Shown here in pieces: positions 1 to 64,000 of a stretch of 64,000 nucleotides of DNA. This DNA is from Flavobacteriaceae bacterium EG-1. Lineage in GTDB: Bacteria > Bacteroidota > Bacteroidia > Flavobacteriales > Flavobacteriaceae. The translations under genes were made by a program, and so were the position numbers. Numbering within the stretch: position 1 is the first letter of the stretch; each line of letters starts with the position of its first letter. The stretch spans positions 190,760-254,759 of the forward strand of contig NZ_WJPK01000001.1 in the NCBI RefSeq assembly GCF_009649685.1. Reading direction: 5' to 3'. The notes beneath the pieces are model-generated. The model saw only the letters and a program-made list of their open reading frames with translations, searched no databases and was not told the DNA's origin.

Positions 1-154
1 CCATTGATACTCTGGCCCTTTTTACATCAAAATCAAATTTAAAAAGCAGTCCTTTTACTTTAGTATTGTACAATATCCATTTACGAGGATAAGATTTGCC
101 AAAGGCAATCCAGAAGTCTTGGCGAAGTTTTTTAGATTCTTCTTTACTAAACAT
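1..154 (-). CDS. DUF4268 domain protein (N-terminal part only)
   Basis: The first 51 codons of a gene that runs off the left edge. The reading begins MFSKEESKKLRQDFWIAFGK, followed by a PRKWILYNTK segment, which I recognise as the start of the DUF4268 family, small proteins of unknown function common in Flavobacteriaceae. Its ATG overlaps the stop codon of the ZIP transporter gene by one base (TAATG), so the two are probably translationally coupled in one minus-strand operon. Nothing can be said about the rest of the protein. Confidence 0.75.
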   Translation of the reverse strand, partial: MFSKEESKKLRQDFWIAFGKSYPRKWILYNTKVKGLLFKFDFDVKRARVSM

Positions 155-825
155 TAGATTAAATATGCGATTATTATACCAAGTATAATTACGGCCAATT
201 TCCTTAAATTAAAACTGTGACCTTCAGAGCTTTCAAAGAGGATTACTGTAGAAATGTGAAGTAAAACACCTATTACTAATGCCGTAATAGGAACATGGTA
301 CTTTTTAATTGAATCAAAATTGGCAGCTATATAAGTTCCTAAAGGAGTCATTAATGAAAACAAGCTAATAAATAAAACAGCTTTAAAACGGGAGATTTTT
401 GAATTAAATAAGAAGATGCTTAAAATAATTGCAATCGGTACTTTATGTATTAAAATCCCATAAATCATACTACCATCATGGTCTATTGGAAAACCTTCTA
501 GCAGCGAATGAATACATAAACTTACAAAAAGTAATACGGGAAAATTACTTTTTTCTGTATCAATGTGAACATGACCATGTTCCGCTCCTTTAGAGAAAAA
601 TTCAAGAAATATTTGTAACAATATTCCTATCATGATAAATAGCCCAACGGTTTTAGAGTCAGACTGCTCATAGACTTCGGGTAATAACTCGAATATAGTA
701 AGTGCTAATAGAAAACCACCACTAAAGGCTAATAATAGCTTAAAATTACTTTTATTCTTTAGTTTAGTAGCAAGTACTAAAACATAACTGAGCAAAACTG
801 CAAGAATGGGTAATAAATAAATCAT
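154..825 (-). CDS. ZIP family metal transporter
   Basis: An inner-membrane divalent metal (typically Zn2+/Fe2+) transporter of about 223 residues. Hydrophobic helices are spread over the whole length. A His-containing cytoplasmic loop (HGHVH near residue 85), a helix with HSLLEG, and a following helix with HKVP match the paired metal-site helices IV and V of ZIP proteins. I start at the ATG giving MIYLLPILAV; an upstream in-frame GTG/ATG extension would run into the divergent promoter region and adds a non-membrane, unconserved stretch. It lies 78 bases from the divergent rRNA methyltransferase gene and is coupled to DUF4268 downstream. The metal specificity is not visible. Confidence 0.85.
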   Translation of the reverse strand: MIYLLPILAVLLSYVLVLATKLKNKSNFKLLLAFSGGFLLALTIFELLPEVYEQSDSKTVGLFIMIGILLQIFLEFFSKGAEHGHVHIDTEKSNFPVLLFVSLCIHSLLEGFPIDHDGSMIYGILIHKVPIAIILSIFLFNSKISRFKAVLFISLFSLMTPLGTYIAANFDSIKKYHVPITALVIGVLLHISTVILFESSEGHSFNLRKLAVIILGIIIAYLI

Positions 826-875
826 TAACAAAGTTGGCTTTCTTGTAAAGTGAATGTCAAGGCGCAAAAATACTG

Positions 876-883
876 TATTTTTG
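876..883 (+). promoter_or_regulatory. Candidate -7 element (TATTTTTG)
   Basis: TATTTTTG matches the Bacteroidota TAnnTTTG -7 consensus and lies 20 bases before the methyltransferase ATG at 904. I do not find a clear TTG -33 element at the usual 17-23 base spacing. Confidence 0.45.
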
Positions 884-903
884 CGGCACAATTTATCGAG
901 GGT

Positions 904-2061
904 ATGAACAATAATTTTAAGATGGTCGCAAAGACCCTTTTTGGTTTTGAAGAAATTTTAGCCAAAGAAATACGAAGTTTGGGTGGTGGCAATGTGGTTT
1001 CTAGGGTGCGTAGCGTATCTTTTGAAGGTGATACAGGTTTTATGTACAAAGTAAATCTTTGTGCGAGAACAGCTATAAAAATTATTAAACCAATTCATTC
1101 TTTTTCGGTGAGAAATGAGAAAGAGTTGTATCGAAATATTTATGCAATGGATTGGGCTGAATATCTTGCTGTAGATATGACTTTTGCAATTGATACTACA
1201 GTAAATTCTGAAAATTTTACGCATTCTTTATATGTTTCGCAAAAGGTTAAAGACGCTATAGTTGATAAATTTAGGAGTACCGATGGTAAACGACCAGATG
1301 TTGATGTTAAAAATCCAGATTTGAGAGTAAACATTCATATTCAAAAGGACCATTGTAATGTTTCGATTGACAGCTCAGGTAGATCTTTACATCAAAGAGG
1401 GTATCGTACTGCCACGAATATCGCACCAATTAATGAAGTTTTGGCATCTGGATTATTATTAATGAGTGGTTGGCAAGGGCAATCAGATTTTATGGATCCA
1501 ATGTGTGGTAGTGGAACTTTTTTAACTGAGGCCGCCATGATTGCTTGTAATATTCCTGCAAATATTAATCGAAAGGAGTTTGCTTTCGAAAAATGGCACG
1601 ATTTTGATGAAGACCTTTTTAATAAAATTGTTGATGTAAGTTTGAATAAGACAAGAGAGTTTGGTTATAAGATTTTAGGTTATGATAAAGCTCCTTCTGC
1701 AGTTAGAAAGACTGGGGATAACGTAGCGAATGCAAATTTAGAGGATTATATATCTGTGGAAAGAAAGAACTTTTTTAAGACAGAAAAGGTTACAGATGGT
1801 CCACTTCACATGGTTTTTAATCCGCCATATGGTGAACGATTAAATCTTGACATGGAAGAGTTTTATGCATCAATTGGGGATACATTAAAACAAGGTTATC
1901 CAGGAACAAATGCATGGTTAATTACTTCAAATATGGAAGCTTTAAAATATGTAGGGTTACGTACTTCAAAGAAAATAAAAGTATTTAATAGTCATTTGGA
2001 GTCCCGATTTGTTAAATACGAAATGTATGAAGGAAGTAGAAAAAGAAGAGATACCAATTAG
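904..2061 (+). CDS. THUMP-domain class I rRNA (guanine-N2) methyltransferase, RlmL-like
   Basis: A 385-residue SAM-dependent RNA methyltransferase. The N-terminal third (about residues 45-155) reads as a THUMP RNA-binding domain. The catalytic domain has the SAM motif DPMCGSGT near residue 198 and the N2-guanine methylase motif NPPYGER near residue 306, as in the RlmL N-half and Bacillus YpsC. The likely target is a G in 23S rRNA, by family only. I chose ATG 904 (MNNNFKMVAKTLFGFEE) because family members begin just before the KTLFGFEE segment; the 18 extra upstream codons overlap the promoter. It ends 10 bases before the convergent DUF6048 gene. Confidence 0.88.
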   Translation: MNNNFKMVAKTLFGFEEILAKEIRSLGGGNVVSRVRSVSFEGDTGFMYKVNLCARTAIKIIKPIHSFSVRNEKELYRNIYAMDWAEYLAVDMTFAIDTTVNSENFTHSLYVSQKVKDAIVDKFRSTDGKRPDVDVKNPDLRVNIHIQKDHCNVSIDSSGRSLHQRGYRTATNIAPINEVLASGLLLMSGWQGQSDFMDPMCGSGTFLTEAAMIACNIPANINRKEFAFEKWHDFDEDLFNKIVDVSLNKTREFGYKILGYDKAPSAVRKTGDNVANANLEDYISVERKNFFKTEKVTDGPLHMVFNPPYGERLNLDMEEFYASIGDTLKQGYPGTNAWLITSNMEALKYVGLRTSKKIKVFNSHLESRFVKYEMYEGSRKRRDTN

Positions 2062-2071
2062 TTGAAATTGT

Positions 2072-2845
2072 TTATTTTTCTAATTCTTGCTCTTTTGGTT
2101 TAACTTTTTCTTTTTTAGGTTTCTTAGTTTTTTTATAAAGAGGTAAAAAATAGGTTAATGTATAATTGTATCCAACACCAAATTTGCTACCATCCGTTAC
2201 TTTATTAAAACCTGGTATAAAAAGATCATGAAAATTAGTGTCTCGATTAGCATTTGATAGTAAAAATCCAATTCTAGCACTAAATCCAAGATAAATATTA
2301 GCGAATAATTCTCCTTTGATTCCTACTACTCCTTCTAGCCATGAAGCGGAACGACCATCGAATTCTTGAGGCACAACACTACCTTGAGGAAAATCGTCTG
2401 CGTACCAATAACGATCGGCGTCATAAGGTTGATAGCTATTTAGTGTTTGACTGTACGAGCTAAAGGCATAACGCCCACCAACATAGATTGAATTTTGCTC
2501 TCCATACCAGTTTGCATAGGTATTATAGTCTACTCCTAATTTAATATAACTTCCAGATGTTGTGAAATTATATAGTGTTTCTTGCTTAGTTTTTTTCTCA
2601 TTACCGAATTCACCAGCGATATATAGTTTATAATTTAATCGATAATCACCAACAAATTCAATACCACTATAATCTGTTGCCAATAAACCGGTAACAGGCC
2701 TGCTTAAATCTACTCCAAACCGGATACCATATTTTTGTTTATAAACTACAGAGGTATCTTTTTGCTTTATTGTCAAAGAGTCGGATTGAGCATACCCAAT
2801 CGTAAATAAACAAATGAAACATATGCTAATGAAAAATTTTAACAT
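2072..2845 (-). CDS. DUF6048 family outer-membrane protein
   Basis: A 257-residue exported protein with a signal peptide (hydrophobic core ISICFICLFTIGYA, cleavage after YA-Q). The mature part is rich in alternating aromatic/polar strands (for example YNYTLTYFLPLY near the end), suggesting an outer-membrane beta barrel, followed by a Lys/Glu-rich tail after the last strand. I recognise it as DUF6048, usually next to DUF6452. Its start overlaps the 3' end of the DUF6452 gene by 20 bases, so the two are co-translated in an rlmD-DUF6452-DUF6048 operon. The function is unknown; envelope location is inferred. Confidence 0.8.
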   Translation of the reverse strand: MLKFFISICFICLFTIGYAQSDSLTIKQKDTSVVYKQKYGIRFGVDLSRPVTGLLATDYSGIEFVGDYRLNYKLYIAGEFGNEKKTKQETLYNFTTSGSYIKLGVDYNTYANWYGEQNSIYVGGRYAFSSYSQTLNSYQPYDADRYWYADDFPQGSVVPQEFDGRSASWLEGVVGIKGELFANIYLGFSARIGFLLSNANRDTNFHDLFIPGFNKVTDGSKFGVGYNYTLTYFLPLYKKTKKPKKEKVKPKEQELEK

Positions 2846-3323
2846 CGGCGATGGTATCTGTAACTATTAATGTTGGGTTAACTATTTCTATTCCTTTCAT
2901 CCAGTTGTTTTCGGTTGGTATTACACCTACTATATTTTCAAAATTTATAACATAACCACAAGCACGAGATTTATACTCTGGTACGAGACTATATTTAAAA
3001 GTCAAAGTATCAATATCTGCTGTAGTTTCATCTTCTGGATCAAGATTTCTTGTTATGAGGAAGGAAGTGGTCACAGTATCTGCTCTTAACGGCAGCTGAA
3101 TTTCTGTAGTAGATATATTAGCGATAACCGCATATACAGAATCACCAACAACTCCTTGAACTTTGAGCTCACTCACTTCTTTAAGTGCTGTGGTATCAAA
3201 AAAATCATAAAAGCGAACAATTAATTGTGGTGTGGCAGCGTCAATACAAATGTCATCTTTTTCGCATCCAGAGAAAAATATGATTACAGCAAGAACACCA
3301 AATACCAAAGCAATTTTTTTCAT
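2826..3323 (-). CDS. DUF6452 family lipoprotein
   Basis: A 165-residue predicted lipoprotein. The N-terminus MKKIALVFGVLAVIIFFSGC ends in a lipobox Cys and is followed by EKDDIC, the typical DUF6452 opening. The rest is beta-rich (LIVRFYD, VYAVIANI). It lies 3 bases after rlmD and overlaps the DUF6048 gene by 20 bases, so it is in a three-gene operon. The pairing with a putative barrel suggests a periplasm-facing accessory lipoprotein. No enzymatic motif is visible and the function is unknown. Confidence 0.8.
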   Translation of the reverse strand: MKKIALVFGVLAVIIFFSGCEKDDICIDAATPQLIVRFYDFFDTTALKEVSELKVQGVVGDSVYAVIANISTTEIQLPLRADTVTTSFLITRNLDPEDETTADIDTLTFKYSLVPEYKSRACGYVINFENIVGVIPTENNWMKGIEIVNPTLIVTDTIADVKIFH

Positions 3324-3326
3324 AAG

Positions 3327-4736
3327 CTATCGCTTTTCCAAAAGTACAACATTTTCTACATGGTGCGTTTGTGGAAACATATCAACTGGCTGTACTTTTT
3401 TAATTATGTAATTAGCATCCATTAATTGTAAGTCCCTAGCTTGTGTTGCACTATTGCAGCTTACGTACACAATTTTTTTCGGAGAAATATTCAAAATTTG
3501 TTGCACCACATCTTTGTGCATACCATCTCTTGGAGGATCTGTGATAATTACATCGGGTCTACCATGGGTAGCAATAAATTCTTGGTTAAATACATTTTTC
3601 ATATCACCTACAAAAAATTCGGCATTATATATTTCGTTACGTGTTGCATTTTCTTTAGCATCATGTATTGCCTCCGGAATGGCCTCTATTCCAATTACTT
3701 TTTTAGCTTTTTTAGCAACAAATTGAGCAATTGTACCAGTACCTGTATATAAATCGTAAACCAGGTCTTCTTTAGTTAAATCGGCAAAATTTCGGGTAAT
3801 TTTATATAATTCGTACGCTTGATTAGAATTGGTCTGATAAAACGATTTAGCATTTATCTTAAATTTTAATCCCTCCATTTCTTCAAAAATATGGTCGTTA
3901 CCAGCAAAGCAAACTATTTCTTGATCGTAAATGGTATCATTTTGCTTTTTATTAATAACATATTGGAGTGAAGTAATAGTGTTAAAAGTCTTACTTACAT
4001 GGTTTAATAATAATTCTCTCTTTTCTTTGTCGTCTTCATAAAACTGAATCAATACCATAATTTCTCCAGTAGAAGTAGTACGAATCATTAAGGTACGTAG
4101 CAGTCCATGCTGATTTCTAGGGTTAAAAAAAGTCAGTTCATTTTTTTCTGAAAAGTCTCTAATTTCATTTCTAATGGCATTCGAAGGGTCGGCTTGTAAA
4201 TGACATTTTTTAATATTTAGAATTTTATCCCACATTCCAGGAATATGAAAACCTAGAGCATTTTTATTTTCAAATATAGTATCCGACTGTAATTCCTCTA
4301 AGGTTAACCATCGACTATCAGAAAATGAAAATTCCATTTTGTTTCTATAAAAATATTGTTCCTTTGAACCAAGAATAGGGGTTACTTCAGGCAATTGCAA
4401 ATGGCCTATTCGTTTTAGATTGTTTTCTACTTCTTTCTGTTTGTAAAACAGTTGATGTTCATAGCCCATATCTTGCCATTTACAGCCTCCACAAACTCCG
4501 AAGTGTTGACAAACAGGTTCGACTCTTTTATCTGAAAGTGCATGAAAATTAGTTGCTATACCTTCAAAATAAGACTTTCGTTTTTTGGTGGTTTGTACAT
4601 CAACAATATCACCAGGTACTGTGTTGGTAAGGAATATAACTCTACCATCTGGGGCTTTTCCAATAGTTTTACCTTTAGCTCCGGCATCTACAACTTCGAC
4701 ATTTTCAAAAACCTGACGTCTTTTCTTTTTTCGCAT
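3327..4736 (-). CDS. rlmD: 23S rRNA (uracil-C5)-methyltransferase RlmD
   Basis: A 469-residue RNA m5U methyltransferase. The N-terminal TRAM domain (about 10-65) is followed by the [4Fe-4S] cysteines C76, C82 and C85 (CQHFGVCGGCKWQ) and a fourth near residue 178 (KKCHLQ). The C-terminal Rossmann domain has the motif DPPRDG and the catalytic Cys in VYVSCNS, near residue 423. All cluster and catalytic residues are present, so it should be active. By family it methylates U1939 of 23S rRNA; TrmA-type or RlmC activity cannot be excluded without a tree. It heads the operon with DUF6452 and DUF6048. A -7-like element lies only 4 bases before its ATG. Confidence 0.88.
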   Translation of the reverse strand: MRKKKRRQVFENVEVVDAGAKGKTIGKAPDGRVIFLTNTVPGDIVDVQTTKKRKSYFEGIATNFHALSDKRVEPVCQHFGVCGGCKWQDMGYEHQLFYKQKEVENNLKRIGHLQLPEVTPILGSKEQYFYRNKMEFSFSDSRWLTLEELQSDTIFENKNALGFHIPGMWDKILNIKKCHLQADPSNAIRNEIRDFSEKNELTFFNPRNQHGLLRTLMIRTTSTGEIMVLIQFYEDDKEKRELLLNHVSKTFNTITSLQYVINKKQNDTIYDQEIVCFAGNDHIFEEMEGLKFKINAKSFYQTNSNQAYELYKITRNFADLTKEDLVYDLYTGTGTIAQFVAKKAKKVIGIEAIPEAIHDAKENATRNEIYNAEFFVGDMKNVFNQEFIATHGRPDVIITDPPRDGMHKDVVQQILNISPKKIVYVSCNSATQARDLQLMDANYIIKKVQPVDMFPQTHHVENVVLLEKR

Positions 4737-4740
4737 GGGT

Positions 4741-4748
4741 CAAAAATA
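4741..4748 (-). promoter_or_regulatory. Candidate -7 element abutting the rlmD start
   Basis: On the minus strand this reads TATTTTTG (TAnnTTTG) and is separated from the rlmD ATG by four bases, so transcription would start at or next to the start codon. No obvious -33 TTG is seen. Confidence 0.4.
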
Positions 4749-4840
4749 AGAATAGTATAGTTCTCTAATAGCTAAATTTTAAAGTGATACTATTAAAAAA
4801 AGTTAAAACTAATATTTAAGTAGAAATAGATGTGTGAATT

Positions 4841-4871
4841 TAAAAGAAAAAGGCTCATCTTACGACGAACC
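4841..4871 (-). terminator. Rho-independent terminator of the mechanosensitive channel gene
   Basis: On the minus strand an 8-bp stem GGTTCGTC/GATGAGCC (two G-U pairs) with loop GTAA is followed by the U-rich run TTTTTCTTTT. It lies 40 bases past the stop codon of the channel gene. Confidence 0.75.
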
Positions 4872-4911
4872 CTTCTCATACAAACAACCTAACCAAACTA
4901 ATCTTATAATT

Positions 4912-6084
4912 TTATTTCTGTGAATTGAATTTTTCTAATATTCTTCCCATTTGTTTGCCTGCAGCTTCTCTACCACCTAGTCCAAAAGAAAGCGCAATAG
5001 TTACTGCAACTGTACCAAGGGTTATTCCAAAGGTCATATTAATTATGTCATCTCCAATACCCATAGTTTGTAGTCCCATAGCTAAAAATATTGCTAACAC
5101 GCATATTCGTGCAATTGAAGCAATAAACTTATTATCGTTAGTTTTAGCAATGCTATTTTGTGCTATTGTTGAAACCCAATTACCGATAATAAGAATTATC
5201 AATCCAAATAAAATATTTCCAGAGATATTAATTACAGTGTTTAATATTTCTGTAAGTCTTACAAATTCGAGCTTCTCAATTGCCGTCATAATTCCGAAGA
5301 CCATTATAAAAAAGAAGCAAATATCACCTATTACATTAGAGACATGAATTTTTTCTGATATGCTACCAAGATTAATATTCTTTAATAATTGATCTAACTT
5401 TAAAGTGTTTAAAAGGTCTTTTAAGAGTTGGGTAACAAACCTTCCACCAACTGCAAAGAATATGATAATAACTACGGCTACGAGAATTTTAGGTATAGCT
5501 GCGAAAAACTGTTCTAACATGTTGGTTGCAGGTAGCGAAATAGCCTCCATATTAAGAATATTCAATGCTGCGATAAGGAGTGGAATGAATATAAATATGA
5601 AAACTACTTTTTTAAGTATAGCAACCAAGTTCATATTTTCAGGCAATTTTAATTTCGGAACAAATTTTTGAATAGTATCACCAGATAGTCCTACTAATTC
5701 TGAGACTATTGTTGCTAACATATATCCTATATATGCTACTAAACCAGCTCCAATAATATTTGGAATGAAAGTTAAAAAGCTATTTAACAAATTCTTTACG
5801 GGGTCTAAGACATTTGTCATGCCAAGTTTTTCCAATACAAGCATGAATACAAAAATCATGATAAGGAAATAAAGAAGTTTTCCTATAAATTTTGATAAGG
5901 TAATTTTGTCGGTACCTAATTTATCATCAACTTTTGTTCGTTTAATAAGTCTTGTGATTAATCTTTTTAGAAATCCAGCGACAATCCACCCAATAATTAA
6001 GATGGCTAATGCTGCTAAAGTATTAGGTAGGTAGCTTCCAATAGAATTAGATAAGCTGTCTAAAGTATTTTGTAAAAATTCCAT
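4912..6084 (-). CDS. Mechanosensitive ion channel family protein (TM-helix repeat type)
   Basis: A 390-residue inner-membrane protein with many hydrophobic segments. Repeated conserved TM helices are seen near residues 18-40, 100-125, 190-215, 275-300 and 340-380, each preceded by a basic or amphipathic stretch. The final helix TVAVTIALSFGLGGREAAG resembles the pore-lining TM3 of MscS (AlxFGLG). It lacks the long cytoplasmic beta/alpha vestibule of true MscS, so it belongs to the YnaI/CmpX-like conserved TM-helix group. It is monocistronic, with its own terminator. The role in osmotic release is inferred from the family. Confidence 0.8.
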   Translation of the reverse strand: MEFLQNTLDSLSNSIGSYLPNTLAALAILIIGWIVAGFLKRLITRLIKRTKVDDKLGTDKITLSKFIGKLLYFLIMIFVFMLVLEKLGMTNVLDPVKNLLNSFLTFIPNIIGAGLVAYIGYMLATIVSELVGLSGDTIQKFVPKLKLPENMNLVAILKKVVFIFIFIPLLIAALNILNMEAISLPATNMLEQFFAAIPKILVAVVIIIFFAVGGRFVTQLLKDLLNTLKLDQLLKNINLGSISEKIHVSNVIGDICFFFIMVFGIMTAIEKLEFVRLTEILNTVINISGNILFGLIILIIGNWVSTIAQNSIAKTNDNKFIASIARICVLAIFLAMGLQTMGIGDDIINMTFGITLGTVAVTIALSFGLGGREAAGKQMGRILEKFNSQK

Positions 6085-6227
6085 ACAGTGATAAAAAATG
6101 GTTAGTGTCTATTATTACGACACGAAATATTTAAATAAGTCACTTTTTATGTAAAATAAATATTAATGAGCAACTAGGGTTCAATAGAATTTTAAGGTTA
6201 AAATAAAAGGAATTCAATAAGATTTAT

Positions 6228-6287
6228 TAGTTTTGGGGCTCTACAAGGATGATTTCTCTCCTACGCTGAATTTTCGAATCTTCGAAA
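6228..6287 (+). promoter_or_regulatory. rocD upstream region: -7-like element and inverted repeat
   Basis: TAGTTTTG (6228-6235) fits TAnnTTTG. Downstream is a perfect inverted repeat TTTCGAA-tc-TTCGAAA (6272-6287), about 54 bases before the rocD ATG. The repeat could be an operator or a small leader hairpin. The 256-base intergenic region holds no other gene that I can support. Confidence 0.35.
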
Positions 6288-6340
6288 GGAAAAAGGTATA
6301 GAAGGAATTACTGAAGTTTTATATTAAAGTAATTTACATC

Positions 6341-7585
6341 ATGTCAATTTTAGAAAAAATGTCTTCTACCGATGCTATTGCATTGGAAAAAAAGTATGGA
6401 GCACACAATTATCACCCCTTACCAGTTGTCTTAAATAGGGGAGAAGGAGTATTTGTTTGGGATTTGGAGGATAGAAAATATTATGACTTTCTTTCGGCCT
6501 ATTCTGCAATTAATCAAGGACATTGTCATCCAAAAATTGTGGATGCCTTAATAAGTCAATCAAAAAAGTTGACATTAACATCTAGAGCATTTCATAATGA
6601 TATGCTTGGGCAGTACGAGGAGTACGCTTGTCAGTTATTTGGATTTGATAAGTTGTTGCCAATGAATACGGGAGCGGAAGCTGTTGAAACGGCTTTAAAA
6701 GTTTGCCGAAAATGGGCCTATGAAAAAAAGGGAATTGTTGCAAATGAAGCACAAATTATTGTTTGTGAAAATAACTTTCATGGGCGAACAACAACAATTA
6801 TTTCATTTTCCAATGACCCGGTAGCTCGTGAAAATTTTGGCCCTTTTACTGATGGATTTATTAAAATTGAGTATAATAATCTTAAGGCATTGCAAACTAC
6901 TTTGGAAAGCAATTCTAATATAGCTGGATTTTTAGTGGAGCCTATACAAGGAGAGGCTGGGGTGTACGTGCCATCAGAAAACTACTTAACCAAAGCTAAG
7001 GCATTATGTGAAAAACACAATGTTCTTTTTATAGCAGATGAGGTGCAAACAGGTATTGCTAGAACAGGTAAGATGTTGGCGGTTGATCATGAAAATGTAA
7101 CCCCCGATATATTGATCTTAGGTAAAGCATTATCTGGAGGAGTATATCCCGTATCAGCCGTGTTAGCAAATAACGAGGTAATGGAAGTAATTCACCCAGG
7201 AAATCATGGAAGTACTTTTGGAGGTAACCCCATTGCGGCCGCTGTTGCAATGGCAGCATTAAAAGTTGTTAAAGATGAGCATTTGGCCCAGAATGCATTA
7301 GAATTAGGTGAGTTGTTTAGAACAGAAATGAATGCATATATTGCAAATTCTACAATTGTAAAAAAGGTAAGAGGAAAGGGTTTGCTTAATGCTATTTTAA
7401 TTAATGATACAGAAGATAGTTCTACTGCTTGGGAAATATGTATGGCATTAAAAAATAATGGTTTGCTCGCCAAACCAACTCATGGTAATATTATAAGATT
7501 TGCACCACCCTTGGTTATGAATAAAGAGCAGTTGTTAGATTGTGTGTCTATTATAAAAAATACACTGCAATCTTTTGAAAAGTAG
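6341..7585 (+). CDS. rocD: Ornithine aminotransferase
   Basis: A 414-residue PLP-dependent class III aminotransferase. It converts L-ornithine and 2-oxoglutarate to glutamate-5-semialdehyde and glutamate in arginine/ornithine-proline interconversion, in the cytoplasm. Visible features are the NTGAEAVE phosphate-binding region near residue 109, the DEVQTGI Asp-containing PLP motif near 234 and the Schiff-base Lys in LGKALSGG (about residue 262). Length and N-terminus (KYGAHNYHPLPVVL) match the OAT subfamily rather than acetylornithine transaminase. It appears monocistronic, with a strong hairpin 7 bases after the stop. Confidence 0.92.
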   Translation: MSILEKMSSTDAIALEKKYGAHNYHPLPVVLNRGEGVFVWDLEDRKYYDFLSAYSAINQGHCHPKIVDALISQSKKLTLTSRAFHNDMLGQYEEYACQLFGFDKLLPMNTGAEAVETALKVCRKWAYEKKGIVANEAQIIVCENNFHGRTTTIISFSNDPVARENFGPFTDGFIKIEYNNLKALQTTLESNSNIAGFLVEPIQGEAGVYVPSENYLTKAKALCEKHNVLFIADEVQTGIARTGKMLAVDHENVTPDILILGKALSGGVYPVSAVLANNEVMEVIHPGNHGSTFGGNPIAAAVAMAALKVVKDEHLAQNALELGELFRTEMNAYIANSTIVKKVRGKGLLNAILINDTEDSSTAWEICMALKNNGLLAKPTHGNIIRFAPPLVMNKEQLLDCVSIIKNTLQSFEK

Positions 7586-7591
7586 ATAAAA

Positions 7592-7629
7592 TTAAACCTG
7601 CCTTAAAATTTTAATCAAGGCAGGTTTAA
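7592..7629. terminator. Bidirectional terminator between rocD and CCC-motif gene
   Basis: A perfect 13-bp inverted repeat (TTAAACCTGCCTT / AAGGCAGGTTTAA) has a 12-base loop and a T-rich flank. It follows the rocD stop and precedes the minus-strand gene end, so it can serve both strands. Confidence 0.8.
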
Positions 7630-7671
7630 TTTGTATTAAATACTAGTTTTATTTTGTTCTACTATAATAAT

Positions 7672-8004
7672 TTATTCTCCAAGCATTTCTTCAATCTTTT
7701 CTTGCATTAATTCTTGATCTTGTAAAGCATCAAGACCAAAAGTAGATATAGCCCATACAGACATGAGTAAGTAAATTGCACTAAGGGCAATACCTATATA
7801 TGCTAAAATTTTACCCGTTTTTACATTTCCATAATCTGTATACATTTCTGGATTTACATTATACAGTGCGGTTGCCTTATTCGCCATTACAACAGCTATA
7901 ATTCCAAAGATAAGGCCGAGCACCCCATAACAACAGCAGGTGACTATTGAAAGTATTCCGAATACAAGAATTAGCGTAGCATTAGGTAGTTTTTGTTGTT
8001 CCAT
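7672..8004 (-). CDS. CCC-motif small membrane protein
   Basis: A 110-residue protein with two or three TM segments. The first helix contains the Cys triplet TCCCYG; the second reads LAYIGIALSAIYLLM. It belongs to the flavobacterial CCC-motif (DUF4190-like) membrane proteins of unknown function. It lies 5 bases downstream of the DUF2752 gene, which is its usual neighbour, and the pair is probably one operon. No catalytic motif is seen. Confidence 0.75.
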   Translation of the reverse strand: MEQQKLPNATLILVFGILSIVTCCCYGVLGLIFGIIAVVMANKATALYNVNPEMYTDYGNVKTGKILAYIGIALSAIYLLMSVWAISTFGLDALQDQELMQEKIEEMLGE

Positions 8005-8009
8005 AATTT

Positions 8010-8327
8010 TTAGTGGATTAGGTTATTCATTTTTAATATATAGTTTATAATTATAGTCGCTCCAGTAATAATTCCTAGCGCAATTTTTATCTGAGTTTGG
8101 AATCGAAATTTTACGAATTGAGTAAAAAGGACGAAAAAAACAAGAGCCACGAGTCCGTAAATAGCAGGATACATCTCAAATGCAGCTCCAAATTCTCCTT
8201 TAATTAAATGAACGGCAGCGCGTTGCATGCCACAACCAGGACAATCAATACCAAATAGTTTTTTGTTCATACATGGAAGCATAAAATCTTCAATAGAAAC
8301 TAAAAGCGGCACTAAGGGTATTTTCAT
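8010..8327 (-). CDS. DUF2752 family membrane protein
   Basis: A 105-residue protein carrying the DUF2752 signature CPGCGMQRA near residue 30, followed by two hydrophobic helices. I start at the ATG giving MKIPLVPLL; the longer reading from 8387 would cover the divergent promoter of the Smr gene and adds no family sequence. The Cys pair may bind metal or form a disulfide, but the function is unknown. It is the first gene of a two-gene unit with the CCC-motif protein. Confidence 0.75.
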   Translation of the reverse strand: MKIPLVPLLVSIEDFMLPCMNKKLFGIDCPGCGMQRAAVHLIKGEFGAAFEMYPAIYGLVALVFFVLFTQFVKFRFQTQIKIALGIITGATIIINYILKMNNLIH

Positions 8328-8338
8328 CTTAACATTAA

Positions 8339-8367
8339 TTGCATGCTGAAAATTAGCATTATTTTTG
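8339..8367 (+). promoter_or_regulatory. Promoter of the Smr gene (TTG-N18-TATTTTTG)
   Basis: A TTG -33 element (8339-8341), an 18-base spacer and a TATTTTTG -7 element (8360-8367) fit the Bacteroidota vegetative promoter. The predicted transcript start is about 8372, giving a leader of roughly 14 bases to the ATG at 8386. Confidence 0.6.
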
Positions 8368-8385
8368 GGAAAATATACTAAAAGC

Positions 8386-8934
8386 ATGACTGTTTTTCAA
8401 TTAGGTGATAAGGTTGAAGTATTGGATGATACTATCAAGGGAAGAGTAATTTCAATTAATAATGATGAGATTTGTATTGAAACTAATGAAGGATTTGAAA
8501 TGTGTTTTGAGGCTTGGGAATTGATAGAAGTTAAATCTTCAGATGATTTTAGTGTTAGTAAATCAGAAATTTATCAAGCAAAAGCGGAGAAGGAATTACC
8601 AAAAAAAAGAAAAAATAAAATAGTCAGTAAAAAGGAAAGGAATGCTCCTAAAATGGAAGTAGACCTACACATAAATCAGTTAGTGAAATCACCAAAAAAT
8701 ATGTCTAATTTTGACATGTTAAACATACAATTAGAAACAGCAAAGCGACAATTAGAGTTTGCAATTAGCAAACGTATTCAAAAAATTGTATTTATACATG
8801 GGGTAGGAGAGGGTGTTCTAAAACAAGAACTATATACACTTTTTAGAAGATACGAGAATATAAAATATTACGATGCTGAATATAAAAGGTATGGTACAGG
8901 AGCTACCGAAGTATATGTTTATCAAAATATTTAA
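8386..8934 (+). CDS. Smr-domain protein (MutS2-like C-terminal domain)
   Basis: A 182-residue protein. The N-terminus (1-50) is a small beta domain beginning FQLGDKVEVLDD. A basic linker follows (KKRKNKIVSKKER). The C-terminal Smr domain (about 95-180) has the motifs EVDLHI and FIHGVGEGVLKQEL, characteristic of Smr DNA/RNA nicking-type domains. Such proteins are often misnamed DNA mismatch repair protein; there is no MutS ATPase here. The actual substrate is unknown. The gene ends 4 bases from the convergent lipoprotein gene. Confidence 0.82.
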   Translation: MTVFQLGDKVEVLDDTIKGRVISINNDEICIETNEGFEMCFEAWELIEVKSSDDFSVSKSEIYQAKAEKELPKKRKNKIVSKKERNAPKMEVDLHINQLVKSPKNMSNFDMLNIQLETAKRQLEFAISKRIQKIVFIHGVGEGVLKQELYTLFRRYENIKYYDAEYKRYGTGATEVYVYQNI

Positions 8935-8938
8935 AGAA

Positions 8939-9448
8939 TTACTCCGAAATTGTTGTGGTTACTTCCCCAAAATTATTGATTGTTAAATCGGTAAGACGAG
9001 AATCATCGTCTGTTTCAAAAGTCACCTCAGATAGTGTAATGGTATGTAAAAATGATAAGGAGTCTTCTTCTACAGCTGTTGTATTTATGAATAGTGTACC
9101 TTTTTCAGCTGTTATTTCACTTAATACTGTGGGTTCAGTAGTTGGTATTTCCGAGCAGAAATATGTACTAGTAACATCATCAGAAAACACGCGGTAGGTA
9201 AGTTGGGATCCAGAACCAATCTCACTTTCAATTTCGGTGGTAGAAACTTCATTTAACAATAGGCCACTCTGTAATTCCAATATTAGTGTTTCATCCCCAT
9301 TTATTTTAAAAAATACAGTTGTGTTTATATCAGCAGTGTCACAATTCTGCATATCTACGCTATCAAAGTCTATAGTTTCAATTGTCAAATCTCCATCATC
9401 ACATGAGAAAAAAAGTAGAATCAGGCCAATAAAAAAGGTTTTTTGCAT
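8939..9448 (-). CDS. Hypothetical lipoprotein
   Basis: A 169-residue predicted lipoprotein: signal MQKTFFIGLILLFFSC, with a Cys at the lipobox followed by DDGD, a form common in exported Bacteroidota lipoproteins. The mature part is acidic, Thr/Ser rich and beta-prone (STTEIESEIGSGSQLTYRVF), with two further Cys residues (DMQNC and FCSEI) that may pair. I do not recognise a named family. It is monocistronic and convergent with the Smr gene. A CAAATTTA (minus-strand TAAATTTG) lies 4 bases before its ATG. Confidence 0.7.
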   Translation of the reverse strand: MQKTFFIGLILLFFSCDDGDLTIETIDFDSVDMQNCDTADINTTVFFKINGDETLILELQSGLLLNEVSTTEIESEIGSGSQLTYRVFSDDVTSTYFCSEIPTTEPTVLSEITAEKGTLFINTTAVEEDSLSFLHTITLSEVTFETDDDSRLTDLTINNFGEVTTTISE

Positions 9449-9452
9449 ACAT

Positions 9453-9460
9453 CAAATTTA
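9453..9460 (-). promoter_or_regulatory. Candidate -7 element abutting the lipoprotein start
   Basis: The minus strand reads TAAATTTG, matching TAnnTTTG, and ends four bases upstream of the ATG at 9448. This would give a leaderless or near-leaderless mRNA. Confidence 0.4.
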
Positions 9461-9489
9461 ATGAACTTCTAGCTTTGTTTTAACGCATA

Positions 9490-9524
9490 TTGGGGAGAAA
9501 TTAACGTTAATTAAATTATTTTTG
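9490..9524 (+). promoter_or_regulatory. Promoter of the cysteine desulfurase gene
   Basis: TATTTTTG (9517-9524) matches the -7 consensus. A TTG at 9490-9492 is 24 bases upstream, slightly long for a -33 element. An AGGAGA Shine-Dalgarno-like sequence (9537-9542) precedes the ATG by 8 bases, which is unusual for this phylum and supports the start. Confidence 0.5.
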
Positions 9525-9550
9525 CAAGATTAAATTAGGAGAGAATACAA

Positions 9551-10699
9551 ATGGAGAATGTTTATTTAGATAATGCCGCAACTACTTGCATAAGACCTAT
9601 TGTAATCGAAAAAATGCAAAAAGCACTAATTGAGTGTTATGGCAACCCTTCATCCACTCATAGTTTTGGAAGAACTGCCAAAACCGCCATAGAAACTGCG
9701 AGGAAAACAATTGCCAAGTATTTAAATGCGCATCCATCTGAGATTATCTTTACTTCTGGCGGTACAGAGGCTGATAACATGATTTTGCGCTGTGCTGTAC
9801 GAGATTTAGGAGTAAAAACAATAATCACCACTAAAATTGAGCATCATGCCGTTTTACATACGGCTGAAGATTTAGAACAAGAAGGAAAGATAAAGCTACA
9901 TTATTTAGATTTAGATCAATATGGAAATCCAAATTTAGAACATTTAAAAGCATTATTACAGCAAGACGAAACTAAGAAATTGGTAAGTCTGATGCATGTA
10001 AATAATGAAATAGGAAATAAAATTAACATTGACTTAGTTTGTGCTATATGTAAAGAAAATGATGCTCTTTTTCATTCAGATACGGTGCAGTCTATAGGCC
10101 ATTATTTATGGGATGTGCAAAAAACCCCAATTGATTTTATGACTGCGGCAGCACATAAATTTCATGGGCCAAAAGGAGTTGGATTTGCATATTTACGTAG
10201 AAACAGTGGTTTGAAACCTATGATTTCCGGTGGTTCTCAAGAACGTGGTTTTAGAGCAGGAACAGAATCATATCATAATATTATTGGTTTAGAAGAAGCT
10301 TTTATTCAGTCTTATAATAATTTAGAAAATGAAAGTGCGAAAGTTTTATCATTAAAAAACTATTTCATCAAAAAATTGAAGGATGAAATACCAGGTGTAA
10401 AATTTAATGGTCATTCTGCGGATAGTTCTAAAAGTACCTATACCCTTGTTAATGTAAATTTACCTGTTACGCCAGAAAAAGCATTAATGCTACTGTTTAA
10501 TTTAGATGTGAAGGGTATTGCTTGTTCAAAAGGTAGTGCCTGTCAGTCCGGTAGTAATTTGAGCTCTCATGTTTTGAGCGAAGTGCTATCTGATGAGGAT
10601 TTAGAAAAGCCATCATTACGCTTTTCATTTTCGATATATAATACTCAAGAAGAATTGGATTATACGGTTTCTGTTTTAAAGGAACTTATTGAAAAGTAG
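9551..10699 (+). CDS. Cysteine desulfurase (IscS/NifS family)
   Basis: A 382-residue class V aminotransferase that removes sulfur from L-cysteine for Fe-S clusters or sulfurtransfer. Visible are the N-terminal YLDNAATT, the SGGTEADNM cofactor region, the PLP-Lys in AAHKFHGPKG (about residue 202) and the persulfide Cys in GSACQSG (about 331). The short IscS-like active-site loop makes it a group I NifS/IscS-type rather than SufS-type enzyme. No isc partner genes lie nearby, so a housekeeping or tRNA-thiolation role is possible. It ends 9 bases from the convergent CsgG-like gene. Confidence 0.88.
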   Translation: MENVYLDNAATTCIRPIVIEKMQKALIECYGNPSSTHSFGRTAKTAIETARKTIAKYLNAHPSEIIFTSGGTEADNMILRCAVRDLGVKTIITTKIEHHAVLHTAEDLEQEGKIKLHYLDLDQYGNPNLEHLKALLQQDETKKLVSLMHVNNEIGNKINIDLVCAICKENDALFHSDTVQSIGHYLWDVQKTPIDFMTAAAHKFHGPKGVGFAYLRRNSGLKPMISGGSQERGFRAGTESYHNIIGLEEAFIQSYNNLENESAKVLSLKNYFIKKLKDEIPGVKFNGHSADSSKSTYTLVNVNLPVTPEKALMLLFNLDVKGIACSKGSACQSGSNLSSHVLSEVLSDEDLEKPSLRFSFSIYNTQEELDYTVSVLKELIEK

Positions 10700-10708
10700 C
10701 AAATGAGT

Positions 10709-11377
10709 TTATTTGTTTGCGTCTTCTCTCTTTTTTCGTTCTTTTTTTCGTTCTCGATCATAAGGAAATTTGCGGGCTGCCTGTTTCATCATTTGATCAA
10801 TTAAATCATTGGTGTTTTTACCTGTTTTTTTGTTGATTTTCTTTTCGTATTTCCACAGTAATTTCCCGGTTTTACCATCGCTTATTTTTATGCCAATTCT
10901 TCCATAATCTGATGCTCCTGAAAAATAGTCAAGAATACTAAAATCTGTAGGAATACCTTCCGATAACAAAATTGTTAGGTCAATATTACCACTTATTACA
11001 CCATCAACACCTAAAATCTCTGCAATCTGTTTTGTGGTATAAATATCTATATTTTCATAGTTGATTTCATTCTGGGTTAATATGGCTTTAGTATCTTTTG
11101 TATTTTGAAATTCAACAACAAATTTTTTCTTTTTCTTCCTTTTAGAAAAATAGGTTTCTAAAGCATTTTGCACGGCGTAGCCTTCTCTTTCTTCTAAGGC
11201 TTTCAACTCTTGTTTAGATAGTTTTTCATCCAAATCAAGATTTGTTAGAAATGGTAATATGGCTAGCGTTTGCTGTTCGGCTGCCAATTCGTCAAACCTT
11301 GTGTTCTCATAAATATTCTTTTGTGCACTTAGTACAAAAGTTACCATTAACAAAAACGGTAGTATTAAATTTTTCAT
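10709..11377 (-). CDS. Secreted protein, possible CsgG/TolB-N-like fold
   Basis: A 222-residue exported protein with signal peptide MKNLILPFLLMVTFVLSAQ. The segments TLAILPFL near residue 37, IAEILGVDGVISGNIDL near 120 and DGKTGKLLWKYE near 165 resemble the CsgG/LpoB/TolB-N superfamily, in which an envelope lipoprotein reports or assembles at the outer membrane. There is no lipobox Cys. The C-terminus is strongly basic (Arg/Lys repeats). It is the third gene after the M23 peptidase and TonB receptor (22-base gap), which suggests an envelope role. The fold assignment is my inference and could be wrong. Confidence 0.55.
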   Translation of the reverse strand: MKNLILPFLLMVTFVLSAQKNIYENTRFDELAAEQQTLAILPFLTNLDLDEKLSKQELKALEEREGYAVQNALETYFSKRKKKKKFVVEFQNTKDTKAILTQNEINYENIDIYTTKQIAEILGVDGVISGNIDLTILLSEGIPTDFSILDYFSGASDYGRIGIKISDGKTGKLLWKYEKKINKKTGKNTNDLIDQMMKQAARKFPYDRERKKERKKREDANK

Positions 11378-11399
11378 GAAACCTCTTTTGATGTATATT

Positions 11400-13868
11400 T
11401 TATAAACGCATTTTCAATCTTAAATTTAATACTCTACTTGTCATATAATTTGGAATAGCATATTCAATTTTGCTATCAATATCTCGTACCCAAGTATTGG
11501 TAATAGAATTTTGATTGTTGAACATATTGAAAATTTCAATACCGATACTTAGGTCTTTAAATGTATTTAACCAGTGTTTACTCGGATAGTTCTTATCAGC
11601 ATCTACAAAAATATATGAAATTCCTAAATCTGCACGTTTGTAATCAGTTAATCTATTCTGAAAAATGTAAGGGTCGGCATAACTCGGTGAACCACCTGGT
11701 ACTCCAGTGTTGTAAACTAAGTTTAAATACATTCTTAAATTAGGTATGTTTGGAATATAATCTTGAAATAAAAGTCCAACTTTTAGACGTTGATCAGTTG
11801 GTCTAGAAATAAATCCTTTCGAATCTAAATTTTCTTTTGTTTGCAAGTATCCAATACTTACCCAAGATTCTGTGCCTGGCACAAACGCCCCATTCATTCT
11901 TAATTCTGCACCGTATGCGTAGCCGATAGCATTATTATTTGCGCTGTAGCGTATTCGTACATCATCTAATGTATACGTGTTTACGTTATTAAGGTCTTTA
12001 TAATACAGTTCGCCTGTAAGATTAAATGGTCGCTCCCAAAGTAAAAAACTATACTCGGTGCCTAATACTATATGAATAGCATTTTGAGCCTTTACATCAG
12101 AATTAATAGTTCCTGTATTATCTCGCAATTCACGATAAAATGGCGGTTGATGATAGAGTCCTCCTGAAATTCTAAAAATAATATCGCTATACCAATTAGG
12201 TTTAACAGCAAATTGTGCTCTTGGGCTAAGTACACTTTGCTGTACCTTCGGTACGTCTGTTCCACTAACCGTCCATAGTTGCCCACGAAAACCTAAATTA
12301 TAATAAATATCCGTTGTACCCCATTGATCTCTCTTACTAATTTGTGCAAAGGCCGAAAACCGATTAGTTTTTACAAAATTAGTGGCATTTAAGTTAGTAT
12401 ATGGTGCTAATTCATCATTAAATGGTTCATAAGGTTCGTTGTTAGAAAAATCAGATACTGGAGGACGAATACTAAAACCAACCGAATCGATAAATTCTGA
12501 TTCTCTTAATTGATCTCGAATATCTTCATGGGTAAATTTTGCGCCCCATTCTAATTTAGTCTCGTCTTTTCTATAAGTACCTTTGTGTTGAAAATTAAAG
12601 ATTAAAGCATCTAAATCGTTTCTAGTTCTATTAAATTGTGAAGCAAGTCCACTAGCTGCGATAGGGTCACCTAAAAAGGTTTCGTCTTGATCAGCTTCAA
12701 TACCTCCTAATTTATAAGTGGAAATAATATCGGAATATTCTTCTTCAGTTGTATGGTAAATAGATGATATTAATTTAAGGTCTACATTTTCATTTAAATG
12801 ATAAGTACCTTTTAATGCCCCAAATAGAGTGCTATATCTACTTTTTTCATTTCCTTGATAAAGTACTGTTAGTCTTCTTGGCTGATTTAAAGTACCAAAA
12901 TTAGTTTCTCTATTTAAAGGTTCGTTTTGGTAGTCGTTTACCGATATGTTTCCTAAAAATCCTAATTCAAATTTATTTGAAAAACGATAATTCGAAAAAC
13001 TTTGTAAATCCACAAAAACTGGATTGAAGTTAGATTCGGTTTCTTGACTATTAACTAACAGACTATTATTTCTATAGCGCAAACCAGTTATTGTACCAAA
13101 TTTTTTGTTTTTAGATAGCGATTCTACAGATGCACTTGTTCCTAAAAAACTAAGGTCTATTTGTGTTTCAAAGGTTGTTGGATTCTTATATGTGATATCT
13201 AAAACAGAAGATAGCTTATCACCATATTTTGCTTGAAAACCACCTGGAGAAAATTTTACATTTTGAGTAAGGTTGCTATTCACAAAGCTCAAGCCTTCCT
13301 GCTGTGCTGCTCGAATTAAAAATGGACGATACACTTCTATTTCGTTTATGTAAACTAAATTTTCATCATAATTTCCACCTCGCACTGCGTATTGTGTACT
13401 AAGTTCATTATTAGAAGAAACTCCTGGCAGTAGTTTAAGAATATTTTCAACACCCGCATTTGCACCAGGAATTTTACGAACCAGTACTGGGGGAACAGTA
13501 GTTACTCCTTCTACATTTTTTTCACCAGTAGGAGTAACTGTCACCCCATCTACTTGAATTACATCTACTTTCATTATGGGGTTGAACTCAAATATTTCGT
13601 TGGTGTTAAGTATGAGGTTTTCGACAACTATATTCTTTAATCCTAAAAATGAAAAAGTAATTGTTGTTTCTTGTTCGGCTATAATCTTAAGTAGGTAGAA
13701 TCCATTTTCATCGGTAAACGTTCCACCACCTGAGAATTTAATATTTGCTTTGGCTATAGGTTGATTGTTTTCGTCAAGTACAACACCAGTAATTGATGCT
13801 GTTTGTCCAATCATATTTAGTGACTGGAAAAGGAGAAGTACTATTAAAATGGTTTTTAGACACTTCAA
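11400..13868 (-). CDS. TonB-dependent receptor with CarboxypepD-like N-domain
   Basis: An 822-residue outer-membrane receptor. After a signal peptide (ILIVLLLFQSLNMIGQ) comes a CarboxypepD_reg-like beta domain (about 25-105, ITGVVLDENNQPI), then a plug domain (about 120-235; AVRGGNYDENLVYIN) and a large beta barrel ending in the aromatic/basic terminus VLNLRLKMRL. The likely start is TTG, 6 bases after the M23 stop; no ATG precedes the signal peptide. No SusD partner is adjacent, so it is not a typical glycan-utilisation pair; the ligand is unknown. It lies between the M23 peptidase and CsgG-like genes in an apparent operon. Confidence 0.88.
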   Translation of the reverse strand: MKCLKTILIVLLLFQSLNMIGQTASITGVVLDENNQPIAKANIKFSGGGTFTDENGFYLLKIIAEQETTITFSFLGLKNIVVENLILNTNEIFEFNPIMKVDVIQVDGVTVTPTGEKNVEGVTTVPPVLVRKIPGANAGVENILKLLPGVSSNNELSTQYAVRGGNYDENLVYINEIEVYRPFLIRAAQQEGLSFVNSNLTQNVKFSPGGFQAKYGDKLSSVLDITYKNPTTFETQIDLSFLGTSASVESLSKNKKFGTITGLRYRNNSLLVNSQETESNFNPVFVDLQSFSNYRFSNKFELGFLGNISVNDYQNEPLNRETNFGTLNQPRRLTVLYQGNEKSRYSTLFGALKGTYHLNENVDLKLISSIYHTTEEEYSDIISTYKLGGIEADQDETFLGDPIAASGLASQFNRTRNDLDALIFNFQHKGTYRKDETKLEWGAKFTHEDIRDQLRESEFIDSVGFSIRPPVSDFSNNEPYEPFNDELAPYTNLNATNFVKTNRFSAFAQISKRDQWGTTDIYYNLGFRGQLWTVSGTDVPKVQQSVLSPRAQFAVKPNWYSDIIFRISGGLYHQPPFYRELRDNTGTINSDVKAQNAIHIVLGTEYSFLLWERPFNLTGELYYKDLNNVNTYTLDDVRIRYSANNNAIGYAYGAELRMNGAFVPGTESWVSIGYLQTKENLDSKGFISRPTDQRLKVGLLFQDYIPNIPNLRMYLNLVYNTGVPGGSPSYADPYIFQNRLTDYKRADLGISYIFVDADKNYPSKHWLNTFKDLSIGIEIFNMFNNQNSITNTWVRDIDSKIEYAIPNYMTSRVLNLRLKMRL

Positions 13869-13874
13869 ACCTTT

Positions 13875-15566
13875 TTATTTTCTATAAAATGTGCTTGTGA
13901 AGGTTGCCGTATTCCCAACATTATCAGTTACCTCAACTTTTAATGTACAATCTTTTTTATCGAGAATTTTATCATCGAAATTATAAGTAATGGTGTTCTT
14001 TTTAGGTTCGTACTCCATTAATATCCATTCTCCGTTTAAAGTTGCTGAGTAACTGTCGATGCCACTGAGGTCATCAGAAATTCTCAATCTAAGATAGCTG
14101 TAATTATTTAACCATTGCTTTTCTTTAAAATTTGATGCTTTTATTTTTGGTGCAATAGTATCTTTGGCTAATGTATAGGTGCCCAAATTCCTAGTACGGG
14201 TGGTAAATGTTTCGCCTCTTTTGTAAGTAGACGAATAACTAGGTTTGTTGTTTTTTCCTAAACGAGCAATAAACAATTGTTTGCGTTCTTCTTTAGAATA
14301 TTTAGATACATCAAATGTTATGGTAAAATTTCTATGTGCAGCAACTCGACTATTATGAATAGTAACAGTGTCTTTACCTTTCTTTAGGTCTATGTAGAAA
14401 TTATCATAGAATGTATTTGATGGAAAATATACATTTGCTGCACCAAGATCATAATTATTTGGTTTTTTAGCGATGATGAAATTTTCTGTTTTTTCGGTTT
14501 CATGAATATTCTTTAGCACTTCTCTTTTTCCATGTACCGGAATAATTGCTTTCACTTTATTGCCTTCAAAGTCACGAAGTAAAATTTCAACATTATAATC
14601 TAATCCTTCTTTAATTTCAATTTTACCGTTATTATATAATTGACTGTATATACTTAACTTATTACTTGATGTCTTAAACAGTTTTTGAATTTTCTGTCTG
14701 TATTTACCGTAATAATCATAATCAATTAAAGTATTTATATATCTAGTTTCCAAGAATGAAAAAGTTTCAAATATGTATTCTGAAAACACTTTGCCATTAA
14801 TTGTCTGGGTAGCAGAGTAAATGCCATTTTTATTGGCAGCTAAATCTTGGCGATCAAAAGCCACCATTCCAAATCCAATTGTTCCAATTGCTGTAACATC
14901 ATCTGCTTTAAAGGTGCCATCTTTTTGTCTTTTGAAGTTTATAGCTGTTCTTGTACTACCGTTGTTTATTTGAGCATCTTCAGATAAAGGATACCCAAAT
15001 AGTTTAACCAAACTTGGATTGGTAGCATCTAATACTTCTAAGCCGTATAAGAGTGGATTAGTAGGTTTTTCACTGATGCTACTTCTAATTTCAAAGTGTA
15101 AATGAGGCCCAGATGAGCTTCCTGTGTTACCACTGTATGCAATAATTTGGCCTATATCAACTTTCACTTCTCCAAAATCAGGAAAAATTTCAACTTCGTA
15201 TGATCTTTTCTTGTACTGTACTTTTTTTATATAATCTTCTATTTCCGGTGAAAATTTTTGCAAGTGGCCGTAAACCGAAGTATATCCATTGGGGTGGGCT
15301 ATATAAATTACTTTACCATACCCCCAATGCGCTATTTTTATACGGGTAACTGTTCCATCACCAATAGCATGTATGGGTAAACCTTGTCGTTGTTGGGTTT
15401 TAATATCTATACCTGAATGAAAATGGTTGGACCTAAGTTCGCCAAATGAACCGGCCAGTATTAACGGTATGTCCATAGGAGACCTAAAGGCATCCTTGGG
15501 GTAATTATCTTGCGTATAAACTACGGTACACAGTAGTAATAGTAAACCGAATGTGGCTTTTTTCAT
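13875..15566 (-). CDS. M23 family metallopeptidase (LytM domain), secreted
   Basis: A 563-residue exported protein with signal peptide MKKATFGLLLLLCTVVYTQ. The M23 domain occupies about 30-170, with the Zn ligands H and D in HFHSGIDIK (about residue 48) and the HLHFEI motif (about 157), so it should be a Zn endopeptidase acting on peptidoglycan. The long C-terminal part is beta-rich and includes Ig-like stretches (IDSYSATLNGEW, DNVGNTATFTS). I start at the ATG of MKKATFG rather than 16 codons upstream because the signal peptide begins there. It is first in the operon with the TonB receptor. Confidence 0.87.
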   Translation of the reverse strand: MKKATFGLLLLLCTVVYTQDNYPKDAFRSPMDIPLILAGSFGELRSNHFHSGIDIKTQQRQGLPIHAIGDGTVTRIKIAHWGYGKVIYIAHPNGYTSVYGHLQKFSPEIEDYIKKVQYKKRSYEVEIFPDFGEVKVDIGQIIAYSGNTGSSSGPHLHFEIRSSISEKPTNPLLYGLEVLDATNPSLVKLFGYPLSEDAQINNGSTRTAINFKRQKDGTFKADDVTAIGTIGFGMVAFDRQDLAANKNGIYSATQTINGKVFSEYIFETFSFLETRYINTLIDYDYYGKYRQKIQKLFKTSSNKLSIYSQLYNNGKIEIKEGLDYNVEILLRDFEGNKVKAIIPVHGKREVLKNIHETEKTENFIIAKKPNNYDLGAANVYFPSNTFYDNFYIDLKKGKDTVTIHNSRVAAHRNFTITFDVSKYSKEERKQLFIARLGKNNKPSYSSTYKRGETFTTRTRNLGTYTLAKDTIAPKIKASNFKEKQWLNNYSYLRLRISDDLSGIDSYSATLNGEWILMEYEPKKNTITYNFDDKILDKKDCTLKVEVTDNVGNTATFTSTFYRK

Positions 15567-15680
15567 AATTAAGATCAAGGTAAGGCGAAGGTAATTAAAC
15601 ACATCGACTTCCAAAAAAAGTCGTTTAAAATATATTTTCGCCCATCTTTTTAACGAAAAATACCTTATCCTGTTGCCTAG

Positions 15681-15697
15681 TTAAAGTATTACTTTAA
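15681..15697. repeat. Short inverted repeat upstream of the zapA operon
   Basis: TTAAAGT-att-ACTTTAA is a perfect 7-bp inverted repeat about 19 bases upstream of the -33 element at 15716, in the divergent region shared with the M23 gene. It could be an operator, but it is AT-rich and may be chance. Confidence 0.3.
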
Positions 15698-15715
15698 GAA
15701 ATTTTATAAAAAGCA

Positions 15716-15746
15716 TTGCTAAATTGTAAGATGTATGTTAACTTTG
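15716..15746 (+). promoter_or_regulatory. Promoter of the coiled-coil/zapA operon (TTG-N20-TAACTTTG)
   Basis: TTG at 15716-15718, a 20-base spacer and TAACTTTG at 15739-15746 fit the Bacteroidota -33/-7 pattern. The predicted start is around 15751, with a leader of about 20 bases before the ATG at 15771. Confidence 0.6.
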
Positions 15747-15770
15747 TGTATAACGCATTGAGTTTAGTAA

Positions 15771-16061
15771 ATGAGCGAATTGGTTAAAATTGTTGACTCA
15801 CTGGAGAATAAGATAAGTAAATTGTTACATAAACTAGAGCTATTAAATCAGGCAAATAGTAAATTGGAACATGAGCTAAACTCCATTAAGAATAACCACC
15901 AAAGTGTGCAAAACTCTGTTTCTGAATGGGAAGAGAAGTACAAATCGCTGGTGTTAGCAAACTCAATGCTAGGCAGTAATACAAATAAAACAGAAGCTAA
16001 GCTTAAGATAAATTCATTGATTCGAGAATTGGATCATTGTATTGCCCAACTAGCTGAATAA
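15771..16061 (+). CDS. Small coiled-coil protein, possible ZapB-like partner of ZapA
   Basis: A 96-residue protein with heptad-like leucines over residues 1-65 (LENKISKLLHKLELL, ANSKLEHELNSIK) and a second short helix at the end (KINSLIRELDHCIAQL). No signal peptide and no TM segment. It lies 18 bases upstream of zapA behind a good promoter, so it probably works with ZapA at the division site, as ZapB does in proteobacteria. The analogy rests on context and coiled-coil character, not on detectable homology. Confidence 0.65.
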   Translation: MSELVKIVDSLENKISKLLHKLELLNQANSKLEHELNSIKNNHQSVQNSVSEWEEKYKSLVLANSMLGSNTNKTEAKLKINSLIRELDHCIAQLAE

Positions 16062-16079
16062 TAAATAGTTAATATATTA

Positions 16080-16376
16080 ATGGCGGAAAAGCTAAAAATA
16101 AAGCTTTCGATAGCAGACAGAGTATACCCTCTAACTATTGACCCTAGTCAGGAAGAAGGTCTACGTAAAGCCGCCAAAAATATTGAACAGTTGGCAAAAA
16201 AGTTTGAACAAAACTATGCCGTTCGAGACAAGCAAGATGTGTTAGCCATGTGCGCACTACAATTTGCTTCAAAAATTGAACAGCGTGGAATTGATAGTTC
16301 ATCAGGAATTGAGGAGGCTATGAGTCGTTTATCTTCTCTTGATGATTTGGTAAGTTCAAAGCTTGGTTTAAAATAA
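16080..16376 (+). CDS. zapA: Cell division protein ZapA
   Basis: A 98-residue protein with the ZapA layout: an N-terminal beta strand pair (KLKIKLSIADRVYPLTID), then the helix EEGLRKAAKNIEQL and a long C-terminal helix (QDVLAMCALQFASKIEQ). ZapA cross-links FtsZ protofilaments at the Z ring. It lies 18 bases after the coiled-coil gene and directly upstream of the 6S RNA gene. The zapA-ssrS order is also found in enterobacteria. Confidence 0.85.
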   Translation: MAEKLKIKLSIADRVYPLTIDPSQEEGLRKAAKNIEQLAKKFEQNYAVRDKQDVLAMCALQFASKIEQRGIDSSSGIEEAMSRLSSLDDLVSSKLGLK

Positions 16377-16399
16377 ATACGTTCTTTAAAATACATTAG

Positions 16400-16574
16400 T
16401 TACTGCCCACATTGGTAATATCTTTTGACAAACTCAACATTAATTTAGTTTAAAAAGGGTGAGTTTAAGTTGTAAAAGCAGGCCTTACTTGTATAAGGAT
16501 TCTTGATCAGCTTGGTAGCCCTAAACCTGTTTACTGGAGTTTGTACAAAACTTCTCCAATGTGGGCTTTTTTTT
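16400..16574 (+). ncRNA. ssrS: 6S RNA
   Basis: A structured non-coding stretch of about 175 bases lies between zapA and rny. A perfect 11-bp closing helix pairs GCCCACATTGG (16405-16415) with CCAATGTGGGC (16556-16566) and is followed by eight Ts, a built-in terminator. After an internal loop a second long helix pairs 16423-16435 (TTTTGACAAACTC) with 16537-16550, with one bulged base. Inside is a large AT-rich open region plus a small hairpin (CCTTAcTTGTATAAGG), the 6S central-bubble architecture. 6S RNA binds the housekeeping RNA polymerase holoenzyme in stationary phase. Length, fold and zapA linkage agree; exact ends are estimates. Confidence 0.82.
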
Positions 16575-16599
16575 ATGCAAGACTTAAGGTTTTGCTAAT

Positions 16600-16648
16600 G
16601 CGACTAAGAGGTCGCGTATCAGAATTGAAACTTTAGAAAATTCTAAAG
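16600..16648 (+). promoter_or_regulatory. rny leader hairpins
   Basis: Two inverted repeats lie between the 6S terminator and the rny ATG (16669): GCGAC-taagag-GTCGC (16600-16615) and a perfect CTTTAGAA-aa-TTCTAAAG (16631-16648), the latter ending 20 bases before the start codon. They could fold in the mRNA leader or act as an operator. I see no exact TAnnTTTG promoter for rny here. Confidence 0.4.
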
Positions 16649-16668
16649 CTATATTTAAATCTAATAAT

Positions 16669-18237
16669 ATGGATAATATCACAATAGCGGTTGCGGCCGT
16701 TGTAGGCCTAGTAATAGGTTTTTTAATTGCAAAGTTTATGGAGAAAGGTAAAGCTTCCAAGACTATTGCAAATGCGAAGAATGATGCAAATAGCATTATA
16801 AAGGATGCAAAATTAGAAGCTGAAAGTATTAAAAAGGATAAGATTTTTCAAGCAAAGGAAAAATTTCTTGAATTAAAGGCGGAACATGAAAAAGTTATTA
16901 ATAATAAGGATAAGAAAATCAATGAAGCTGAGAAGCGCACTCGAGATAAAGAATCTCAAATTAGCAGTGAACTAGCCAAGAATAAAAAATTGAATGATCA
17001 ACTAGGACATAAAATAAAAGAAGTTGAACATAAGAATGATTTTTTAACTAAGAAACAATCTGAGTTAGAAAAATTGCATAAGAGTAAAGTACAACAATTA
17101 GAGGTTATATCCGGATTGTCGGCTGAAGATGCTAAAGGACAGTTGATGGAATCGTTAAAAGAAACTGCAAAAACTGAGGCAATGGCTTTTATTCAAACTA
17201 CTGTTGAAGAGGCTAAACTGACGGCCCAACAGGAAGCAAGAAAAATTGTTATTAATACAATACAAAGAGTGGGCACTGAAGAAGCAGTAGAAAATTGTGT
17301 TTCAGTTTTTAATATTGAATCAGACGATGTAAAGGGCCGAATTATTGGTAGAGAAGGTCGTAATATTAGAGCATTAGAATCTGCAACTGGTGTTGAAATT
17401 ATTGTGGATGATACCCCAGAGGCAATAATTCTTTCCTGTTTCGATTCCGTACGAAGAGAAGTAGCTCGTTTATCATTACACAAATTGGTTACCGATGGAA
17501 GGATACACCCTGCAAGAATTGAAGAAATAGTAAAAAAGACTGAAAAGCAAATTGAACAAGAAATTGTGGAAGTTGGAAAACGAGCCATTATAGATTTAGG
17601 TATTCACGGATTACATCCAGAATTAGTACGTGCCGTGGGCAGAATGAAGTATCGTTCATCTTATGGTCAAAATTTGCTACAACACTCAAGAGAGGTTTCT
17701 AAATTATGTGGTATTATGGCGGCCGAATTAGGACTTAATCCAAAAATCGCAAAACGAGCAGGGCTATTGCATGATATAGGTAAAGTTCCAAATACTGAAT
17801 CTGAAATTGAAACACCTCACGCAATTCTAGGTATGCAATGGGCAGAGAAGTATGGAGAAAAAGCGGATGTCTGTAATGCAATTGGTGCGCACCACGACGA
17901 GATTGAAATGAAAAATTTAATTTCGCCGATTGTACAAGTGTGTGATGCCATAAGTGGAGCTAGACCTGGAGCTAGAAGACAAGTATTAGATTCATATATA
18001 CAACGTTTAAAAGATTTAGAAGAAGTGGCTTTTGGTTTTGCAGGTGTGCAAAAGGCATATGCCATACAAGCCGGAAGAGAGCTTCGTGTAATAGTTGAAA
18101 GTGAAAAGGTAACTGATGACAAAGCGTCGCAATTATCTTTTGAAATTTCGCAGAAAATACAAACAGATATGACTTATCCTGGTCAAGTTAAGGTGACAGT
18201 TATTCGTGAAACTCGTGCTGTAAATGTGGCTAGATAA
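16669..18237 (+). CDS. rny: Ribonuclease Y
   Basis: A 522-residue membrane-anchored endoribonuclease that starts mRNA decay. The order is an N-terminal TM helix ([17 protein letters not shown], about 5-22), a long charged coiled coil (about 25-165), a KH RNA-binding domain with [15 protein letters not shown] near residue 225, and an HD domain with [11 protein letters not shown] near 365 and HH in IGAHHDEIE. Length and all motifs are complete. It is separated from zapA by the 6S gene and its terminator, so it probably has its own promoter, and it ends at a strong hairpin. Confidence 0.95.
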
Positions 18238-18258
18238 ATTATAATATTTTATATTTTT

Positions 18259-18289
18259 AGCGGAGCTATTTAGCTCCGCTTTTTTTTTG
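18259..18289 (+). terminator. Rho-independent terminator of rny
   Basis: AGCGGAGCTA-tt-TAGCTCCGCT is a perfect GC-rich 10-bp inverted repeat immediately followed by nine Ts, 21 bases after the rny stop codon. Confidence 0.92.
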
Positions 18290-18343
18290 AAGTTAATTTA
18301 CTCTTTTTAATTATCCTGACTAATATCATGAATATGGTGCCTT

Positions 18344-18351
18344 TAAGTTTG
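18344..18351 (+). promoter_or_regulatory. Candidate -7 element of the CBS gene
   Basis: TAAGTTTG matches TAnnTTTG and lies 32 bases before the ATG at 18384. The expected -33 TTG is not evident. Confidence 0.4.
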
Positions 18352-18383
18352 TAATTTTAATTTGAATTTAAAATTGTAAAACG

Positions 18384-18803
18384 ATGAAAAAGCGAACACC
18401 AATTTCTGAAATTATGACAAAGAACGTCATTACTCTAAATACAAGTGATAATTTAGATACTGCCGAACTCCTTTTTAAAAAGAATAAGATTAGACATATT
18501 CCCGTGATATCTGGTAAAGAGGTGATAGGCATGTTAAGTTTAACGGATTTACTACGAATAAGTTTTGCAGATGCCGTAGATGAAGAAGACGATTCAGTAG
18601 AAACAATAGTTTATAATATGTTCACAATAGAACAAGTAATGGCCAAAAATTTAATTAGTGTCGCATCAACAACGACAATTAAAGAAGTAGCTCAAATATT
18701 AGCTAAAAAGGAGTTTCATGCGATACCAGTAATTGATAATGGAGAATTAAGTGGTATCGTTACAACTACCGATTTAATCAACTATTTAATAAATCAATTT
18801 TAG
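18384..18803 (+). CDS. Two-CBS-domain protein
   Basis: A 139-residue stand-alone tandem CBS protein. CBS1 covers about 8-60 (ISEIMTKNVITL, IRHIPVISGKEVIGML) and CBS2 about 85-138 (VMAKNLISV, FHAIPVIDNGELSGIV). Such Bateman modules bind adenine nucleotides or SAM and regulate a partner protein in the cytoplasm; no partner domain is fused. It is monocistronic between the rny terminator and the terminator shared with purA. The partner and ligand are unknown. Confidence 0.85.
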   Translation: MKKRTPISEIMTKNVITLNTSDNLDTAELLFKKNKIRHIPVISGKEVIGMLSLTDLLRISFADAVDEEDDSVETIVYNMFTIEQVMAKNLISVASTTTIKEVAQILAKKEFHAIPVIDNGELSGIVTTTDLINYLINQF

Positions 18804-18876
18804 TAGTTTTTTGTTGCATACAGTTTTTACCAATTAAGATAGATGAGGATAAGTGATTAATACAGCAGAAAAATTC

Positions 18877-18909
18877 AAAAGCCCTTTATTTTAGCAATAA
18901 AGGGCTTTT
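18877..18909. terminator. Bidirectional terminator between CBS gene and purA
   Basis: A perfect 14-bp inverted repeat AAAAGCCCTTTATT / AATAAAGGGCTTTT with a 5-base loop; A/T runs on both sides make it usable on either strand. It sits 74 bases after the CBS gene and 24 bases past the purA stop. Confidence 0.88.
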
Positions 18910-18933
18910 GTTTTATAAAACTGAATAGTGTTT

Positions 18934-20205
18934 TTATCTGTGAATTGTTTGCGTCCTATCCGGACCAACAGAAACTATTTTAATTGGCACTTCCAATTCT
19001 TTTTCTAGAAATGAGATATAAGAATTAAGAGCGTTTGGTAATTCTTCATCAGAACTCATTTTAGTTAAGTCATCTTCCCAACCTTCAACTTCTGTATAAA
19101 TTGGAGTTACATTTTCGGGCTCAATATTATAAGGTAAATGAGATATTTCCTTTCCTTGATAATTATAAGAGGTGCAAATTTTTAATGTTTTAAATCCGCT
19201 TAAAACATCACCTTTCATCATCATTAAGTCAGTAACACCATTAACTTGAACAGCATACTTTAAAGCAACTAAATCTAGCCAACCACAACGTCTTGGTCGT
19301 CCAGTAGTTGCACCAAATTCATTCCCAACTCTTGCCATAGTTTTTCCATCTTCATCAAAAAGTTCAGTAGGGAAAGGTCCACTACCTACTCTTGTAGCGT
19401 ATGCTTTAAAGATTCCAAATACTTTACCAATTTTGTTTGGTGGTACACCTAAACCAGTACAAGCACCAGCAGCAGTTGTATTTGATGAAGTAACAAATGG
19501 ATAAGTACCAAAATCAATATCGAGAAGAGAGCCTTGAGCTCCTTCAGCTAATATTTTTTTTCCTTCCCGTTGCGCTTGGTGTAAATATTCTTCACTATCA
19601 ATAAAAGTTAATTTTTTTAGTTCCTCAACACCTTCACAAAATTCTAATTCTAATTCTTTTAGGTTGTATTCTAGATCAACATCATAATAGTCTATCATAC
19701 TTTCATGCTTATCGGCTAAGGCTCTATACTTATCTTTCCAGTTCTCTAATTCTAAATCTCCAACGCGCATTCCATTCCTACCTGTTTTGTCCATATAGGT
19801 TGGCCCAATACCCTTTAAGGTTGAACCAATCTTGGCTTTACCTTTTGAAGCTTCAGAAGCAGCATCAAGTAAACGATGTGTAGGTAAAATTAAATGTGCC
19901 TTTCTTGAAATAAATAGTTTTGACGCTATATCTAGATTAAACTTTTTTAAGTTTTCAAGTTCCTTCTTAAATATTACAGGATCAATAACAACACCATTAC
20001 CTACGATATTAACTGCATTGTCATGAAAAATTCCAGATGGAATAGTATGTAATACATGTTTTATACCATCAAATTCTAAAGTGTGTCCTGCATTAGGGCC
20101 ACCTTGAAATCTAGCAATGATATCATAATTTTTTGTGAGTACGTCAACAATTTTTCCTTTTCCTTCGTCGCCCCATTGGAGGCCTAACAGTAGATCTACC
20201 GCCAT
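18934..20205 (-). CDS. purA: Adenylosuccinate synthetase
   Basis: A 423-residue enzyme that joins IMP and aspartate with GTP hydrolysis in AMP synthesis. The N-terminal GLQWGDEGKGKIVD is the GTP/IMP motif with the catalytic Asp. Other conserved parts are QGGPNAGHT near residue 34, GPTYMDKTGR near 130, EGAQGSLLDID near 219 and TGRPRRCGWLD near 302. The protein is complete. It lies 13 bases downstream of the Fur homolog and is co-transcribed with it. Confidence 0.95.
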   Translation of the reverse strand: MAVDLLLGLQWGDEGKGKIVDVLTKNYDIIARFQGGPNAGHTLEFDGIKHVLHTIPSGIFHDNAVNIVGNGVVIDPVIFKKELENLKKFNLDIASKLFISRKAHLILPTHRLLDAASEASKGKAKIGSTLKGIGPTYMDKTGRNGMRVGDLELENWKDKYRALADKHESMIDYYDVDLEYNLKELELEFCEGVEELKKLTFIDSEEYLHQAQREGKKILAEGAQGSLLDIDFGTYPFVTSSNTTAAGACTGLGVPPNKIGKVFGIFKAYATRVGSGPFPTELFDEDGKTMARVGNEFGATTGRPRRCGWLDLVALKYAVQVNGVTDLMMMKGDVLSGFKTLKICTSYNYQGKEISHLPYNIEPENVTPIYTEVEGWEDDLTKMSSDEELPNALNSYISFLEKELEVPIKIVSVGPDRTQTIHR

Positions 20206-20218
20206 GTATTATATGCAA

Positions 20219-20674
20219 TTATTGGTTAGTGGATTTTTCTTTATTTTTTGTACCATAAAAATAGAGCGAGTGATTGTTGATTTTTATATCAAAAACTTCT
20301 TCTATTGTTTTTTTTATGGATTGTATTCTTGGATCGCAAAATTCCATTACTTCACCTGTATCTGTTAAGATAACATGATCATGTTGTCTATCAAAATACG
20401 ATTTTTCATACTGAGCTTGATTTTTACCGAATTGATGTTTTCTCACCAATTTACACTCGAGTAAAAGTTCAATAGTGTTATAGAGTGTTGCGCGACTTAC
20501 CCTATAATTTTTATTCTTCATTTTAATATACAAAGATTCAATGTCGAAATGATCTTCGCTTTCATAAATTTCTTGTAGTATAGCGTACCTTTCGGGTGTT
20601 TTTCTATGTCCGTTTTCCCCTAGAAAAGAGGTAAATACACTTTTAACTATTTCTTGATTTTTATTTTTCGCCAT
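20219..20674 (-). CDS. Fur family transcriptional regulator lacking the structural Zn CXXC
   Basis: A 151-residue Fur-superfamily DNA-binding repressor. The winged helix is visible ([29 protein letters not shown]). Regulatory metal ligands are partly kept: H42, HDH at 98-100 and H135. The structural-zinc cysteines that follow HDHLI in classical Fur are replaced by L103 and T106 ([10 protein letters not shown]), and the C-terminal Cys cluster is absent. The metal (Fe, Mn or Zn) therefore cannot be named. It lies between spoT and purA, 13 bases ahead of purA. Confidence 0.82.
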
Positions 20675-20789
20675 AATAGTACAAATACCGCCAAAGATGT
20701 AAATGTACGGCTATATTTCAATATAGATTAGAGAGAACATATGAAAGTTTTCAACGTATAAGGGTATAAATTATAGTGTTTACTTAAAA

Positions 20790-22994
20790 TTATAGCCTTC
20801 GCACCTTATCAATGCCGTTAATATCTTTCAATTTTTCTGTGAGAATTTTAATCATGGCTTTGTTTTTAACCACAACTGTTATTTTTCCTGTAAAGGTTCC
20901 ACCATCCGTACTAAAATTTATATTCCGCATGTTTACGTGTAAATTATCTGAGATAACTTCAGTAATCTCGCTAACAAGTCCAAGATTGTCTATACCAGTT
21001 AATTGTATGACAGCTTTGAATTCTTCCTGAGAAGAATCAATCCATCTCGCACTAATAATACGGTATGCATAATGTGCTTGTAACGAAATGGCATTAGGAC
21101 AATTTTTGTTGTGTACTTTAATTCCTTCATTAACACTTATAAATCCAAAAACATTGTCACCTGGAATAGGGTTACAGCATTTTGATAAGGTATATTCCAA
21201 TTTTTCCTCTTCCTTACCAAAAACCAACATGTCATATTTCGAAGTAATTTCTTCTTTATCAATATTTTCTTGTACTGGATTTCTTCGCATTTTATTTTTG
21301 AAGAAACTTATAAAGGCATTGTTGTATGATGATGCGAAATCTTTAATCATTTGATTATCAATAACACCAATACCTATACGATAAAATAAATCTAGACTCG
21401 TACTCAATTTAAAATGAGCAACCATTTTGTTTATAGAGTCTTCATTCAATTTTATTTTTTGAGACTTTAGTTTTCTACGTAACGTCTCTTTTCCTTCAAG
21501 TGAGATAGATTTTTTTTCTTCTCTCAATGAGGATTTTATTTTTGCCCTTGCTCTAGCAGTTGTTGCATAATCTAACCAATTTTGGTTCGGTTTTGCTTGG
21601 TCAGAGGTCATAATTTCGACTTGATCTCCACTATTTAAAGTAGTATTAAGCGGAACAAGTTTTCCATTTACTTTTGCACCTCTTGTTCTCAAACCAACTT
21701 CTGTATGAACATTAAATGCAAAATCTAAAGGGGTAGCCCCTTTAGGCAATGATTTTAACTCACCTTTTGGCGTGAAAACAAAAATTTCTTTTGAGTAAAG
21801 GTTAAGTTTAAATTCTTCAACAAAATCTACCGCATTAGTATTTGAACTTTCGAGAGCTTCTTGTAATTTGTTCAACCAAATTTCTATACCCTGTTCTTTT
21901 TGATCTCCGTGTTTGTATTTGAAATGAGCAGCATAACCTTTTTCGGCAATTTCATGCATGCGTTCACTTCGTATTTGAACTTCTACCCAACGCCCCTTTG
22001 GTCCCATTACTGTGATATGTAAAGCCTCATATCCAGTAGATTTTGGAGATGAAATCCAATCACGTAAACGGACTGGGTTAGGAGTGAAGTGATCTGTAAC
22101 TATCGAATAAATTTTCCAAGCAATAAACTTCTCATTCCTGGTATCGGCTTTATATATAATTCGAATAGCGAATTTGTCATATATCTCATTGAAGTTAACA
22201 TTTTGAGCTTTCATTTTTCTCCGAATGGAAAAAATAGATTTCATTCGCCCTTTTATGTAATAATTGAGTTTTTCCTTTTTTAAAGTTGCATCAATTATTC
22301 CAGAAAAAGCGTCAATATAAGCTTGTTGCTCTTCTTTTGATTCTTCAATTTTACTCGCAATATCTTTATAAACGTCAGGTTCTGTATATTTTAAACTTAA
22401 ATCTTCTAAATCTGTTTTTATATTATATAATCCAATGCGATGTGCTAACGGGGCATATATATACAATGTCTCAGATGCCATTTGAACCTGTTTGTGTTCT
22501 GGCATAGCATCCATTGTGAGCATATTATGGTAACGGTCAGCAATTTTTATGATAATTACCCGAACATCATCGTTTAGGGTAAGTAACATTTTTCTAAAGT
22601 TTTCGGCTTGTTGCGAAGTGCTTGTATCTTTCTTTAGATGTGCTATTTTGGTTAGCCCATCAACTATTCGAGCAATTGTTTCCCCAAACATTCTTTCGAT
22701 GTCATCTAGAGTGTATTCGGTATCTTCAACTACATCGTGCAATAGGGCCGAAGCTATAGAAGTTGCGTCCAACCCAATTTCGGAGGCTACTATTTTGGCA
22801 ACAGCAATGGGGTGAAAAACATATGCTTCACCAGATTTTCTACGCTGGTTTTTATGCCCATCAACAGCAACTTCAAAAGCAGAACGAATCAGTTTTTTAT
22901 CATCTTCAGAAAGTGTCTGATAACTGATACCTAACAACTCTTTATATTGCTTGGCAATTTCTTTATTTTCTTGTTCTATAGCTGTTTGCGTCAT
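20790..22994 (-). CDS. Bifunctional (p)ppGpp synthetase/hydrolase (RelA/SpoT)
   Basis: A 734-residue stringent-response enzyme. The N-terminal HD hydrolase domain has intact Mn2+ ligands (FHPIAVA near 62, LLHDVVEDT near 87). The synthetase domain spans about 230-390, with YDKFAIRIIY and STGYEALHITV. A TGS domain follows (FVFTPKGELKSLPKGATPLDFAFNVH is its core, near 415-440), then a conserved Cys region (LSKCCNPIPGDNV) and a C-terminal ACT domain. Both catalytic sites look complete, so it should make and degrade ppGpp. The gap of 115 bases to the Fur gene makes cotranscription uncertain. Confidence 0.93.
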   Translation of the reverse strand: MTQTAIEQENKEIAKQYKELLGISYQTLSEDDKKLIRSAFEVAVDGHKNQRRKSGEAYVFHPIAVAKIVASEIGLDATSIASALLHDVVEDTEYTLDDIERMFGETIARIVDGLTKIAHLKKDTSTSQQAENFRKMLLTLNDDVRVIIIKIADRYHNMLTMDAMPEHKQVQMASETLYIYAPLAHRIGLYNIKTDLEDLSLKYTEPDVYKDIASKIEESKEEQQAYIDAFSGIIDATLKKEKLNYYIKGRMKSIFSIRRKMKAQNVNFNEIYDKFAIRIIYKADTRNEKFIAWKIYSIVTDHFTPNPVRLRDWISSPKSTGYEALHITVMGPKGRWVEVQIRSERMHEIAEKGYAAHFKYKHGDQKEQGIEIWLNKLQEALESSNTNAVDFVEEFKLNLYSKEIFVFTPKGELKSLPKGATPLDFAFNVHTEVGLRTRGAKVNGKLVPLNTTLNSGDQVEIMTSDQAKPNQNWLDYATTARARAKIKSSLREEKKSISLEGKETLRRKLKSQKIKLNEDSINKMVAHFKLSTSLDLFYRIGIGVIDNQMIKDFASSYNNAFISFFKNKMRRNPVQENIDKEEITSKYDMLVFGKEEEKLEYTLSKCCNPIPGDNVFGFISVNEGIKVHNKNCPNAISLQAHYAYRIISARWIDSSQEEFKAVIQLTGIDNLGLVSEITEVISDNLHVNMRNINFSTDGGTFTGKITVVVKNKAMIKILTEKLKDINGIDKVRRL

Positions 22995-23092
22995 ACTATA
23001 TTAAAAATACGTTGATTTTCTATAGTACACAATAAAAATTATATCTACAGTTGTATTATACGATAAACGTAAAATTGTAATTTGAAATTAGA

Positions 23093-24319
23093 TTATGAAT
23101 TTAGGTTTCGAATTCGTTCTACTAAAGGAGGGTGAGAATAGTGCAAGAATACAAATGCAGGGTGCGGAGTGAGGTTGCTTAAACTATTTTTGGATAATTT
23201 CTTTAATGAAGTAATTAAAGGTTGGCTTTTGAAGGTGTTTTTTGCAAAGTCATCTGCTTGAAATTCAAATTTCCTTGAGAGATAATTCATTATTAAACCC
23301 GTTATTTCAGATATCGGACTATATAGAATACCGAAACTGATTAATGCAGCATGAAAACTAAATTGAGATACACCAATGGCATAAGAAACTTCAGGGTTGT
23401 TTACAAAAAGCGATAGTATAAATAACGTTAAACCAGTTAATAAAAGCGAAGCAATCATATTAAAAATGATATGTTTTCTTTTGTAATGTCCAACCTCATG
23501 AGCTAGTACAGCAACAATTTCATCATCGTCTAAGTCATTTATTAATGTGTCGTATAGCGTTACTCTCTTTTCATTGCCAAAACCAGAGAAATAGGCATTT
23601 GCTTTAGTAGATCTTTTAGAACCATCAATCACAAAAATATTTTTCAATTCAAATCCAACTTTTTCGGCATATGAAGTGATTTTAGTTTTTAAATCACCTT
23701 CTTCAAGCAGTGTTTGCTTGTTAAATAATGGAACAATTAATCTACTATAAAATAAATTCATGAATATTGAAAACACTGCTACTACAGCCCATGCATAAAT
23801 CCAGAAATTATCTCCTGCCCATTGAAAAAACCAAAGAATTATAGCCAAAATACCTCCACCGAGAATAATAAGCATTAACCAACCTTTAATTTTATCAATG
23901 ATAAAAAGTTTTGGAGTGGATTTGTTGAATCCAAATTTTTCTTCAATAACAAATGTTTGATAATACGAGAATGGTGTAGTTAAAATTGAACTGCCAATCA
24001 TTATTACACCGAAAAATATTAAGGCAACTATTATTGGTTGATCACTAATGTTTCTAGCAAATTGATCTACCCACTCAAAACCACCAAAAATCAAAAAAGC
24101 TAAGGTTAAGAATAATGAAAATGTGGAACTTAGAATTCCAAATTTATAATTAGTTTGTTTGTAATCTTGAGATTTTCGATATTCAACTTCGTCAAAAACA
24201 TCAGCTAATTCATTTGGTACAGGGTCATTAAAATGTTTTGCATTCAAATAATTTAATGCTGTTTCAAGTACGTATTGAAATATCAAAATGGTTACAATTG
24301 TGTAGAAGAAGTAGTTCAA
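23093..24319 (-). CDS. M48 family metallopeptidase (Ste24/CAAX protease type)
   Basis: A 408-residue polytopic membrane Zn protease. It has an N-terminal TM segment, several further helices, the zinc motif AHEVGHYKRKH near residue 272 and the third ligand Glu in the FEFQADDFA region near 348. The domain layout matches Ste24/CAAX prenyl protease 1; bacteria lack prenylated CAAX proteins, so the substrate is probably a membrane protein in quality control. The only in-frame start is a TTG (LNYFFYTIV), preceded two codons earlier by a TGA. It lies 27 bases downstream of the SpoU gene. Confidence 0.88.
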   Translation of the reverse strand: MNYFFYTIVTILIFQYVLETALNYLNAKHFNDPVPNELADVFDEVEYRKSQDYKQTNYKFGILSSTFSLFLTLAFLIFGGFEWVDQFARNISDQPIIVALIFFGVIMIGSSILTTPFSYYQTFVIEEKFGFNKSTPKLFIIDKIKGWLMLIILGGGILAIILWFFQWAGDNFWIYAWAVVAVFSIFMNLFYSRLIVPLFNKQTLLEEGDLKTKITSYAEKVGFELKNIFVIDGSKRSTKANAYFSGFGNEKRVTLYDTLINDLDDDEIVAVLAHEVGHYKRKHIIFNMIASLLLTGLTLFILSLFVNNPEVSYAIGVSQFSFHAALISFGILYSPISEITGLIMNYLSRKFEFQADDFAKNTFKSQPLITSLKKLSKNSLSNLTPHPAFVFLHYSHPPLVERIRNLNS

Positions 24320-24346
24320 ATTTCAGATTTAGATGGAAAGCAATGT

Positions 24347-25156
24347 TTATATAAAATTCCGTTGTCTTTTTGCCTCAAAGATAAGTATTGCCGCTGATAC
24401 CGATACATTCATGGAGTCAATTTGACCACTCATGGGTATAATTAGGTTTTGGTCGGAATTGTCTATCCATTTAGAAGTTAAGCCTGTAGATTCGGTGCCC
24501 ATTGTAATGGCTGAGGCACCGGTAAAATCTATGGTTGTGTAATTTTTAGAAGCTTCTAAAGAGGCTGTAAAAATTTCAATATTGTTTTCTTTTAAAAAAG
24601 AAATTACTTCTTTTGAACTAGCAATGGCGATATTGTTTGTAAAAACGCACCCAACACTTGATCGAATAATGTTCGGATTATATAAATCACTTTTAGGGTC
24701 GGCAATTATTACTGCATCAATATTTGCGGCATCAGCAGTGCGTAGCATAGCACCAATATTTCCTGGTTTTTCTGGTGATTCAAGTACGAGAATTAAAGGG
24801 TTTTTATTTTTAATATTTAAAGAACTTAAATCGTGATCTTTAGACTCAACTATTGCAATAATTCCTTCAGTTGTTTCGCGATAGGCTAATTTTTGATAAA
24901 CTGCTTTTGAAATTGAAATTATTTCTGGACTATTATTGCCATTAAACATTTTAATTAAGGCTTCTATCTCAATTAAATCTTCTAGAAACAATAATGATTT
25001 TATAGTGTATTTTCCATGTAAGGCCAATTGTAATTCTCGTAAGCCCTCGAGAATAAATAAACCAGTTTTTTTGCGTTCACGAGATTTATCTTTTAATAAA
25101 TTAATTTTCTTTATTAAAGGATTTTGAACACTACTTATTTGTTTAATTTCACTCAT
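24347..25156 (-). CDS. SpoU/TrmH family RNA 2'-O-methyltransferase
   Basis: A 269-residue SPOUT methyltransferase. The N-terminal substrate-binding part (about 1-100) begins ISSVQNPLIKKINLLKD; the C-terminal knot domain has LVLESPEKPGNIGAMLRTAD near residue 125, ITMGTESTGL near 215 and IPMSGQIDSMNVSVSAAI near 235, the three SpoU motifs. It 2'-O-methylates a tRNA or rRNA ribose; the target is not evident. I start at MSEIKQISS; the longer reading begins inside the overlapping divergent gene region. It is first of a two-gene unit with the M48 protease. Confidence 0.88.
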   Translation of the reverse strand: MSEIKQISSVQNPLIKKINLLKDKSRERKKTGLFILEGLRELQLALHGKYTIKSLLFLEDLIEIEALIKMFNGNNSPEIISISKAVYQKLAYRETTEGIIAIVESKDHDLSSLNIKNKNPLILVLESPEKPGNIGAMLRTADAANIDAVIIADPKSDLYNPNIIRSSVGCVFTNNIAIASSKEVISFLKENNIEIFTASLEASKNYTTIDFTGASAITMGTESTGLTSKWIDNSDQNLIIPMSGQIDSMNVSVSAAILIFEAKRQRNFI

Positions 25157-25219
25157 CATAACAAAAGTAAAGAAAAGCAAAACGGTGCGACCAAGAGTAT
25201 TCAATCTAAATTTGAAAAA

Positions 25220-26020
25220 ATGAACAAAATTTTATCGGTATTAGTTGTGCTTTTGTTTTTTGGATGTAAGGAAAGCACAAAAAAAGTGGTTACAAAAGAA
25301 GAAAAGAAGAATTTAATACAAGATGAGGTCGGCCATGTGATAAAACCATTAGAGAAGGTGTTTGAGGCACATGGTGGAATCAATTTATGGAAAAATCATC
25401 GAACTATAACTTTCACTTTGCCTAAATCTGATAATCCAGAAATACATACGATTGATTTACGAACAAGAAAAGAAAAAATTAAAACTAACAATTGGACAAC
25501 TGGATTTAACGGACAAGACATTTGGTTATTAGATGAAAATGATTCTTATAAAGGTGATCCTATTTTTTATCATAATTTGATGTTCTACTTTTATAGTATG
25601 CCTTTTGTTTTAGGAGACAAAGGAATTAATTACGCAGAAATTGAAAATTTAGAATTTGAAGGAAAAAGTTATCCAGGAATAGCAATTTCATTTGATGATG
25701 GAATTGGCGTTTCTTCAAAAGATGAATATCGATTGTATTACAATCCTAAAACCCATCAAATGGCTTGGTTAGGGTATACTGTGAGCTATAGAAGTGGTGA
25801 AAAATCGGATAACTTTAATTGGATTTCTTATAATGATTGGAATGAGATAAGTGGTCTATTACTACCAAATTCTATTACTTGGTATGCTAATGAAAATGGT
25901 ATGATAACCGAACCTCGTAAAACTGTTTTTTTTGAGGATGTGAAAATTAGCAAAGAAGTAAATTCTAGTGAATATTATAGTATGCCAGAAAATGCCAAAG
26001 TGGTCAAAAGGACTAAATAA
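25220..26020 (+). CDS. DUF6503 family lipoprotein
   Basis: A 266-residue predicted lipoprotein: MNKILSVLVVLLFFGC gives the lipobox Cys, followed by KESTKK. The mature part begins FEAHGGINLWKNHRTITFTL, the DUF6503 signature, and continues as a beta-rich, LolA/LolB-like clam fold (YRLYYNPKTHQMAWLGYT). I start at M of MNKILS because the upstream 32 codons lack family sequence and overlap the divergent methyltransferase start. The function is unknown; the position ahead of the Moco cluster is probably incidental, although only 41 bases separate it from moaD. Confidence 0.78.
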   Translation: MNKILSVLVVLLFFGCKESTKKVVTKEEKKNLIQDEVGHVIKPLEKVFEAHGGINLWKNHRTITFTLPKSDNPEIHTIDLRTRKEKIKTNNWTTGFNGQDIWLLDENDSYKGDPIFYHNLMFYFYSMPFVLGDKGINYAEIENLEFEGKSYPGIAISFDDGIGVSSKDEYRLYYNPKTHQMAWLGYTVSYRSGEKSDNFNWISYNDWNEISGLLLPNSITWYANENGMITEPRKTVFFEDVKISKEVNSSEYYSMPENAKVVKRTK

Positions 26021-26061
26021 ATCGGTAATTTTAAGTAAATTGAGCCTTATTTTAAATTTAT

Positions 26062-26304
26062 ATGGAATTATTGTTTTTCGGCATCGCTAAAGATATAGTT
26101 GGCAAATCTAGTATTGATTTATCAAAAAATTCATCACTACCTAAATCAGTGGAAGATGTAAAATTATTTTTAACAAAAAAATATCCTGATTTTTCAAAAC
26201 TGTCTTCACTTGCAATAGCTGTAAATAGTGAATATGCGGCGGATGATGTTGTTTTAAATGATGGAGATGAAATAGCAATAATACCACCTGTAAGTGGAGG
26301 CTGA
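26062..26304 (+). CDS. moaD: Molybdopterin synthase sulfur carrier subunit MoaD
   Basis: An 80-residue ubiquitin-like protein. It starts MELLFFGIAKDI and ends in the required Gly-Gly (IIPPVSGG), which is adenylated by MoeB and converted to thiocarboxylate, the sulfur donor for molybdopterin dithiolene. The stop and the moaE start overlap by one base (TGATG), giving stoichiometric translation with its partner. First gene of the forward Moco operon. Confidence 0.9.
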   Translation: MELLFFGIAKDIVGKSSIDLSKNSSLPKSVEDVKLFLTKKYPDFSKLSSLAIAVNSEYAADDVVLNDGDEIAIIPPVSGG

Positions 26305-26723
26305 TGAAAAAAACAATTATAGAAATAGTTAAAACTTTAAATGTCGATGTTGTTTATAAAGAGCTTTCAGACCCTAAAAGCGGAGGCATCTGTGTGTTTG
26401 TAGGCACGGTTCGTGATTTTACAAATAATGAAGAAGTAATATCACTAGAGTTTGAAACATATAAAGTTATGGCGATAAAAGAAATGCAGAAAATTGCAAA
26501 TCAGGCTATAGATAAATGGAATTTAAATAAAGTTGTAATTCGCCATGCTATAGGGGGTAAAGGAGTAGAAGAACCAGTAGTAGTGATTGGCGCATCATCA
26601 GGGCATAGAGATGCTTGCTTTACAGCTTGTAGATATATGATTGATACTTTAAAAGAAACTGTACCTATTTGGAAAAAAGAGGTGTTTAAAAATAAAACAG
26701 TTTGGGTTTCTGCGCATCCTTAA
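26304..26723 (+). CDS. moaE: Molybdopterin synthase catalytic subunit MoaE
   Basis: A 139-residue protein that converts cPMP to molybdopterin with MoaD thiocarboxylate. Conserved regions are GGICVFVGTVRDFT near residue 28, IRHAIGGKGVEEPVV near 90 and KETVPIWKKEVF near 118 with the two catalytic lysines. Complete length. Overlaps moaD by one base and lies 9 bases before the racemase gene. Confidence 0.92.
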   Translation: MKKTIIEIVKTLNVDVVYKELSDPKSGGICVFVGTVRDFTNNEEVISLEFETYKVMAIKEMQKIANQAIDKWNLNKVVIRHAIGGKGVEEPVVVIGASSGHRDACFTACRYMIDTLKETVPIWKKEVFKNKTVWVSAHP

Positions 26724-26732
26724 AATTAAGAT

Positions 26733-27440
26733 ATGAAGAAAATAGGATTAATTGGCGGAATGAGTTGGGAGTCAACCCAAATGTATTATAAAATAATAAA
26801 TCGGAAAGTTCGTCAAATTTCTGGAGGTTTCCATTCTGCTAAATGTACCATTGAATCGGTTGATTTTTCGGAAATTCATGCTTTGCAGGCAATAAATGAT
26901 TGGGAGGCTCTAGAAGTAAAAATGGTTGAAGCGGCAACAAATTTAAAGAATGCAAAAGCAGATGTATTGTTAATTTGTGCTAACACTATGCATTTATGCA
27001 GCGATGCAATTACCAAGTCAATAGACTTACCCTTAATACATATCGCAAGAGCTACAGGAGAAAAAATAAAGGCTGAAGGTTTAAGTAAAGTACTATTGTT
27101 AGGAACTAAGTTTACAATGGAGCGAGATTTTTTCAGTAACATTCTTGCTAAAGAATTTAATATTGAAGTGCTAATTCCAAACGAAACAGATAGAGAAATT
27201 ATTCATAATGTTATTTATGACGAATTGGTTCAAGGTAAAATTAATGCCGGTTCTAGAGGACAATATATTCGAATAATATATGAGGCTATAAAAAAAGGAG
27301 CGGAAGGAGTAATATTGGGTTGTACTGAAATTCCCTTGTTGATTGAACCAGAGCATGTGTCAATTCCTACTTTTAATACCACAAAAATTCATGCAGAAAA
27401 AGCGGTGGAATTTGCTTTGAATACCATAGCCATAAATTAA
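26733..27440 (+). CDS. Aspartate/glutamate racemase family protein
   Basis: A 235-residue cofactor-independent amino-acid racemase of the Asp/Glu/hydantoin superfamily (YgeA/RacX-like). It has the N-terminal LIGGMSWEST and the two catalytic cysteines C82 (ICANTMH) and C197 (LGCTEIP), so it should be active, probably interconverting L- and D-Asp or related amino acids. It is embedded between moaE and moaC with 9- and 11-base gaps, so it is cotranscribed with Moco synthesis genes although no role in that pathway is known. Codon use and base composition look like its neighbours. Confidence 0.87.
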   Translation: MKKIGLIGGMSWESTQMYYKIINRKVRQISGGFHSAKCTIESVDFSEIHALQAINDWEALEVKMVEAATNLKNAKADVLLICANTMHLCSDAITKSIDLPLIHIARATGEKIKAEGLSKVLLLGTKFTMERDFFSNILAKEFNIEVLIPNETDREIIHNVIYDELVQGKINAGSRGQYIRIIYEAIKKGAEGVILGCTEIPLLIEPEHVSIPTFNTTKIHAEKAVEFALNTIAIN

Positions 27441-27451
27441 ATATATGTAAA

Positions 27452-27925
27452 ATGTCGAAAGAACTATCGCACATAGATGAGGCCGGTAATGCATCAATGG
27501 TAGATGTTTCAAAAAAAAAGACAAGCATACGTAACGCAATTGCCTCAGGGAAAGTTATATTTCCTCCGGATGTTTTTAATTCTTTATCTGGACAAGATTT
27601 TCTTAGTCATAAAGGCAGTATTATTCAAACTGCCGTAATAGCAGGAATTCAGGCTGTAAAGAAAACCTCAGAATTAATTCCGCTTTGCCACCAAATAAAT
27701 CTCTCAAAAATAAAGATAGATATCACCCCAATGGAGAATTCATTACAAATAGACTGCCAAGTTAAATGTAACGAGCAGACAGGTGTGGAGATGGAAGCGC
27801 TTACTGGAGTTTCAGTAGCTGCCTTAACCATCTACGATATGTGTAAGGCTCTTTCACATGATATAAAAATCTCTGATATACAATTGATTCAAAAAACTGG
27901 AGGTAAAAATGACTTTAATCGCTAA
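27452..27925 (+). CDS. moaC: Cyclic pyranopterin monophosphate synthase MoaC
   Basis: A 157-residue enzyme that, with MoaA, makes cPMP from GTP. Conserved motifs are GNASMVDVS near residue 12, LIPLCHQINL near 75, the block CNEQTGVEMEALTGVSVAA near 105-122 and DMCKALSHD near 128, including the catalytic Lys and His region; it ends with KTGGK. Complete. Its 3' end overlaps mobA by 17 bases, so mobA is translationally linked. Confidence 0.93.
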   Translation: MSKELSHIDEAGNASMVDVSKKKTSIRNAIASGKVIFPPDVFNSLSGQDFLSHKGSIIQTAVIAGIQAVKKTSELIPLCHQINLSKIKIDITPMENSLQIDCQVKCNEQTGVEMEALTGVSVAALTIYDMCKALSHDIKISDIQLIQKTGGKNDFNR

Positions 27926-28505
27926 ATTAAACGGACTTGTATTATCTGGAGGTAAAAGTACCCGAATGGGTTCAGATAAAGGACTTATTGAATATCATAA
28001 AAAACCACAACGTGAACACTTGTATAATTTATTAAGTGAAGTTTGTGAGAATACTTATATTAGTTTACGAGCAGATCAAGAAAAAGAAATGCCCTTTGGT
28101 TTTGCAACTATAGCCGATGAAAATAAATTTAGAGGACCTTTTAATGGTATTTTATCAGCTCACAATATTGATAAAGGGGTGGCATGGTTGGTTTTGGCTT
28201 GCGATTTGCCTTTAATGGATTTATCTGCATTAAAAGAATTGATTGCTGCGCGTAATCCTACAAAATACGCTACCGCTTTTGCAAATGCTGAAGATCCTTT
28301 ACCAGAACCTCTTTGTGCTATTTGGGAACCTTTGGCGCTTCAAAAAGCAATTGCATATCTAGATGCAGGAAACGGTACTTGTCCACGAAAATTTTTAATT
28401 AATAACGATACGAAACTTGTTTTTCCTAAAAATAAAAATGTAATTCTTAACGCCAATTCAGTAGAAGACCATAAACAGGCTTTAGCAAAAATTTCAATCA
28501 AATGA
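27909..28505 (+). CDS. mobA: Molybdenum cofactor guanylyltransferase MobA
   Basis: A 198-residue NTP-transferase. The N-terminal nucleotide-binding loop reads LSGGKSTRMGSDKGLIEY, and the metal-binding LACDLPLM is near residue 96. By family it attaches GMP from GTP to Mo-molybdopterin, forming MGD for DMSO-reductase-type enzymes; a MocA-like CTP specificity is possible and cannot be excluded, given the XdhC gene nearby. Overlaps moaC by 17 bases and the next gene by 4. Confidence 0.82.
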   Translation: MTLIAKLNGLVLSGGKSTRMGSDKGLIEYHKKPQREHLYNLLSEVCENTYISLRADQEKEMPFGFATIADENKFRGPFNGILSAHNIDKGVAWLVLACDLPLMDLSALKELIAARNPTKYATAFANAEDPLPEPLCAIWEPLALQKAIAYLDAGNGTCPRKFLINNDTKLVFPKNKNVILNANSVEDHKQALAKISIK

Positions 28506-29569
28506 ATTCTGGCAGGTATAACAGGCAAACTATTTTAAAAGGTTTCGGACTTGATGCACAGCAACAACTTTTAGATGCTAAAGTATTAGTTATTGGAGCA
28601 GGTGGTTTAGGAATTCCTGTTTTAACCTATTTAAATGCAATGGGTGTGGGTACATTGGGCATTGTGGAACAAGATATAGTGTCAGAAAGTAATTTACATC
28701 GTCAGGTTATTTATTCAGAATCTGATATTGGGAGACCAAAAATTGAAGTAATTAAAGAAAAGTTAACTGCTCAAAATACAACTACAAAATTAATTACTTA
28801 TAACACTTTTTTGGTTAAAGAAAATGCATTAAAAATAATTGCCGATTATGATATAGTTGTTGATGCTTCTGACAATTTTCCGACCCGTTATTTGGTAAAT
28901 GATGCTTGTGTGATTTTAAAAAAACCTTTTGTTTATGGTGCTTTACATGGCTATGAAGGCCAAGTAAGTGTTTTTAATTATAAAGATGGACCAACGTATC
29001 GTTGTCTTTTTCCAAATATGCCAAAATTTGATGAAGTACCTAACTGTAATGAGCATGGTGTTTTGGGGATTCTACCCGGCATAATTGGTAATTTACAGGC
29101 TTTAGAAGCTATTAAAGTGCTCACCGGTATTGGTGAAGTTTTATCTGGAAAATTGCTAATATTCAGTGCACTTGAGCAAACATATCAAAAGATCAAGTTT
29201 AAGGTTTTACCTGAAAATTTATTGATAACTAAACTGCAAGAAACATACAATTGGTTTAACCCTTGTGAGGTAATAACTTCGATTTCTGCTAGTAAAATTC
29301 AAGAGTTGATAGCGAATAGTAGTCAAATAATAGATTTGAGGACAAATGATGAATACGCTGATTTTCATTTAGCAAAAAGTATACATATTCCATTAAATAC
29401 TATCGATCAAAATTTAGATAAAATAGATTTTTCAAATCCTGTTTATTTACTTTGTCAATCGGGAAAACGAAGTCAATTAGCATATAAGAAATTAGTACAA
29501 GCATATCCCAAGACCTTATTTTATAATATTTCTGGAGGGTTAAATCAGTATTTAACAATATGCTCTTAA
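28502..29569 (+). CDS. moeB: MoeB-like adenylyltransferase fused to a rhodanese domain
   Basis: A 355-residue E1-like enzyme that adenylates the MoaD C-terminus. The N-terminal part has the nucleotide loop IGAGGLG (G32-G37), the ESNLHRQ arginine motif near 60 and DASDNFPTR near 118. Residues about 265-353 are a rhodanese domain with the sulfur-accepting loop CQSGKRS (C318), which could supply sulfur for the thiocarboxylate. The Zn-binding CXXC pairs of MoeB are reduced to T165-Y-R-C168 and C255-E-V-I258, one Cys lost from each. It overlaps mobA by 4 bases and the transporter gene by 10. Confidence 0.87.
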   Translation: MNSGRYNRQTILKGFGLDAQQQLLDAKVLVIGAGGLGIPVLTYLNAMGVGTLGIVEQDIVSESNLHRQVIYSESDIGRPKIEVIKEKLTAQNTTTKLITYNTFLVKENALKIIADYDIVVDASDNFPTRYLVNDACVILKKPFVYGALHGYEGQVSVFNYKDGPTYRCLFPNMPKFDEVPNCNEHGVLGILPGIIGNLQALEAIKVLTGIGEVLSGKLLIFSALEQTYQKIKFKVLPENLLITKLQETYNWFNPCEVITSISASKIQELIANSSQIIDLRTNDEYADFHLAKSIHIPLNTIDQNLDKIDFSNPVYLLCQSGKRSQLAYKKLVQAYPKTLFYNISGGLNQYLTICS

Positions 29570-30339
29570 CAATACCTGAACTTTTTTTATTGGCAATTGG
29601 ATTTCTTGTGATTGCTACATTGTACTCTTCAGTTGGTTTTGGGGGAGGTTCAAGTTACTTAGCAATATTAACGCTAGTTTTTACAAGCTTTTTTGCCATT
29701 CGAAGCACTGCCTTAGTATGTAATTTAATAGTAGTTTCTGGCAGTTCGTATTTATTTTTTAAAAATGGATATTTAGATTTTAAAAAGTTTCTTCCGTTTG
29801 TTTTAACTAGCATTCCGTTCGCTTTTTTAGGGGCGCGATTTAAATTAGAAGAGCATATTTTTTTTATAATTCTTGGAGCAGCTTTAATTGTTTCTGCTAT
29901 AGCCTTAATTTTTCAATCTGTTCACACAAATAAATCTGAAGAGGTTAATCAAAATTACCCATCTTATGTTACGTATTTCTTGGGAGCTGGAATAGGATTA
30001 CTTTCTGGTTTAGTTGGAATTGGAGGTGGCATTTTTTTAGCACCGATATTAAATTATATGAAGTGGGATAAATCTATGAAAATTGCTGCCTTAGCAAGTT
30101 TCTTTATTTTGCTAAATTCAATTTCTGGAATTGGAGGTTTAATAACAAAGGGGACCTTTGAAGTTCCATGGATTGAAGCGACAGTCTTTATAATTGCAGT
30201 ATTTATTGGGGGGCAGATAGGTGTTAGAATGAGTTTAAATAAGTTTACAAGTAAAAGTATTAAATTAATAACAGCCATTTTAGTATTAATGGTAGGTATA
30301 CGCGTGTTATTTATTAATGGCTTGCAGTATTATTTTTAA
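29560..30339 (+). CDS. TSUP (TauE/SafE) family permease
   Basis: A 259-residue membrane protein with 7-8 TM helices. The family repeats are SSVGFGGGSSYLAI near residue 24 and GLVGIGGGIFLAPIL near 148. TSUP proteins move sulfite, sulfonates, sulfoacetate or other organic anions. Position at the end of the Moco operon, with a 10-base overlap with moeB, suggests a sulfur-compound role tied to cofactor synthesis or to a molybdoenzyme such as sulfite oxidase, but the substrate is not shown by sequence. Convergent with moeA, with 4 bases between. Confidence 0.85.
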   Translation: MLLTIPELFLLAIGFLVIATLYSSVGFGGGSSYLAILTLVFTSFFAIRSTALVCNLIVVSGSSYLFFKNGYLDFKKFLPFVLTSIPFAFLGARFKLEEHIFFIILGAALIVSAIALIFQSVHTNKSEEVNQNYPSYVTYFLGAGIGLLSGLVGIGGGIFLAPILNYMKWDKSMKIAALASFFILLNSISGIGGLITKGTFEVPWIEATVFIIAVFIGGQIGVRMSLNKFTSKSIKLITAILVLMVGIRVLFINGLQYYF

Positions 30340-30343
30340 ATAA

Positions 30344-31564
30344 TTAATAAATACTACGAAAACATACAAAAGGGTAAGCCTCCCCCTTTTTGAATATACT
30401 TTTATTTTGGGGCAGAATTAATAATCCATCGGTATGTGTTAGATTGGCAAAATCACCAGATCCGTTACCTTTTATTGGGTTTGCAATTAGAATGCCTTGC
30501 TTGTTACTTTCAAGAGTCGCCTCTAAAAAATAAACTAAATTGGGTTTAAAATGAACGTCTTTTTTTAATTGTGCAAAAAGTGTTTTTTGTTTTAATCCCA
30601 ACGATTTTTTAAGCCAATATTGAATATAAATATATGTGCAAACAAAGGAAGAAACTGGGTTTCCAGGTAATGCGAAAATTTTCTTTCCAGACTCATGAGT
30701 TCCAAACCAGAAAGGTTTGCCAGGACGTTGTTGAATTTTGTGAAACTCTTTTTTGACATTCAATTTTTCAAGTACTTCAGGTAAATAATCAAATTTTCCT
30801 TTAGAAACACCTCCCGTAAAAATGAGTACATCAAAATTCTCAAGAATATTAGCAATGCTTTTAATCATTTGCTCTTTATTGTCTTGTAGATGTTTTAGCT
30901 CAGCATTTATTCCCCATTCTTTTAAAGTTGCCCGAATACCGTAAATATTCGATTTTCGAATTTGGTGTAATTCCGGTATTTCTTCAATAGGAACCAATTC
31001 ATCTCCAGTAGAAATAATTACAGTTTTAGGTAGCTGAACTATTTTTAGATTAGATTTGCCAATTGTCGCTGCGATGTTTATTTCCGCACTTGATATCTGT
31101 TTTCCTTTTGATACAACTACACTTCCTTCAGCAATATCAATACCTTTAAAATGAATATTTTGTTTAAATTTTAAGGTGTCAACATTAATAGTTGCTGTGT
31201 TTTTTATTTCATTGATTGTTAGATCTTCATATCTAATTACAGTATCAACTCCTTTAGGTAAAACTGCACCGGTCATAACTTCAATACAATTTTGTTTTAC
31301 TTTCAGAATTTTCTGAGGTGTGCCAGCTGCAGCGATTTCTTCTATTGAGAATATTCGTTGTCCGTTTTTGAATTGTTCATATACAATAGCAATTCCGTCC
31401 ATGGTAACGCGGTCAAAAGGAGGGAAGGGGCGATCCGCAATTAAATCCTCTGCTAAATAGTCACCAATACAATTTGCTAATTCGTTAGAATGAATAGGAA
31501 ATATATCAGTGTTCTCATCAAAAATGGTAAGAGCCTTTTCGTATGTAATAAAAGAATTCTCCAT
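30344..31564 (-). CDS. moeA: Molybdopterin molybdotransferase MoeA
   Basis: A 406-residue enzyme that inserts molybdate into adenylated molybdopterin. Conserved parts are FPPFDRVTMDGIA near residue 50, the MTGAVLPKGVDTVIRYED region near 100-118, ISTGDEL near 186, FTGGVSKGKFDYLPE near 250 and ALPGNPVSSFV near 310. I start at ATG 31564, preceded by GGAGG with 5-base spacing inside the moaA end; an upstream TTG is less likely. The separate MogA/MoaB adenylyltransferase is not in the window. Confidence 0.92.
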   Translation of the reverse strand: MENSFITYEKALTIFDENTDIFPIHSNELANCIGDYLAEDLIADRPFPPFDRVTMDGIAIVYEQFKNGQRIFSIEEIAAAGTPQKILKVKQNCIEVMTGAVLPKGVDTVIRYEDLTINEIKNTATINVDTLKFKQNIHFKGIDIAEGSVVVSKGKQISSAEINIAATIGKSNLKIVQLPKTVIISTGDELVPIEEIPELHQIRKSNIYGIRATLKEWGINAELKHLQDNKEQMIKSIANILENFDVLIFTGGVSKGKFDYLPEVLEKLNVKKEFHKIQQRPGKPFWFGTHESGKKIFALPGNPVSSFVCTYIYIQYWLKKSLGLKQKTLFAQLKKDVHFKPNLVYFLEATLESNKQGILIANPIKGNGSGDFANLTHTDGLLILPQNKSIFKKGEAYPFVCFRSIY

Positions 31565-31565
31565 A

Positions 31566-32549
31566 TTAACCTCCAATACTACTCATACTTTGCAAGGCTA
31601 ATTCTGGTGATTTTCGCATTTTTTCAGCTATAAATCCATCTTTTGGTTTCAATCTAATAATTTCAGAAAATTTATCCATCAATTCCTGATCAGATACCCC
31701 AGATCGAATAAAGTTGCGAATATTAAAAACACCATCATCATACAAACAACTTTTAATGTCACCCTTGGCAGAAATTCGTAGTCTATTGCAAGTATTGCAG
31801 AATGTTCTTGAGAATGCGGCAATTACCCCAATATTACCTTTATAACCAGGAACTGAAACTAAATTAGCTGTATCTCCATGTTTGCTTATTATTTTATTTA
31901 AAATAGGATAATGAGCGCTTAAATCAGCATGAATATCTTTTGCAGCATACATTTCAAGATTTTCTTTGTATCCACCATTAAATGGCATTTCTTCAATAAA
32001 ACGAACATCGATAGGGTAATCTTTTGAAAGTTCAGCTAAAGGGATAATATCTTGGGTATTAATACCTTTCATTATTACTGCATTAAGTTTAATCTTAAAG
32101 CCATTTTCGACAAGCAAGTGAAAAGTTTGGATTACTTTCTTAAAGTCATTACGGCGAGTAATTTTATGGAAACGTTCTGCATTTAAAGAGTCAATGCTTA
32201 AATTAATTTTAGTAATGCCTAGTTCTTTTAAGCGGTTAATATGCTTTTGTATAAGGGTTCCATTTGAAGTTAGATGAATAGATTCGTAAGATGCTATTTT
32301 GGAAGTATGTTCTAAAAGTTCCATAAAATCTTTACGAAGAAAAGGTTCTCCACCGGTAAATCGTACCTTTTTAAACCCTAGTTCTCCTAAAACTTTTAAA
32401 ATTCGAGTAATTTCTTCATAACTAAGCAATTCTTTTTTGGGTTCATAAGCGATACCTTGGGCTGGCATACAATAGAAACAACGCAAATTACATCGGTCTG
32501 TAACAGCGATTCGCACATAATCTATTTGCCTGTTATAAGAATCAGTCAT
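31566..32549 (-). CDS. moaA: GTP 3',8-cyclase MoaA
   Basis: A 327-residue radical SAM enzyme that starts Moco synthesis from GTP. The N-terminal cluster motif is CNLRCFYC near residue 20; the SAM motif is FTGGEP; the C-terminal cluster is CNTCNRLRISAKGDIKSC near 250-267. It ends in the conserved Gly-Gly tail (SIGG). All cluster cysteines are present. It is followed directly by moeA, whose ATG lies one base after its stop codon, and is divergent from xdhC. Confidence 0.95.
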   Translation of the reverse strand: MTDSYNRQIDYVRIAVTDRCNLRCFYCMPAQGIAYEPKKELLSYEEITRILKVLGELGFKKVRFTGGEPFLRKDFMELLEHTSKIASYESIHLTSNGTLIQKHINRLKELGITKINLSIDSLNAERFHKITRRNDFKKVIQTFHLLVENGFKIKLNAVIMKGINTQDIIPLAELSKDYPIDVRFIEEMPFNGGYKENLEMYAAKDIHADLSAHYPILNKIISKHGDTANLVSVPGYKGNIGVIAAFSRTFCNTCNRLRISAKGDIKSCLYDDGVFNIRNFIRSGVSDQELMDKFSEIIRLKPKDGFIAEKMRKSPELALQSMSSIGG

Positions 32550-32645
32550 TCACAATTCGTTTGAAGGTGTAAATTACAAACTTTCAAGATAAACATTGTG
32601 TTAATTGCTTTTGTAAATATTTTATTTTAATAACTTGCCTTAGGT

Positions 32646-33656
32646 ATGACACATGAACTGAAAAATATAGTTGCTGCTTTCTTAGTAGCAAAAAAAGTTA
32701 GACTAAAGACGGTATTAGCTACTGTGGTAGCATTGGAAGGGTCATCATACCGTAAGCCTGGCGTGCGAATGTTACTCCGAGAAGATGGTCAAATGACAGG
32801 TGCAGTTAGTGGTGGATGTGTTGAAAAAGAAATATTACAACAAGCACATAGCGTTTTTAAAAAAGGAATATCAAAAATGATGACCTATGATGGACGATAT
32901 CGATTAGGTTGTGAGGGCATTCTTTATATATTATTAGAACCTTTTAATCCAGAAGAGTCCTTTATAAACGCTTTTGACAACGTTTTAGAGCTTAGAAAGG
33001 AAATTAATGTACGTTGTAATTATATAAAACAGGAAGGAGAAAATAATAAAATTGGGACGCTCATTAATATTTTAGGTAAGCATTATCCAATTTATAAATC
33101 TTTCGAATTTGCAGAGGAGTATTTAATCTTTGAAGAAGTGAAAGAACCATGTTTTCAATTGTTAATCATTGGGGCAGAACACGATGCAGTTCAATTAGGG
33201 AATTATGCCGCAAACATGGGGTGGGAAGTTGTTGTAGTAGCGGCTGCAGCGGAGGAAAAGACTAAGAAAGACTTTCCTGGAATTAAACAGTTTGTAACTG
33301 TAGAACCTGAGCTATTCGATACTAATTTAATTGACACAAATACGGCTGTTATTTTAATGACTCACAGTTATGTTCGTGATTTAAAATATCTACTAGCTTT
33401 AAAAGATACTTTGCCTGTTTATCTTGGCGTACTGGGCCCTTCTAAAAGACGTGAAAAATTATTAAATGAATTAATTGAGCGATGTCCTGATTTAAACGAA
33501 TTGCTTTTAGATCGAATATACGGTCCGGCGGGTCTTAATATTGGGGCAGAAACTGCACAAGAAATCGCAGTATCAATTCTAGCAGAAATTTTGTCAGTGG
33601 TTCGAAATCAGAAGCCAATGTTATTAAAGGATAAATCGGGCGGTATACATAGTTAA
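32646..33656 (+). CDS. XdhC family protein (Moco insertion/sulfuration chaperone)
   Basis: A 336-residue protein with the XdhC/CoxI N-terminal motifs EGSSYRKPGVRMLL near residue 31 and AVSGGCVEKE near 53, and the C-terminal Rossmann domain (LLIIGAEHDA near 180, LGVLGPSKRREKLL near 262, YGPAGLNIGAETAQEIA near 288). It binds Moco and delivers it, sulfurated, to xanthine-dehydrogenase-type enzymes. It is divergent from moaA by 96 bases. Its presence predicts an XDH/CO-DH-family enzyme elsewhere, so the cluster probably feeds that enzyme as well as any MGD enzyme. Confidence 0.9.
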   Translation: MTHELKNIVAAFLVAKKVRLKTVLATVVALEGSSYRKPGVRMLLREDGQMTGAVSGGCVEKEILQQAHSVFKKGISKMMTYDGRYRLGCEGILYILLEPFNPEESFINAFDNVLELRKEINVRCNYIKQEGENNKIGTLINILGKHYPIYKSFEFAEEYLIFEEVKEPCFQLLIIGAEHDAVQLGNYAANMGWEVVVVAAAAEEKTKKDFPGIKQFVTVEPELFDTNLIDTNTAVILMTHSYVRDLKYLLALKDTLPVYLGVLGPSKRREKLLNELIERCPDLNELLLDRIYGPAGLNIGAETAQEIAVSILAEILSVVRNQKPMLLKDKSGGIHS

Positions 33657-33722
33657 ATGAACGTTGAAAAGGCTTCTTTAAATATTAAACGATAAAATCT
33701 ATTAGACATTTAATTGGCCGAT

Positions 33723-34790
33723 TCATAATGGATACTTCTGATGATAATTAACTAGTAAAGCGACAACTTTGCTATAACTTTCTATTCCATCTTTTTGGTT
33801 GTTGGCTTTTAAAAATGAATTGAATATAGATTTAAATACGGGTTCCAAAGGATTTTCATGGTCCAGCCAGAAATCTGTAACTTCTTGATAGTTTTTTGTA
33901 ATTCCAGGGTTTAATTCAGAATATAATTTATCAAATGTGACTTTGTCATTCGTACGAATATCATTTAGGCAATAACCAATAACATAAGTATAAGCTGAAT
34001 ATTTAAAATAAATATCTTCATTGTTAATAGCGGCGAGATAGCCAATAAAGTTGGTTTCATTTTCTGCAGAATATCCTAGTTGATGTCCTATCTCATGACA
34101 ACTTATAAAGGGATCTCTAAACTTAGGCATAATACCATTTACTTGTGCTTCGTTTGTAAACGGATTTAAATAACCACCATAACCCATATATGTAAGTGCT
34201 GTACTAAATAAAGATTTTTTAATACTTGGTGAATCATACCTCCATTCAGGATAGGTGATACTTAGTCTTTGGAAACCATTTTTAGACATTTTTAGTATTT
34301 GATTTTTCGAATAGGGTATGGTGACAATTTTAGCCGAATCACCAGTAATTTGAAAATGAATTTCATTTGATTTGTGAATCAATGATTTGGTAAGTGCAAT
34401 TAATTCTGGTTTAGTATAGGTTATATCTAGTGCTAAATGCTGATTAATAGGTTTTCTGTAGTAATTTAATCCCCATAATATATGAAAAGCAAAATAGGCT
34501 ATCGACAGAACCATTATAACGTCTCTTACAAATGGAATTATATTATACCTGATCTTTTTTCGATTCCGAATAAGATATCGGATAGTAATTACAGCAAGAA
34601 GGGTATAAAGAATATCGCCTATAGTGAATGGCAACCAGCCAAAAAGTAGTCTAAAGAAATTGCTTATTAGTGGATAGAGACCATTGCTGTAATAATTTTC
34701 AATCCAGTCTGGTCTGTTAGCTAAATACTTCACCAATATAATTTGCGGAAGCAGTGAAAGCGCCAATATACTTTTTAAATAGTATTTCAT
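33723..34790 (-). CDS. DUF3810 membrane protein with HExxH metallopeptidase motif
   Basis: A 355-residue protein. Three TM helices lie in the first 110 residues (for example WLPFTIGDILYTLLAVITI), then an extracytoplasmic domain with SCHEIGHQLGYSAENETNF near residue 230. HEIGH plus a downstream Glu is the zincin (HExxH...E) layout, so it is probably a membrane-tethered Zn peptidase. The family is conserved in Bacteroidota; the substrate is unknown. A terminator separates it from the upstream PPIase gene. Confidence 0.83.
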   Translation of the reverse strand: MKYYLKSILALSLLPQIILVKYLANRPDWIENYYSNGLYPLISNFFRLLFGWLPFTIGDILYTLLAVITIRYLIRNRKKIRYNIIPFVRDVIMVLSIAYFAFHILWGLNYYRKPINQHLALDITYTKPELIALTKSLIHKSNEIHFQITGDSAKIVTIPYSKNQILKMSKNGFQRLSITYPEWRYDSPSIKKSLFSTALTYMGYGGYLNPFTNEAQVNGIMPKFRDPFISCHEIGHQLGYSAENETNFIGYLAAINNEDIYFKYSAYTYVIGYCLNDIRTNDKVTFDKLYSELNPGITKNYQEVTDFWLDHENPLEPVFKSIFNSFLKANNQKDGIESYSKVVALLVNYHQKYPL

Positions 34791-34810
34791 TGTTCTAAAT
34801 AAGCAGTATA

Positions 34811-34843
34811 AAAAAAGAGGTTTGTATTACAAACCTCTTTTTT
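34811..34843. terminator. Terminator after the cyclophilin-FKBP gene
   Basis: A perfect inverted repeat AAAAAAGAGGTTTG / CAAACCTCTTTTTT with a 5-base loop lies 6 bases past the stop of the PPIase gene on the minus strand; its A/T arms supply the U-tract in both directions. Confidence 0.85.
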
Positions 34844-34849
34844 CAAGTT

Positions 34850-35992
34850 TTAGTTCGCTTGATTAAAGCCAACCAGTTCCAAATCAAATATTAAATCTGC
34901 ATTAGGTGGTATCACATTTCCTGCTCCCTGAGCTCCATAACCCAAATGCGGAGGAATAAAAACACGAAGTTTATCACCTATTGTCATACTTAATACTGCT
35001 TCTTTAAAACCAGCAATCAGTCTTGCATCAGGACTATAAACAACAGGCAAAGGGGAATAGGTGCTATTCTCATTATAGTTACCATATTTTTTCATAACTT
35101 CTGCATAACTACTGTCAAACAAAGAACCATCGGTTAAATATCCTGCGTAATCTACCAAAACATTTTGGCCTATTTTAGGCTTTTCTCCATTACCCTCGTT
35201 TAGTTTTAATACTTTTAAACCAGAAGGTAACGTTTCAGCTTTCGTTTTTTGTTCTGTAATCTCCTTAACAAAATCTGCCTTCATCTTATTTAAGGCAGCG
35301 ATTTTTGCTTCTTCATCAGCAAAATATTGTGTCATTACTGCAACAGCATCAAATTTTTTGGCTGCTTTTCCATTTCTTATAATTGAAACTGTTTTCATTG
35401 AAACTGGATCTATTGGTTTATCACCAGCAGCTGTTTTAACATTTGCAATAGAATCTACAACATCCATACCTTCAACAACCTCGCCAAAAACCGTATGACA
35501 GCTTACTCTTGGATTTTTACATTGCTTTAGAAATCCATTTTCGTAACCGTCAAGAAAAGGTGTCGCTTTGTGGGTGATAAAAAATTGACTACCGTTAGTT
35601 TCGAAACCAGAATTTGCCATAGATAAAATTCCTTTTTTATCATGATGTAACGAATCGGTTAATTCATCAGCAAACTTATAACCTGGATTGCCAGATCCGG
35701 ATCCAGTTGGGTCACCTCCTTGTATCATAAAATCTTTTATCACTCTATGAAATGTTACGCCATCATAATATTTTTTACCTTTAAATTTTTCGCTTACAAA
35801 CGGACTTGTTCCTTCGGCAAGTGTAACAAAATTTGCTACAGTAATTGGAGTAAGGTCTTGTTCTAATTTTACAATTATTTCACCTTTATTCGTTTGAATG
35901 TCGGCAAATAGCCCATCTCCTAATTCGGCATACTGGCTCTTGCAACCTGTGAGTGCAATAACAATTATTAGTGTTAAAATTACTTTATTCAT
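34850..35992 (-). CDS. Cyclophilin-FKBP fusion peptidyl-prolyl isomerase lipoprotein
   Basis: A 380-residue lipoprotein: MNKVILTLIIVIALTGC gives the lipobox. Residues about 25-200 are a cyclophilin domain (VTFHRVIKDFMIQGGDP and GSQFFITH are its core motifs), with a small Cys-containing insertion (QCKNPRVSC). After a helical linker, residues about 255-378 form an FKBP domain (GQNVLVDYAGYL, LGYGAQGAGNVIPPNADLIF). Both catalytic cores look intact. I start at MNKVIL because it begins the signal peptide. It is third in the nrnA-gldI-PPIase run and probably acts as an outer-membrane foldase. Confidence 0.88.
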   Translation of the reverse strand: MNKVILTLIIVIALTGCKSQYAELGDGLFADIQTNKGEIIVKLEQDLTPITVANFVTLAEGTSPFVSEKFKGKKYYDGVTFHRVIKDFMIQGGDPTGSGSGNPGYKFADELTDSLHHDKKGILSMANSGFETNGSQFFITHKATPFLDGYENGFLKQCKNPRVSCHTVFGEVVEGMDVVDSIANVKTAAGDKPIDPVSMKTVSIIRNGKAAKKFDAVAVMTQYFADEEAKIAALNKMKADFVKEITEQKTKAETLPSGLKVLKLNEGNGEKPKIGQNVLVDYAGYLTDGSLFDSSYAEVMKKYGNYNENSTYSPLPVVYSPDARLIAGFKEAVLSMTIGDKLRVFIPPHLGYGAQGAGNVIPPNADLIFDLELVGFNQAN

Positions 35993-36061
35993 TTTGCTTA
36001 ATTTATATATCATCTTTTCTAAGGGTAATTCGTTAAATGTAGTAGTTATTTATAATGAATA

Positions 36062-36613
36062 TTATTGAATGCTATCTCTTGGTTCTTCAATGTTGATAAT
36101 AGCTACTGTTGACTTTAATGGAGTGTTAGATCCAATTCTATCATTATCTCCGTGATAACCGTAAGCAAGTGAGGAAGGAAACAAGAATGTTGCTGTTTCA
36201 TTTTCTTTCATCAATTTTATTCCATCTCGTAACCCTTGAAACATTTCTTGCTTATCTACCTTATAGGTTATTATACCAATATCCTGCATTGAATATATGG
36301 TGTCATTATCAAAAGAAACTAAATTATAGGTCATGGTTACTATATCATCAGTTTGTGCGGTATTCGTATTTTCTTCATTTTTTTTAATAAAGGAATACCA
36401 CGAACCAGTAGTACTATGTTGATAAGTATTTACGGTATCTAAAGCAATTATTTTCTGAATTAGCTTTTCTTCAAATTCTAATAATTTTCTACTTCGCTCT
36501 GCAGATTCTTTATAAAAATTTGCAGAGGTAACCTTTACTGGTTTTCTTGGCTCGGGTCCGTTACCGCAGCTAACAAACATGAGTACAATAAGAGTTGCGA
36601 GAATAAACCTCAT
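36062..36613 (-). CDS. gldI: Gliding motility lipoprotein GldI (FKBP-type PPIase)
   Basis: A 183-residue lipoprotein (MRFILATLIVLMFVSC lipobox) with an FKBP-type PPIase domain from about residue 85 (DDIVTMTYNL, MFQGLRDGIKLMKENETA, LAYGYHGDNDRIGSNTPL). It matches GldI, needed in Flavobacterium for gliding and the linked type IX secretion. Its ATG overlaps the nrnA stop by 4 bases (ATGA), a conserved pairing in the family. The other gld genes are not in the window. Confidence 0.88.
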   Translation of the reverse strand: MRFILATLIVLMFVSCGNGPEPRKPVKVTSANFYKESAERSRKLLEFEEKLIQKIIALDTVNTYQHSTTGSWYSFIKKNEENTNTAQTDDIVTMTYNLVSFDNDTIYSMQDIGIITYKVDKQEMFQGLRDGIKLMKENETATFLFPSSLAYGYHGDNDRIGSNTPLKSTVAIINIEEPRDSIQ

Positions 36614-37623
36614 ATCAAATCGGTTTTATAATTTTCTAATAATTTGGTAAATCTTTCAGTTGTTTCAGTTATAGTTAAATCACTCTTTCCTCCAGCAGCG
36701 TTATCATGACCACCACCTTCAAAATGGTTTCGAGCAAACTGATTTACGGAAAAGTCACCTACAGATCGAAATGAAATTTTAATTATTCCTTCTTCACTGT
36801 TTTCAATAAAAATCACAGCAAATTTAATTCCTTTTAGGGTTAATCCATAGTTTACAAAACCTTCAGTATCGCCTTTTTTATAATTACAAGAATTGAGTTC
36901 TTCCTGGGTTAGGGTAATATAGGCAGTATTGTAATCTTCAAGTATTACCATGTTATTAAGTGCAATACCTAATAATTTTAATCTACTTGAATTATTGGTA
37001 TCATAAATCTGATGGTGAATTTCAGTATTTTGTGCACCTTTGTCAATTAAATCAGCTATAACGCGATGTGTTCTACTAGTTGTTGATTTAAATTTGAAAG
37101 AGCCAGTATCAGTCATAATACCTGTGTAAATACATGTTGCTATTTCTGGGGTTATTTTATCGGTATCATTTAAGTACTCCATAAAATTATACACCATTTC
37201 ACAGGTAGAACTCATGCTAACATCCGAATAGGTTATTTTAGCATAGTCTGCAGGCGCTTGATGATGATCAATCATAATAAATTCCGCGACTACATTGTTT
37301 AAATAATCTTGCATTTGACCAATTCTACTTAGGTGATTAAAATCTAAAGTAAATATTAGAGTAGCTTCTGAAATCTTATTTTTTGACTGTGAATTTTCCT
37401 TTTCAAAATTAAGAATAGACTCGTTACCCGGTATCCATTTTAAAAAATCGGGAAAGTCATTCGGTGAAACAACTGTAGCATCTTGCCCTATGTTTTTTAA
37501 ATAATGCCAAAGCGCCACGGTAGAACCAATAGCATCGCCATCTGGGTTTTTATGCGGAACAATGACAATTTTTTGGGGAGTAGATAGCAGTTTTTTTACT
37601 GTTTTTATATCCTCTAAATTCAT
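36610..37623 (-). CDS. DHH-family phosphoesterase (NrnA-type oligoribonuclease/pAp phosphatase)
   Basis: A 337-residue DHH-DHHA1 protein that degrades short RNAs and 3'-phosphoadenosine 5'-phosphate. Motifs are VPHKNPDGDAIGS near residue 21, LDFNHLSR near 90, the DHH in MIDHHQAPADYA near 115 and the DHHA1 GGGHDNAAGG near 310. I start at ATG 37623 (MNLEDIKTV); the 26 upstream codons are in the promoter region. A TATCTTTG element (37629-37636) lies 5 bases upstream of this ATG. Leads the nrnA-gldI-PPIase operon, divergent from ndk. Confidence 0.88.
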   Translation of the reverse strand: MNLEDIKTVKKLLSTPQKIVIVPHKNPDGDAIGSTVALWHYLKNIGQDATVVSPNDFPDFLKWIPGNESILNFEKENSQSKNKISEATLIFTLDFNHLSRIGQMQDYLNNVVAEFIMIDHHQAPADYAKITYSDVSMSSTCEMVYNFMEYLNDTDKITPEIATCIYTGIMTDTGSFKFKSTTSRTHRVIADLIDKGAQNTEIHHQIYDTNNSSRLKLLGIALNNMVILEDYNTAYITLTQEELNSCNYKKGDTEGFVNYGLTLKGIKFAVIFIENSEEGIIKISFRSVGDFSVNQFARNHFEGGGHDNAAGGKSDLTITETTERFTKLLENYKTDLI

Positions 37624-37628
37624 GGGTG

Positions 37629-37636
37629 CAAAGATA
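37629..37636 (-). promoter_or_regulatory. Candidate -7 element abutting the nrnA start
   Basis: The minus strand reads TATCTTTG (TAnnTTTG), five bases before the nrnA ATG, so the mRNA would begin at or very near the start codon. No convincing -33 TTG. Confidence 0.4.
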
Positions 37637-37759
37637 CAACTATAAACATATTTAGAAATAATTGAAAATAAAAATAGTGAGCTCATAGACAGGAAGACCA
37701 AATTGTTTTTGTTGTTTGACTAAAAAAAATGCTATTTGCAGATGCATACATCGAAATGG

Positions 37760-37789
37760 TTGTGGGTTCTATTGAAAACCGTATTTTTG
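37760..37789 (+). promoter_or_regulatory. Promoter of ndk (TTG-N19-TATTTTTG)
   Basis: TTG (37760-37762), a 19-base spacer and TATTTTTG (37782-37789) match the Bacteroidota vegetative promoter. The predicted start is near 37795, leaving a leader of about 10 bases before the ATG at 37805. Confidence 0.6.
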
Positions 37790-37804
37790 CCGAAAATTTA
37801 TAGT

Positions 37805-38224
37805 ATGACTACCAATAGAACGTTTACAATGATTAAGCCTGATGCCGTAGAAAATGGGCATATAGGTGCTATTTTAGAAAAGATTTCTTCGGCTGGATTT
37901 AAAATTGTGGCCATGAAATATACTCAATTAAGTTTGCGTGATGCTCAAGAGTTTTATGCAATACATAAAGAACGTCCGTTTTTTGGAGAGTTGGTTGAAT
38001 TTATGACAAGAGGTCCAATAGTAGCTGCTATTTTGGAGAAAGACAATGCCGTTGAAGATTTTCGTGCTCTTATTGGTGCTACTAACCCTTCTGAAGCCGC
38101 TGAAGGTACAATTAGAAAATTGTTTGCTACCGATATTGCTGAAAATGCAGTGCATGGTTCTGATAGTGATGAGAATGCTGGTATTGAAGGAGCGTTTCAC
38201 TTTTCAGGAAGAGAAATTTACTAA
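37805..38224 (+). CDS. ndk: Nucleoside-diphosphate kinase
   Basis: A 139-residue enzyme that transfers the gamma phosphate among nucleotides through a phospho-His. The N-terminus [25 protein letters not shown] near 60 and the active-site His in [12 protein letters not shown] (about residue 116) are all present. I start at MTTNRTF; an upstream reading adds 23 residues that overlap the promoter. Monocistronic, with a hairpin after the stop. Confidence 0.95.
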
Positions 38225-38245
38225 GAACACTAGTGTATATAAATT

Positions 38246-38281
38246 AATAATCCGTTCAATTATTAAATTGAACGGATTATT
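38246..38281. terminator. Bidirectional terminator between ndk and DUF721 gene
   Basis: AATAATCCGTTCAAT / ATTGAACGGATTATT is a perfect 15-bp inverted repeat with a 6-base loop, located between two convergent genes. Confidence 0.82.
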
Positions 38282-38304
38282 AAATAAAGATAATGTTGAT
38301 AAAC

Positions 38305-38601
38305 TTATCTCAGCACAAGTTTTCTAACCAAATCTTTGCCTAATTCTTCATTGAGCATTGTAACTATCTTAGATTTCCCCATACTAAGTTCATCGCGCAA
38401 CACCGACGAGGAAAGAGAAACATAAAGTATGTGGTCTTTATATTCTACCGAAGTGGTATAATTATTTACCCCATTACCCATTAGTTTTACCCAAGCATCT
38501 CTGGCTTCAACCTTTTCCATACCTTTTTCGAGCTTATTCTTCTTTATAAACTCATTTAAGGCCTGGCCCATATTTAAATGTTCACTTCTACGTTCAGCCA
38601 T
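38305..38601 (-). CDS. DUF721 (DciA-like) protein
   Basis: A 98-residue protein with the DUF721 pattern: N-terminal helix (HLNMGQALNEFIKKN), AWVKLMG near 48 and the C-terminal KH-like part (DHILYVSLSSSVLRDELSMGK). DUF721 includes DciA, the ancestral DnaB helicase loader, so a replication role next to recF is reasonable, though the short Bacteroidota form is not experimentally established to my knowledge. Its ATG overlaps the upstream lipoprotein stop by one base. Confidence 0.82.
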   Translation of the reverse strand: MAERRSEHLNMGQALNEFIKKNKLEKGMEKVEARDAWVKLMGNGVNNYTTSVEYKDHILYVSLSSSVLRDELSMGKSKIVTMLNEELGKDLVRKLVLR

Positions 38602-39032
38602 TATTTCTGAATGTTAATAGGTTCAAATCGCTTGTAATAATAAGTAATTCCGTCTAGGTTACGAACAGTGTATTCGTTTTCTGTGAGGGTCACCAAAACC
38701 TCTGTACGTTGGTTTACTATTCCAGAATTAGAATTGTTGGTAAAATTAACCAAAAACTGCCCGTTATTATCTGTTATTTCAATTATATCGGTATCATTAG
38801 AGGCGGTAAAAGTGCCATCTAACTTAGGTTGCGCTTTTTTGCGAAACCCTTTTTTATTTTCAATTTTTATAAAATCAACACTGGTGTTTACTCCGTATTG
38901 CTTTGAACTTCCATCTGCAAAAACAACTTGATCAATTTCCCAATACCCATTTAAAAATGTTAAGTTCTTTTCGGGAATTTCATTTTTGCATGCGAAGACA
39001 ATAAATAGAACTAGTATTAGTTTTTTTTTCAT
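38601..39032 (-). CDS. Small lipoprotein, lipocalin-like
   Basis: A 143-residue predicted lipoprotein: MKKKLILVLFIVFAC then KNEIPEK. The mature part (FLNGYWEIDQVVFADG, DGTFTASNDTDIIEI, ENEYTVRNLDGITYYYK) suggests a lipocalin-type beta barrel. I start at MKKKLI, two bases past the recF stop; the longer reading overlaps recF without a signal peptide. It is the middle gene of recF-lipoprotein-DUF721. Function unknown. Confidence 0.72.
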   Translation of the reverse strand: MKKKLILVLFIVFACKNEIPEKNLTFLNGYWEIDQVVFADGSSKQYGVNTSVDFIKIENKKGFRKKAQPKLDGTFTASNDTDIIEITDNNGQFLVNFTNNSNSGIVNQRTEVLVTLTENEYTVRNLDGITYYYKRFEPINIQK

Positions 39033-39033
39033 C

Positions 39034-40113
39034 TTACAATTTAAATATTTTATAAGATTGATGTATGTTTTTAACAATGTTTTCTGTTCGATCAGCATGT
39101 GTGTCACTAAGGAAAATTTGGCCAAAATTTTCATTATCTACCAAAGCAATTATTTGTGAAACTCTATGCTCATCTAATTTGTCGAAAATATCATCTAATA
39201 GTAGAATAGGCGTAGCTTTGGCCTGTTCTTTTATGAAATAAAACTGAGCAAACTTTAATGCTATTAAGAATGATTTTTGTTGCCCTTGACTACCAAATTT
39301 TTTGATAGGATGACCGGCGATTTCAAAACTCAAATCGTCCTTATGAATACCAACCGAGGTATATTGTAATGCACGATCTTTTTCTAAATTTTTTTCTAAA
39401 AGTCCTAAAATTGTATCTTTTGAAATTTTGCTTTCATAATTTAAGGAAACTACTTCATTTCCTCCTGATATTTCTTCATACTGTTCTTTGAAAATTGGAA
39501 TAAAGGTGGTCATAAAAGCCTGACGCTTTTCAAAAATTTCTTGTCCAAAATCATTTAACTGTTTATTATAAACCCCTAAAGCATCTGCATCAAAAGTTCT
39601 GTTTGCAGCAAAGTATTTTAAAAGTGCATTCCGTTGAGCTAAAACTTTATTGTATTTTAACAATATTTCTAAATAATATTTATCGGATTGCGAAATAACA
39701 CCATCAATAAATTTTCTTCTTGTGTCACTTCCTTCAATAATAAGATCACGATCAGCAGGTGAGATAATAACTAAAGGTAAAAGACCTATATGGTCTGACA
39801 GACGCTCATATAATTTTCCATTTCGCTTTATTACCTTTTTCGCTCCTTTTTTTAAGCTACAAACAATTTTCTCAATACGCTCATATTTCGAGAATTCGCC
39901 ATCTATAACAAAGAATTCTTCGCCATGCTTTATGTTTTGACTACTTACGGGGTTAAAATAACTTTTACCAAAAGCAAGATGGTAAACAGCATCTAATATG
40001 TTGGTTTTGCCAATGCCATTTGCACCTACAAAGCAGTTTATTTTCGCATCGAACTCAAATTCAGAAGAATCGAAATTCTTGTAATTTAATAGCGAAAGTT
40101 TGTTAAGGTGCAT
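39034..40113 (-). CDS. recF: DNA replication/repair protein RecF
   Basis: A 359-residue SMC-like ATPase that loads RecA at gaps with RecO and RecR. Walker A is [14 protein letters not shown] near residue 31; the signature is [16 protein letters not shown] near 268; Walker B is [13 protein letters not shown] near 300. Complete length. It leads an operon with the lipoprotein and DUF721 gene and is divergent from the TPR gene. Confidence 0.93.
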
Positions 40114-40141
40114 ATTGTAATATATTTTTCGAAGATAAGGA

Positions 40142-40210
40142 CGCGCAAATTATCGAAAAATAACGGATAAATTAAACTCTGGTTTTCGATAAAAACTTTA
40201 TTTTTGCGCG
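40142..40210. promoter_or_regulatory. recF/TPR intergenic region with inverted repeat and -7 element
   Basis: CGCGCAAA (40142-40149) and TTTGCGCG (40203-40210) form a perfect 8-bp inverted repeat 53 bases apart between divergent genes. The right arm overlaps TATTTTTG (40199-40206), a TAnnTTTG -7 element for the TPR gene starting at 40227. This could be a shared operator; no protein is known to bind it. Confidence 0.4.
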
Positions 40211-40226
40211 ATAATTAATAATTGGA

Positions 40227-40994
40227 ATGGCAACATACAAGAAAAGAGGGAACAAACCTAAAAGCAAAGTTGAAGAGCAACAGTTTGATACACAAGACAG
40301 TACAACTGCAGAGGTTTTTAGTACGTTAGATGAAAGTGCATCTAAAACTGAGGCGTGGGTTGCCAAAAATCAGAATTACATTTTAGGTATAATTGGTGTA
40401 ATAGCCGTTGGGGTATTAGGTTATTTAGGATTTCAATATTTAGTACAAGAGCCTAAAGAAGCTAATGCTGCAAATGAAATGTATTATCCACAACAGTATT
40501 TTGATGAAGCTTTAAACAACACTACTGCAAAAGACTCACTTTTTAATTTAGCCTTGAATGGTGCTGAAGGTAAATATGGATTTTTAGATATAATTGATGA
40601 ATATCCAGGTACAAAATCAGCAAATCTTGCAAATTATTCAGCAGGGATGGCGTATTTAAATATGCAGAAATATCAAGAAGCAATTAGTCATTTAGAAGAT
40701 TTTTCATCTGAAGATGCTATTCTAGGAGCCCTAGCAAAGGGTGGATTAGGTGATGCTTTTATGCAGTTAAATCAGCCTGCTGATGCTTTGGGGTATTACG
40801 AAAGTGCAGTTAAACATAGTTTGAATGATTATACAACTCCAAAATTTTTGTACAAAGCTGGTGTTGCGTCATTAGAATTGGGACAAAAAGATAAGGCATT
40901 ACAGTATTTCGAAAGGGTTAAGAATGAATTTTCTGAATCTGATGAAGCAAATACTATTGATGCCTTTATTGGTATGGCTAAAAGTGGAAAATAA
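40227..40994 (+). CDS. Membrane-anchored tetratricopeptide-repeat protein (YfgM-like)
   Basis: A 255-residue protein. Residues 1-45 are polar and Lys/Glu rich, a single TM helix spans about 51-72 (YILGIIGVIAVGVLGYLGFQ), and TPR-like helices follow (ANYSAGMAYLNMQKYQEAI, LAKGGLGDAFMQLNQPADAL, KALQYFERVKNEF). The topology resembles YfgM/ancillary SecYEG or periplasmic chaperone factors. It lies 5 bases upstream of ribH, which is a conserved flavobacterial pairing. The specific role is unknown. Confidence 0.82.
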   Translation: MATYKKRGNKPKSKVEEQQFDTQDSTTAEVFSTLDESASKTEAWVAKNQNYILGIIGVIAVGVLGYLGFQYLVQEPKEANAANEMYYPQQYFDEALNNTTAKDSLFNLALNGAEGKYGFLDIIDEYPGTKSANLANYSAGMAYLNMQKYQEAISHLEDFSSEDAILGALAKGGLGDAFMQLNQPADALGYYESAVKHSLNDYTTPKFLYKAGVASLELGQKDKALQYFERVKNEFSESDEANTIDAFIGMAKSGK

Positions 40995-40999
40995 ATCCA

Positions 41000-41482
41000 A
41001 TGGCTACAGCAAATAAAAATTTATCATTTTACGATAAAAATAAAATTCCGAATGCGAAGTCTCTTCGATTCGGAATTGTTGTTTCTGAGTGGAACGATGA
41101 AATTACAGAAGGACTTTACAATGGTGCGGAGCGTGCACTTTTAGATTGTGGAGCAATTTCAGAAAATATTATTCGATGGAATGTTCCTGGTAGTTTTGAA
41201 CTTACATTCGGTTGTAAAAAAATGATAACTACAACCAATGTTGATGCAGTTATTGCTATAGGAAGTGTAATACAAGGTGAAACTAAACATTTCGATTTTG
41301 TCTGTAGTGGTGTTACACAGGGGATTAAAGATTTAAATGTGAAGTTTGATACCCCAGTAATTTTCTGTGTTCTTACAGACAATACTATGCAACAAGCTAT
41401 AGATCGCAGTGGTGGAAAACATGGTAACAAAGGGGCTGAGGCTGCAATTGCCGCTATAAAAATGGTCACATTAGGAAAATAA
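41000..41482 (+). CDS. ribH: 6,7-dimethyl-8-ribityllumazine synthase
   Basis: A 160-residue enzyme of riboflavin synthesis that condenses the pyrimidinedione with 3,4-dihydroxybutanone phosphate. Features: VVSEWNDEITEGL near residue 27, the PGSFELTF substrate loop near 63, GSVIQGETKHFDFV near 87 with the catalytic His, and KGAEAAIAAIKM at the end. Complete. Cotranscribed with the TPR gene. No FMN riboswitch is visible upstream. Confidence 0.94.
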   Translation: MATANKNLSFYDKNKIPNAKSLRFGIVVSEWNDEITEGLYNGAERALLDCGAISENIIRWNVPGSFELTFGCKKMITTTNVDAVIAIGSVIQGETKHFDFVCSGVTQGIKDLNVKFDTPVIFCVLTDNTMQQAIDRSGGKHGNKGAEAAIAAIKMVTLGK

Positions 41483-41623
41483 ATTCAATAAGTTATTCTT
41501 TTGATTTTAGTTTTTTAGCTTAAAAAGCTTTTGAAAAATTGAATTTTGTCCAAATAATCTCGAACAAAACGTTGCTTTAACAAAATTTAGCTATTGAAAT
41601 ACGGCATGTTTTTTGATTTTAAT

Positions 41624-41631
41624 TAACTTTG
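41624..41631 (+). promoter_or_regulatory. Candidate -7 element abutting the small TM gene
   Basis: TAACTTTG fits TAnnTTTG and is separated by 5 bases from the ATG at 41637, giving a possible leaderless mRNA for the small-TM/mutL pair. A TTG at 41594-41596 is 27 bases upstream, outside the usual spacing. Confidence 0.35.
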
Positions 41632-41636
41632 AAGAT

Positions 41637-41936
41637 ATGAGTTTTCTAAGAAAATTTACAAAGTTAGGAAAGAACAAAACGTTCGATTATTCACCGCGTT
41701 ATTACGACGATAAAGGTGAGGGTAGTCCGTATAAGTTAGAACATCGTTTTGATAAATATAGGACTACAGCTCATGTTACAAGAGGTTTAAAAGGAAAGTT
41801 TGGTAATGCTATAGAAGATATGCGTAAAGAAGGTGATAAAAACCTTAGATTGCGAATGATAGTAATTATCTCAATTTTAATCTTCGCATTTTTATATATC
41901 ATTGATTTTGATATTTCAATATTCTTTCCGCAATAA
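41637..41936 (+). CDS. Small single-TM protein of unknown function
   Basis: A 99-residue protein, basic and polar for 75 residues (FTKLGKNKTFDYSPRYYDD, HRFDKYRTTAHV), then one TM helix (MIVIISILIFAFLYIIDF) near the C-terminus, suggesting a tail-anchored cytoplasmic protein. It is sometimes labelled riboflavin synthase subunit beta in this phylum, apparently from its nearness to ribH; I see no lumazine synthase or RibE features. A TAACTTTG element (41624-41631) lies 5 bases before its ATG. Its stop overlaps the mutL start by one base (TAATG). Confidence 0.72.
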   Translation: MSFLRKFTKLGKNKTFDYSPRYYDDKGEGSPYKLEHRFDKYRTTAHVTRGLKGKFGNAIEDMRKEGDKNLRLRMIVIISILIFAFLYIIDFDISIFFPQ

Positions 41937-43777
41937 TGGCAGATATTATTAAACTTTTACCTGACCACGTTGCTAACCAAATAGCAGCTGGTGAGGTTGT
42001 ACAACGACCAGCTTCTGTAGTAAAAGAGTTATTAGAAAACGCTATAGATGCCGGAGCTACATCTATAAAGCTAATCGTTAAAGAAGGTGGTAAAACTTTA
42101 ATTCAGGTTGTTGATAATGGTATTGGTATGAGTACCACAGATGCTCGTTTAAGTTTTGAACGACATGCTACTTCAAAAATTCAAAGAGCAGAAGATTTAT
42201 TTAAGTTAGATACAAAGGGTTTTCGTGGTGAAGCCTTGGCATCTATAGCAGCTATTGCTCATGTAGAAATGCAAACTAAGACTGAGTTAGAGGAGATTGG
42301 TACTCATATAAAAATTGAAGGAAGTAAGATTATTTTTCAAGAAACTTGTGCTACTCCAAAAGGAACATCACTTTCTGTTAAAAACCTTTTTTTTAATATA
42401 CCTGCAAGACGTAATTTTTTGAAGTCCAACCAAGTTGAATTACGGCATATAACAGACGAATTTAATAGAGTAGTCTTAGCACACCCCAAGATTTCATTTC
42501 AATATTATAGCAATGGGAGTGAACTTTTTAATTTGCCCAGTTCTAATTTAAGACAACGTGTTGTTAAAGTTTTTGGTTCTAAAACGAATCAAAAGTTGGT
42601 GCCAGTAAACGAAGAAACTCAAGTTGTGAAAATTTCAGGTTTTATTAAAAAGCCTGAGTTTGCCAAGAAAAGTAGGGGTGAACAGTATTTTTTTGTAAAT
42701 AATCGCTTTATTAAAAGTGGATATTTGAATCATGCTGTAATGGCAGCCTTTGAAGGATTGTTGAAGCCTAACACTCATCCGGGTTATTTTTTATATTTAG
42801 ATGTAGATCCAGCGACTATTGATATTAATATTCACCCAACAAAAACAGAAGTTAAATTTGATGATGAGCATACGCTTTATGCAATTATTAGATCTACAGT
42901 TAAACATAGTTTAGGTCAATTTAGCGTAGTTCCTGCTTTAGATTTCCAGCAAGATCAAAATTTAGAAGTACCTTATTCATATGCGAGTAAAGGTGCAGAA
43001 CAACCAAAAGTTGAGGTTGATTCTACCTTCAATCCTTTTGCTGAAAGTAAAGGTGGCACTTTGCAATTGCCAAAGAAGAAATCAACTAAAGGATGGGAAA
43101 ATTTATATGTTGGATTAGAATCAAAAGTAGGAAAAGAGGTTGATTTTAGTAGTTTGAGTTTTGAATCGGAGACCATTACAGGTTCTGTTTTTGATGACGA
43201 GGATGAAGAAGTAAAAATTGCCAGTACTACTTTTCAATTACATGGTAAGTATGTGGTAACTACAGTACGATCCGGGATGTTGGTTATAGATCAAGGTAGG
43301 GCGCATCAACGTATTTTGTATGAACGTTTTTTAAAGTATGGCACTTCCCAAGAATCTGTAAGTCAACAATTATTATTTCCTTTAAAATTAAATTTTAGTA
43401 GAAATGAATTGAAAGATTTATTAGAGATAAAAGAAGATTTGAATGCTTTAGGTTTTGCCTTTGGAGAAATGGATGAAGAAACTATTGAAATAAAAGGGGT
43501 GCCTGTATCAATGACAGCGACTGATGTGGCTGTCGTTTTAGAACAGTTGTTGTTTGATTTTCGTGAAAATACAGTGAGTGAAAGTTTTTCTCAAACAGAT
43601 CGTCTTTCTAAATCATTATGTAAAGCGTTAGCTATAAAAACCGGTGAACGTTTGGATCAAGAGTCACAATTAGCATTAGTTAATGACCTATTCGCATGTA
43701 AGGAAGCTACAGTAAGCCCGTTTAATAAAAGAATATATATTACGATAACTGAGAATGATATCGCAAATAAATTTTAA
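41936..43777 (+). CDS. mutL: DNA mismatch repair protein MutL
   Basis: A 613-residue protein. The N-terminal GHKL ATPase is intact (IAAGEVVQRPASVVKELLENAIDAGA, quoted only in part here as ENAIDAGA; DNGIGM; TKGFRGEAL; NIHPTKTEVKFD). The linker spans about 335-430. The C-terminal dimerisation domain carries a changed endonuclease motif: D452-Q-G-R-A-H-Q-R-I-L-Y-E463 in place of DQHA(X)2E(X)4E, and the terminal CPHGR-type motif reads SPFNKR. It may therefore lack nicking activity. Starts one base inside the stop of the small TM gene. Confidence 0.93.
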   Translation: MADIIKLLPDHVANQIAAGEVVQRPASVVKELLENAIDAGATSIKLIVKEGGKTLIQVVDNGIGMSTTDARLSFERHATSKIQRAEDLFKLDTKGFRGEALASIAAIAHVEMQTKTELEEIGTHIKIEGSKIIFQETCATPKGTSLSVKNLFFNIPARRNFLKSNQVELRHITDEFNRVVLAHPKISFQYYSNGSELFNLPSSNLRQRVVKVFGSKTNQKLVPVNEETQVVKISGFIKKPEFAKKSRGEQYFFVNNRFIKSGYLNHAVMAAFEGLLKPNTHPGYFLYLDVDPATIDINIHPTKTEVKFDDEHTLYAIIRSTVKHSLGQFSVVPALDFQQDQNLEVPYSYASKGAEQPKVEVDSTFNPFAESKGGTLQLPKKKSTKGWENLYVGLESKVGKEVDFSSLSFESETITGSVFDDEDEEVKIASTTFQLHGKYVVTTVRSGMLVIDQGRAHQRILYERFLKYGTSQESVSQQLLFPLKLNFSRNELKDLLEIKEDLNALGFAFGEMDEETIEIKGVPVSMTATDVAVVLEQLLFDFRENTVSESFSQTDRLSKSLCKALAIKTGERLDQESQLALVNDLFACKEATVSPFNKRIYITITENDIANKF

Positions 43778-43780
43778 TAT

Positions 43781-44527
43781 ATGAATTTTCAGATAACAGA
43801 TGCCGTAAAACATTTGCTCATTATTAATGTGCTATTTTTTATTGCCACTCAAATTTATGGTGATCAAATGTATGAATGGTTTGCACTATGGTTTCCTAAA
43901 AATGCAAATTTTGGCATATGGCAAATTGCCACACATATGTTTATGCATGGTGGTTTTTCTCATATATTATTTAACATGTTTGGACTGTGGATGTTTGGTG
44001 TGCCAGTAGAACGCTATTTAGGCAAAAACAAATTTTTATTCTTGTATTTTTCTGCAGGTCTTGGTGCTGTTTTGTTTCAGTTGGGAAGCTACTATTTTAA
44101 CTATATCCCGGCTTTTAATGAGTTAATTAATTCAGGTTTGTCAAGTGTACAAATAGTAGAAATGCTTACCACAAACCAAACTAATATTGAATTAATAGGA
44201 AATCAGTTAGAAAACTTAAAAGAGCTTTATCCGATATACAATGCTTCTATGGTAGGTGCATCTGGTTGTATTATGGGTATATTGGCTGCCTTTGGTATAA
44301 TGAATCCAAATGCCGAATTGATGTTGATTTTTCTTCCAATTCCAATTAAGGCAAAATATTTTATTCCAGGAATCATACTCCTAGATGTAATTTCTGCTGT
44401 TTCAGGACAATCTTTCTTTAGTCCTAGTAATACGGCGTATATGGCTCACGTTGGTGGTGCTATAGTGGGGGGAATAGTAATGTGGTATTGGAAAAAAAAT
44501 AGTTTTAATAATAGACGCTGGAATTGA
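43781..44527 (+). CDS. Rhomboid family intramembrane serine protease (first of two)
   Basis: A 248-residue polytopic protein with the HMFMHGGFSHILFNMFGLW region near residue 48, the catalytic Ser in MVGASGCIMGILA near 164 and the catalytic His in AHVGGAIVGG near 230. Compared with classical GlpG it has an extra soluble loop of about 45 residues between helices 3 and 4. It lies 3 bases after mutL, so it is probably cotranscribed with it. Substrate unknown. Confidence 0.88.
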   Translation: MNFQITDAVKHLLIINVLFFIATQIYGDQMYEWFALWFPKNANFGIWQIATHMFMHGGFSHILFNMFGLWMFGVPVERYLGKNKFLFLYFSAGLGAVLFQLGSYYFNYIPAFNELINSGLSSVQIVEMLTTNQTNIELIGNQLENLKELYPIYNASMVGASGCIMGILAAFGIMNPNAELMLIFLPIPIKAKYFIPGIILLDVISAVSGQSFFSPSNTAYMAHVGGAIVGGIVMWYWKKNSFNNRRWN

Positions 44528-44581
44528 TTAGGTAATTGGCAATTAGTAGAATACAAGGTGCCAAATTTGAAAAAGAACAAT

Positions 44582-45463
44582 ATGAACACAGGCGGACTAC
44601 GATATAAATTCACGACCTTAAGCATAGCCGAAAAGTTAATTACAATTAACGTAGTAGTCTTTATTATTAATGCTTTAATTCCCTTTCTTTTAGGTTTATC
44701 AAAGAACATTATTGACAAATGGTTTGAGCTGCCAAAAGATTTTTTTGATTTTATAGTACAACCTTGGTCTCTGGTAACATATTCTTTTTTTCACGGAGGA
44801 TTTATGCATCTATTTTGGAATATGTTATTGTTGTATTTTTCTGGAAGGATATTTTTAAATTTATTTGGTGATCGAAAATTTATAAATGTATATTTTCTGG
44901 GAGTAATTGCCGGAGGACTCTTGTTCATGTTTAGTTATAATGTATTTCCTGGTCTACTAAATATTGCGACTTCAGGAATTATTGGAGCCTCTGCAGGTGT
45001 TACAGCAATACTTATATTTATATGTACCTATATACCAAATCAAGAAGTTCGTGTAGTTTTCTTTAATATTAAGTTATGGTATTTAGGCGCATTTGTTGTT
45101 TTATCCGATTTAATTCAGATTCCGTATGGTTCAAATGCAGGTGGGCATATAGCACATTTGGGAGGGGCACTTTTAGGTTATATGTACGCTAGACAATTAA
45201 CTAATGGACGAGATATTGGTGAAGGATTTTCAAATTTTATAGACGGAATTATTAATTTATTTAAAGGCAAAGAAAAGAAAGGTCCTTTAAAGACAGTTTA
45301 TAAAAGACAAGCAAAATCTAATACGAAAAGATCGGTTAATTATGAAAAGGAGAGTCATCAGCGTAAGATAGATGCAATCTTGGATAAGATTAGTAAGTCG
45401 GGTTATGAAAGCTTATCGAAAACAGAAAAGGATTTTCTATTCAAAGCTGGTAAAGAAGATTAA
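44582..45463 (+). CDS. Rhomboid family intramembrane serine protease (second of two)
   Basis: A 293-residue protein. The rhomboid core (about 15-210) has FHGGFMHLFWNMLLLYF near 70, the catalytic Ser in IGASAGVTAI near 140 and His in HIAHLGGALLG near 193. A basic cytoplasmic tail follows, ending in the DUF6576-like helix (IDAILDKISKSGYESLSK). I start at ATG 44582; a GTG at 44558 is possible. It diverged strongly from the preceding rhomboid, so this is not a recent duplication. 4 bases before the EEP gene. Confidence 0.87.
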   Translation: MNTGGLRYKFTTLSIAEKLITINVVVFIINALIPFLLGLSKNIIDKWFELPKDFFDFIVQPWSLVTYSFFHGGFMHLFWNMLLLYFSGRIFLNLFGDRKFINVYFLGVIAGGLLFMFSYNVFPGLLNIATSGIIGASAGVTAILIFICTYIPNQEVRVVFFNIKLWYLGAFVVLSDLIQIPYGSNAGGHIAHLGGALLGYMYARQLTNGRDIGEGFSNFIDGIINLFKGKEKKGPLKTVYKRQAKSNTKRSVNYEKESHQRKIDAILDKISKSGYESLSKTEKDFLFKAGKED

Positions 45464-45467
45464 GTCG

Positions 45468-46487
45468 ATGAGGCAATTATCTTTTACTAATAAAATAATA
45501 TATGTTTTTAATATTCTAATAGCATTTTTGTTATTTGTAGATTTTTTGAGTCCATATATTTCAGTGACTACAATATCATTTTTACCTTTTCTTGCTTTAG
45601 CTACTCCTATTCTTGTAATTCTAAATTTGATATTTCTTGGATATTGGATTTTAAAAGGAAAAAGACAATTTTTAGTATCGCTTACGATATTAGTAATTGG
45701 TTATTTTATACTAGGTACATTCGTTCAATATAACAATGAGAATTTTGCAGCAGAAGAAGATTTAGCTATTCTAAGTTTCAACGTACGACAGTTTAATGTA
45801 AATGAAAATCTCGAAAGTAAAACGGTGTTTAATGACATTAAAAATTTAGTAGAAACGAGTGGGGCAGATGTCGTATGTTTTCAAGAAGCTTCCAATAAAA
45901 ATAAAATGAGACCTTTTGATTACCCTTATAAATACATATCGGAAAAACCAGAAGGTCAAATAAGAACAGGGCTTAGTATATTTTCGAAATACCCAATATT
46001 AAAAGCAGAGACAATACTTTTTAAGGAATCTGTTAATAATGGATGTTATGCAGATATTTTGGTTGATAAAGACACTATTAGAGTTTATAATTTACATATG
46101 CAATCTTTGGGAATTACGCCTGGCCATGGAATAATAAGAAATAGCGATTCTCAAAAGCTTTATAAAAAATTAACGAATAAATTTTATAAACAGGAGACCC
46201 AAGCAGAATTTATAGCGAATCACAGTAAGCAAGTATCATATAGAACAATAATTACTGGGGATTTTAATAATAATCAATATTCAAGAACATATAATCTAAT
46301 AAAAGGAAATCGGGTAGATAGTTTCGATGAAAAGGGGAGTGGTTACGGAAGAACCTTTAATTTTCATCACTTACCGGTGCGTATAGATTTTATGCTTGCA
46401 GACCCAGGTATTAAGGTAACTTCTCACAAGAATTTTGATGAAGTTTATTCGGATCATTTTCCTATTTTGGCAACCTTCCGTTTATAA
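45468..46487 (+). CDS. Endonuclease/exonuclease/phosphatase family membrane protein
   Basis: A 339-residue protein with two or three N-terminal TM helices (about 8-85; IIYVFNILIAFLLFVDFL) and a C-terminal EEP domain with LSFNVRQFN near 100, the catalytic Glu in VCFQEAS near 137, ITGDFNNNQ near 262, RIDFMLA near 307 and SDHFPI at the end. All catalytic residues look present. The EEP domain probably faces the periplasm. The substrate (phospholipid, nucleotide or nucleic acid) cannot be read from sequence. Ends exactly abutting the convergent DUF6122 gene. Confidence 0.85.
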   Translation: MRQLSFTNKIIYVFNILIAFLLFVDFLSPYISVTTISFLPFLALATPILVILNLIFLGYWILKGKRQFLVSLTILVIGYFILGTFVQYNNENFAAEEDLAILSFNVRQFNVNENLESKTVFNDIKNLVETSGADVVCFQEASNKNKMRPFDYPYKYISEKPEGQIRTGLSIFSKYPILKAETILFKESVNNGCYADILVDKDTIRVYNLHMQSLGITPGHGIIRNSDSQKLYKKLTNKFYKQETQAEFIANHSKQVSYRTIITGDFNNNQYSRTYNLIKGNRVDSFDEKGSGYGRTFNFHHLPVRIDFMLADPGIKVTSHKNFDEVYSDHFPILATFRL

Positions 46488-46799
46488 TTACATTAACCAG
46501 CAATCGGTGATATCAGCAATTATATGTATAATTAATGCAAGACCGATAATTCTAGTTTTATCAAAAAATAATAATATAATATAAGCAGTTATTGCCCAAT
46601 AAGAGTGTAGAATATGAAACCCAATACTACATCGATTAGGGTCGAATATTGGATTAGCAAAAATGTGATCAATATCAATTAGAATTCCTGAAAGGAGAAT
46701 TGCAATAATTTTTAATTGTAATTCTTTTTTAAAAAATAGAAGTCCGATTGCTATTGGAACAATAAAATGAATTCCATAATGGAGGATAAACCTAAGCAT
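46488..46799 (-). CDS. DUF6122 family membrane protein
   Basis: A 103-residue protein with three or four TM helices, starting MLRFILHYGIHFIVPI, with a metal-like ILIDIDHIFANP motif and FHILHSYWA and HIIADITDCWLM. The conserved His/Asp positions resemble YdjM/LexA-binding metal-dependent hydrolase-like membrane proteins, but the function is unknown. Overlaps the WbqC gene end by 8 bases, as last gene of the parA-to-DUF6122 run. Confidence 0.78.
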   Translation of the reverse strand: MLRFILHYGIHFIVPIAIGLLFFKKELQLKIIAILLSGILIDIDHIFANPIFDPNRCSIGFHILHSYWAITAYIILLFFDKTRIIGLALIIHIIADITDCWLM

Positions 46800-47430
46800 T
46801 TAAAAGGCTTAAATCTTGAGTTTTTAAATACTGCACTGCATTTGGACCTTCATTGAACAGTAAATCAAGAATACTTGTATTTTTAATAAAATTGTGTCGA
46901 TCTCCAAACACTTGTTCATATTCATTTTGGTGAATATTCATTTTGATTTTAGAACTAACTAAAAATCGCGCATCTAAGATATCTTCAGGAGTTATCACAT
47001 AGCTCTCCGTTTTATTCTTTGAAGTATCTATATTTAGCTGTAAGCTTTCCGAAATTACTTCAATCGTTTTAAAATTAAAATCCAATAAAAAATTAAAAGA
47101 ATGCTTATAAAGGGGAGCAATATCATCTTCATAAAATTCAAAATAAGGCGAGGTTCGATATGCAGTCTGCAAAGTTCTCCAATGTTGTCTTTGCCAAGCA
47201 TAACCATTATCGATTTTTATGTCTTTATATTTCTGTCGACCGACACTACCACCAACATGGCTTATAGGAATGCTTAGTAAATGCTTTCCTCGATCGTTGC
47301 ATATTTCACAACGATTTCTATAAGTTTGTTTTTGAAAATTATCTGCTACCTCCCAAACAATTTCATTTTGTATTATAGTCGCAAAACTTATAAGATTAGG
47401 AAAATAAGTAGGGTGAAGAAGGGTTTTCAC
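46792..47430 (-). CDS. WbqC family protein
   Basis: A 212-residue protein of the WbqC family, often in glycan biosynthesis loci but conserved here with lepB. Recognisable segments: LLHPTYFPNL at the start, NFQKQTYRNRCEIC near 32, LLSIPISHVGG near 51 and the WQRQHWRTLQTAY region near 79. The start codon is GTG; no in-frame ATG precedes HPTYFP. The function is not established. It overlaps DUF6122 by 8 bases and lies 75 bases downstream of lepB. Confidence 0.82.
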   Translation of the reverse strand: MKTLLHPTYFPNLISFATIIQNEIVWEVADNFQKQTYRNRCEICNDRGKHLLSIPISHVGGSVGRQKYKDIKIDNGYAWQRQHWRTLQTAYRTSPYFEFYEDDIAPLYKHSFNFLLDFNFKTIEVISESLQLNIDTSKNKTESYVITPEDILDARFLVSSKIKMNIHQNEYEQVFGDRHNFIKNTSILDLLFNEGPNAVQYLKTQDLSLLNA

Positions 47431-47505
47431 TGTTTAATATATGGTTTAAATATGTAATTAATAAGTACCTAAAAACAAACTTGTTTATAATCTATTTATA
47501 ACAAA

Positions 47506-49206
47506 TTACTCGTTAGATTTCTTCTTTTTCCAAATATAATCACCTACGAAATAAAGTACTAAAGCAATTAAAAAATATTTAAAATATGAAACTGGTTCGC
47601 CGCTACCATGAACGGTTGTAAATATACGGTCCCATCTTGGTCGCCAATTAACCATACCTTCCTTAAAATTATCAAAGCTCATCCATATAAAAATAGGAGT
47701 ACCAACAATATGATTTTCGGGTACATAACCCCACGAACGACTATCTTCAGAACCATCGCGATTATCACCCATCATCCAATAGTAATCTTGTTTAAAAGTG
47801 TAACTATCAGCAACTTCTCCGTTTATTGTTACTTGATTTCCTTTTACACCAACCGTATTGCCTTCATAATCTCTAATTATTTTTTTGTAAAGAGGAAGGA
47901 CTTTTAAATTTAGTTGAACAGTTTTTCCTTTTTGTGGAATGTATATCGGACCCATTTGGTGTATATTCCAAGGGTAGTCAGCACTTTGTGGAAACACTCT
48001 ACTATTTGCTATTCCTTTTGGAATTATGCTTCTAACTACAGAATCTATTTGTGCATTGGCTCTTAATGCTGCTACCATTTCATCTGTCAATTTCGCTTGA
48101 CGCGAGAGACTACTTTCTTCGGTAATAGCTATGCCATATTTTCTAATTACTGAAATAGGTATACCACTTTCTTTGGTGAAGATTTCTTGTTTGCCGTCTT
48201 CTCTGGGTTTTACACCCATTACATAATTGTTAAGCACGTTTGCTTGTTCTGCGGATAAATTACCAACGATGTATTTTCGTGTAAAATCGGTTACTCCAAT
48301 TTCAGCTAAAAATTTAGAAGAAACACCTTTTTTCGCAAAAATTTCATAATCAAACATCGGTTTGGCTCTATCAGGAAGAACATTCTGTACGCCGTTGATA
48401 AAAACATAATTGTCTCGTACTTCTAAAGAATCACCAGGTAAACCTACACAACGCTTAACATAATTCGATTTTTTGTCAATAGGTTTTTTAACCCCTTTTT
48501 CACTTTTATGAAAACGCCTCACAGTATCAGCTGGCCAGCTAAAAACTACAATTTCATTTCGCTTTATTTTTTTAAACCCAGGAAACCTCATATATGGTAG
48601 CTGTGGTTTATTTAAGTATGATTTAATTCCCAATCCAGGAATTGTATCGTGTACCATTGGTGCGGCTACAGTTGTCATTGGTACACGTGCACCGTAATGA
48701 AACTTGCTTACAAAAAGTAAATCACCTATTCTTAAAGTACGTTCTAATGACCCCGTAGGAATAACATAAGGTTGTATAAAATACGTATGAACTAATGTTG
48801 CTGCTACAATTGCAAATACAATGGAACTTACCCATTCACCAGCGGCTGTTCTTGGATTTAAATCTCGTTCTTCGATGTATGTAACATCTAATGAGTAATT
48901 TACATAATAGATGTAAAACCCTAATGATAAAATAACCGCCCAAGTCTCCCAAAGTTTATTTCTGCCGAAACTACGAATGGTTTCTACCCAAACTACTGGG
49001 AACATCAGCAAATTAATAATAGGAATAAATAAAAGTACTACCCACCATTTTGGTCGGTTTATTATTTGCATTAATACTATTGCATTATAAACAGGAATGG
49101 CGGCCTCCCATGCTTTCCTACCAGCCTTTACATATAGTTTCCAAGTACCCAAAAAGTGGATAACCTGCACAATTAGAATAAAAATAATCCACTGTAATCC
49201 GTCCAT
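47506..49206 (-). CDS. lepB: Signal peptidase I, long flavobacterial form with DUF5684-like N-domain
   Basis: A 566-residue membrane protease. Residues 1-110 are extra: three TM helices with KAGRKAWEAAIPVYNAIVL, like a DUF5684 domain. The peptidase follows, with catalytic Ser153 (PTGSLERTL), general base Lys251 (NYVKRCVGLPGDS) and the terminal MMGDNRDGSEDSRSWGYVP box near residue 485. About 220 residues lie between the Lys and GDNRD boxes, including a helical Gln/Ala-rich part (LSAEQANVLNN). It removes Sec/Tat signal peptides at the inner membrane. Part of the dapB-lepB-WbqC run. Confidence 0.9.
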   Translation of the reverse strand: MDGLQWIIFILIVQVIHFLGTWKLYVKAGRKAWEAAIPVYNAIVLMQIINRPKWWVVLLFIPIINLLMFPVVWVETIRSFGRNKLWETWAVILSLGFYIYYVNYSLDVTYIEERDLNPRTAAGEWVSSIVFAIVAATLVHTYFIQPYVIPTGSLERTLRIGDLLFVSKFHYGARVPMTTVAAPMVHDTIPGLGIKSYLNKPQLPYMRFPGFKKIKRNEIVVFSWPADTVRRFHKSEKGVKKPIDKKSNYVKRCVGLPGDSLEVRDNYVFINGVQNVLPDRAKPMFDYEIFAKKGVSSKFLAEIGVTDFTRKYIVGNLSAEQANVLNNYVMGVKPREDGKQEIFTKESGIPISVIRKYGIAITEESSLSRQAKLTDEMVAALRANAQIDSVVRSIIPKGIANSRVFPQSADYPWNIHQMGPIYIPQKGKTVQLNLKVLPLYKKIIRDYEGNTVGVKGNQVTINGEVADSYTFKQDYYWMMGDNRDGSEDSRSWGYVPENHIVGTPIFIWMSFDNFKEGMVNWRPRWDRIFTTVHGSGEPVSYFKYFLIALVLYFVGDYIWKKKKSNE

Positions 49207-49304
49207 AAGTAATTATTATTTGGTATACGATTTTAAGATTTTCGGTTTATATCCTACTTATTGTTATGCAATTAAGTGCATTTATTGGAGTATTATTGTA
49301 TTTA

Positions 49305-50006
49305 TTAACCAAGGTTTAACACATCCTTCATGGTAAATACTCCTGTTTTTCCATGAATCCATTCTGCAGCAATCACTGCGCCCAAAGCAAAACCTTGACG
49401 ATTATGTGCAGTATGTTTTATCTCTATCGAATCTATTTCACTTTCATAAGCTACAGTATGTGTGCCAGGTGTTTTGCCAATTCTTTTAGATGTTATAGGA
49501 ATTTTATCAGCATCTTTTCCATTCAATTCCCAAGCATTAAAATCAGAATTTGAAATAACTCCTTCGGCAAGGGTAATGGCTGTGCCACTAGGTGCATCCA
49601 ATTTTTGAGTGTGATGAATTTCTTCTAGCGCAATATTATATTCCATAAGGTTATTCATCATTCTTGCTAAATATTCATTTAATTCAAAAAATACATTTAC
49701 CCCTAAGCTAAAATTTGAAGCATAAATAAAAGCACCTTTTTTCTCTTCGCAAATGGAAACCGCTTTTTCGTAATTTTCCAACCAACCGGTTGTACCAGAT
49801 ATAATAGGTACATTATTTTCGATACATGCAGTTATATTATTAAATGCTGCATTTGGCATACTAAAATCAATTGCGACATCAATGTTTTTGTAATTTGGTT
49901 GATCTGAATCAACATCAATTTTAGCGATAATTTCATGATTTCGAGATAAGGCAACTTGTTCAATCATCTTACCCATTTTACCGTATCCAAAAAGTGCTAT
50001 TTTCAA
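49305..50006 (-). CDS. dapB: 4-hydroxy-tetrahydrodipicolinate reductase
   Basis: A 233-residue NAD(P)H enzyme of lysine/diaminopimelate synthesis. The N-terminal Rossmann motif reads ALFGYGKMG, followed by IDFSMPNA near 46, ISGTTGW near 70, the catalytic EEIHHTQKLDAPSGTA near 128 and HTAHNRQGFALGAV near 198. The start is TTG, with no in-frame ATG before the Rossmann strand. Slightly short but complete. 11 bases after DUF5683, in the parA-parB-DUF5683-dapB-lepB order. Confidence 0.92.
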   Translation of the reverse strand: MKIALFGYGKMGKMIEQVALSRNHEIIAKIDVDSDQPNYKNIDVAIDFSMPNAAFNNITACIENNVPIISGTTGWLENYEKAVSICEEKKGAFIYASNFSLGVNVFFELNEYLARMMNNLMEYNIALEEIHHTQKLDAPSGTAITLAEGVISNSDFNAWELNGKDADKIPITSKRIGKTPGTHTVAYESEIDSIEIKHTAHNRQGFALGAVIAAEWIHGKTGVFTMKDVLNLG

Positions 50007-50017
50007 TTCTTTATTTT

Positions 50018-50665
50018 TTAAAATTTAATTACTAAAGCCATACCATAATTAGGACTCAACGTTACAGGGTCTATTTCCATAAATGGTTCAAAATCCATAC
50101 TTAGGTCTTCATCCACATTAAACTGTTTTAAATGTGCATCAACATTAGCGTCAACGATATTTAGAGCATAAAGTGCTATTGTAGCTACGAGCCATAAATC
50201 GCGATCATTTTGAAATCTCTCTTGTTGATTTTCCAAAACATCATCGGCAAAATCGGGTTCGGCACCAACAGCATTGTTGTTGTCGCGGTCATAAAATTCA
50301 TCATCGGTGAAACCTGCTTGCCTTCTCTTAAAGGCAGTTCTAAATCGGTTGTACCAATCATTATTCCATGTGTACATATATACCCCACCACCAATGGCAC
50401 CATAAACTATTGGAACCTTCCAATATCGCTTATTGTAGATTTGACCTAAACCCGGAAAAACTGCAGAATAAAACGCTGCTTTACTAGGAGCTAAGGGGTT
50501 AATCGATTTTTTTTTAACAATTATAGAATCAGATAAAACAATTCCTTCTTCTTTTAAATCCGTTTGTAGCGAATCAATTTCTTGACTTTTTGGTTCTTCG
50601 TTTTGCCCATAAGAAAAGCCAATAAACAGAAGGCTAATAAGAAAAGAAAATGGGAGTCTATGCAC
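50018..50665 (-). CDS. DUF5683 family protein
   Basis: A 215-residue exported protein: GTG start, signal peptide LPFSFLISLLFIGFSYG, then the DUF5683 core SKAAFYSAVFPGLGQIYNKR (about 58-77), a TM hairpin and LVATIALYALNIVDANVDAH near 160. The N-terminal P5-like region is acidic. Such proteins are membrane proteins of unknown role, regularly downstream of parB in Flavobacteriaceae. Overlaps parB by 8 bases. Confidence 0.82.
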   Translation of the reverse strand: MHRLPFSFLISLLFIGFSYGQNEEPKSQEIDSLQTDLKEEGIVLSDSIIVKKKSINPLAPSKAAFYSAVFPGLGQIYNKRYWKVPIVYGAIGGGVYMYTWNNDWYNRFRTAFKRRQAGFTDDEFYDRDNNNAVGAEPDFADDVLENQQERFQNDRDLWLVATIALYALNIVDANVDAHLKQFNVDEDLSMDFEPFMEIDPVTLSPNYGMALVIKF

Positions 50666-51560
50666 CGGTAATTACTTTTTTAATTCTGTTGAATTCTTCT
50701 TCAGATGTAAACGGAATCGTTATTTTCCCCTTGCCTTTTGCGGTCGTTTTAATAGTAATTGCGGCTTCTAAATATTTTTCAAGTTCTGTTTTACCTTTTT
50801 TGGAAAATTCTGGCATAGAATTGTTAGATGGAGGAGATGCAGAATTAGTGGCACCTTCTTTAAGTGCTTTAACTGCTTTTTCAGTGTCGCGTACTGATAA
50901 TCCTAGGCCAACTATTTTTTCGTAAAGAGCAATTTGACTTTCCTTATCTTCAATATTTACTAAAGCACGGCCATGGCCCATACTTACAAAACCATCACGT
51001 ATTCCGGTTTGAATAATTGGATCTAATTTTAATAATCGCATATAGTTGGCGATAGTAGATCTTTTTTTACCTACACGATCACTTAGTTTTTCTTGAGTTA
51101 ATTGAATTTCATCAATTAACCTTTGATATGATAATGCTATTTCTATGGGATCTAAATCTTGTCTTTGAATATTCTCAACCAAAGCCATTTCTAATGATTC
51201 TTGGTCGTTTGCTATTCTAATATAAGAAGGTATAGTTTTAAGTCCTACTAATTTTGAAGCTCTATGACGTCTTTCTCCAGAAACTAATTGGTACTTGTTA
51301 AATTCTAATTTACGAACCGTAATCGGTTGTATAACTCCTAATTCTCTTATAGAATTTGCTAATTCGTGTAATGCTTCATCATTAAAGTTTGAGCGTGGTT
51401 GAAATGGATTCACTTCAATAGCATCAATATCAATTTCAACAATATTGCCTACAACCTTATCTGCATTTTTATCTGCTACCGACTGTATATCGTTTTCTGG
51501 GTCTTTCAATAATGCTGAAAGTCCTCTCCCTAATGCTTGTTTTTTGATAGCTTTTGCCAT
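50658..51560 (-). CDS. parB: Chromosome-partitioning protein ParB
   Basis: A 300-residue CTPase/DNA-binding protein. N-terminal KKQALGRGLSALL, the CTP-binding motif VSGERRHRASKLVGL near residue 96 and LVENIQRQDLDPIEIA near 127, the HTH (TQEKLSDRVGKKRSTIANYM) near 152, GHGRALVNIED near 190 and a C-terminal dimerisation strand (GKGKITIPFTSEEEFNRI). It loads on parS sites; I found no parS consensus in the window. The parA stop overlaps its ATG by one base. Confidence 0.94.
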   Translation of the reverse strand: MAKAIKKQALGRGLSALLKDPENDIQSVADKNADKVVGNIVEIDIDAIEVNPFQPRSNFNDEALHELANSIRELGVIQPITVRKLEFNKYQLVSGERRHRASKLVGLKTIPSYIRIANDQESLEMALVENIQRQDLDPIEIALSYQRLIDEIQLTQEKLSDRVGKKRSTIANYMRLLKLDPIIQTGIRDGFVSMGHGRALVNIEDKESQIALYEKIVGLGLSVRDTEKAVKALKEGATNSASPPSNNSMPEFSKKGKTELEKYLEAAITIKTTAKGKGKITIPFTSEEEFNRIKKVITGA

Positions 51561-52333
51561 TATGCCAATTCCATATTTTTCTTGACAACTTCGTTTGCTA
51601 AGTTGAGATAATTTGTTGCTCCTTTACTACTAGCATCATATTTAATAATGCTTTCACCATAACTTGGAGCTTCACTTAATCTTACATTACGTTGAATAAT
51701 AGTATCGAACACCATGTCAGCAAAATGCTTACGTACCTCTTCTACCACTTGATTTGATAATCGTAGTCTTGAATCGTACATTGTTAGCAACATTCCCTCA
51801 ATATCTAGTTCAGGATTATGAATTTTCTGGATGCTTTTTATAGTATTCAATAATTTGCCTAATCCTTCCAAAGCAAAATATTCGCATTGTATTGGAATTA
51901 TCACAGAATCTGCTGCTGTTAAAGCATTTAAGGTTAACAAGCCTAAAGACGGAGCACAATCAATTAGAATGTAATCATACGAATTCTTTAAGTCTGATAT
52001 TGCTTTTTTCATCATGTATTCGCGCTCATCTTTATCGACCAATTCAATTTCAATGGCCACTAAATCTATATGAGAAGGAATTAAATCAACATTAGGTGAT
52101 TCTGTTGAAATAATGGTCTCCTGAGCTGTTTTAGAATGTTCTAATAATTGATATGTGCCAGATTCCACACCTTCTACATCAATACCGAGGCCTGAAGTAG
52201 CATTGGCTTGTGGGTCTGCATCAATCAAAAGCACTTTTTTTTCAAGTACACCGAGTGAAGCAGCTAGATTAACTGTAGTTGTTGTTTTACCAACGCCGCC
52301 CTTCTGATTTGCTATTGCTATTATCTTGCCCAT
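51560..52333 (-). CDS. parA: Chromosome-partitioning ATPase ParA (Soj)
   Basis: A 257-residue deviant Walker ATPase: NQKGGVGKTTTTVNLAASL near residue 9, LLIDADPQANATSGLG near 37 and DYILIDCAPSLGLLTLNAL near 116. Start at ATG 52333 (MGKIIAIANQ); four codons upstream another ATG exists but MGKIIA is the family start. It heads the long minus-strand operon to DUF6122. The 230 bases upstream contain no supported gene; a TGTTAACA palindrome occurs but is not a parS match. Confidence 0.94.
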   Translation of the reverse strand: MGKIIAIANQKGGVGKTTTTVNLAASLGVLEKKVLLIDADPQANATSGLGIDVEGVESGTYQLLEHSKTAQETIISTESPNVDLIPSHIDLVAIEIELVDKDEREYMMKKAISDLKNSYDYILIDCAPSLGLLTLNALTAADSVIIPIQCEYFALEGLGKLLNTIKSIQKIHNPELDIEGMLLTMYDSRLRLSNQVVEEVRKHFADMVFDTIIQRNVRLSEAPSYGESIIKYDASSKGATNYLNLANEVVKKNMELA

Positions 52334-52563
52334 GATTAACATCAATTAAAGGGTAAAAATACGATTAATAATAAGGCGAAAAAATGAATTTTGTTAACAC
52401 AAAGTGAATAAGTTAGGCGTCTGCGTTAAAGTTGGTTAAAGAATAAATGAACAAAATTAAAAGTAATCTTCAATTTATTTATCCATTTCTAAGATATTAA
52501 AAACATAAAATGGAAAAATACGGTTATTCGAATGTGAAAAATTACCGGTTGAATTTTGGTAGA

Positions 52564-52890
52564 TTACTCGTTATTATTGAGGCTATCTTCATACTCAATA
52601 ATAAATATTTCTTCTTCTTTTTTCTTTAAGTAATATTGTTCACGAGCAAATTTCTCCATTTCTTTTGGGTCCGATAGTTTTTCTATTATTTTCTTATCCT
52701 TATCAATTTCTTCTTTTAAAAATTGTTGTGTTTTCTCAAGACTTTTAATTTGCTTTCTTAGCTCTAAATGTATGAGCAAAGAGTTTGTGTCAAAAAATAC
52801 CATCCAAACAAAAAATACAGTAAGTACTAATACATACATGTTGGTTAAAATACTAAACCATTTTTTCTTTTTAAGATTTTTGTAGCCCAT
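52564..52890 (-). CDS. Septum formation initiator family protein (FtsB/DivIC)
   Basis: A 108-residue bitopic protein: a short basic N-terminus, one TM helix (ILTNMYVLVLTVFFVWMVF, about 15-33), then a coiled coil (LRKQIKSLEKTQQFLKEEID) and the conserved FAREQYYLKKKEEEIFII region that follows the coil in FtsB/DivIC. It would act in the divisome with FtsL and FtsQ. It starts directly at the end of the udk gene (no gap), so the two are coupled. Confidence 0.87.
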   Translation of the reverse strand: MGYKNLKKKKWFSILTNMYVLVLTVFFVWMVFFDTNSLLIHLELRKQIKSLEKTQQFLKEEIDKDKKIIEKLSDPKEMEKFAREQYYLKKKEEEIFIIEYEDSLNNNE

Positions 52891-53502
52891 TTATAGACCT
52901 AATTTTTGATTGATAACTCCACATACGATGTCAACTGCAACGGTATTATACTTATTGTTGGGAATAATAATATCTGCATATTCTTTACTAGGCTCTATAA
53001 ACTGCAAATGCATTGGCTTTATACTTGTCTGATATTTTTCTAAAGTTTCATTTAAATCCCACCCCCGTTCATTTACATCTCTTTTTAATCTTCTAATTAG
53101 TCGTTCATCAGAGTCCGCATGAACGTATATTTTAATATCTAACATTTTACGAATCTTCGCATTAGTTAAGATAAGAATTCCTTCAACAATTATTACTTTA
53201 CAAGGGTGCGTCAGTATTGTTTTTTTTGTTCGGTTACATTCTAAAAAAGAATATACTGGTTGATTAATTGCATGGCCATTTTTTAATTGTAATAAATGTT
53301 CTTCAAGCAACTCAAAATCGATTGATTGTGGATGATCAAAATTTGTCTTTCTACGCTCCTCTAATTCTAGATGAGACAAATCGTTATAATAAGAATCTTG
53401 AGAAATTACACTAACCTCGCCAATAGGTAGTTCGTTGATAATTTGATTTACAACAGTAGTTTTTCCACAGCCAGTACCACCTGCGATTCCTATGATTAGC
53501 AT
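52891..53502 (-). CDS. udk: Uridine kinase
   Basis: A 203-residue P-loop kinase that phosphorylates uridine and cytidine. Walker A is GIAGGTGCGKTTVVNQI near residue 4; QDSYYNDL near 40, NFDHPQSIDF near 54 and VEGILIL near 106 follow, then DERLIRRLKRDVNERG near 132. Complete. Cotranscribed with the FtsB-like gene, an arrangement conserved in flavobacteria. TACTTTTG (minus strand, 53519-53526) may be its -7 element. Confidence 0.92.
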   Translation of the reverse strand: MLIIGIAGGTGCGKTTVVNQIINELPIGEVSVISQDSYYNDLSHLELEERRKTNFDHPQSIDFELLEEHLLQLKNGHAINQPVYSFLECNRTKKTILTHPCKVIIVEGILILTNAKIRKMLDIKIYVHADSDERLIRRLKRDVNERGWDLNETLEKYQTSIKPMHLQFIEPSKEYADIIIPNNKYNTVAVDIVCGVINQKLGL

Positions 53503-53518
53503 TCTAGTTAATTTTTAT

Positions 53519-53526
53519 CAAAAGTA
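53519..53526 (-). promoter_or_regulatory. Candidate -7 element of udk
   Basis: The minus strand reads TACTTTTG, matching TAnnTTTG, 16 bases before the udk ATG. No clear -33 TTG. Confidence 0.4.
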
Positions 53527-53654
53527 CATATTTGGAAGTATATACTAAACCAGATTGTAAGAAGAAACAGAATATTCCGATAAATAAAACAGCTTTTCTA
53601 TGTTAAAGGTTTAAATAATACATCGATATAATTTAGGTTCTATTCGCATATAAC

Positions 53655-53662
53655 TATTTTTG
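53655..53662 (+). promoter_or_regulatory. Candidate -7 element abutting the MFS exporter start
   Basis: TATTTTTG matches TAnnTTTG and is followed, after four bases, by the ATG at 53667; transcription would begin at the start codon. Confidence 0.4.
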
Positions 53663-53666
53663 CAGG

Positions 53667-54884
53667 ATGCAAAATGAAGATGTAAAACCAAATTTTGAAT
53701 TTGTTGCACTAATGGCGGCATTAATGTCAATAGTAGCTTTAGCATTAGATGCTATTTTACCAGCAATTTCACATATAGGAATAGAAATAAATAGTATTGA
53801 TCCAATTAAAAATCAATTGTTAATAACGATGATTTTTCTTGGTCTTGGAGTTGGTCAATTATTCTTTGGACCTTTATCAGATAGTTATGGAAGGAAACCT
53901 ATTGTTTATTCAGGTTTTATACTTTTTATTGTTGCAAGTATAATTTGCATTTTCGCACCATCATTAGAAATTATGATTGTCGGTCGTGTATTGCAAGGGA
54001 TAGCACTTTCTGCCCCAAGAACTATGGCCGTTTCTATTATAAGAGACACATATAAAGGCGATTATATGGCTCGAGTGATGTCTTTTGTTACTGCCTTTTT
54101 TATTTTGGTTCCTGTTGTAGCTCCGGCTATTGGAAAATGGATAATGGATAGTTATGGTTGGCGAGCTATATTTTATGTGCAGTTAATTTTCGCCTTAATA
54201 GTCGCTATTTGGTTTTGGAAACGGCAGATTGAAACACTTAAACGGGAATATAAAATTCCATTTAGTATAAGTGTATTTTCAACAGGAATTAGAGAATTCT
54301 TTAAATATAAAGAGACGGTTGCATTTACATTTATTTCGGGTTTTGTTACCGGTGCTTTTTTAGTTTATTTAAGTGGTTCACAACATGTATTTGAAGACCA
54401 ATACGGTTTAGTAGAAGAATTTCCATATATTTTTGCAGGTTTGTCAATTTCTATTGGTCTTTCAACTTTTTTAAATGGTACGTTAGTCTTACGTTTTGGA
54501 ATGCGAAAATTGTCGTTTATGGCTCTTATCGCATTTTGTTTGATAGCATTAATCTATGTGATTATATTTTGGGACAAACCTAATCCAAGTGTGCCAGTAT
54601 TAATTGCATTTTTAAGTTGCCAATTTTTCTGTTTAGGTTTTTTATGGGGTAATTTTAGATCCATAGCAATGGAACCTATCGGTCATATAGCTGGAATAGG
54701 AGCAGCGATAAACGGATTTATTTCAACAGTACTTTCTGTACCTATTGCACAATATATTGGAGGTTTTGTAAATAGCACGGTTTGGCCCTTATTTTTGGGA
54801 CTTGCTATATGTGGGCTAATATCAGTACTAATTTTTGTAATATTAGGGCAGAAACCTTTGTTAGCACGTAGAGTTGTTCAATAA
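53667..54884 (+). CDS. MFS multidrug efflux transporter, Bcr/CflA type
   Basis: A 405-residue, 12-TM major facilitator. The N-terminal FEFVALMAALMSIVALALDA followed by ILPAIS matches the Bcr/CflA group; the MFS A-motif is GPLSDSYGRKPIVYSG near residue 71, and the antiporter C-motif region is around VLVPVVAPAIGKWIMDSYGWR (residues 150-170, core VVAPAIG). By family it exports drugs such as bicyclomycin or chloramphenicol, or sulfonamide-like compounds; the true substrate is unknown. Monocistronic with a hairpin after the stop. Confidence 0.85.
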   Translation: MQNEDVKPNFEFVALMAALMSIVALALDAILPAISHIGIEINSIDPIKNQLLITMIFLGLGVGQLFFGPLSDSYGRKPIVYSGFILFIVASIICIFAPSLEIMIVGRVLQGIALSAPRTMAVSIIRDTYKGDYMARVMSFVTAFFILVPVVAPAIGKWIMDSYGWRAIFYVQLIFALIVAIWFWKRQIETLKREYKIPFSISVFSTGIREFFKYKETVAFTFISGFVTGAFLVYLSGSQHVFEDQYGLVEEFPYIFAGLSISIGLSTFLNGTLVLRFGMRKLSFMALIAFCLIALIYVIIFWDKPNPSVPVLIAFLSCQFFCLGFLWGNFRSIAMEPIGHIAGIGAAINGFISTVLSVPIAQYIGGFVNSTVWPLFLGLAICGLISVLIFVILGQKPLLARRVVQ

Positions 54885-54895
54885 TAATACAAAAA

Positions 54896-54935
54896 AATGT
54901 AGTCGAGAAATTGAGATTTTTTTCGACTACATTTA
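54896..54935. terminator. Bidirectional terminator between MFS gene and acs
   Basis: AAATGTAGTCGA / TCGACTACATTT with a T-rich loop segment forms a 12-bp stem between convergent genes, 11 bases after the MFS stop and 14 bases past the acs stop. Confidence 0.82.
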
Positions 54936-54949
54936 TATAATATTAAGTG

Positions 54950-56857
54950 TTATAAGGCATTATCCATAATTTCTTTTACAATTTCAGGATTTAACAATGT
55001 ACTTGTGTCACCTAAATTTGAGGTATCCTTTGAGGCTATTTTTCTTAGGATACGGCGCATAATTTTTCCACTTCTAGTTTTAGGTAATCCAGAAACAAAT
55101 TGAATTTTATCCAATTTGGCAATAGGTCCTATTTGTTCGGTAATCTGTTGATTTATTTCTTTACTTAAATTGTCTCGATCTCTCGTTTCACCAAATTCTT
55201 TTAATATAATATAACCATATAATGCGTTGCCTTTTACATCATGCGGGAAACCAACTACAGCAGATTCCGCTACAGCTGGGTGTTCATTAATTGAATCTTC
55301 AATTGGTGCAGTTCCTAAATTATGGCCAGAAACTATAATTACATCATCAACTCTACCTGTAATTCTATAATAACCAACCGCATCACGTAAAGCACCATCA
55401 CCTGTAAAATACATGTTTTTATATGCTGAAAAATAAGTATCTCTATAGCGGTCATGATTACCCCATATCGTTCTAGCCATAGATGGCCATGGGAATTTAA
55501 TACATAAACGACCGTCTACTTGATTGCCTTTTATTTCTACACCATCTTCATCCATTAAAGCGGGTTGAATACCAATAAAAGGTAGTGTTGCATAGGTTGG
55601 TGTAGTGGGGGTTACATAGGGTATAGGTGTAATCATAATACCTCCAGTTTCCGTTTGCCACCAAGTGTCAATAATTGGACTTTTCTTTTTACCAATATTG
55701 TTATTGTACCAATGCCATGCTTCTTCATTAATAGGTTCACCTACAGATCCTAATACTTTTAATGAAGACAAATCATATTTTTCAACAAAATCTAAATTTT
55801 GCTTTGCTAATGCACGGATAGCAGTAGGAGCTGTATAGAATTGATTTACTTTATGTTTTTGAACCACTTCCCAAAAACGTCCATAATCAGGGAAAGAAGG
55901 TACACCTTCAAACATAACTGTTGTTGCCCCGTTTGCTAATGGTCCATAAACAATATACGAGTGACCGGTAATCCAGCCAATGTCGGCAGTACACCAATAA
56001 ACATCATTTTCTCTATATTGGAAGGCATTTTTAAATGTATAGGCCGTATATACCATATAACCACCCGTTGTGTGAACCATACCTTTAGGTCTTCCTGTAG
56101 ATCCAGATGTATATAAGATAAATAATGGATCTTCAGCATTCATTATTTCCGCTACGCAATCGGCGTAGGCTTCATCTAATAGTGGTTGTAGCCAAAAATC
56201 TCTTCCTTCTTTCATATCAATATCACTATTGATACGCTTTGCAACTAAAACATTCTCAACGCCAGGACAATCTTCTAAAGCTTTATCTACGATACCTTTT
56301 AAGTCAATTGTTTTAGACCCGCGGTACGACCCATCGGAGGTCAGTACCATTTTGCAATCAGAATCATTTATTCGAGTAGAAAGTGCATTTGCAGAGAAAC
56401 CCGCAAAAACTACGGAATGTATAGCACCAATTCTAGCGCATGCTAATAACGAAATTGCTAATTCAGGAATCATGGGTAAATAAATACAAACACGATCTCC
56501 TTTTTTAACTCCTTTATCTAAAAGTACATTAGCCATGCGACAAACACGTTCGTGTAATTGTCTATAAGTTATGTGTTCGGCCTCCTCATTAGGGTCGTTG
56601 GGTTCAAAGAGTATTGCAGTTTTTTCACCACGAGTGGGCAAATGTCTGTCTATACAATTCTCGGTAATATTAAGTTTAGCACCTTCAAACCATTTAATTT
56701 CTGGTTTTGTAAAGTCCCATTTCAAAACATTGTCCCATTTTTTTCTCCAGACAAAATGCTCTTCAGCAATTTCTTCCCAAAAGGCTTCTGGATTTCTTAC
56801 AGATTTACGATATACTTGATAATATTCCTCTAAATGTTTTATGTGATAATTACTCAT
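54950..56857 (-). CDS. acs: Acetyl-CoA synthetase
   Basis: A 635-residue AMP-forming ligase that turns acetate, ATP and CoA into acetyl-CoA. Motifs: the P-loop LYTSGSTGRPKGMVHTTGG near residue 250, WWQTETGGIM near 397, YFTGDGALRD near 478, and the C-terminal PKTRSGKIMRRILRKI near 596, with the Lys controlled by acetylation in other species. Complete. It lies 30 bases downstream of the DUF779 gene, placing it in the same run as the aldehyde dehydrogenase. Confidence 0.96.
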   Translation of the reverse strand: MSNYHIKHLEEYYQVYRKSVRNPEAFWEEIAEEHFVWRKKWDNVLKWDFTKPEIKWFEGAKLNITENCIDRHLPTRGEKTAILFEPNDPNEEAEHITYRQLHERVCRMANVLLDKGVKKGDRVCIYLPMIPELAISLLACARIGAIHSVVFAGFSANALSTRINDSDCKMVLTSDGSYRGSKTIDLKGIVDKALEDCPGVENVLVAKRINSDIDMKEGRDFWLQPLLDEAYADCVAEIMNAEDPLFILYTSGSTGRPKGMVHTTGGYMVYTAYTFKNAFQYRENDVYWCTADIGWITGHSYIVYGPLANGATTVMFEGVPSFPDYGRFWEVVQKHKVNQFYTAPTAIRALAKQNLDFVEKYDLSSLKVLGSVGEPINEEAWHWYNNNIGKKKSPIIDTWWQTETGGIMITPIPYVTPTTPTYATLPFIGIQPALMDEDGVEIKGNQVDGRLCIKFPWPSMARTIWGNHDRYRDTYFSAYKNMYFTGDGALRDAVGYYRITGRVDDVIIVSGHNLGTAPIEDSINEHPAVAESAVVGFPHDVKGNALYGYIILKEFGETRDRDNLSKEINQQITEQIGPIAKLDKIQFVSGLPKTRSGKIMRRILRKIASKDTSNLGDTSTLLNPEIVKEIMDNAL

Positions 56858-56886
56858 TAATTTAAGTTGAAGTTTGGATAAGCAAT

Positions 56887-57252
56887 TTAAGATTTTTGTG
56901 AGGAATTAAAAAAGGTATTTTCATCTTCTGTCAATAATCTAGAAATCACAATAAAACGCAGTCCTAAAGGAATTTCTAATGAAAAGCTAGAACCCCTTCC
57001 TTCGGTGATATCTATTGTGAGATGGGTGTGTTTCCAATATTCAAATTGATCTTGATTCATGTAAAAATCTACGTTTTCTATCTTACCTAAGTGAGTATCA
57101 CTTTCATCAAGGTACATTTCACCTTTTTCAAAAATCATTGGTGATGAGCCATCGCAGCATCCGCCACTTTGATGAAAAATAAGTTCCCCATATTTTTCCT
57201 GTAATTGTCGCACTATCGCAGCTGCCTTATCTGTAATTGCTATTCGTTGCAT
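56887..57252 (-). CDS. DUF779 family protein, aldehyde dehydrogenase partner
   Basis: A 121-residue cytoplasmic protein with the DUF779 signature HQSGGCCDGSSPMIF near residue 28 and the conserved tail LEIPLGLRFIVISR. DUF779 genes commonly sit beside NAD-dependent acetaldehyde dehydrogenases; the Cys pair may bind metal or thiol substrate. Here it follows the dehydrogenase after a 66-base gap containing a hairpin, and precedes acs. Molecular function unknown. Confidence 0.85.
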   Translation of the reverse strand: MQRIAITDKAAAIVRQLQEKYGELIFHQSGGCCDGSSPMIFEKGEMYLDESDTHLGKIENVDFYMNQDQFEYWKHTHLTIDITEGRGSSFSLEIPLGLRFIVISRLLTEDENTFFNSSQKS

Positions 57253-57266
57253 AATAATAATTTTAA

Positions 57267-57295
57267 AAGGCTGAATCTATTAAAAATTCAGCCTT
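57267..57295 (-). terminator. Hairpin between aldehyde dehydrogenase and DUF779 genes
   Basis: AAGGCTGAAT / ATTCAGCCTT (10-bp stem, 9-base loop) followed on the minus strand by TTTTAAAATT. It lies 24 bases after the dehydrogenase stop and may be a full terminator or a partial one that lowers DUF779/acs expression. Confidence 0.65.
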
Positions 57296-57318
57296 GTTTA
57301 ATTTAAGGATAAGATATT

Positions 57319-58818
57319 CTAAAAGAAACCTAGTTTGTTTTTATCATATGAGATAAGCATATTCTTTGTTTGACGATAATAATTCATCATCATCACATGA
57401 TTTTCTCTTCCAAAACCTGATTTTTTATAACCTCCAAATGGAGCATGTGCGGGGTAAGCATGATAACAATTTACCCAGACCCTTCCTGCTTTTATCGCTC
57501 GCGGGATTTGATATAATTGATGTGCATCTCTTGTCCATACTCCGGCACCAAGACCATATAGAGTGTCATTAGCAATTTCAATGGCCTCCGCTTCGTCTTT
57601 AAATTTTGTAACGCAAACAACAGGGCCGAAAATCTCTTCTTGAAACACTCTCATTTTATTATGTCCTTCTAAGATAGTAGGTTTTATATAAAAACCATTT
57701 GCAAATTCACCACCTAATTTATTTGCTTCTCCACCTGCTAATACCTTTGCGCCTTCTTCAACACCAATTTTCAAATACGATTGAATTTTTTCGTATTGAT
57801 CGTTTGATGCTTGTGCGCCTAACATGGTATTAGTATCGTATGGATTGTCTTGAACAATTGCATTCGTTCGTTCAATTACGCGTGCTATAAAAGCATCGTA
57901 TATGTCTTCTTGAACCAATAATCTTGAAGGACAAGTACAAACCTCTCCTTGGTTAAATGCGAATAATACAGCTCCTTCAATAGCCTTGTCTAAAAAGGCG
58001 TCATCTTCATCCATAACGGAGTTAAAGAATACATTTGGCGATTTACCACCAAGTTCCATTGTAACAGGATTTAAATTTTTAGATGCATATTGCATAATAA
58101 GTTGTCCGGTGGTAGTTTCTCCAGTAAAGGCTACTTTATCAATTTTAGAACTTGATGCTAAAGGTTTACCGGCTTCAGGACCAAAACCGTGAACTACATT
58201 AAGAACACCAGGTGGGAAAACATCAGCAATTTTTTCCATTAATAAAGTTGCAGATGATGGGGTTTGCTCTGCAGGCTTTAGTACAACACAATTTCCAGTA
58301 GCAAGGGCTGGAGGTAATTTCCACGATAGCATTAATAAAGGAAAATTCCAAGGAATAATTTGTCCAACCACACCAAGGGGTTCCTTTATGTTCATGGAAA
58401 GGGTGTTTGCATCAAGTTCCGTAGCACTACCTTCTTCTGCACGAATACATGCTGCAAAATAACGCCAATGATCTACGGCAAGAGGAATATCTGCATTTAG
58501 CGTTTCTCGAATAGGTTTGCCGTTGTCACAAGTTTCTACTAAAGCAAATTCTTCCAAATTTTCCTCGATAATATCAGCAACTTTATTTAAAAGTGCTGCT
58601 CTTTCTGCTGCGGACGTATTTCCCCAAGAATCTTTGGCGGCATTGGCAGCATTTACGGCCGATTCCACATCTTCTTTCTGTGATCTTGGATACTTTGCAA
58701 TTAAACTGTTATCAACAGGAGAAGTGTTTTCAAAATACGCCCCACCAATTGGTGCGACAAACTTACCATTGATAAAGTTGTTGTACTGTTCTTTGAATTT
58801 CGGTTTAGAATAACTCAT
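57319..58818 (-). CDS. NAD-dependent aldehyde dehydrogenase
   Basis: A 499-residue ALDH-superfamily enzyme, most like the acetaldehyde/broad aldehyde dehydrogenases (ExaC/AldB/AcoD). NAD loop [12 protein letters not shown] near residue 237, catalytic Glu in [14 protein letters not shown] near 259, catalytic Cys in [13 protein letters not shown] near 300, and [12 protein letters not shown] near 400. Complete. Divergent from an AraC regulator and upstream of DUF779 and acs, which suggests oxidation of acetaldehyde to acetate for Acs; the exact aldehyde is not determined. Confidence 0.92.
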
Positions 58819-58840
58819 TTGTAAAAATTTTAAGATTAAG

Positions 58841-58915
58841 TTTTATGGTTTTTAATATTGAGCTGAATAATGCAATTGTTAAATACATAATAAAAGACCA
58901 TAAAAATTATGTATT
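58841..58915. promoter_or_regulatory. Candidate operator: nested inverted repeats between araC-type regulator and ALDH
   Basis: Two perfect inverted repeats overlap here: TTTTATGGT (58841-58849) with ACCATAAAA (58897-58905), and AATACATAAT (58882-58891) with ATTATGTATT (58906-58915), the second with a 14-base spacer. The 213-base region between the divergent genes contains no other feature. Their placement suggests regulator binding, by inference. Confidence 0.5.
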
Positions 58916-59031
58916 AGTGATTTTTTATAAATTTATTTTATTAAATAGTGATACTGTTGCACATATTTATTATAATTTAGAACATATCTATTATTAGCTG
59001 TTATTGAAAAGTTAATTTGGTATTATTGAAT

Positions 59032-59949
59032 ATGAAAGAATTATTAAGACACCATACAAATACTAGAAAGCTTTCCACTTTAGTTGAGAATAAAACCACC
59101 TATAATGCCAAATATGCCGAGTTAAATATTTACGAAACGTATCAATTAGCAGAAAAAGTGGTTTTGAAATTTGATTTTCCTGTAATTGCGAGTATGCTTA
59201 CGGGCAAAAAGGTAATGCATCTTGATGGTTTAAAGCCTTTCGATTTTTTTCCAGGAGAGTCTGTAGTAATGCCTGCTCAAAAGGAAATGGTAATTGATTT
59301 TCCAATTGCAAATAAAAATGCACCTACGCAATGCTTGGCATTAGGTTTAGATGCTCAAAAAATTGATGAGGTAGTTCAACATTTTAACTATCAAGTTGCA
59401 ATTGAAGATGAGAATAATGATTGGTCTTTAGATAATTCTGCATCTCATTTAATTAATAATACAGATGTAAATATATTAGTTGAGCGATTGGTTTACACTT
59501 TCACAAACAATAATAAATCGAAAGATTTATTATTGGATTTAATGATACAAGAACTTATTGTTCGATTGTTGCAAACGAAAGCCAAATCAATTATTCTAAA
59601 TGACTGTGAAAACATGATTGATGATACCCGAATTGGTATGGTTATCAAATACATTAAAGAGAATTTGACAGACAAGGCAATTAGCGTCGATCATTTGGCT
59701 GAAAAGGCTTGTTTAAGTGCTTCGCATTTTCATAAAAAGTTTAAGAATACCTTAGGCATTTCACCTATAGACTATATTAACTCTGAGAAAATAAAATTTG
59801 CCAAAAAACTAATTAAGGAATCCAAAGATTTTACAATAGCCGAAATTTCCTATAAATCAGGCTTTAATAACACTAGTTATTTTAATCGACAATTTAAAAA
59901 GCTGGAGTTAATGACTCCACAGCAATTTAAAAATTCAATTTCAAATTAA
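59032..59949 (+). CDS. AraC family transcriptional regulator
   Basis: A 305-residue activator. Residues about 1-190 form a cupin-like ligand domain (KVVLKFDFPVIASML, VMPAQKEMVIDFPI); residues about 205-303 carry two HTHs (AISVDHLAEKACLSASHFHKK and FTIAEISYKSGFNNTSYFNR are their cores). I start at ATG 59032; the upstream TTG is less likely. Divergent from the aldehyde dehydrogenase, so it very likely controls that gene and maybe acs. The inducer is unknown, perhaps an aldehyde or alcohol. 14 bases from the convergent symporter end. Confidence 0.87.
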   Translation: MKELLRHHTNTRKLSTLVENKTTYNAKYAELNIYETYQLAEKVVLKFDFPVIASMLTGKKVMHLDGLKPFDFFPGESVVMPAQKEMVIDFPIANKNAPTQCLALGLDAQKIDEVVQHFNYQVAIEDENNDWSLDNSASHLINNTDVNILVERLVYTFTNNNKSKDLLLDLMIQELIVRLLQTKAKSIILNDCENMIDDTRIGMVIKYIKENLTDKAISVDHLAEKACLSASHFHKKFKNTLGISPIDYINSEKIKFAKKLIKESKDFTIAEISYKSGFNNTSYFNRQFKKLELMTPQQFKNSISN

Positions 59950-59963
59950 TAGTAAAGCTATCG

Positions 59964-61676
59964 TTAATGTTCAATAGCTTCACCAGCATTATTCGGAATA
60001 CGTATATCTTCTACTATTTTTTGAACAGTTTCCGGAGGTTCAGGGGTAAACTTCATAATAGCAATCGATACTATAAAATTAACAAGCATTGCAACACTAC
60101 CAAAACCTTCAGGTGAAATTCCAAACCACCAGCTATCTTTTAATCCTTCTACTGCTTCCTTACCTCCATCAAAAATTCCGAATTTAAACTTGAGCATGTA
60201 AAAGAGCATTAAAGTTATACCAATAACCATTCCGGCTATTGCACCTTCTTTATTCATTTTTTTGTAAAATATACCAAGAACAATAGCAGGGAAAAAAGAT
60301 GCTGCGGCCAAACCAAATGCCAAAGCTACAACAGCAGCTACAAATCCAGGTGGGTTGATACCAAAATATCCGGCAATAACAACTGCAACTGTGGCTGCAC
60401 CTCTTGCTGCCCATAGTTCTCCTTTATCAGAAATGTCCGGTTTAAAAACCTTTTTAATTAAATCATGAGAAACAGATGAAGAGATAACAAGTAATAATCC
60501 GGCTGCTGTTGATAGTGCGGCTGCAAGACCTCCTGCAGCTACCAAAGCTATTACCCAAGCTGGTAAATTAGCTATTTCCGGATTGGCTAATACCATGATA
60601 TCTCTATTTACATTGAGTTCGTTTTTACTTTTATCAGCAACGTACTGAATTTTACCATCACCATTTTTATCTTCGAAAGCAATCAATCCAGTAATTTCCC
60701 ATTTCGAAAACCACTCAGGCATTTCGGCGTAGGGTTTGTTGTTAACGGTATCAATCATATTGGTCCGAGCAAAAACTGATACGGCAGGAGCAGCAGTATA
60801 CAAAATTGCAATAAGTAATAAAGCCCAACCTGCAGATTTACGCGCGTCTTTTACACGTTTTACAGTAAAGAACCGAACAATAACATGTGGTAATCCGGCA
60901 GTGCCCACCATTAATGCTAGTGTAATTGCAAATACATCAATCATTGATTTGGAACCACTAGTATATTCATCAAAACCTAATTCGGTTGATAATCCATCTA
61001 ATTTATCAAGTAGGAAAATACCAGAACCATCACTTAAAGTTGAGCCCATTCCCAATTGCGGTATTGGGTTTCCCGTCATTTGAAAAGAAATAAATATGGC
61101 AGGAACCATAAAAGCAAAAATAAGCACGCAATATTGCGCAACCTGAGTATAAGTGATACCCTTCATTCCTCCGAGAACGGCATAAAAAAGTACAATTACC
61201 ATACCTATAATTACGCCTGTTGTCATATCAACCTCTAGAAAACGCGAAAATACTAGGCCTACCCCTTGCATTTGACCCGCGACATAAGTAAATGAAACTA
61301 GTAAAGCGCAAAGTACTGCAACAAGTCTTGCAGTTTTTGAGTAGTATCTGTCACCAATAAAGTCCGGTACTGTAAACTTTCCAAATTTTCGCAAATATGG
61401 TGCTAGGAGTAGGGCTAGCAATACATAGCCCCCTGTCCACCCCATTAAATATACCGACCCATCATAACCAGCGAAAGCGATTATGCCTGCCATTGAAATA
61501 AAAGATGCAGCAGACATCCAATCGGCAGCGGTAGCCATGCCATTGGCAAGTGGTGAAACACCACCACCAGCAACATAAAATTCTTTCGTAGATCCCGCAC
61601 GAGACCAAATAGCAATGCCAATGTAAATTGAAAATGTAATGCCGACTAAAATATAAGTCCAAATTTGAACACTCAT
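59964..61676 (-). CDS. Sodium:solute symporter (VC_2705/ActP-like), large subunit
   Basis: A 570-residue SSS-family transporter with about 13 TM helices. Signature regions: AGGGVSPLANGMATAADWMS near residue 35, FLEVDMTTGVIIGMVIVLFY (145-164), GGLAAALSTAAGLLLVISSS near 390. It contains an extracytoplasmic loop with DKNGDGKIQ, an EF-hand-like calcium loop. The pairing with a DUF4212 protein puts it in the VC_2705 subfamily, which is thought to import acetate or other small monocarboxylates. The acs/ALDH neighbourhood supports that substrate. Confidence 0.88.
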   Translation of the reverse strand: MSVQIWTYILVGITFSIYIGIAIWSRAGSTKEFYVAGGGVSPLANGMATAADWMSAASFISMAGIIAFAGYDGSVYLMGWTGGYVLLALLLAPYLRKFGKFTVPDFIGDRYYSKTARLVAVLCALLVSFTYVAGQMQGVGLVFSRFLEVDMTTGVIIGMVIVLFYAVLGGMKGITYTQVAQYCVLIFAFMVPAIFISFQMTGNPIPQLGMGSTLSDGSGIFLLDKLDGLSTELGFDEYTSGSKSMIDVFAITLALMVGTAGLPHVIVRFFTVKRVKDARKSAGWALLLIAILYTAAPAVSVFARTNMIDTVNNKPYAEMPEWFSKWEITGLIAFEDKNGDGKIQYVADKSKNELNVNRDIMVLANPEIANLPAWVIALVAAGGLAAALSTAAGLLLVISSSVSHDLIKKVFKPDISDKGELWAARGAATVAVVIAGYFGINPPGFVAAVVALAFGLAAASFFPAIVLGIFYKKMNKEGAIAGMVIGITLMLFYMLKFKFGIFDGGKEAVEGLKDSWWFGISPEGFGSVAMLVNFIVSIAIMKFTPEPPETVQKIVEDIRIPNNAGEAIEH

Positions 61677-61758
61677 AAGTTTGGTTTTGTTTGCACACCC
61701 TAAAAAGAGTGTTCGTTGGTTTTAGTAATTGGTGAAGTGTATTTTTATACGAATATTA

Positions 61759-62019
61759 TTATTCATCATATCCGTATTTCTTATCTAATTTATTCATCAA
61801 TCGTACATATACGAATATTAGTACAACAAATACATAGATAGAGCCTTGTTGGGCAAACCAGAAGCCTAATTTGAATCCACCAAGTCGAATAGTGTCAAGA
61901 GCATCTTTAAAAAGTATACCAGCACCATAGGATACAATAAACCAAATGGCTAGAAGAATAAAGAGGTATTTTACGTTTTCTTTCCAATAGGCTGAGGCCT
62001 TTTTTTGTTGCTCTGACAT
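61759..62019 (-). CDS. DUF4212 family small subunit of the SSS symporter
   Basis: An 86-residue membrane protein with two TM helices (YLFILLAIWFIVSYGAGILF and GSIYVFVVLIFVYVRLMN) and the conserved GFKLGFWFAQQGSIYV linking part. DUF4212 proteins regularly precede VC_2705-type symporters and are regarded as their small subunit. I start at MSEQQKK; the ORF's longer start adds a hydrophobic stretch outside the family. It lies 82 bases upstream of the symporter gene. Confidence 0.87.
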   Translation of the reverse strand: MSEQQKKASAYWKENVKYLFILLAIWFIVSYGAGILFKDALDTIRLGGFKLGFWFAQQGSIYVFVVLIFVYVRLMNKLDKKYGYDE

Positions 62020-62093
62020 AAATAAAAAGTTTAATTTTATGAACTCACTAATATAATAAATTACCAATGCCAAATACTAGGCATTATCGACTT

Positions 62094-63170
62094 TTAACAT
62101 GGTAAATAAATCACTCCACTGGAGGAATTTGTTACAGCTCCAGTAACAGATTTAAGCACATTAATTTTGTTTTCTAATCGTAGTACACCCATTAAAGAAA
62201 AAACAAGCGCTTCTTTAAATTCTATTAATTGTTTGGAGGTTGGAACAACTTTAATTTTGTCGCCTAATTTTTCTTTTAATATTGAAATTAAGAATTCGTT
62301 TAAAGCCCCGCCACCCGTTACTAACAATGAACTTTCCGGAGTGCAGTTATGTTTTTTTAACTCTATAGAAACTTGTTCACAAATATGATGTACACTTGTA
62401 CATAAAAGATTTTGCATACTATCTTCGGTATTATCCACAATGGGCACGACTTTTTCAACAAACCATTCATACCCTATAGATTTTGGAAAAGGCAGTTTAT
62501 AATAGTCTAGGTTATTTAGTTGATTAAGCATTTCTAAATTAATAGTACCACTTTTAGCTAGTTTACCTCCATTGTCATAATCAATTCCATTTTTTTGAGT
62601 GATGTGATTTAAAATCATATTAGCCAAACCAATATCGTATGCTATTCGGTTATCATCTTTTTCAAATGATACATTACTAATACCACCTAAGTTTAAACAA
62701 AATGAATATTCGCCAAAAAATAGTTTATCACCAATTGGCACTAAAGGAGCTCCTTGTCCTCCTAAAGCTACATCATTTGTTCGAAAATCACATATTACTT
62801 TCTGTTTACTAGCATTGGCTAAATGCTGACCAGAACCAATTTGAAAAGTTAAACCATTTTCTGGTTGATGATGTGTTGTATGGCCATGACTAGCAATGGC
62901 ATCAACTTCAAGCGTATTTTCATCAATAAAAGCTTTCGCCTGTTGTCCCAACCAGGTGCCATAATAATTGTGTAATATTAAAAGCTCCTCGGCGGTAAGC
63001 CGAATCGAATTTTTCAGCTTGTTTTGTAATTCTATCGAGTACTTAATACTTTTTGTTTTTTTTATTTCAAATTTATAGGTGGTATTTTCTTGCCAAATAG
63101 CACAATATGCAAGGTCTAGGCCATCTAAAGATGTGCCAGACATTAAACCTAAAATATTATATGTTTTCAT
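62094..63170 (-). CDS. anmK: Anhydro-N-acetylmuramic acid kinase
   Basis: A 358-residue ASKHA-fold enzyme that hydrolyses and phosphorylates 1,6-anhydro-MurNAc to MurNAc-6-P. The N-terminal ATP-binding GLMSGTSLDGLDLAYC, SHGHTTHHQP near residue 93, NLGGISNVSF near 160, YDIGLANMILN near 173 and LLVTGGGALNEFL near 283 are diagnostic. Complete. It directly follows the GH3 gene (4-base gap), so peptidoglycan-recycling enzymes are linked. Confidence 0.94.
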   Translation of the reverse strand: MKTYNILGLMSGTSLDGLDLAYCAIWQENTTYKFEIKKTKSIKYSIELQNKLKNSIRLTAEELLILHNYYGTWLGQQAKAFIDENTLEVDAIASHGHTTHHQPENGLTFQIGSGQHLANASKQKVICDFRTNDVALGGQGAPLVPIGDKLFFGEYSFCLNLGGISNVSFEKDDNRIAYDIGLANMILNHITQKNGIDYDNGGKLAKSGTINLEMLNQLNNLDYYKLPFPKSIGYEWFVEKVVPIVDNTEDSMQNLLCTSVHHICEQVSIELKKHNCTPESSLLVTGGGALNEFLISILKEKLGDKIKVVPTSKQLIEFKEALVFSLMGVLRLENKINVLKSVTGAVTNSSSGVIYLPC

Positions 63171-63174
63171 TTCT

Positions 63175-64000
63175 CTAAGCCGTTTGTATCGGTAAAAGAC
63201 CGATTAAATCTAAGTTACCTAAAAATTGATTGGCAGCAACATTCTGAAATTCTATTGAATTTTGATAGGCCGCCACCAGCACTTTCGTATTTTTAATATC
63301 AAGGATATTTAGCAAGTAAGGGTTTCCGAATAAAAAAACCACAACGTTTTTTTTATTTACTAACCTGTTTATTAAAGTAATTTCTTTATGTGTAAAGCCA
63401 AAATTATTAGAAGGTTTTACTTGTGGAGGAAAAAGGGCCAACAGTACATTTTCCTCAGAAAATATCCTTTCATCAATCAATTCCAGCGATATAAACTTTA
63501 GGTCATTCTTAATAGTTTTAAAAAAATGATTATTAGATGCTAGCAAATTTGAAACGCCAATAAAACCCTTTATTCTAAAATTATTTATTGCATTAGTATT
63601 TCCTTTAACTAATGTGATACTTTTTTTGGCAATTTCTTGGTTTAAATCTTCAACCAAAATACTTGCTTTTTCTATGCCGTTAACTATTTTAGGAATTGCT
63701 TTTTCTTTTAGGAGCCATACTCGTTTGAAACTCTCTTCAATTTGACTTGCCGAAGCTTGCTTCAAAATTAAATTAATCCCTTCGGCAGTATTTTCAGCAA
63801 AGCATAGAACATCATTACCAGCATCGAAAGCTAGCCATTCTAATTCACCTTTAACTGGGTATTCTTTCGAGACAGCATGCATGTTAAGAGCGTCGGAAAT
63901 AACAACACCTTTAAAATTCATTTCATCCCGAAGCACACCTTTAATAATTTTTTTGGAGATGCTAGAAGGTATGTTTTCACCATTTGCAAGTGATGGGATT
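63175..64000 (-). CDS. Glycoside hydrolase family 3 (NagZ-type beta-N-acetylhexosaminidase), 3' part
   Basis: The C-terminal 275 or so residues of a GH3 enzyme whose 5' end lies beyond the right edge; the frame is open to position 64000 (IPSLANGENIPSS upstream of VLRDEMNFKG). The catalytic-nucleophile region is FKGVVISDALNMHAV. The remainder is a C-terminal GH3_C-like domain rather than only the TIM barrel of short NagZ. Next to anmK it likely releases GlcNAc from muropeptides. Its lipoprotein or signal region cannot be seen. Confidence 0.85.
   Translation of the reverse strand, partial: IPSLANGENIPSSISKKIIKGVLRDEMNFKGVVISDALNMHAVSKEYPVKGELEWLAFDAGNDVLCFAENTAEGINLILKQASASQIEESFKRVWLLKEKAIPKIVNGIEKASILVEDLNQEIAKKSITLVKGNTNAINNFRIKGFIGVSNLLASNNHFFKTIKNDLKFISLELIDERIFSEENVLLALFPPQVKPSNNFGFTHKEITLINRLVNKKNVVVFLFGNPYLLNILDIKNTKVLVAAYQNSIEFQNVAANQFLGNLDLIGLLPIQTA

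Follow-up and report, generated by a model that had tools for sequence, protein, structure and literature searches.

Within a Moco gene cluster, Flavobacteriaceae bacterium EG-1 carries a gene for a MoeB-like E1 enzyme whose two zinc-binding CXXC pairs both appear broken and whose chain continues into a rhodanese. The locus raises the question of what became of the structural zinc site, and whether two cysteines that seem to be left over from it, C168 and C255, still do work in sulfur transfer. The EG-1 protein is an ordinary zinc-free MoeB-rhodanese, and such forms are common among its relatives. In our preferred reading, to which we give a probability of roughly 85%, it is a zinc-free E1-like adenylyltransferase-rhodanese (MoeBR/MoeZR/Uba4 architecture) that loads sulfur onto MoaD for molybdopterin synthesis. 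Coordinates are collected in Table 1 and refer to the window, the whole stretch of 64,000 nucleotides that was analysed.

Table 1. The E1 gene, segments of its protein and neighbouring genes, with positions in the window
Feature	Position	Strand	Basis
moaD, probable substrate, ends in GG	26062..26304	+	Pfam ThiS; TIGR01682
moaE	26304..26723	+	Pfam MoaE
Asp/Glu racemase gene	26733..27440	+	
moaC	27452..27925	+	Pfam; NCBIfam above cut-off
mobA-like	27909..28505	+	Pfam NTP_transf_3
moeB-type gene for an E1-like adenylyltransferase-rhodanese fusion of 355 aa	28502..29569	+	ORF; Pfam
ThiF adenylation domain, residues 6-233	28517..29200	+	Pfam; AlphaFold2 model compared with MoeB 1jw9
First zinc CXXC remnant, T165-Y-R-C168	28994..29005	+	Sequence; alignment with CYRC of E. 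coli MoeB/ThiF
Crossover-loop Cys, C182	29045..29047	+	Cys column in fused homologs and in E. coli MoeB and ThiF
Former site of the C-terminal zinc pair, around residues 235-242 (VLPENLLI), which has neither Cys nor His	29204..29227	+	Alignment
Linker Y249-N-W-F-N-P-C255, two residues longer than the Uba4 Y301/C305 stretch to which we match it	29246..29266	+	Alignments
Rhodanese domain (residues 263-350) with active loop C318-Q-S-G-K-R-S	29288..29551	+	Pfam; C318
TauE/SafE-type permease gene	29560..30339	+	
moeA	30344..31576	-	Pfam
moaA	31566..32549	-	Pfam
xdhC gene	32646..33656	+	

Domain structure and homolog samples

The EG-1 protein matched Pfam ThiF with 252.9 bits (cut-off 28.1), as expected of a MoeB/ThiF-type E1 enzyme, and Pfam Rhodanese with 47.8 bits. 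Together with the CQSGKRS loop at C318, the second match identifies a MoeB-rhodanese fusion and confirms that the fused rhodanese described in an earlier, sequence-only reading of this DNA has its Cys loop intact. The ORF translation and the positions of the cysteines (136, 168, 182, 255, 318 and 354) likewise agree with the residues T165, C168, C255, I258 and C318 and the coordinates named in that reading. No NCBIfam model matched the E1 protein above its cut-off: PRK07878 (adenylyltransferase/sulfurtransferase MoeZ) reached 300.5 bits against a threshold of 647, and PRK08762 (MoeB) 338.6 bits against 449.

The solved structures closest by sequence were those of E. coli MoeB, E. coli ThiF and Chaetomium Uba4. 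An AlphaFold2 model of the EG-1 protein, for which the input alignment comprised that protein and 75 of 79 usable named loci (the named loci being the best 80 of 518), had a mean pLDDT of 94.6, with the lowest confidence at residues 253-255. The model superposed on MoeB 1jw9 with Z 33.8 and rmsd 1.6 (232 aligned) and on ThiF 1zud with Z 33.3 and rmsd 1.5 (234 aligned).

For comparison, we scored 177 homologs, EG-1 included, and left out 11 non-fused proteins to give 166 fused homologs; two E. coli references were aligned with them but not counted. We note that 178 of the 179 alignment rows were different and that the sets overlap taxonomically and include near-copies. Relatives from the order were represented by 29 loci besides EG-1's own, the best by E-value; a further 8 E1 matches, weaker but still at E 1e-51 or better, were excluded. 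Named loci were the best 80 of 518 confirmed ones and were found with search patterns lying outside both zinc motifs. The phylum sample consisted of the top 30 loci, 3 of which were already in the set, and 40 chosen by hand, among the matches listed. Gene neighbourhoods were counted with phmmer, using single queries at E 1e-4 on the DNA around each locus, and ThiC was not counted.

Loss of the zinc site across fused homologs

In the alignment, T165 falls on the first Cys and C168 on the second Cys of the CYRC motif of E. coli MoeB and ThiF. Zinc pairs were all-or-none across the 166 fused homologs, EG-1 included, with both CXXC motifs in 50, neither in 116 and no mixed cases; in this sample, these E1 enzymes either have the whole structural zinc site or lack it altogether. 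The first motif read TYRC in 54 of these homologs, CYRC in 50, NYRD in 30, SYRC in 24 and other forms in 8. The [T/S]YRC form to which EG-1 belongs was found in 26 of 28 fused order relatives fetched and in 35 of 79 fused named loci (best 80 of 518); among fused rows of the phylum sample, the counts were 10 of 27 for those newly added from the top list and 6 of 31 for those picked by hand. The literature that we covered, which included few subscription journals and some papers in part, yielded no description of this form.

Position 168 is Cys in 78 of the 116 zinc-free fusions, Asp in 36, His in 1 and Arg in 1. It varies together with position 165, which is Thr or Ser in all 78 fusions with C168 and Asn in 31 of the 36 with D168. 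The pairing of T/S with C and of N with D suggests a packing or hydrogen-bond role more readily than drift, a reading weakened by relatedness among the rows and by the small number of independent tree contrasts on supported branches (2). Two preferred 165/168 pairs thus run through the zinc-free fusions, as though the zinc ligands had given way to two alternative packings. Together with the changes between zinc and zinc-free states, these pairs provide naturally occurring variants with which the purpose of the zinc could be studied.

A simpler account would be decay, in which C168 is a neutral, functionless leftover of the lost zinc site. The zinc-free state is widespread, C168 alternates with Asp, and the best quick tree of the fused rows, from which the trait columns had been excluded, places 10 changes between Cys and other residues at 168, alongside 4 between zinc and zinc-free states and 8 in the linker Cys. 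This tree had 34 of its 175 inner branches starred; in a wider row set, the zinc group needed 5 changes, 3 of them forced by starred branches. However, the restricted choice of partners at position 165 looks more like a packing constraint than drift, an argument that relatedness of the rows weakens, and we regard decay as unlikely but not far-fetched.

New zinc ligands near the former C-terminal pair were also considered. Residues 228-262 contain neither Cys nor His apart from C255, and we reject new zinc ligands in this region on sequence grounds only. C182 or H185 might conceivably contribute to a new site; H185 is replaced by Asn in some near relatives. Loss of the structural zinc site from the EG-1 enzyme is well supported by the state of both motifs, as judged by alignment.

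C255 and the C-terminal pair

The C-terminal pair of the EG-1 protein is easily misread. E. coli MoeB ends this region in NPGCEVCG, EG-1 has NPCEVI, and by eye C255 resembles half of a zinc pair because of a chance match of "CEV" to the E. coli sequence. In a MAFFT alignment of 179 sequences, the C-terminal pair of all 50 zinc-type fusions begins at the N239 column, and the Cys that follows it lines up with C255 in 49 of them and with P254 in 1. These two columns indicate that the second pair is entirely gone and that C255 is a linker Cys. We therefore reject C255 as a surviving zinc ligand. The sequence-only reading had proposed a lost zinc site with exactly one Cys missing from each pair; the loss of the site stands, since both pairs are broken, but the C-terminal pair has disappeared completely. 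The comparison corrects a tempting misalignment in which the linker Cys of a fused MoeB is mistaken for half of a zinc pair.

The zinc-type fusions themselves carry this additional Cys. All 50 have a Cys besides the pair within the residues aligned to 234-262, and in 44 of 50 this fifth Cys lies 16 residues past the second zinc Cys; the pair reads, for example, NPNCPVCG, and the fifth Cys mostly occurs in a motif such as LIDYEQFCG. When the zinc-type relative L057 was aligned with 6yub by HMMER, CPVC of L057 lay opposite CFAC, and YDEFCG opposite YVQFCG. C254 of L057 is invariant in a 33-row alignment that includes EG-1, and the linker has low confidence in the AlphaFold2 model of L057. C255 of EG-1 is nearly invariant among the 76 rows of the AlphaFold2 input alignment, drawn from the best 80 of 518 named loci.

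Conserved linker residues Y301 and C305 are named for Uba4 in PMC7527816, and their spacing of four fits YVQFC. Near relatives of EG-1 have YEFSC, YDFDC, YNLAC or YELAC at this site. Most zinc-type fusions (44 of 50) and YRD-type fusions (29 of 38) match a strict linker pattern, [YHF]xx[FLVI]C, but only 23 of 78 [T/S]YRC fusions do, which counts against the equivalence. C255 aligns to the Y-x-x-F-C motif, but the EG-1 linker, YNWFNPC, is two residues longer. Structural comparison places residues 1-241 of the model against MoeB 7-248 and residues 1-254 against Uba4 8-304, in agreement with a linker Cys, although these ranges give the first and last aligned residues only and C255 lies in the least confident segment of the model. 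MAFFT also set the second Cys of E. coli ThiF in the C255 column across a long gap, where the alignment is soft; because the ThiF pair is C-x-x-C, we interpret this placement as an end artefact. From the alignments, we read C255 as the counterpart of the linker Cys, Cys305 of Chaetomium Uba4.

Roles of the cysteines

Two cysteines of the EG-1 protein are conserved almost without exception. The C318 column is Cys in 166 of 166 fused homologs, and the C182 column in 165 of 166, the exception (L087) being masked there; the latter column is also Cys in E. coli MoeB and ThiF. With the crossover Cys C182 and the rhodanese Cys C318 both in place, the EG-1 protein has two features of a Uba4/MOCS3-like relay.

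The linker Cys, counted as any Cys in the residues aligned to 234-262, is present in 99 of 116 zinc-free fusions and missing in 17. It was retained at similar frequency in fusions with C168 (65 of 78) and without C168 (34 of 38), which indicates that C168 and C255 do not travel together. As an obligate pair, C168 and C255 are rejected: 34 of 38 fusions without C168 keep the linker Cys, and 13 of 78 with C168 have lost it.

These counts bear on the proposal, made in the sequence-only reading, that C168 and C255 are surviving cysteines of the two zinc pairs, kept as thiols that take sulfur from C318 of the rhodanese. The frequent retention of both residues in zinc-free fusions (78 and 99 of 116, respectively) is in its favor, as is the redox communication between crossover and linker Cys to which the Uba4 C202S/C305S double mutant points (PMC7527816). 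Against it, the alignment identifies C255 as no remnant of a zinc pair, position 168 is Asp, His or Arg in 38 of 116 fusions, most of which keep the linker Cys, and the losses of linker Cys beside C168 show that the two are not obligate partners. Additionally, PMC7527816 describes yeast Cys311, which we read as the counterpart of Uba4 Cys305, as not essential, with thiolation slightly reduced. Independent contrasts on the tree were too scarce for a sign test, with just 2 on well-supported branches and 6 when every branch is counted. Taken as a whole, the proposal is very improbable.

For C168, a thiol role finds no support, given the substitutions at this position. For C255, the outcome is divided: a thiol role is possible through homology to Uba4 Cys305, but not as a leftover zinc ligand. 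By analogy with Uba4, an auxiliary role in the linker or in redox state is possible and is the best-supported role for this residue. There is very little chance that in [T/S]YRC forms C168, which sits at the base of the crossover loop, and linker C255 act as working thiols that shuttle or protect a persulfide between C318 and C182; if they did, the loss of zinc would have freed a metal site for redox use.

Moco cluster and likely substrate

The E1 gene stands among Moco genes (Table 1), and the gene content of the genome, which is rated 99.94% complete, points to MoaD as its partner. The moaD product matched TIGR01682 with 61.5 bits, just under the cut-off of 66.15, and is the sole PF02597 match in the genome, which also has one E1 above cut-off. 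Neither a second ThiS/MoaD nor a true ThiG was found in this genome, the sole match to the ThiG profile scoring far higher as a nitronate monooxygenase. The Moco cluster, the single E1 and single MoaD/ThiS and the lack of a true ThiG together make MoaD the likely substrate. Elsewhere in the genome, MoCoBD_2 matches occurred in two frames of about 760 aa (G000:C1 and G000:C5).

The zinc-free motif itself says less about the substrate. Among the best 80 of 518 named loci, the 36 with [T/S]YRC (one of which, L109, is not fused) had Moco genes nearby in 17 cases, at least two thiazole genes in 14 and neither in 5. The [T/S]YRC form is common and occurs beside genes of both the MoaD and ThiS pathways, and it is therefore neither unique to the EG-1 gene nor tied to MoaD. 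All 32 CYRC loci were scored as having neither Moco nor thiazole neighbours, which indicates that the counts may miss distant gene clusters. The thiazole neighbours raise the possibility of a ThiF role, in which the enzyme would load ThiS in the thiazole pathway, either alone or in addition to MoaD. However, the EG-1 gene lies in a Moco cluster in a nearly complete genome that gave no second carrier and no true ThiG, and we consider this role highly improbable.

Three further genes were observed beside the Moco genes. The TauE/SafE-type permease gene and the 3' end of the E1 gene overlap. Of the 80 named loci (best 80 of 518), 10 have a permease homolog near their E1 gene, all 10 with Moco genes. 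Permease homologs beside Moco genes only could mean that this protein takes part in sulfur or oxyanion traffic for Moco. The Asp/Glu racemase gene lies between moaE and moaC, and phmmer found no homolog in the DNA around the E1 genes of the same 80 named loci (0 of 80). The xdhC gene adjoins the cluster.

Proposed mechanism

If the zinc-free MoeB-rhodanese of EG-1 works as its relatives do, it would adenylate the C-terminal glycine of MoaD, and sulfur would then be supplied by a persulfide on C318. By comparison with MOCS3 and Uba4, C182 in the crossover loop may help release the thiocarboxylate. The sulfur chemistry of MOCS3 involves rhodanese C412 and C239 according to PMC5372717, and that of Uba4 involves crossover C202, linker C305 and rhodanese C397 according to PMC7527816. 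We note that passages in PMC1779556 and PMC12954526 report no covalent link between bacterial MoeB and MoaD, so the C182 step may not apply. C255 would at most tune the linker or the redox state, the role that Cys305 has in Uba4.

Cells are strongly affected when the zinc site of Uba4 is broken, probably because of altered stability (PMC7527816); zinc-free enzymes must then hold this region together by other means. In enzymes such as that of EG-1, direct packing between the crossover loop and the C-terminal strand, using residues 165/168 (T/S-C or N-D) and a P-E-N-L turn, may replace the zinc brace.

Comparison with known systems

The EG-1 protein shares its E1 and rhodanese architecture with the MoeZR and MoeBR proteins described by Voss et al. 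2011 (PMC3227635). MoeBR proteins in that scheme have both CXXC motifs, which the EG-1 protein lacks. The second motif is missing entirely from most MoeZ and MoeZR proteins there, as it is from EG-1, but their first motif has the consensus NYRD, compared with TYRC, a [T/S]YRC form, in EG-1. Judged by its motifs, the EG-1 protein is zinc-free and MoeZR-like, and not a strict MoeZR.

Compared with the Uba4/MOCS3 group, as represented by Chaetomium Uba4 (6YUB) in PMC7527816, the EG-1 protein has the same domain order and probable equivalents of three cysteines: crossover C202 corresponds to C182, linker C305 to C255 and rhodanese C397 to C318. Uba4 keeps its zinc site, whereas EG-1 does not. The same text gives Urm1 as the substrate of Uba4, with MOCS2A in addition for MOCS3, in contrast to the probable MoaD of EG-1. 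E. coli MoeB (1JW9) resembles the EG-1 protein in its adenylation fold and in its MoaD partner, which is predicted in EG-1, but has no rhodanese and keeps both CXXC pairs, where EG-1 has TYRC and no C-terminal pair. E. coli ThiF (1ZUD) shares the adenylation fold as well, and differs from EG-1 in having both CXXC pairs, no rhodanese and ThiS as its partner.
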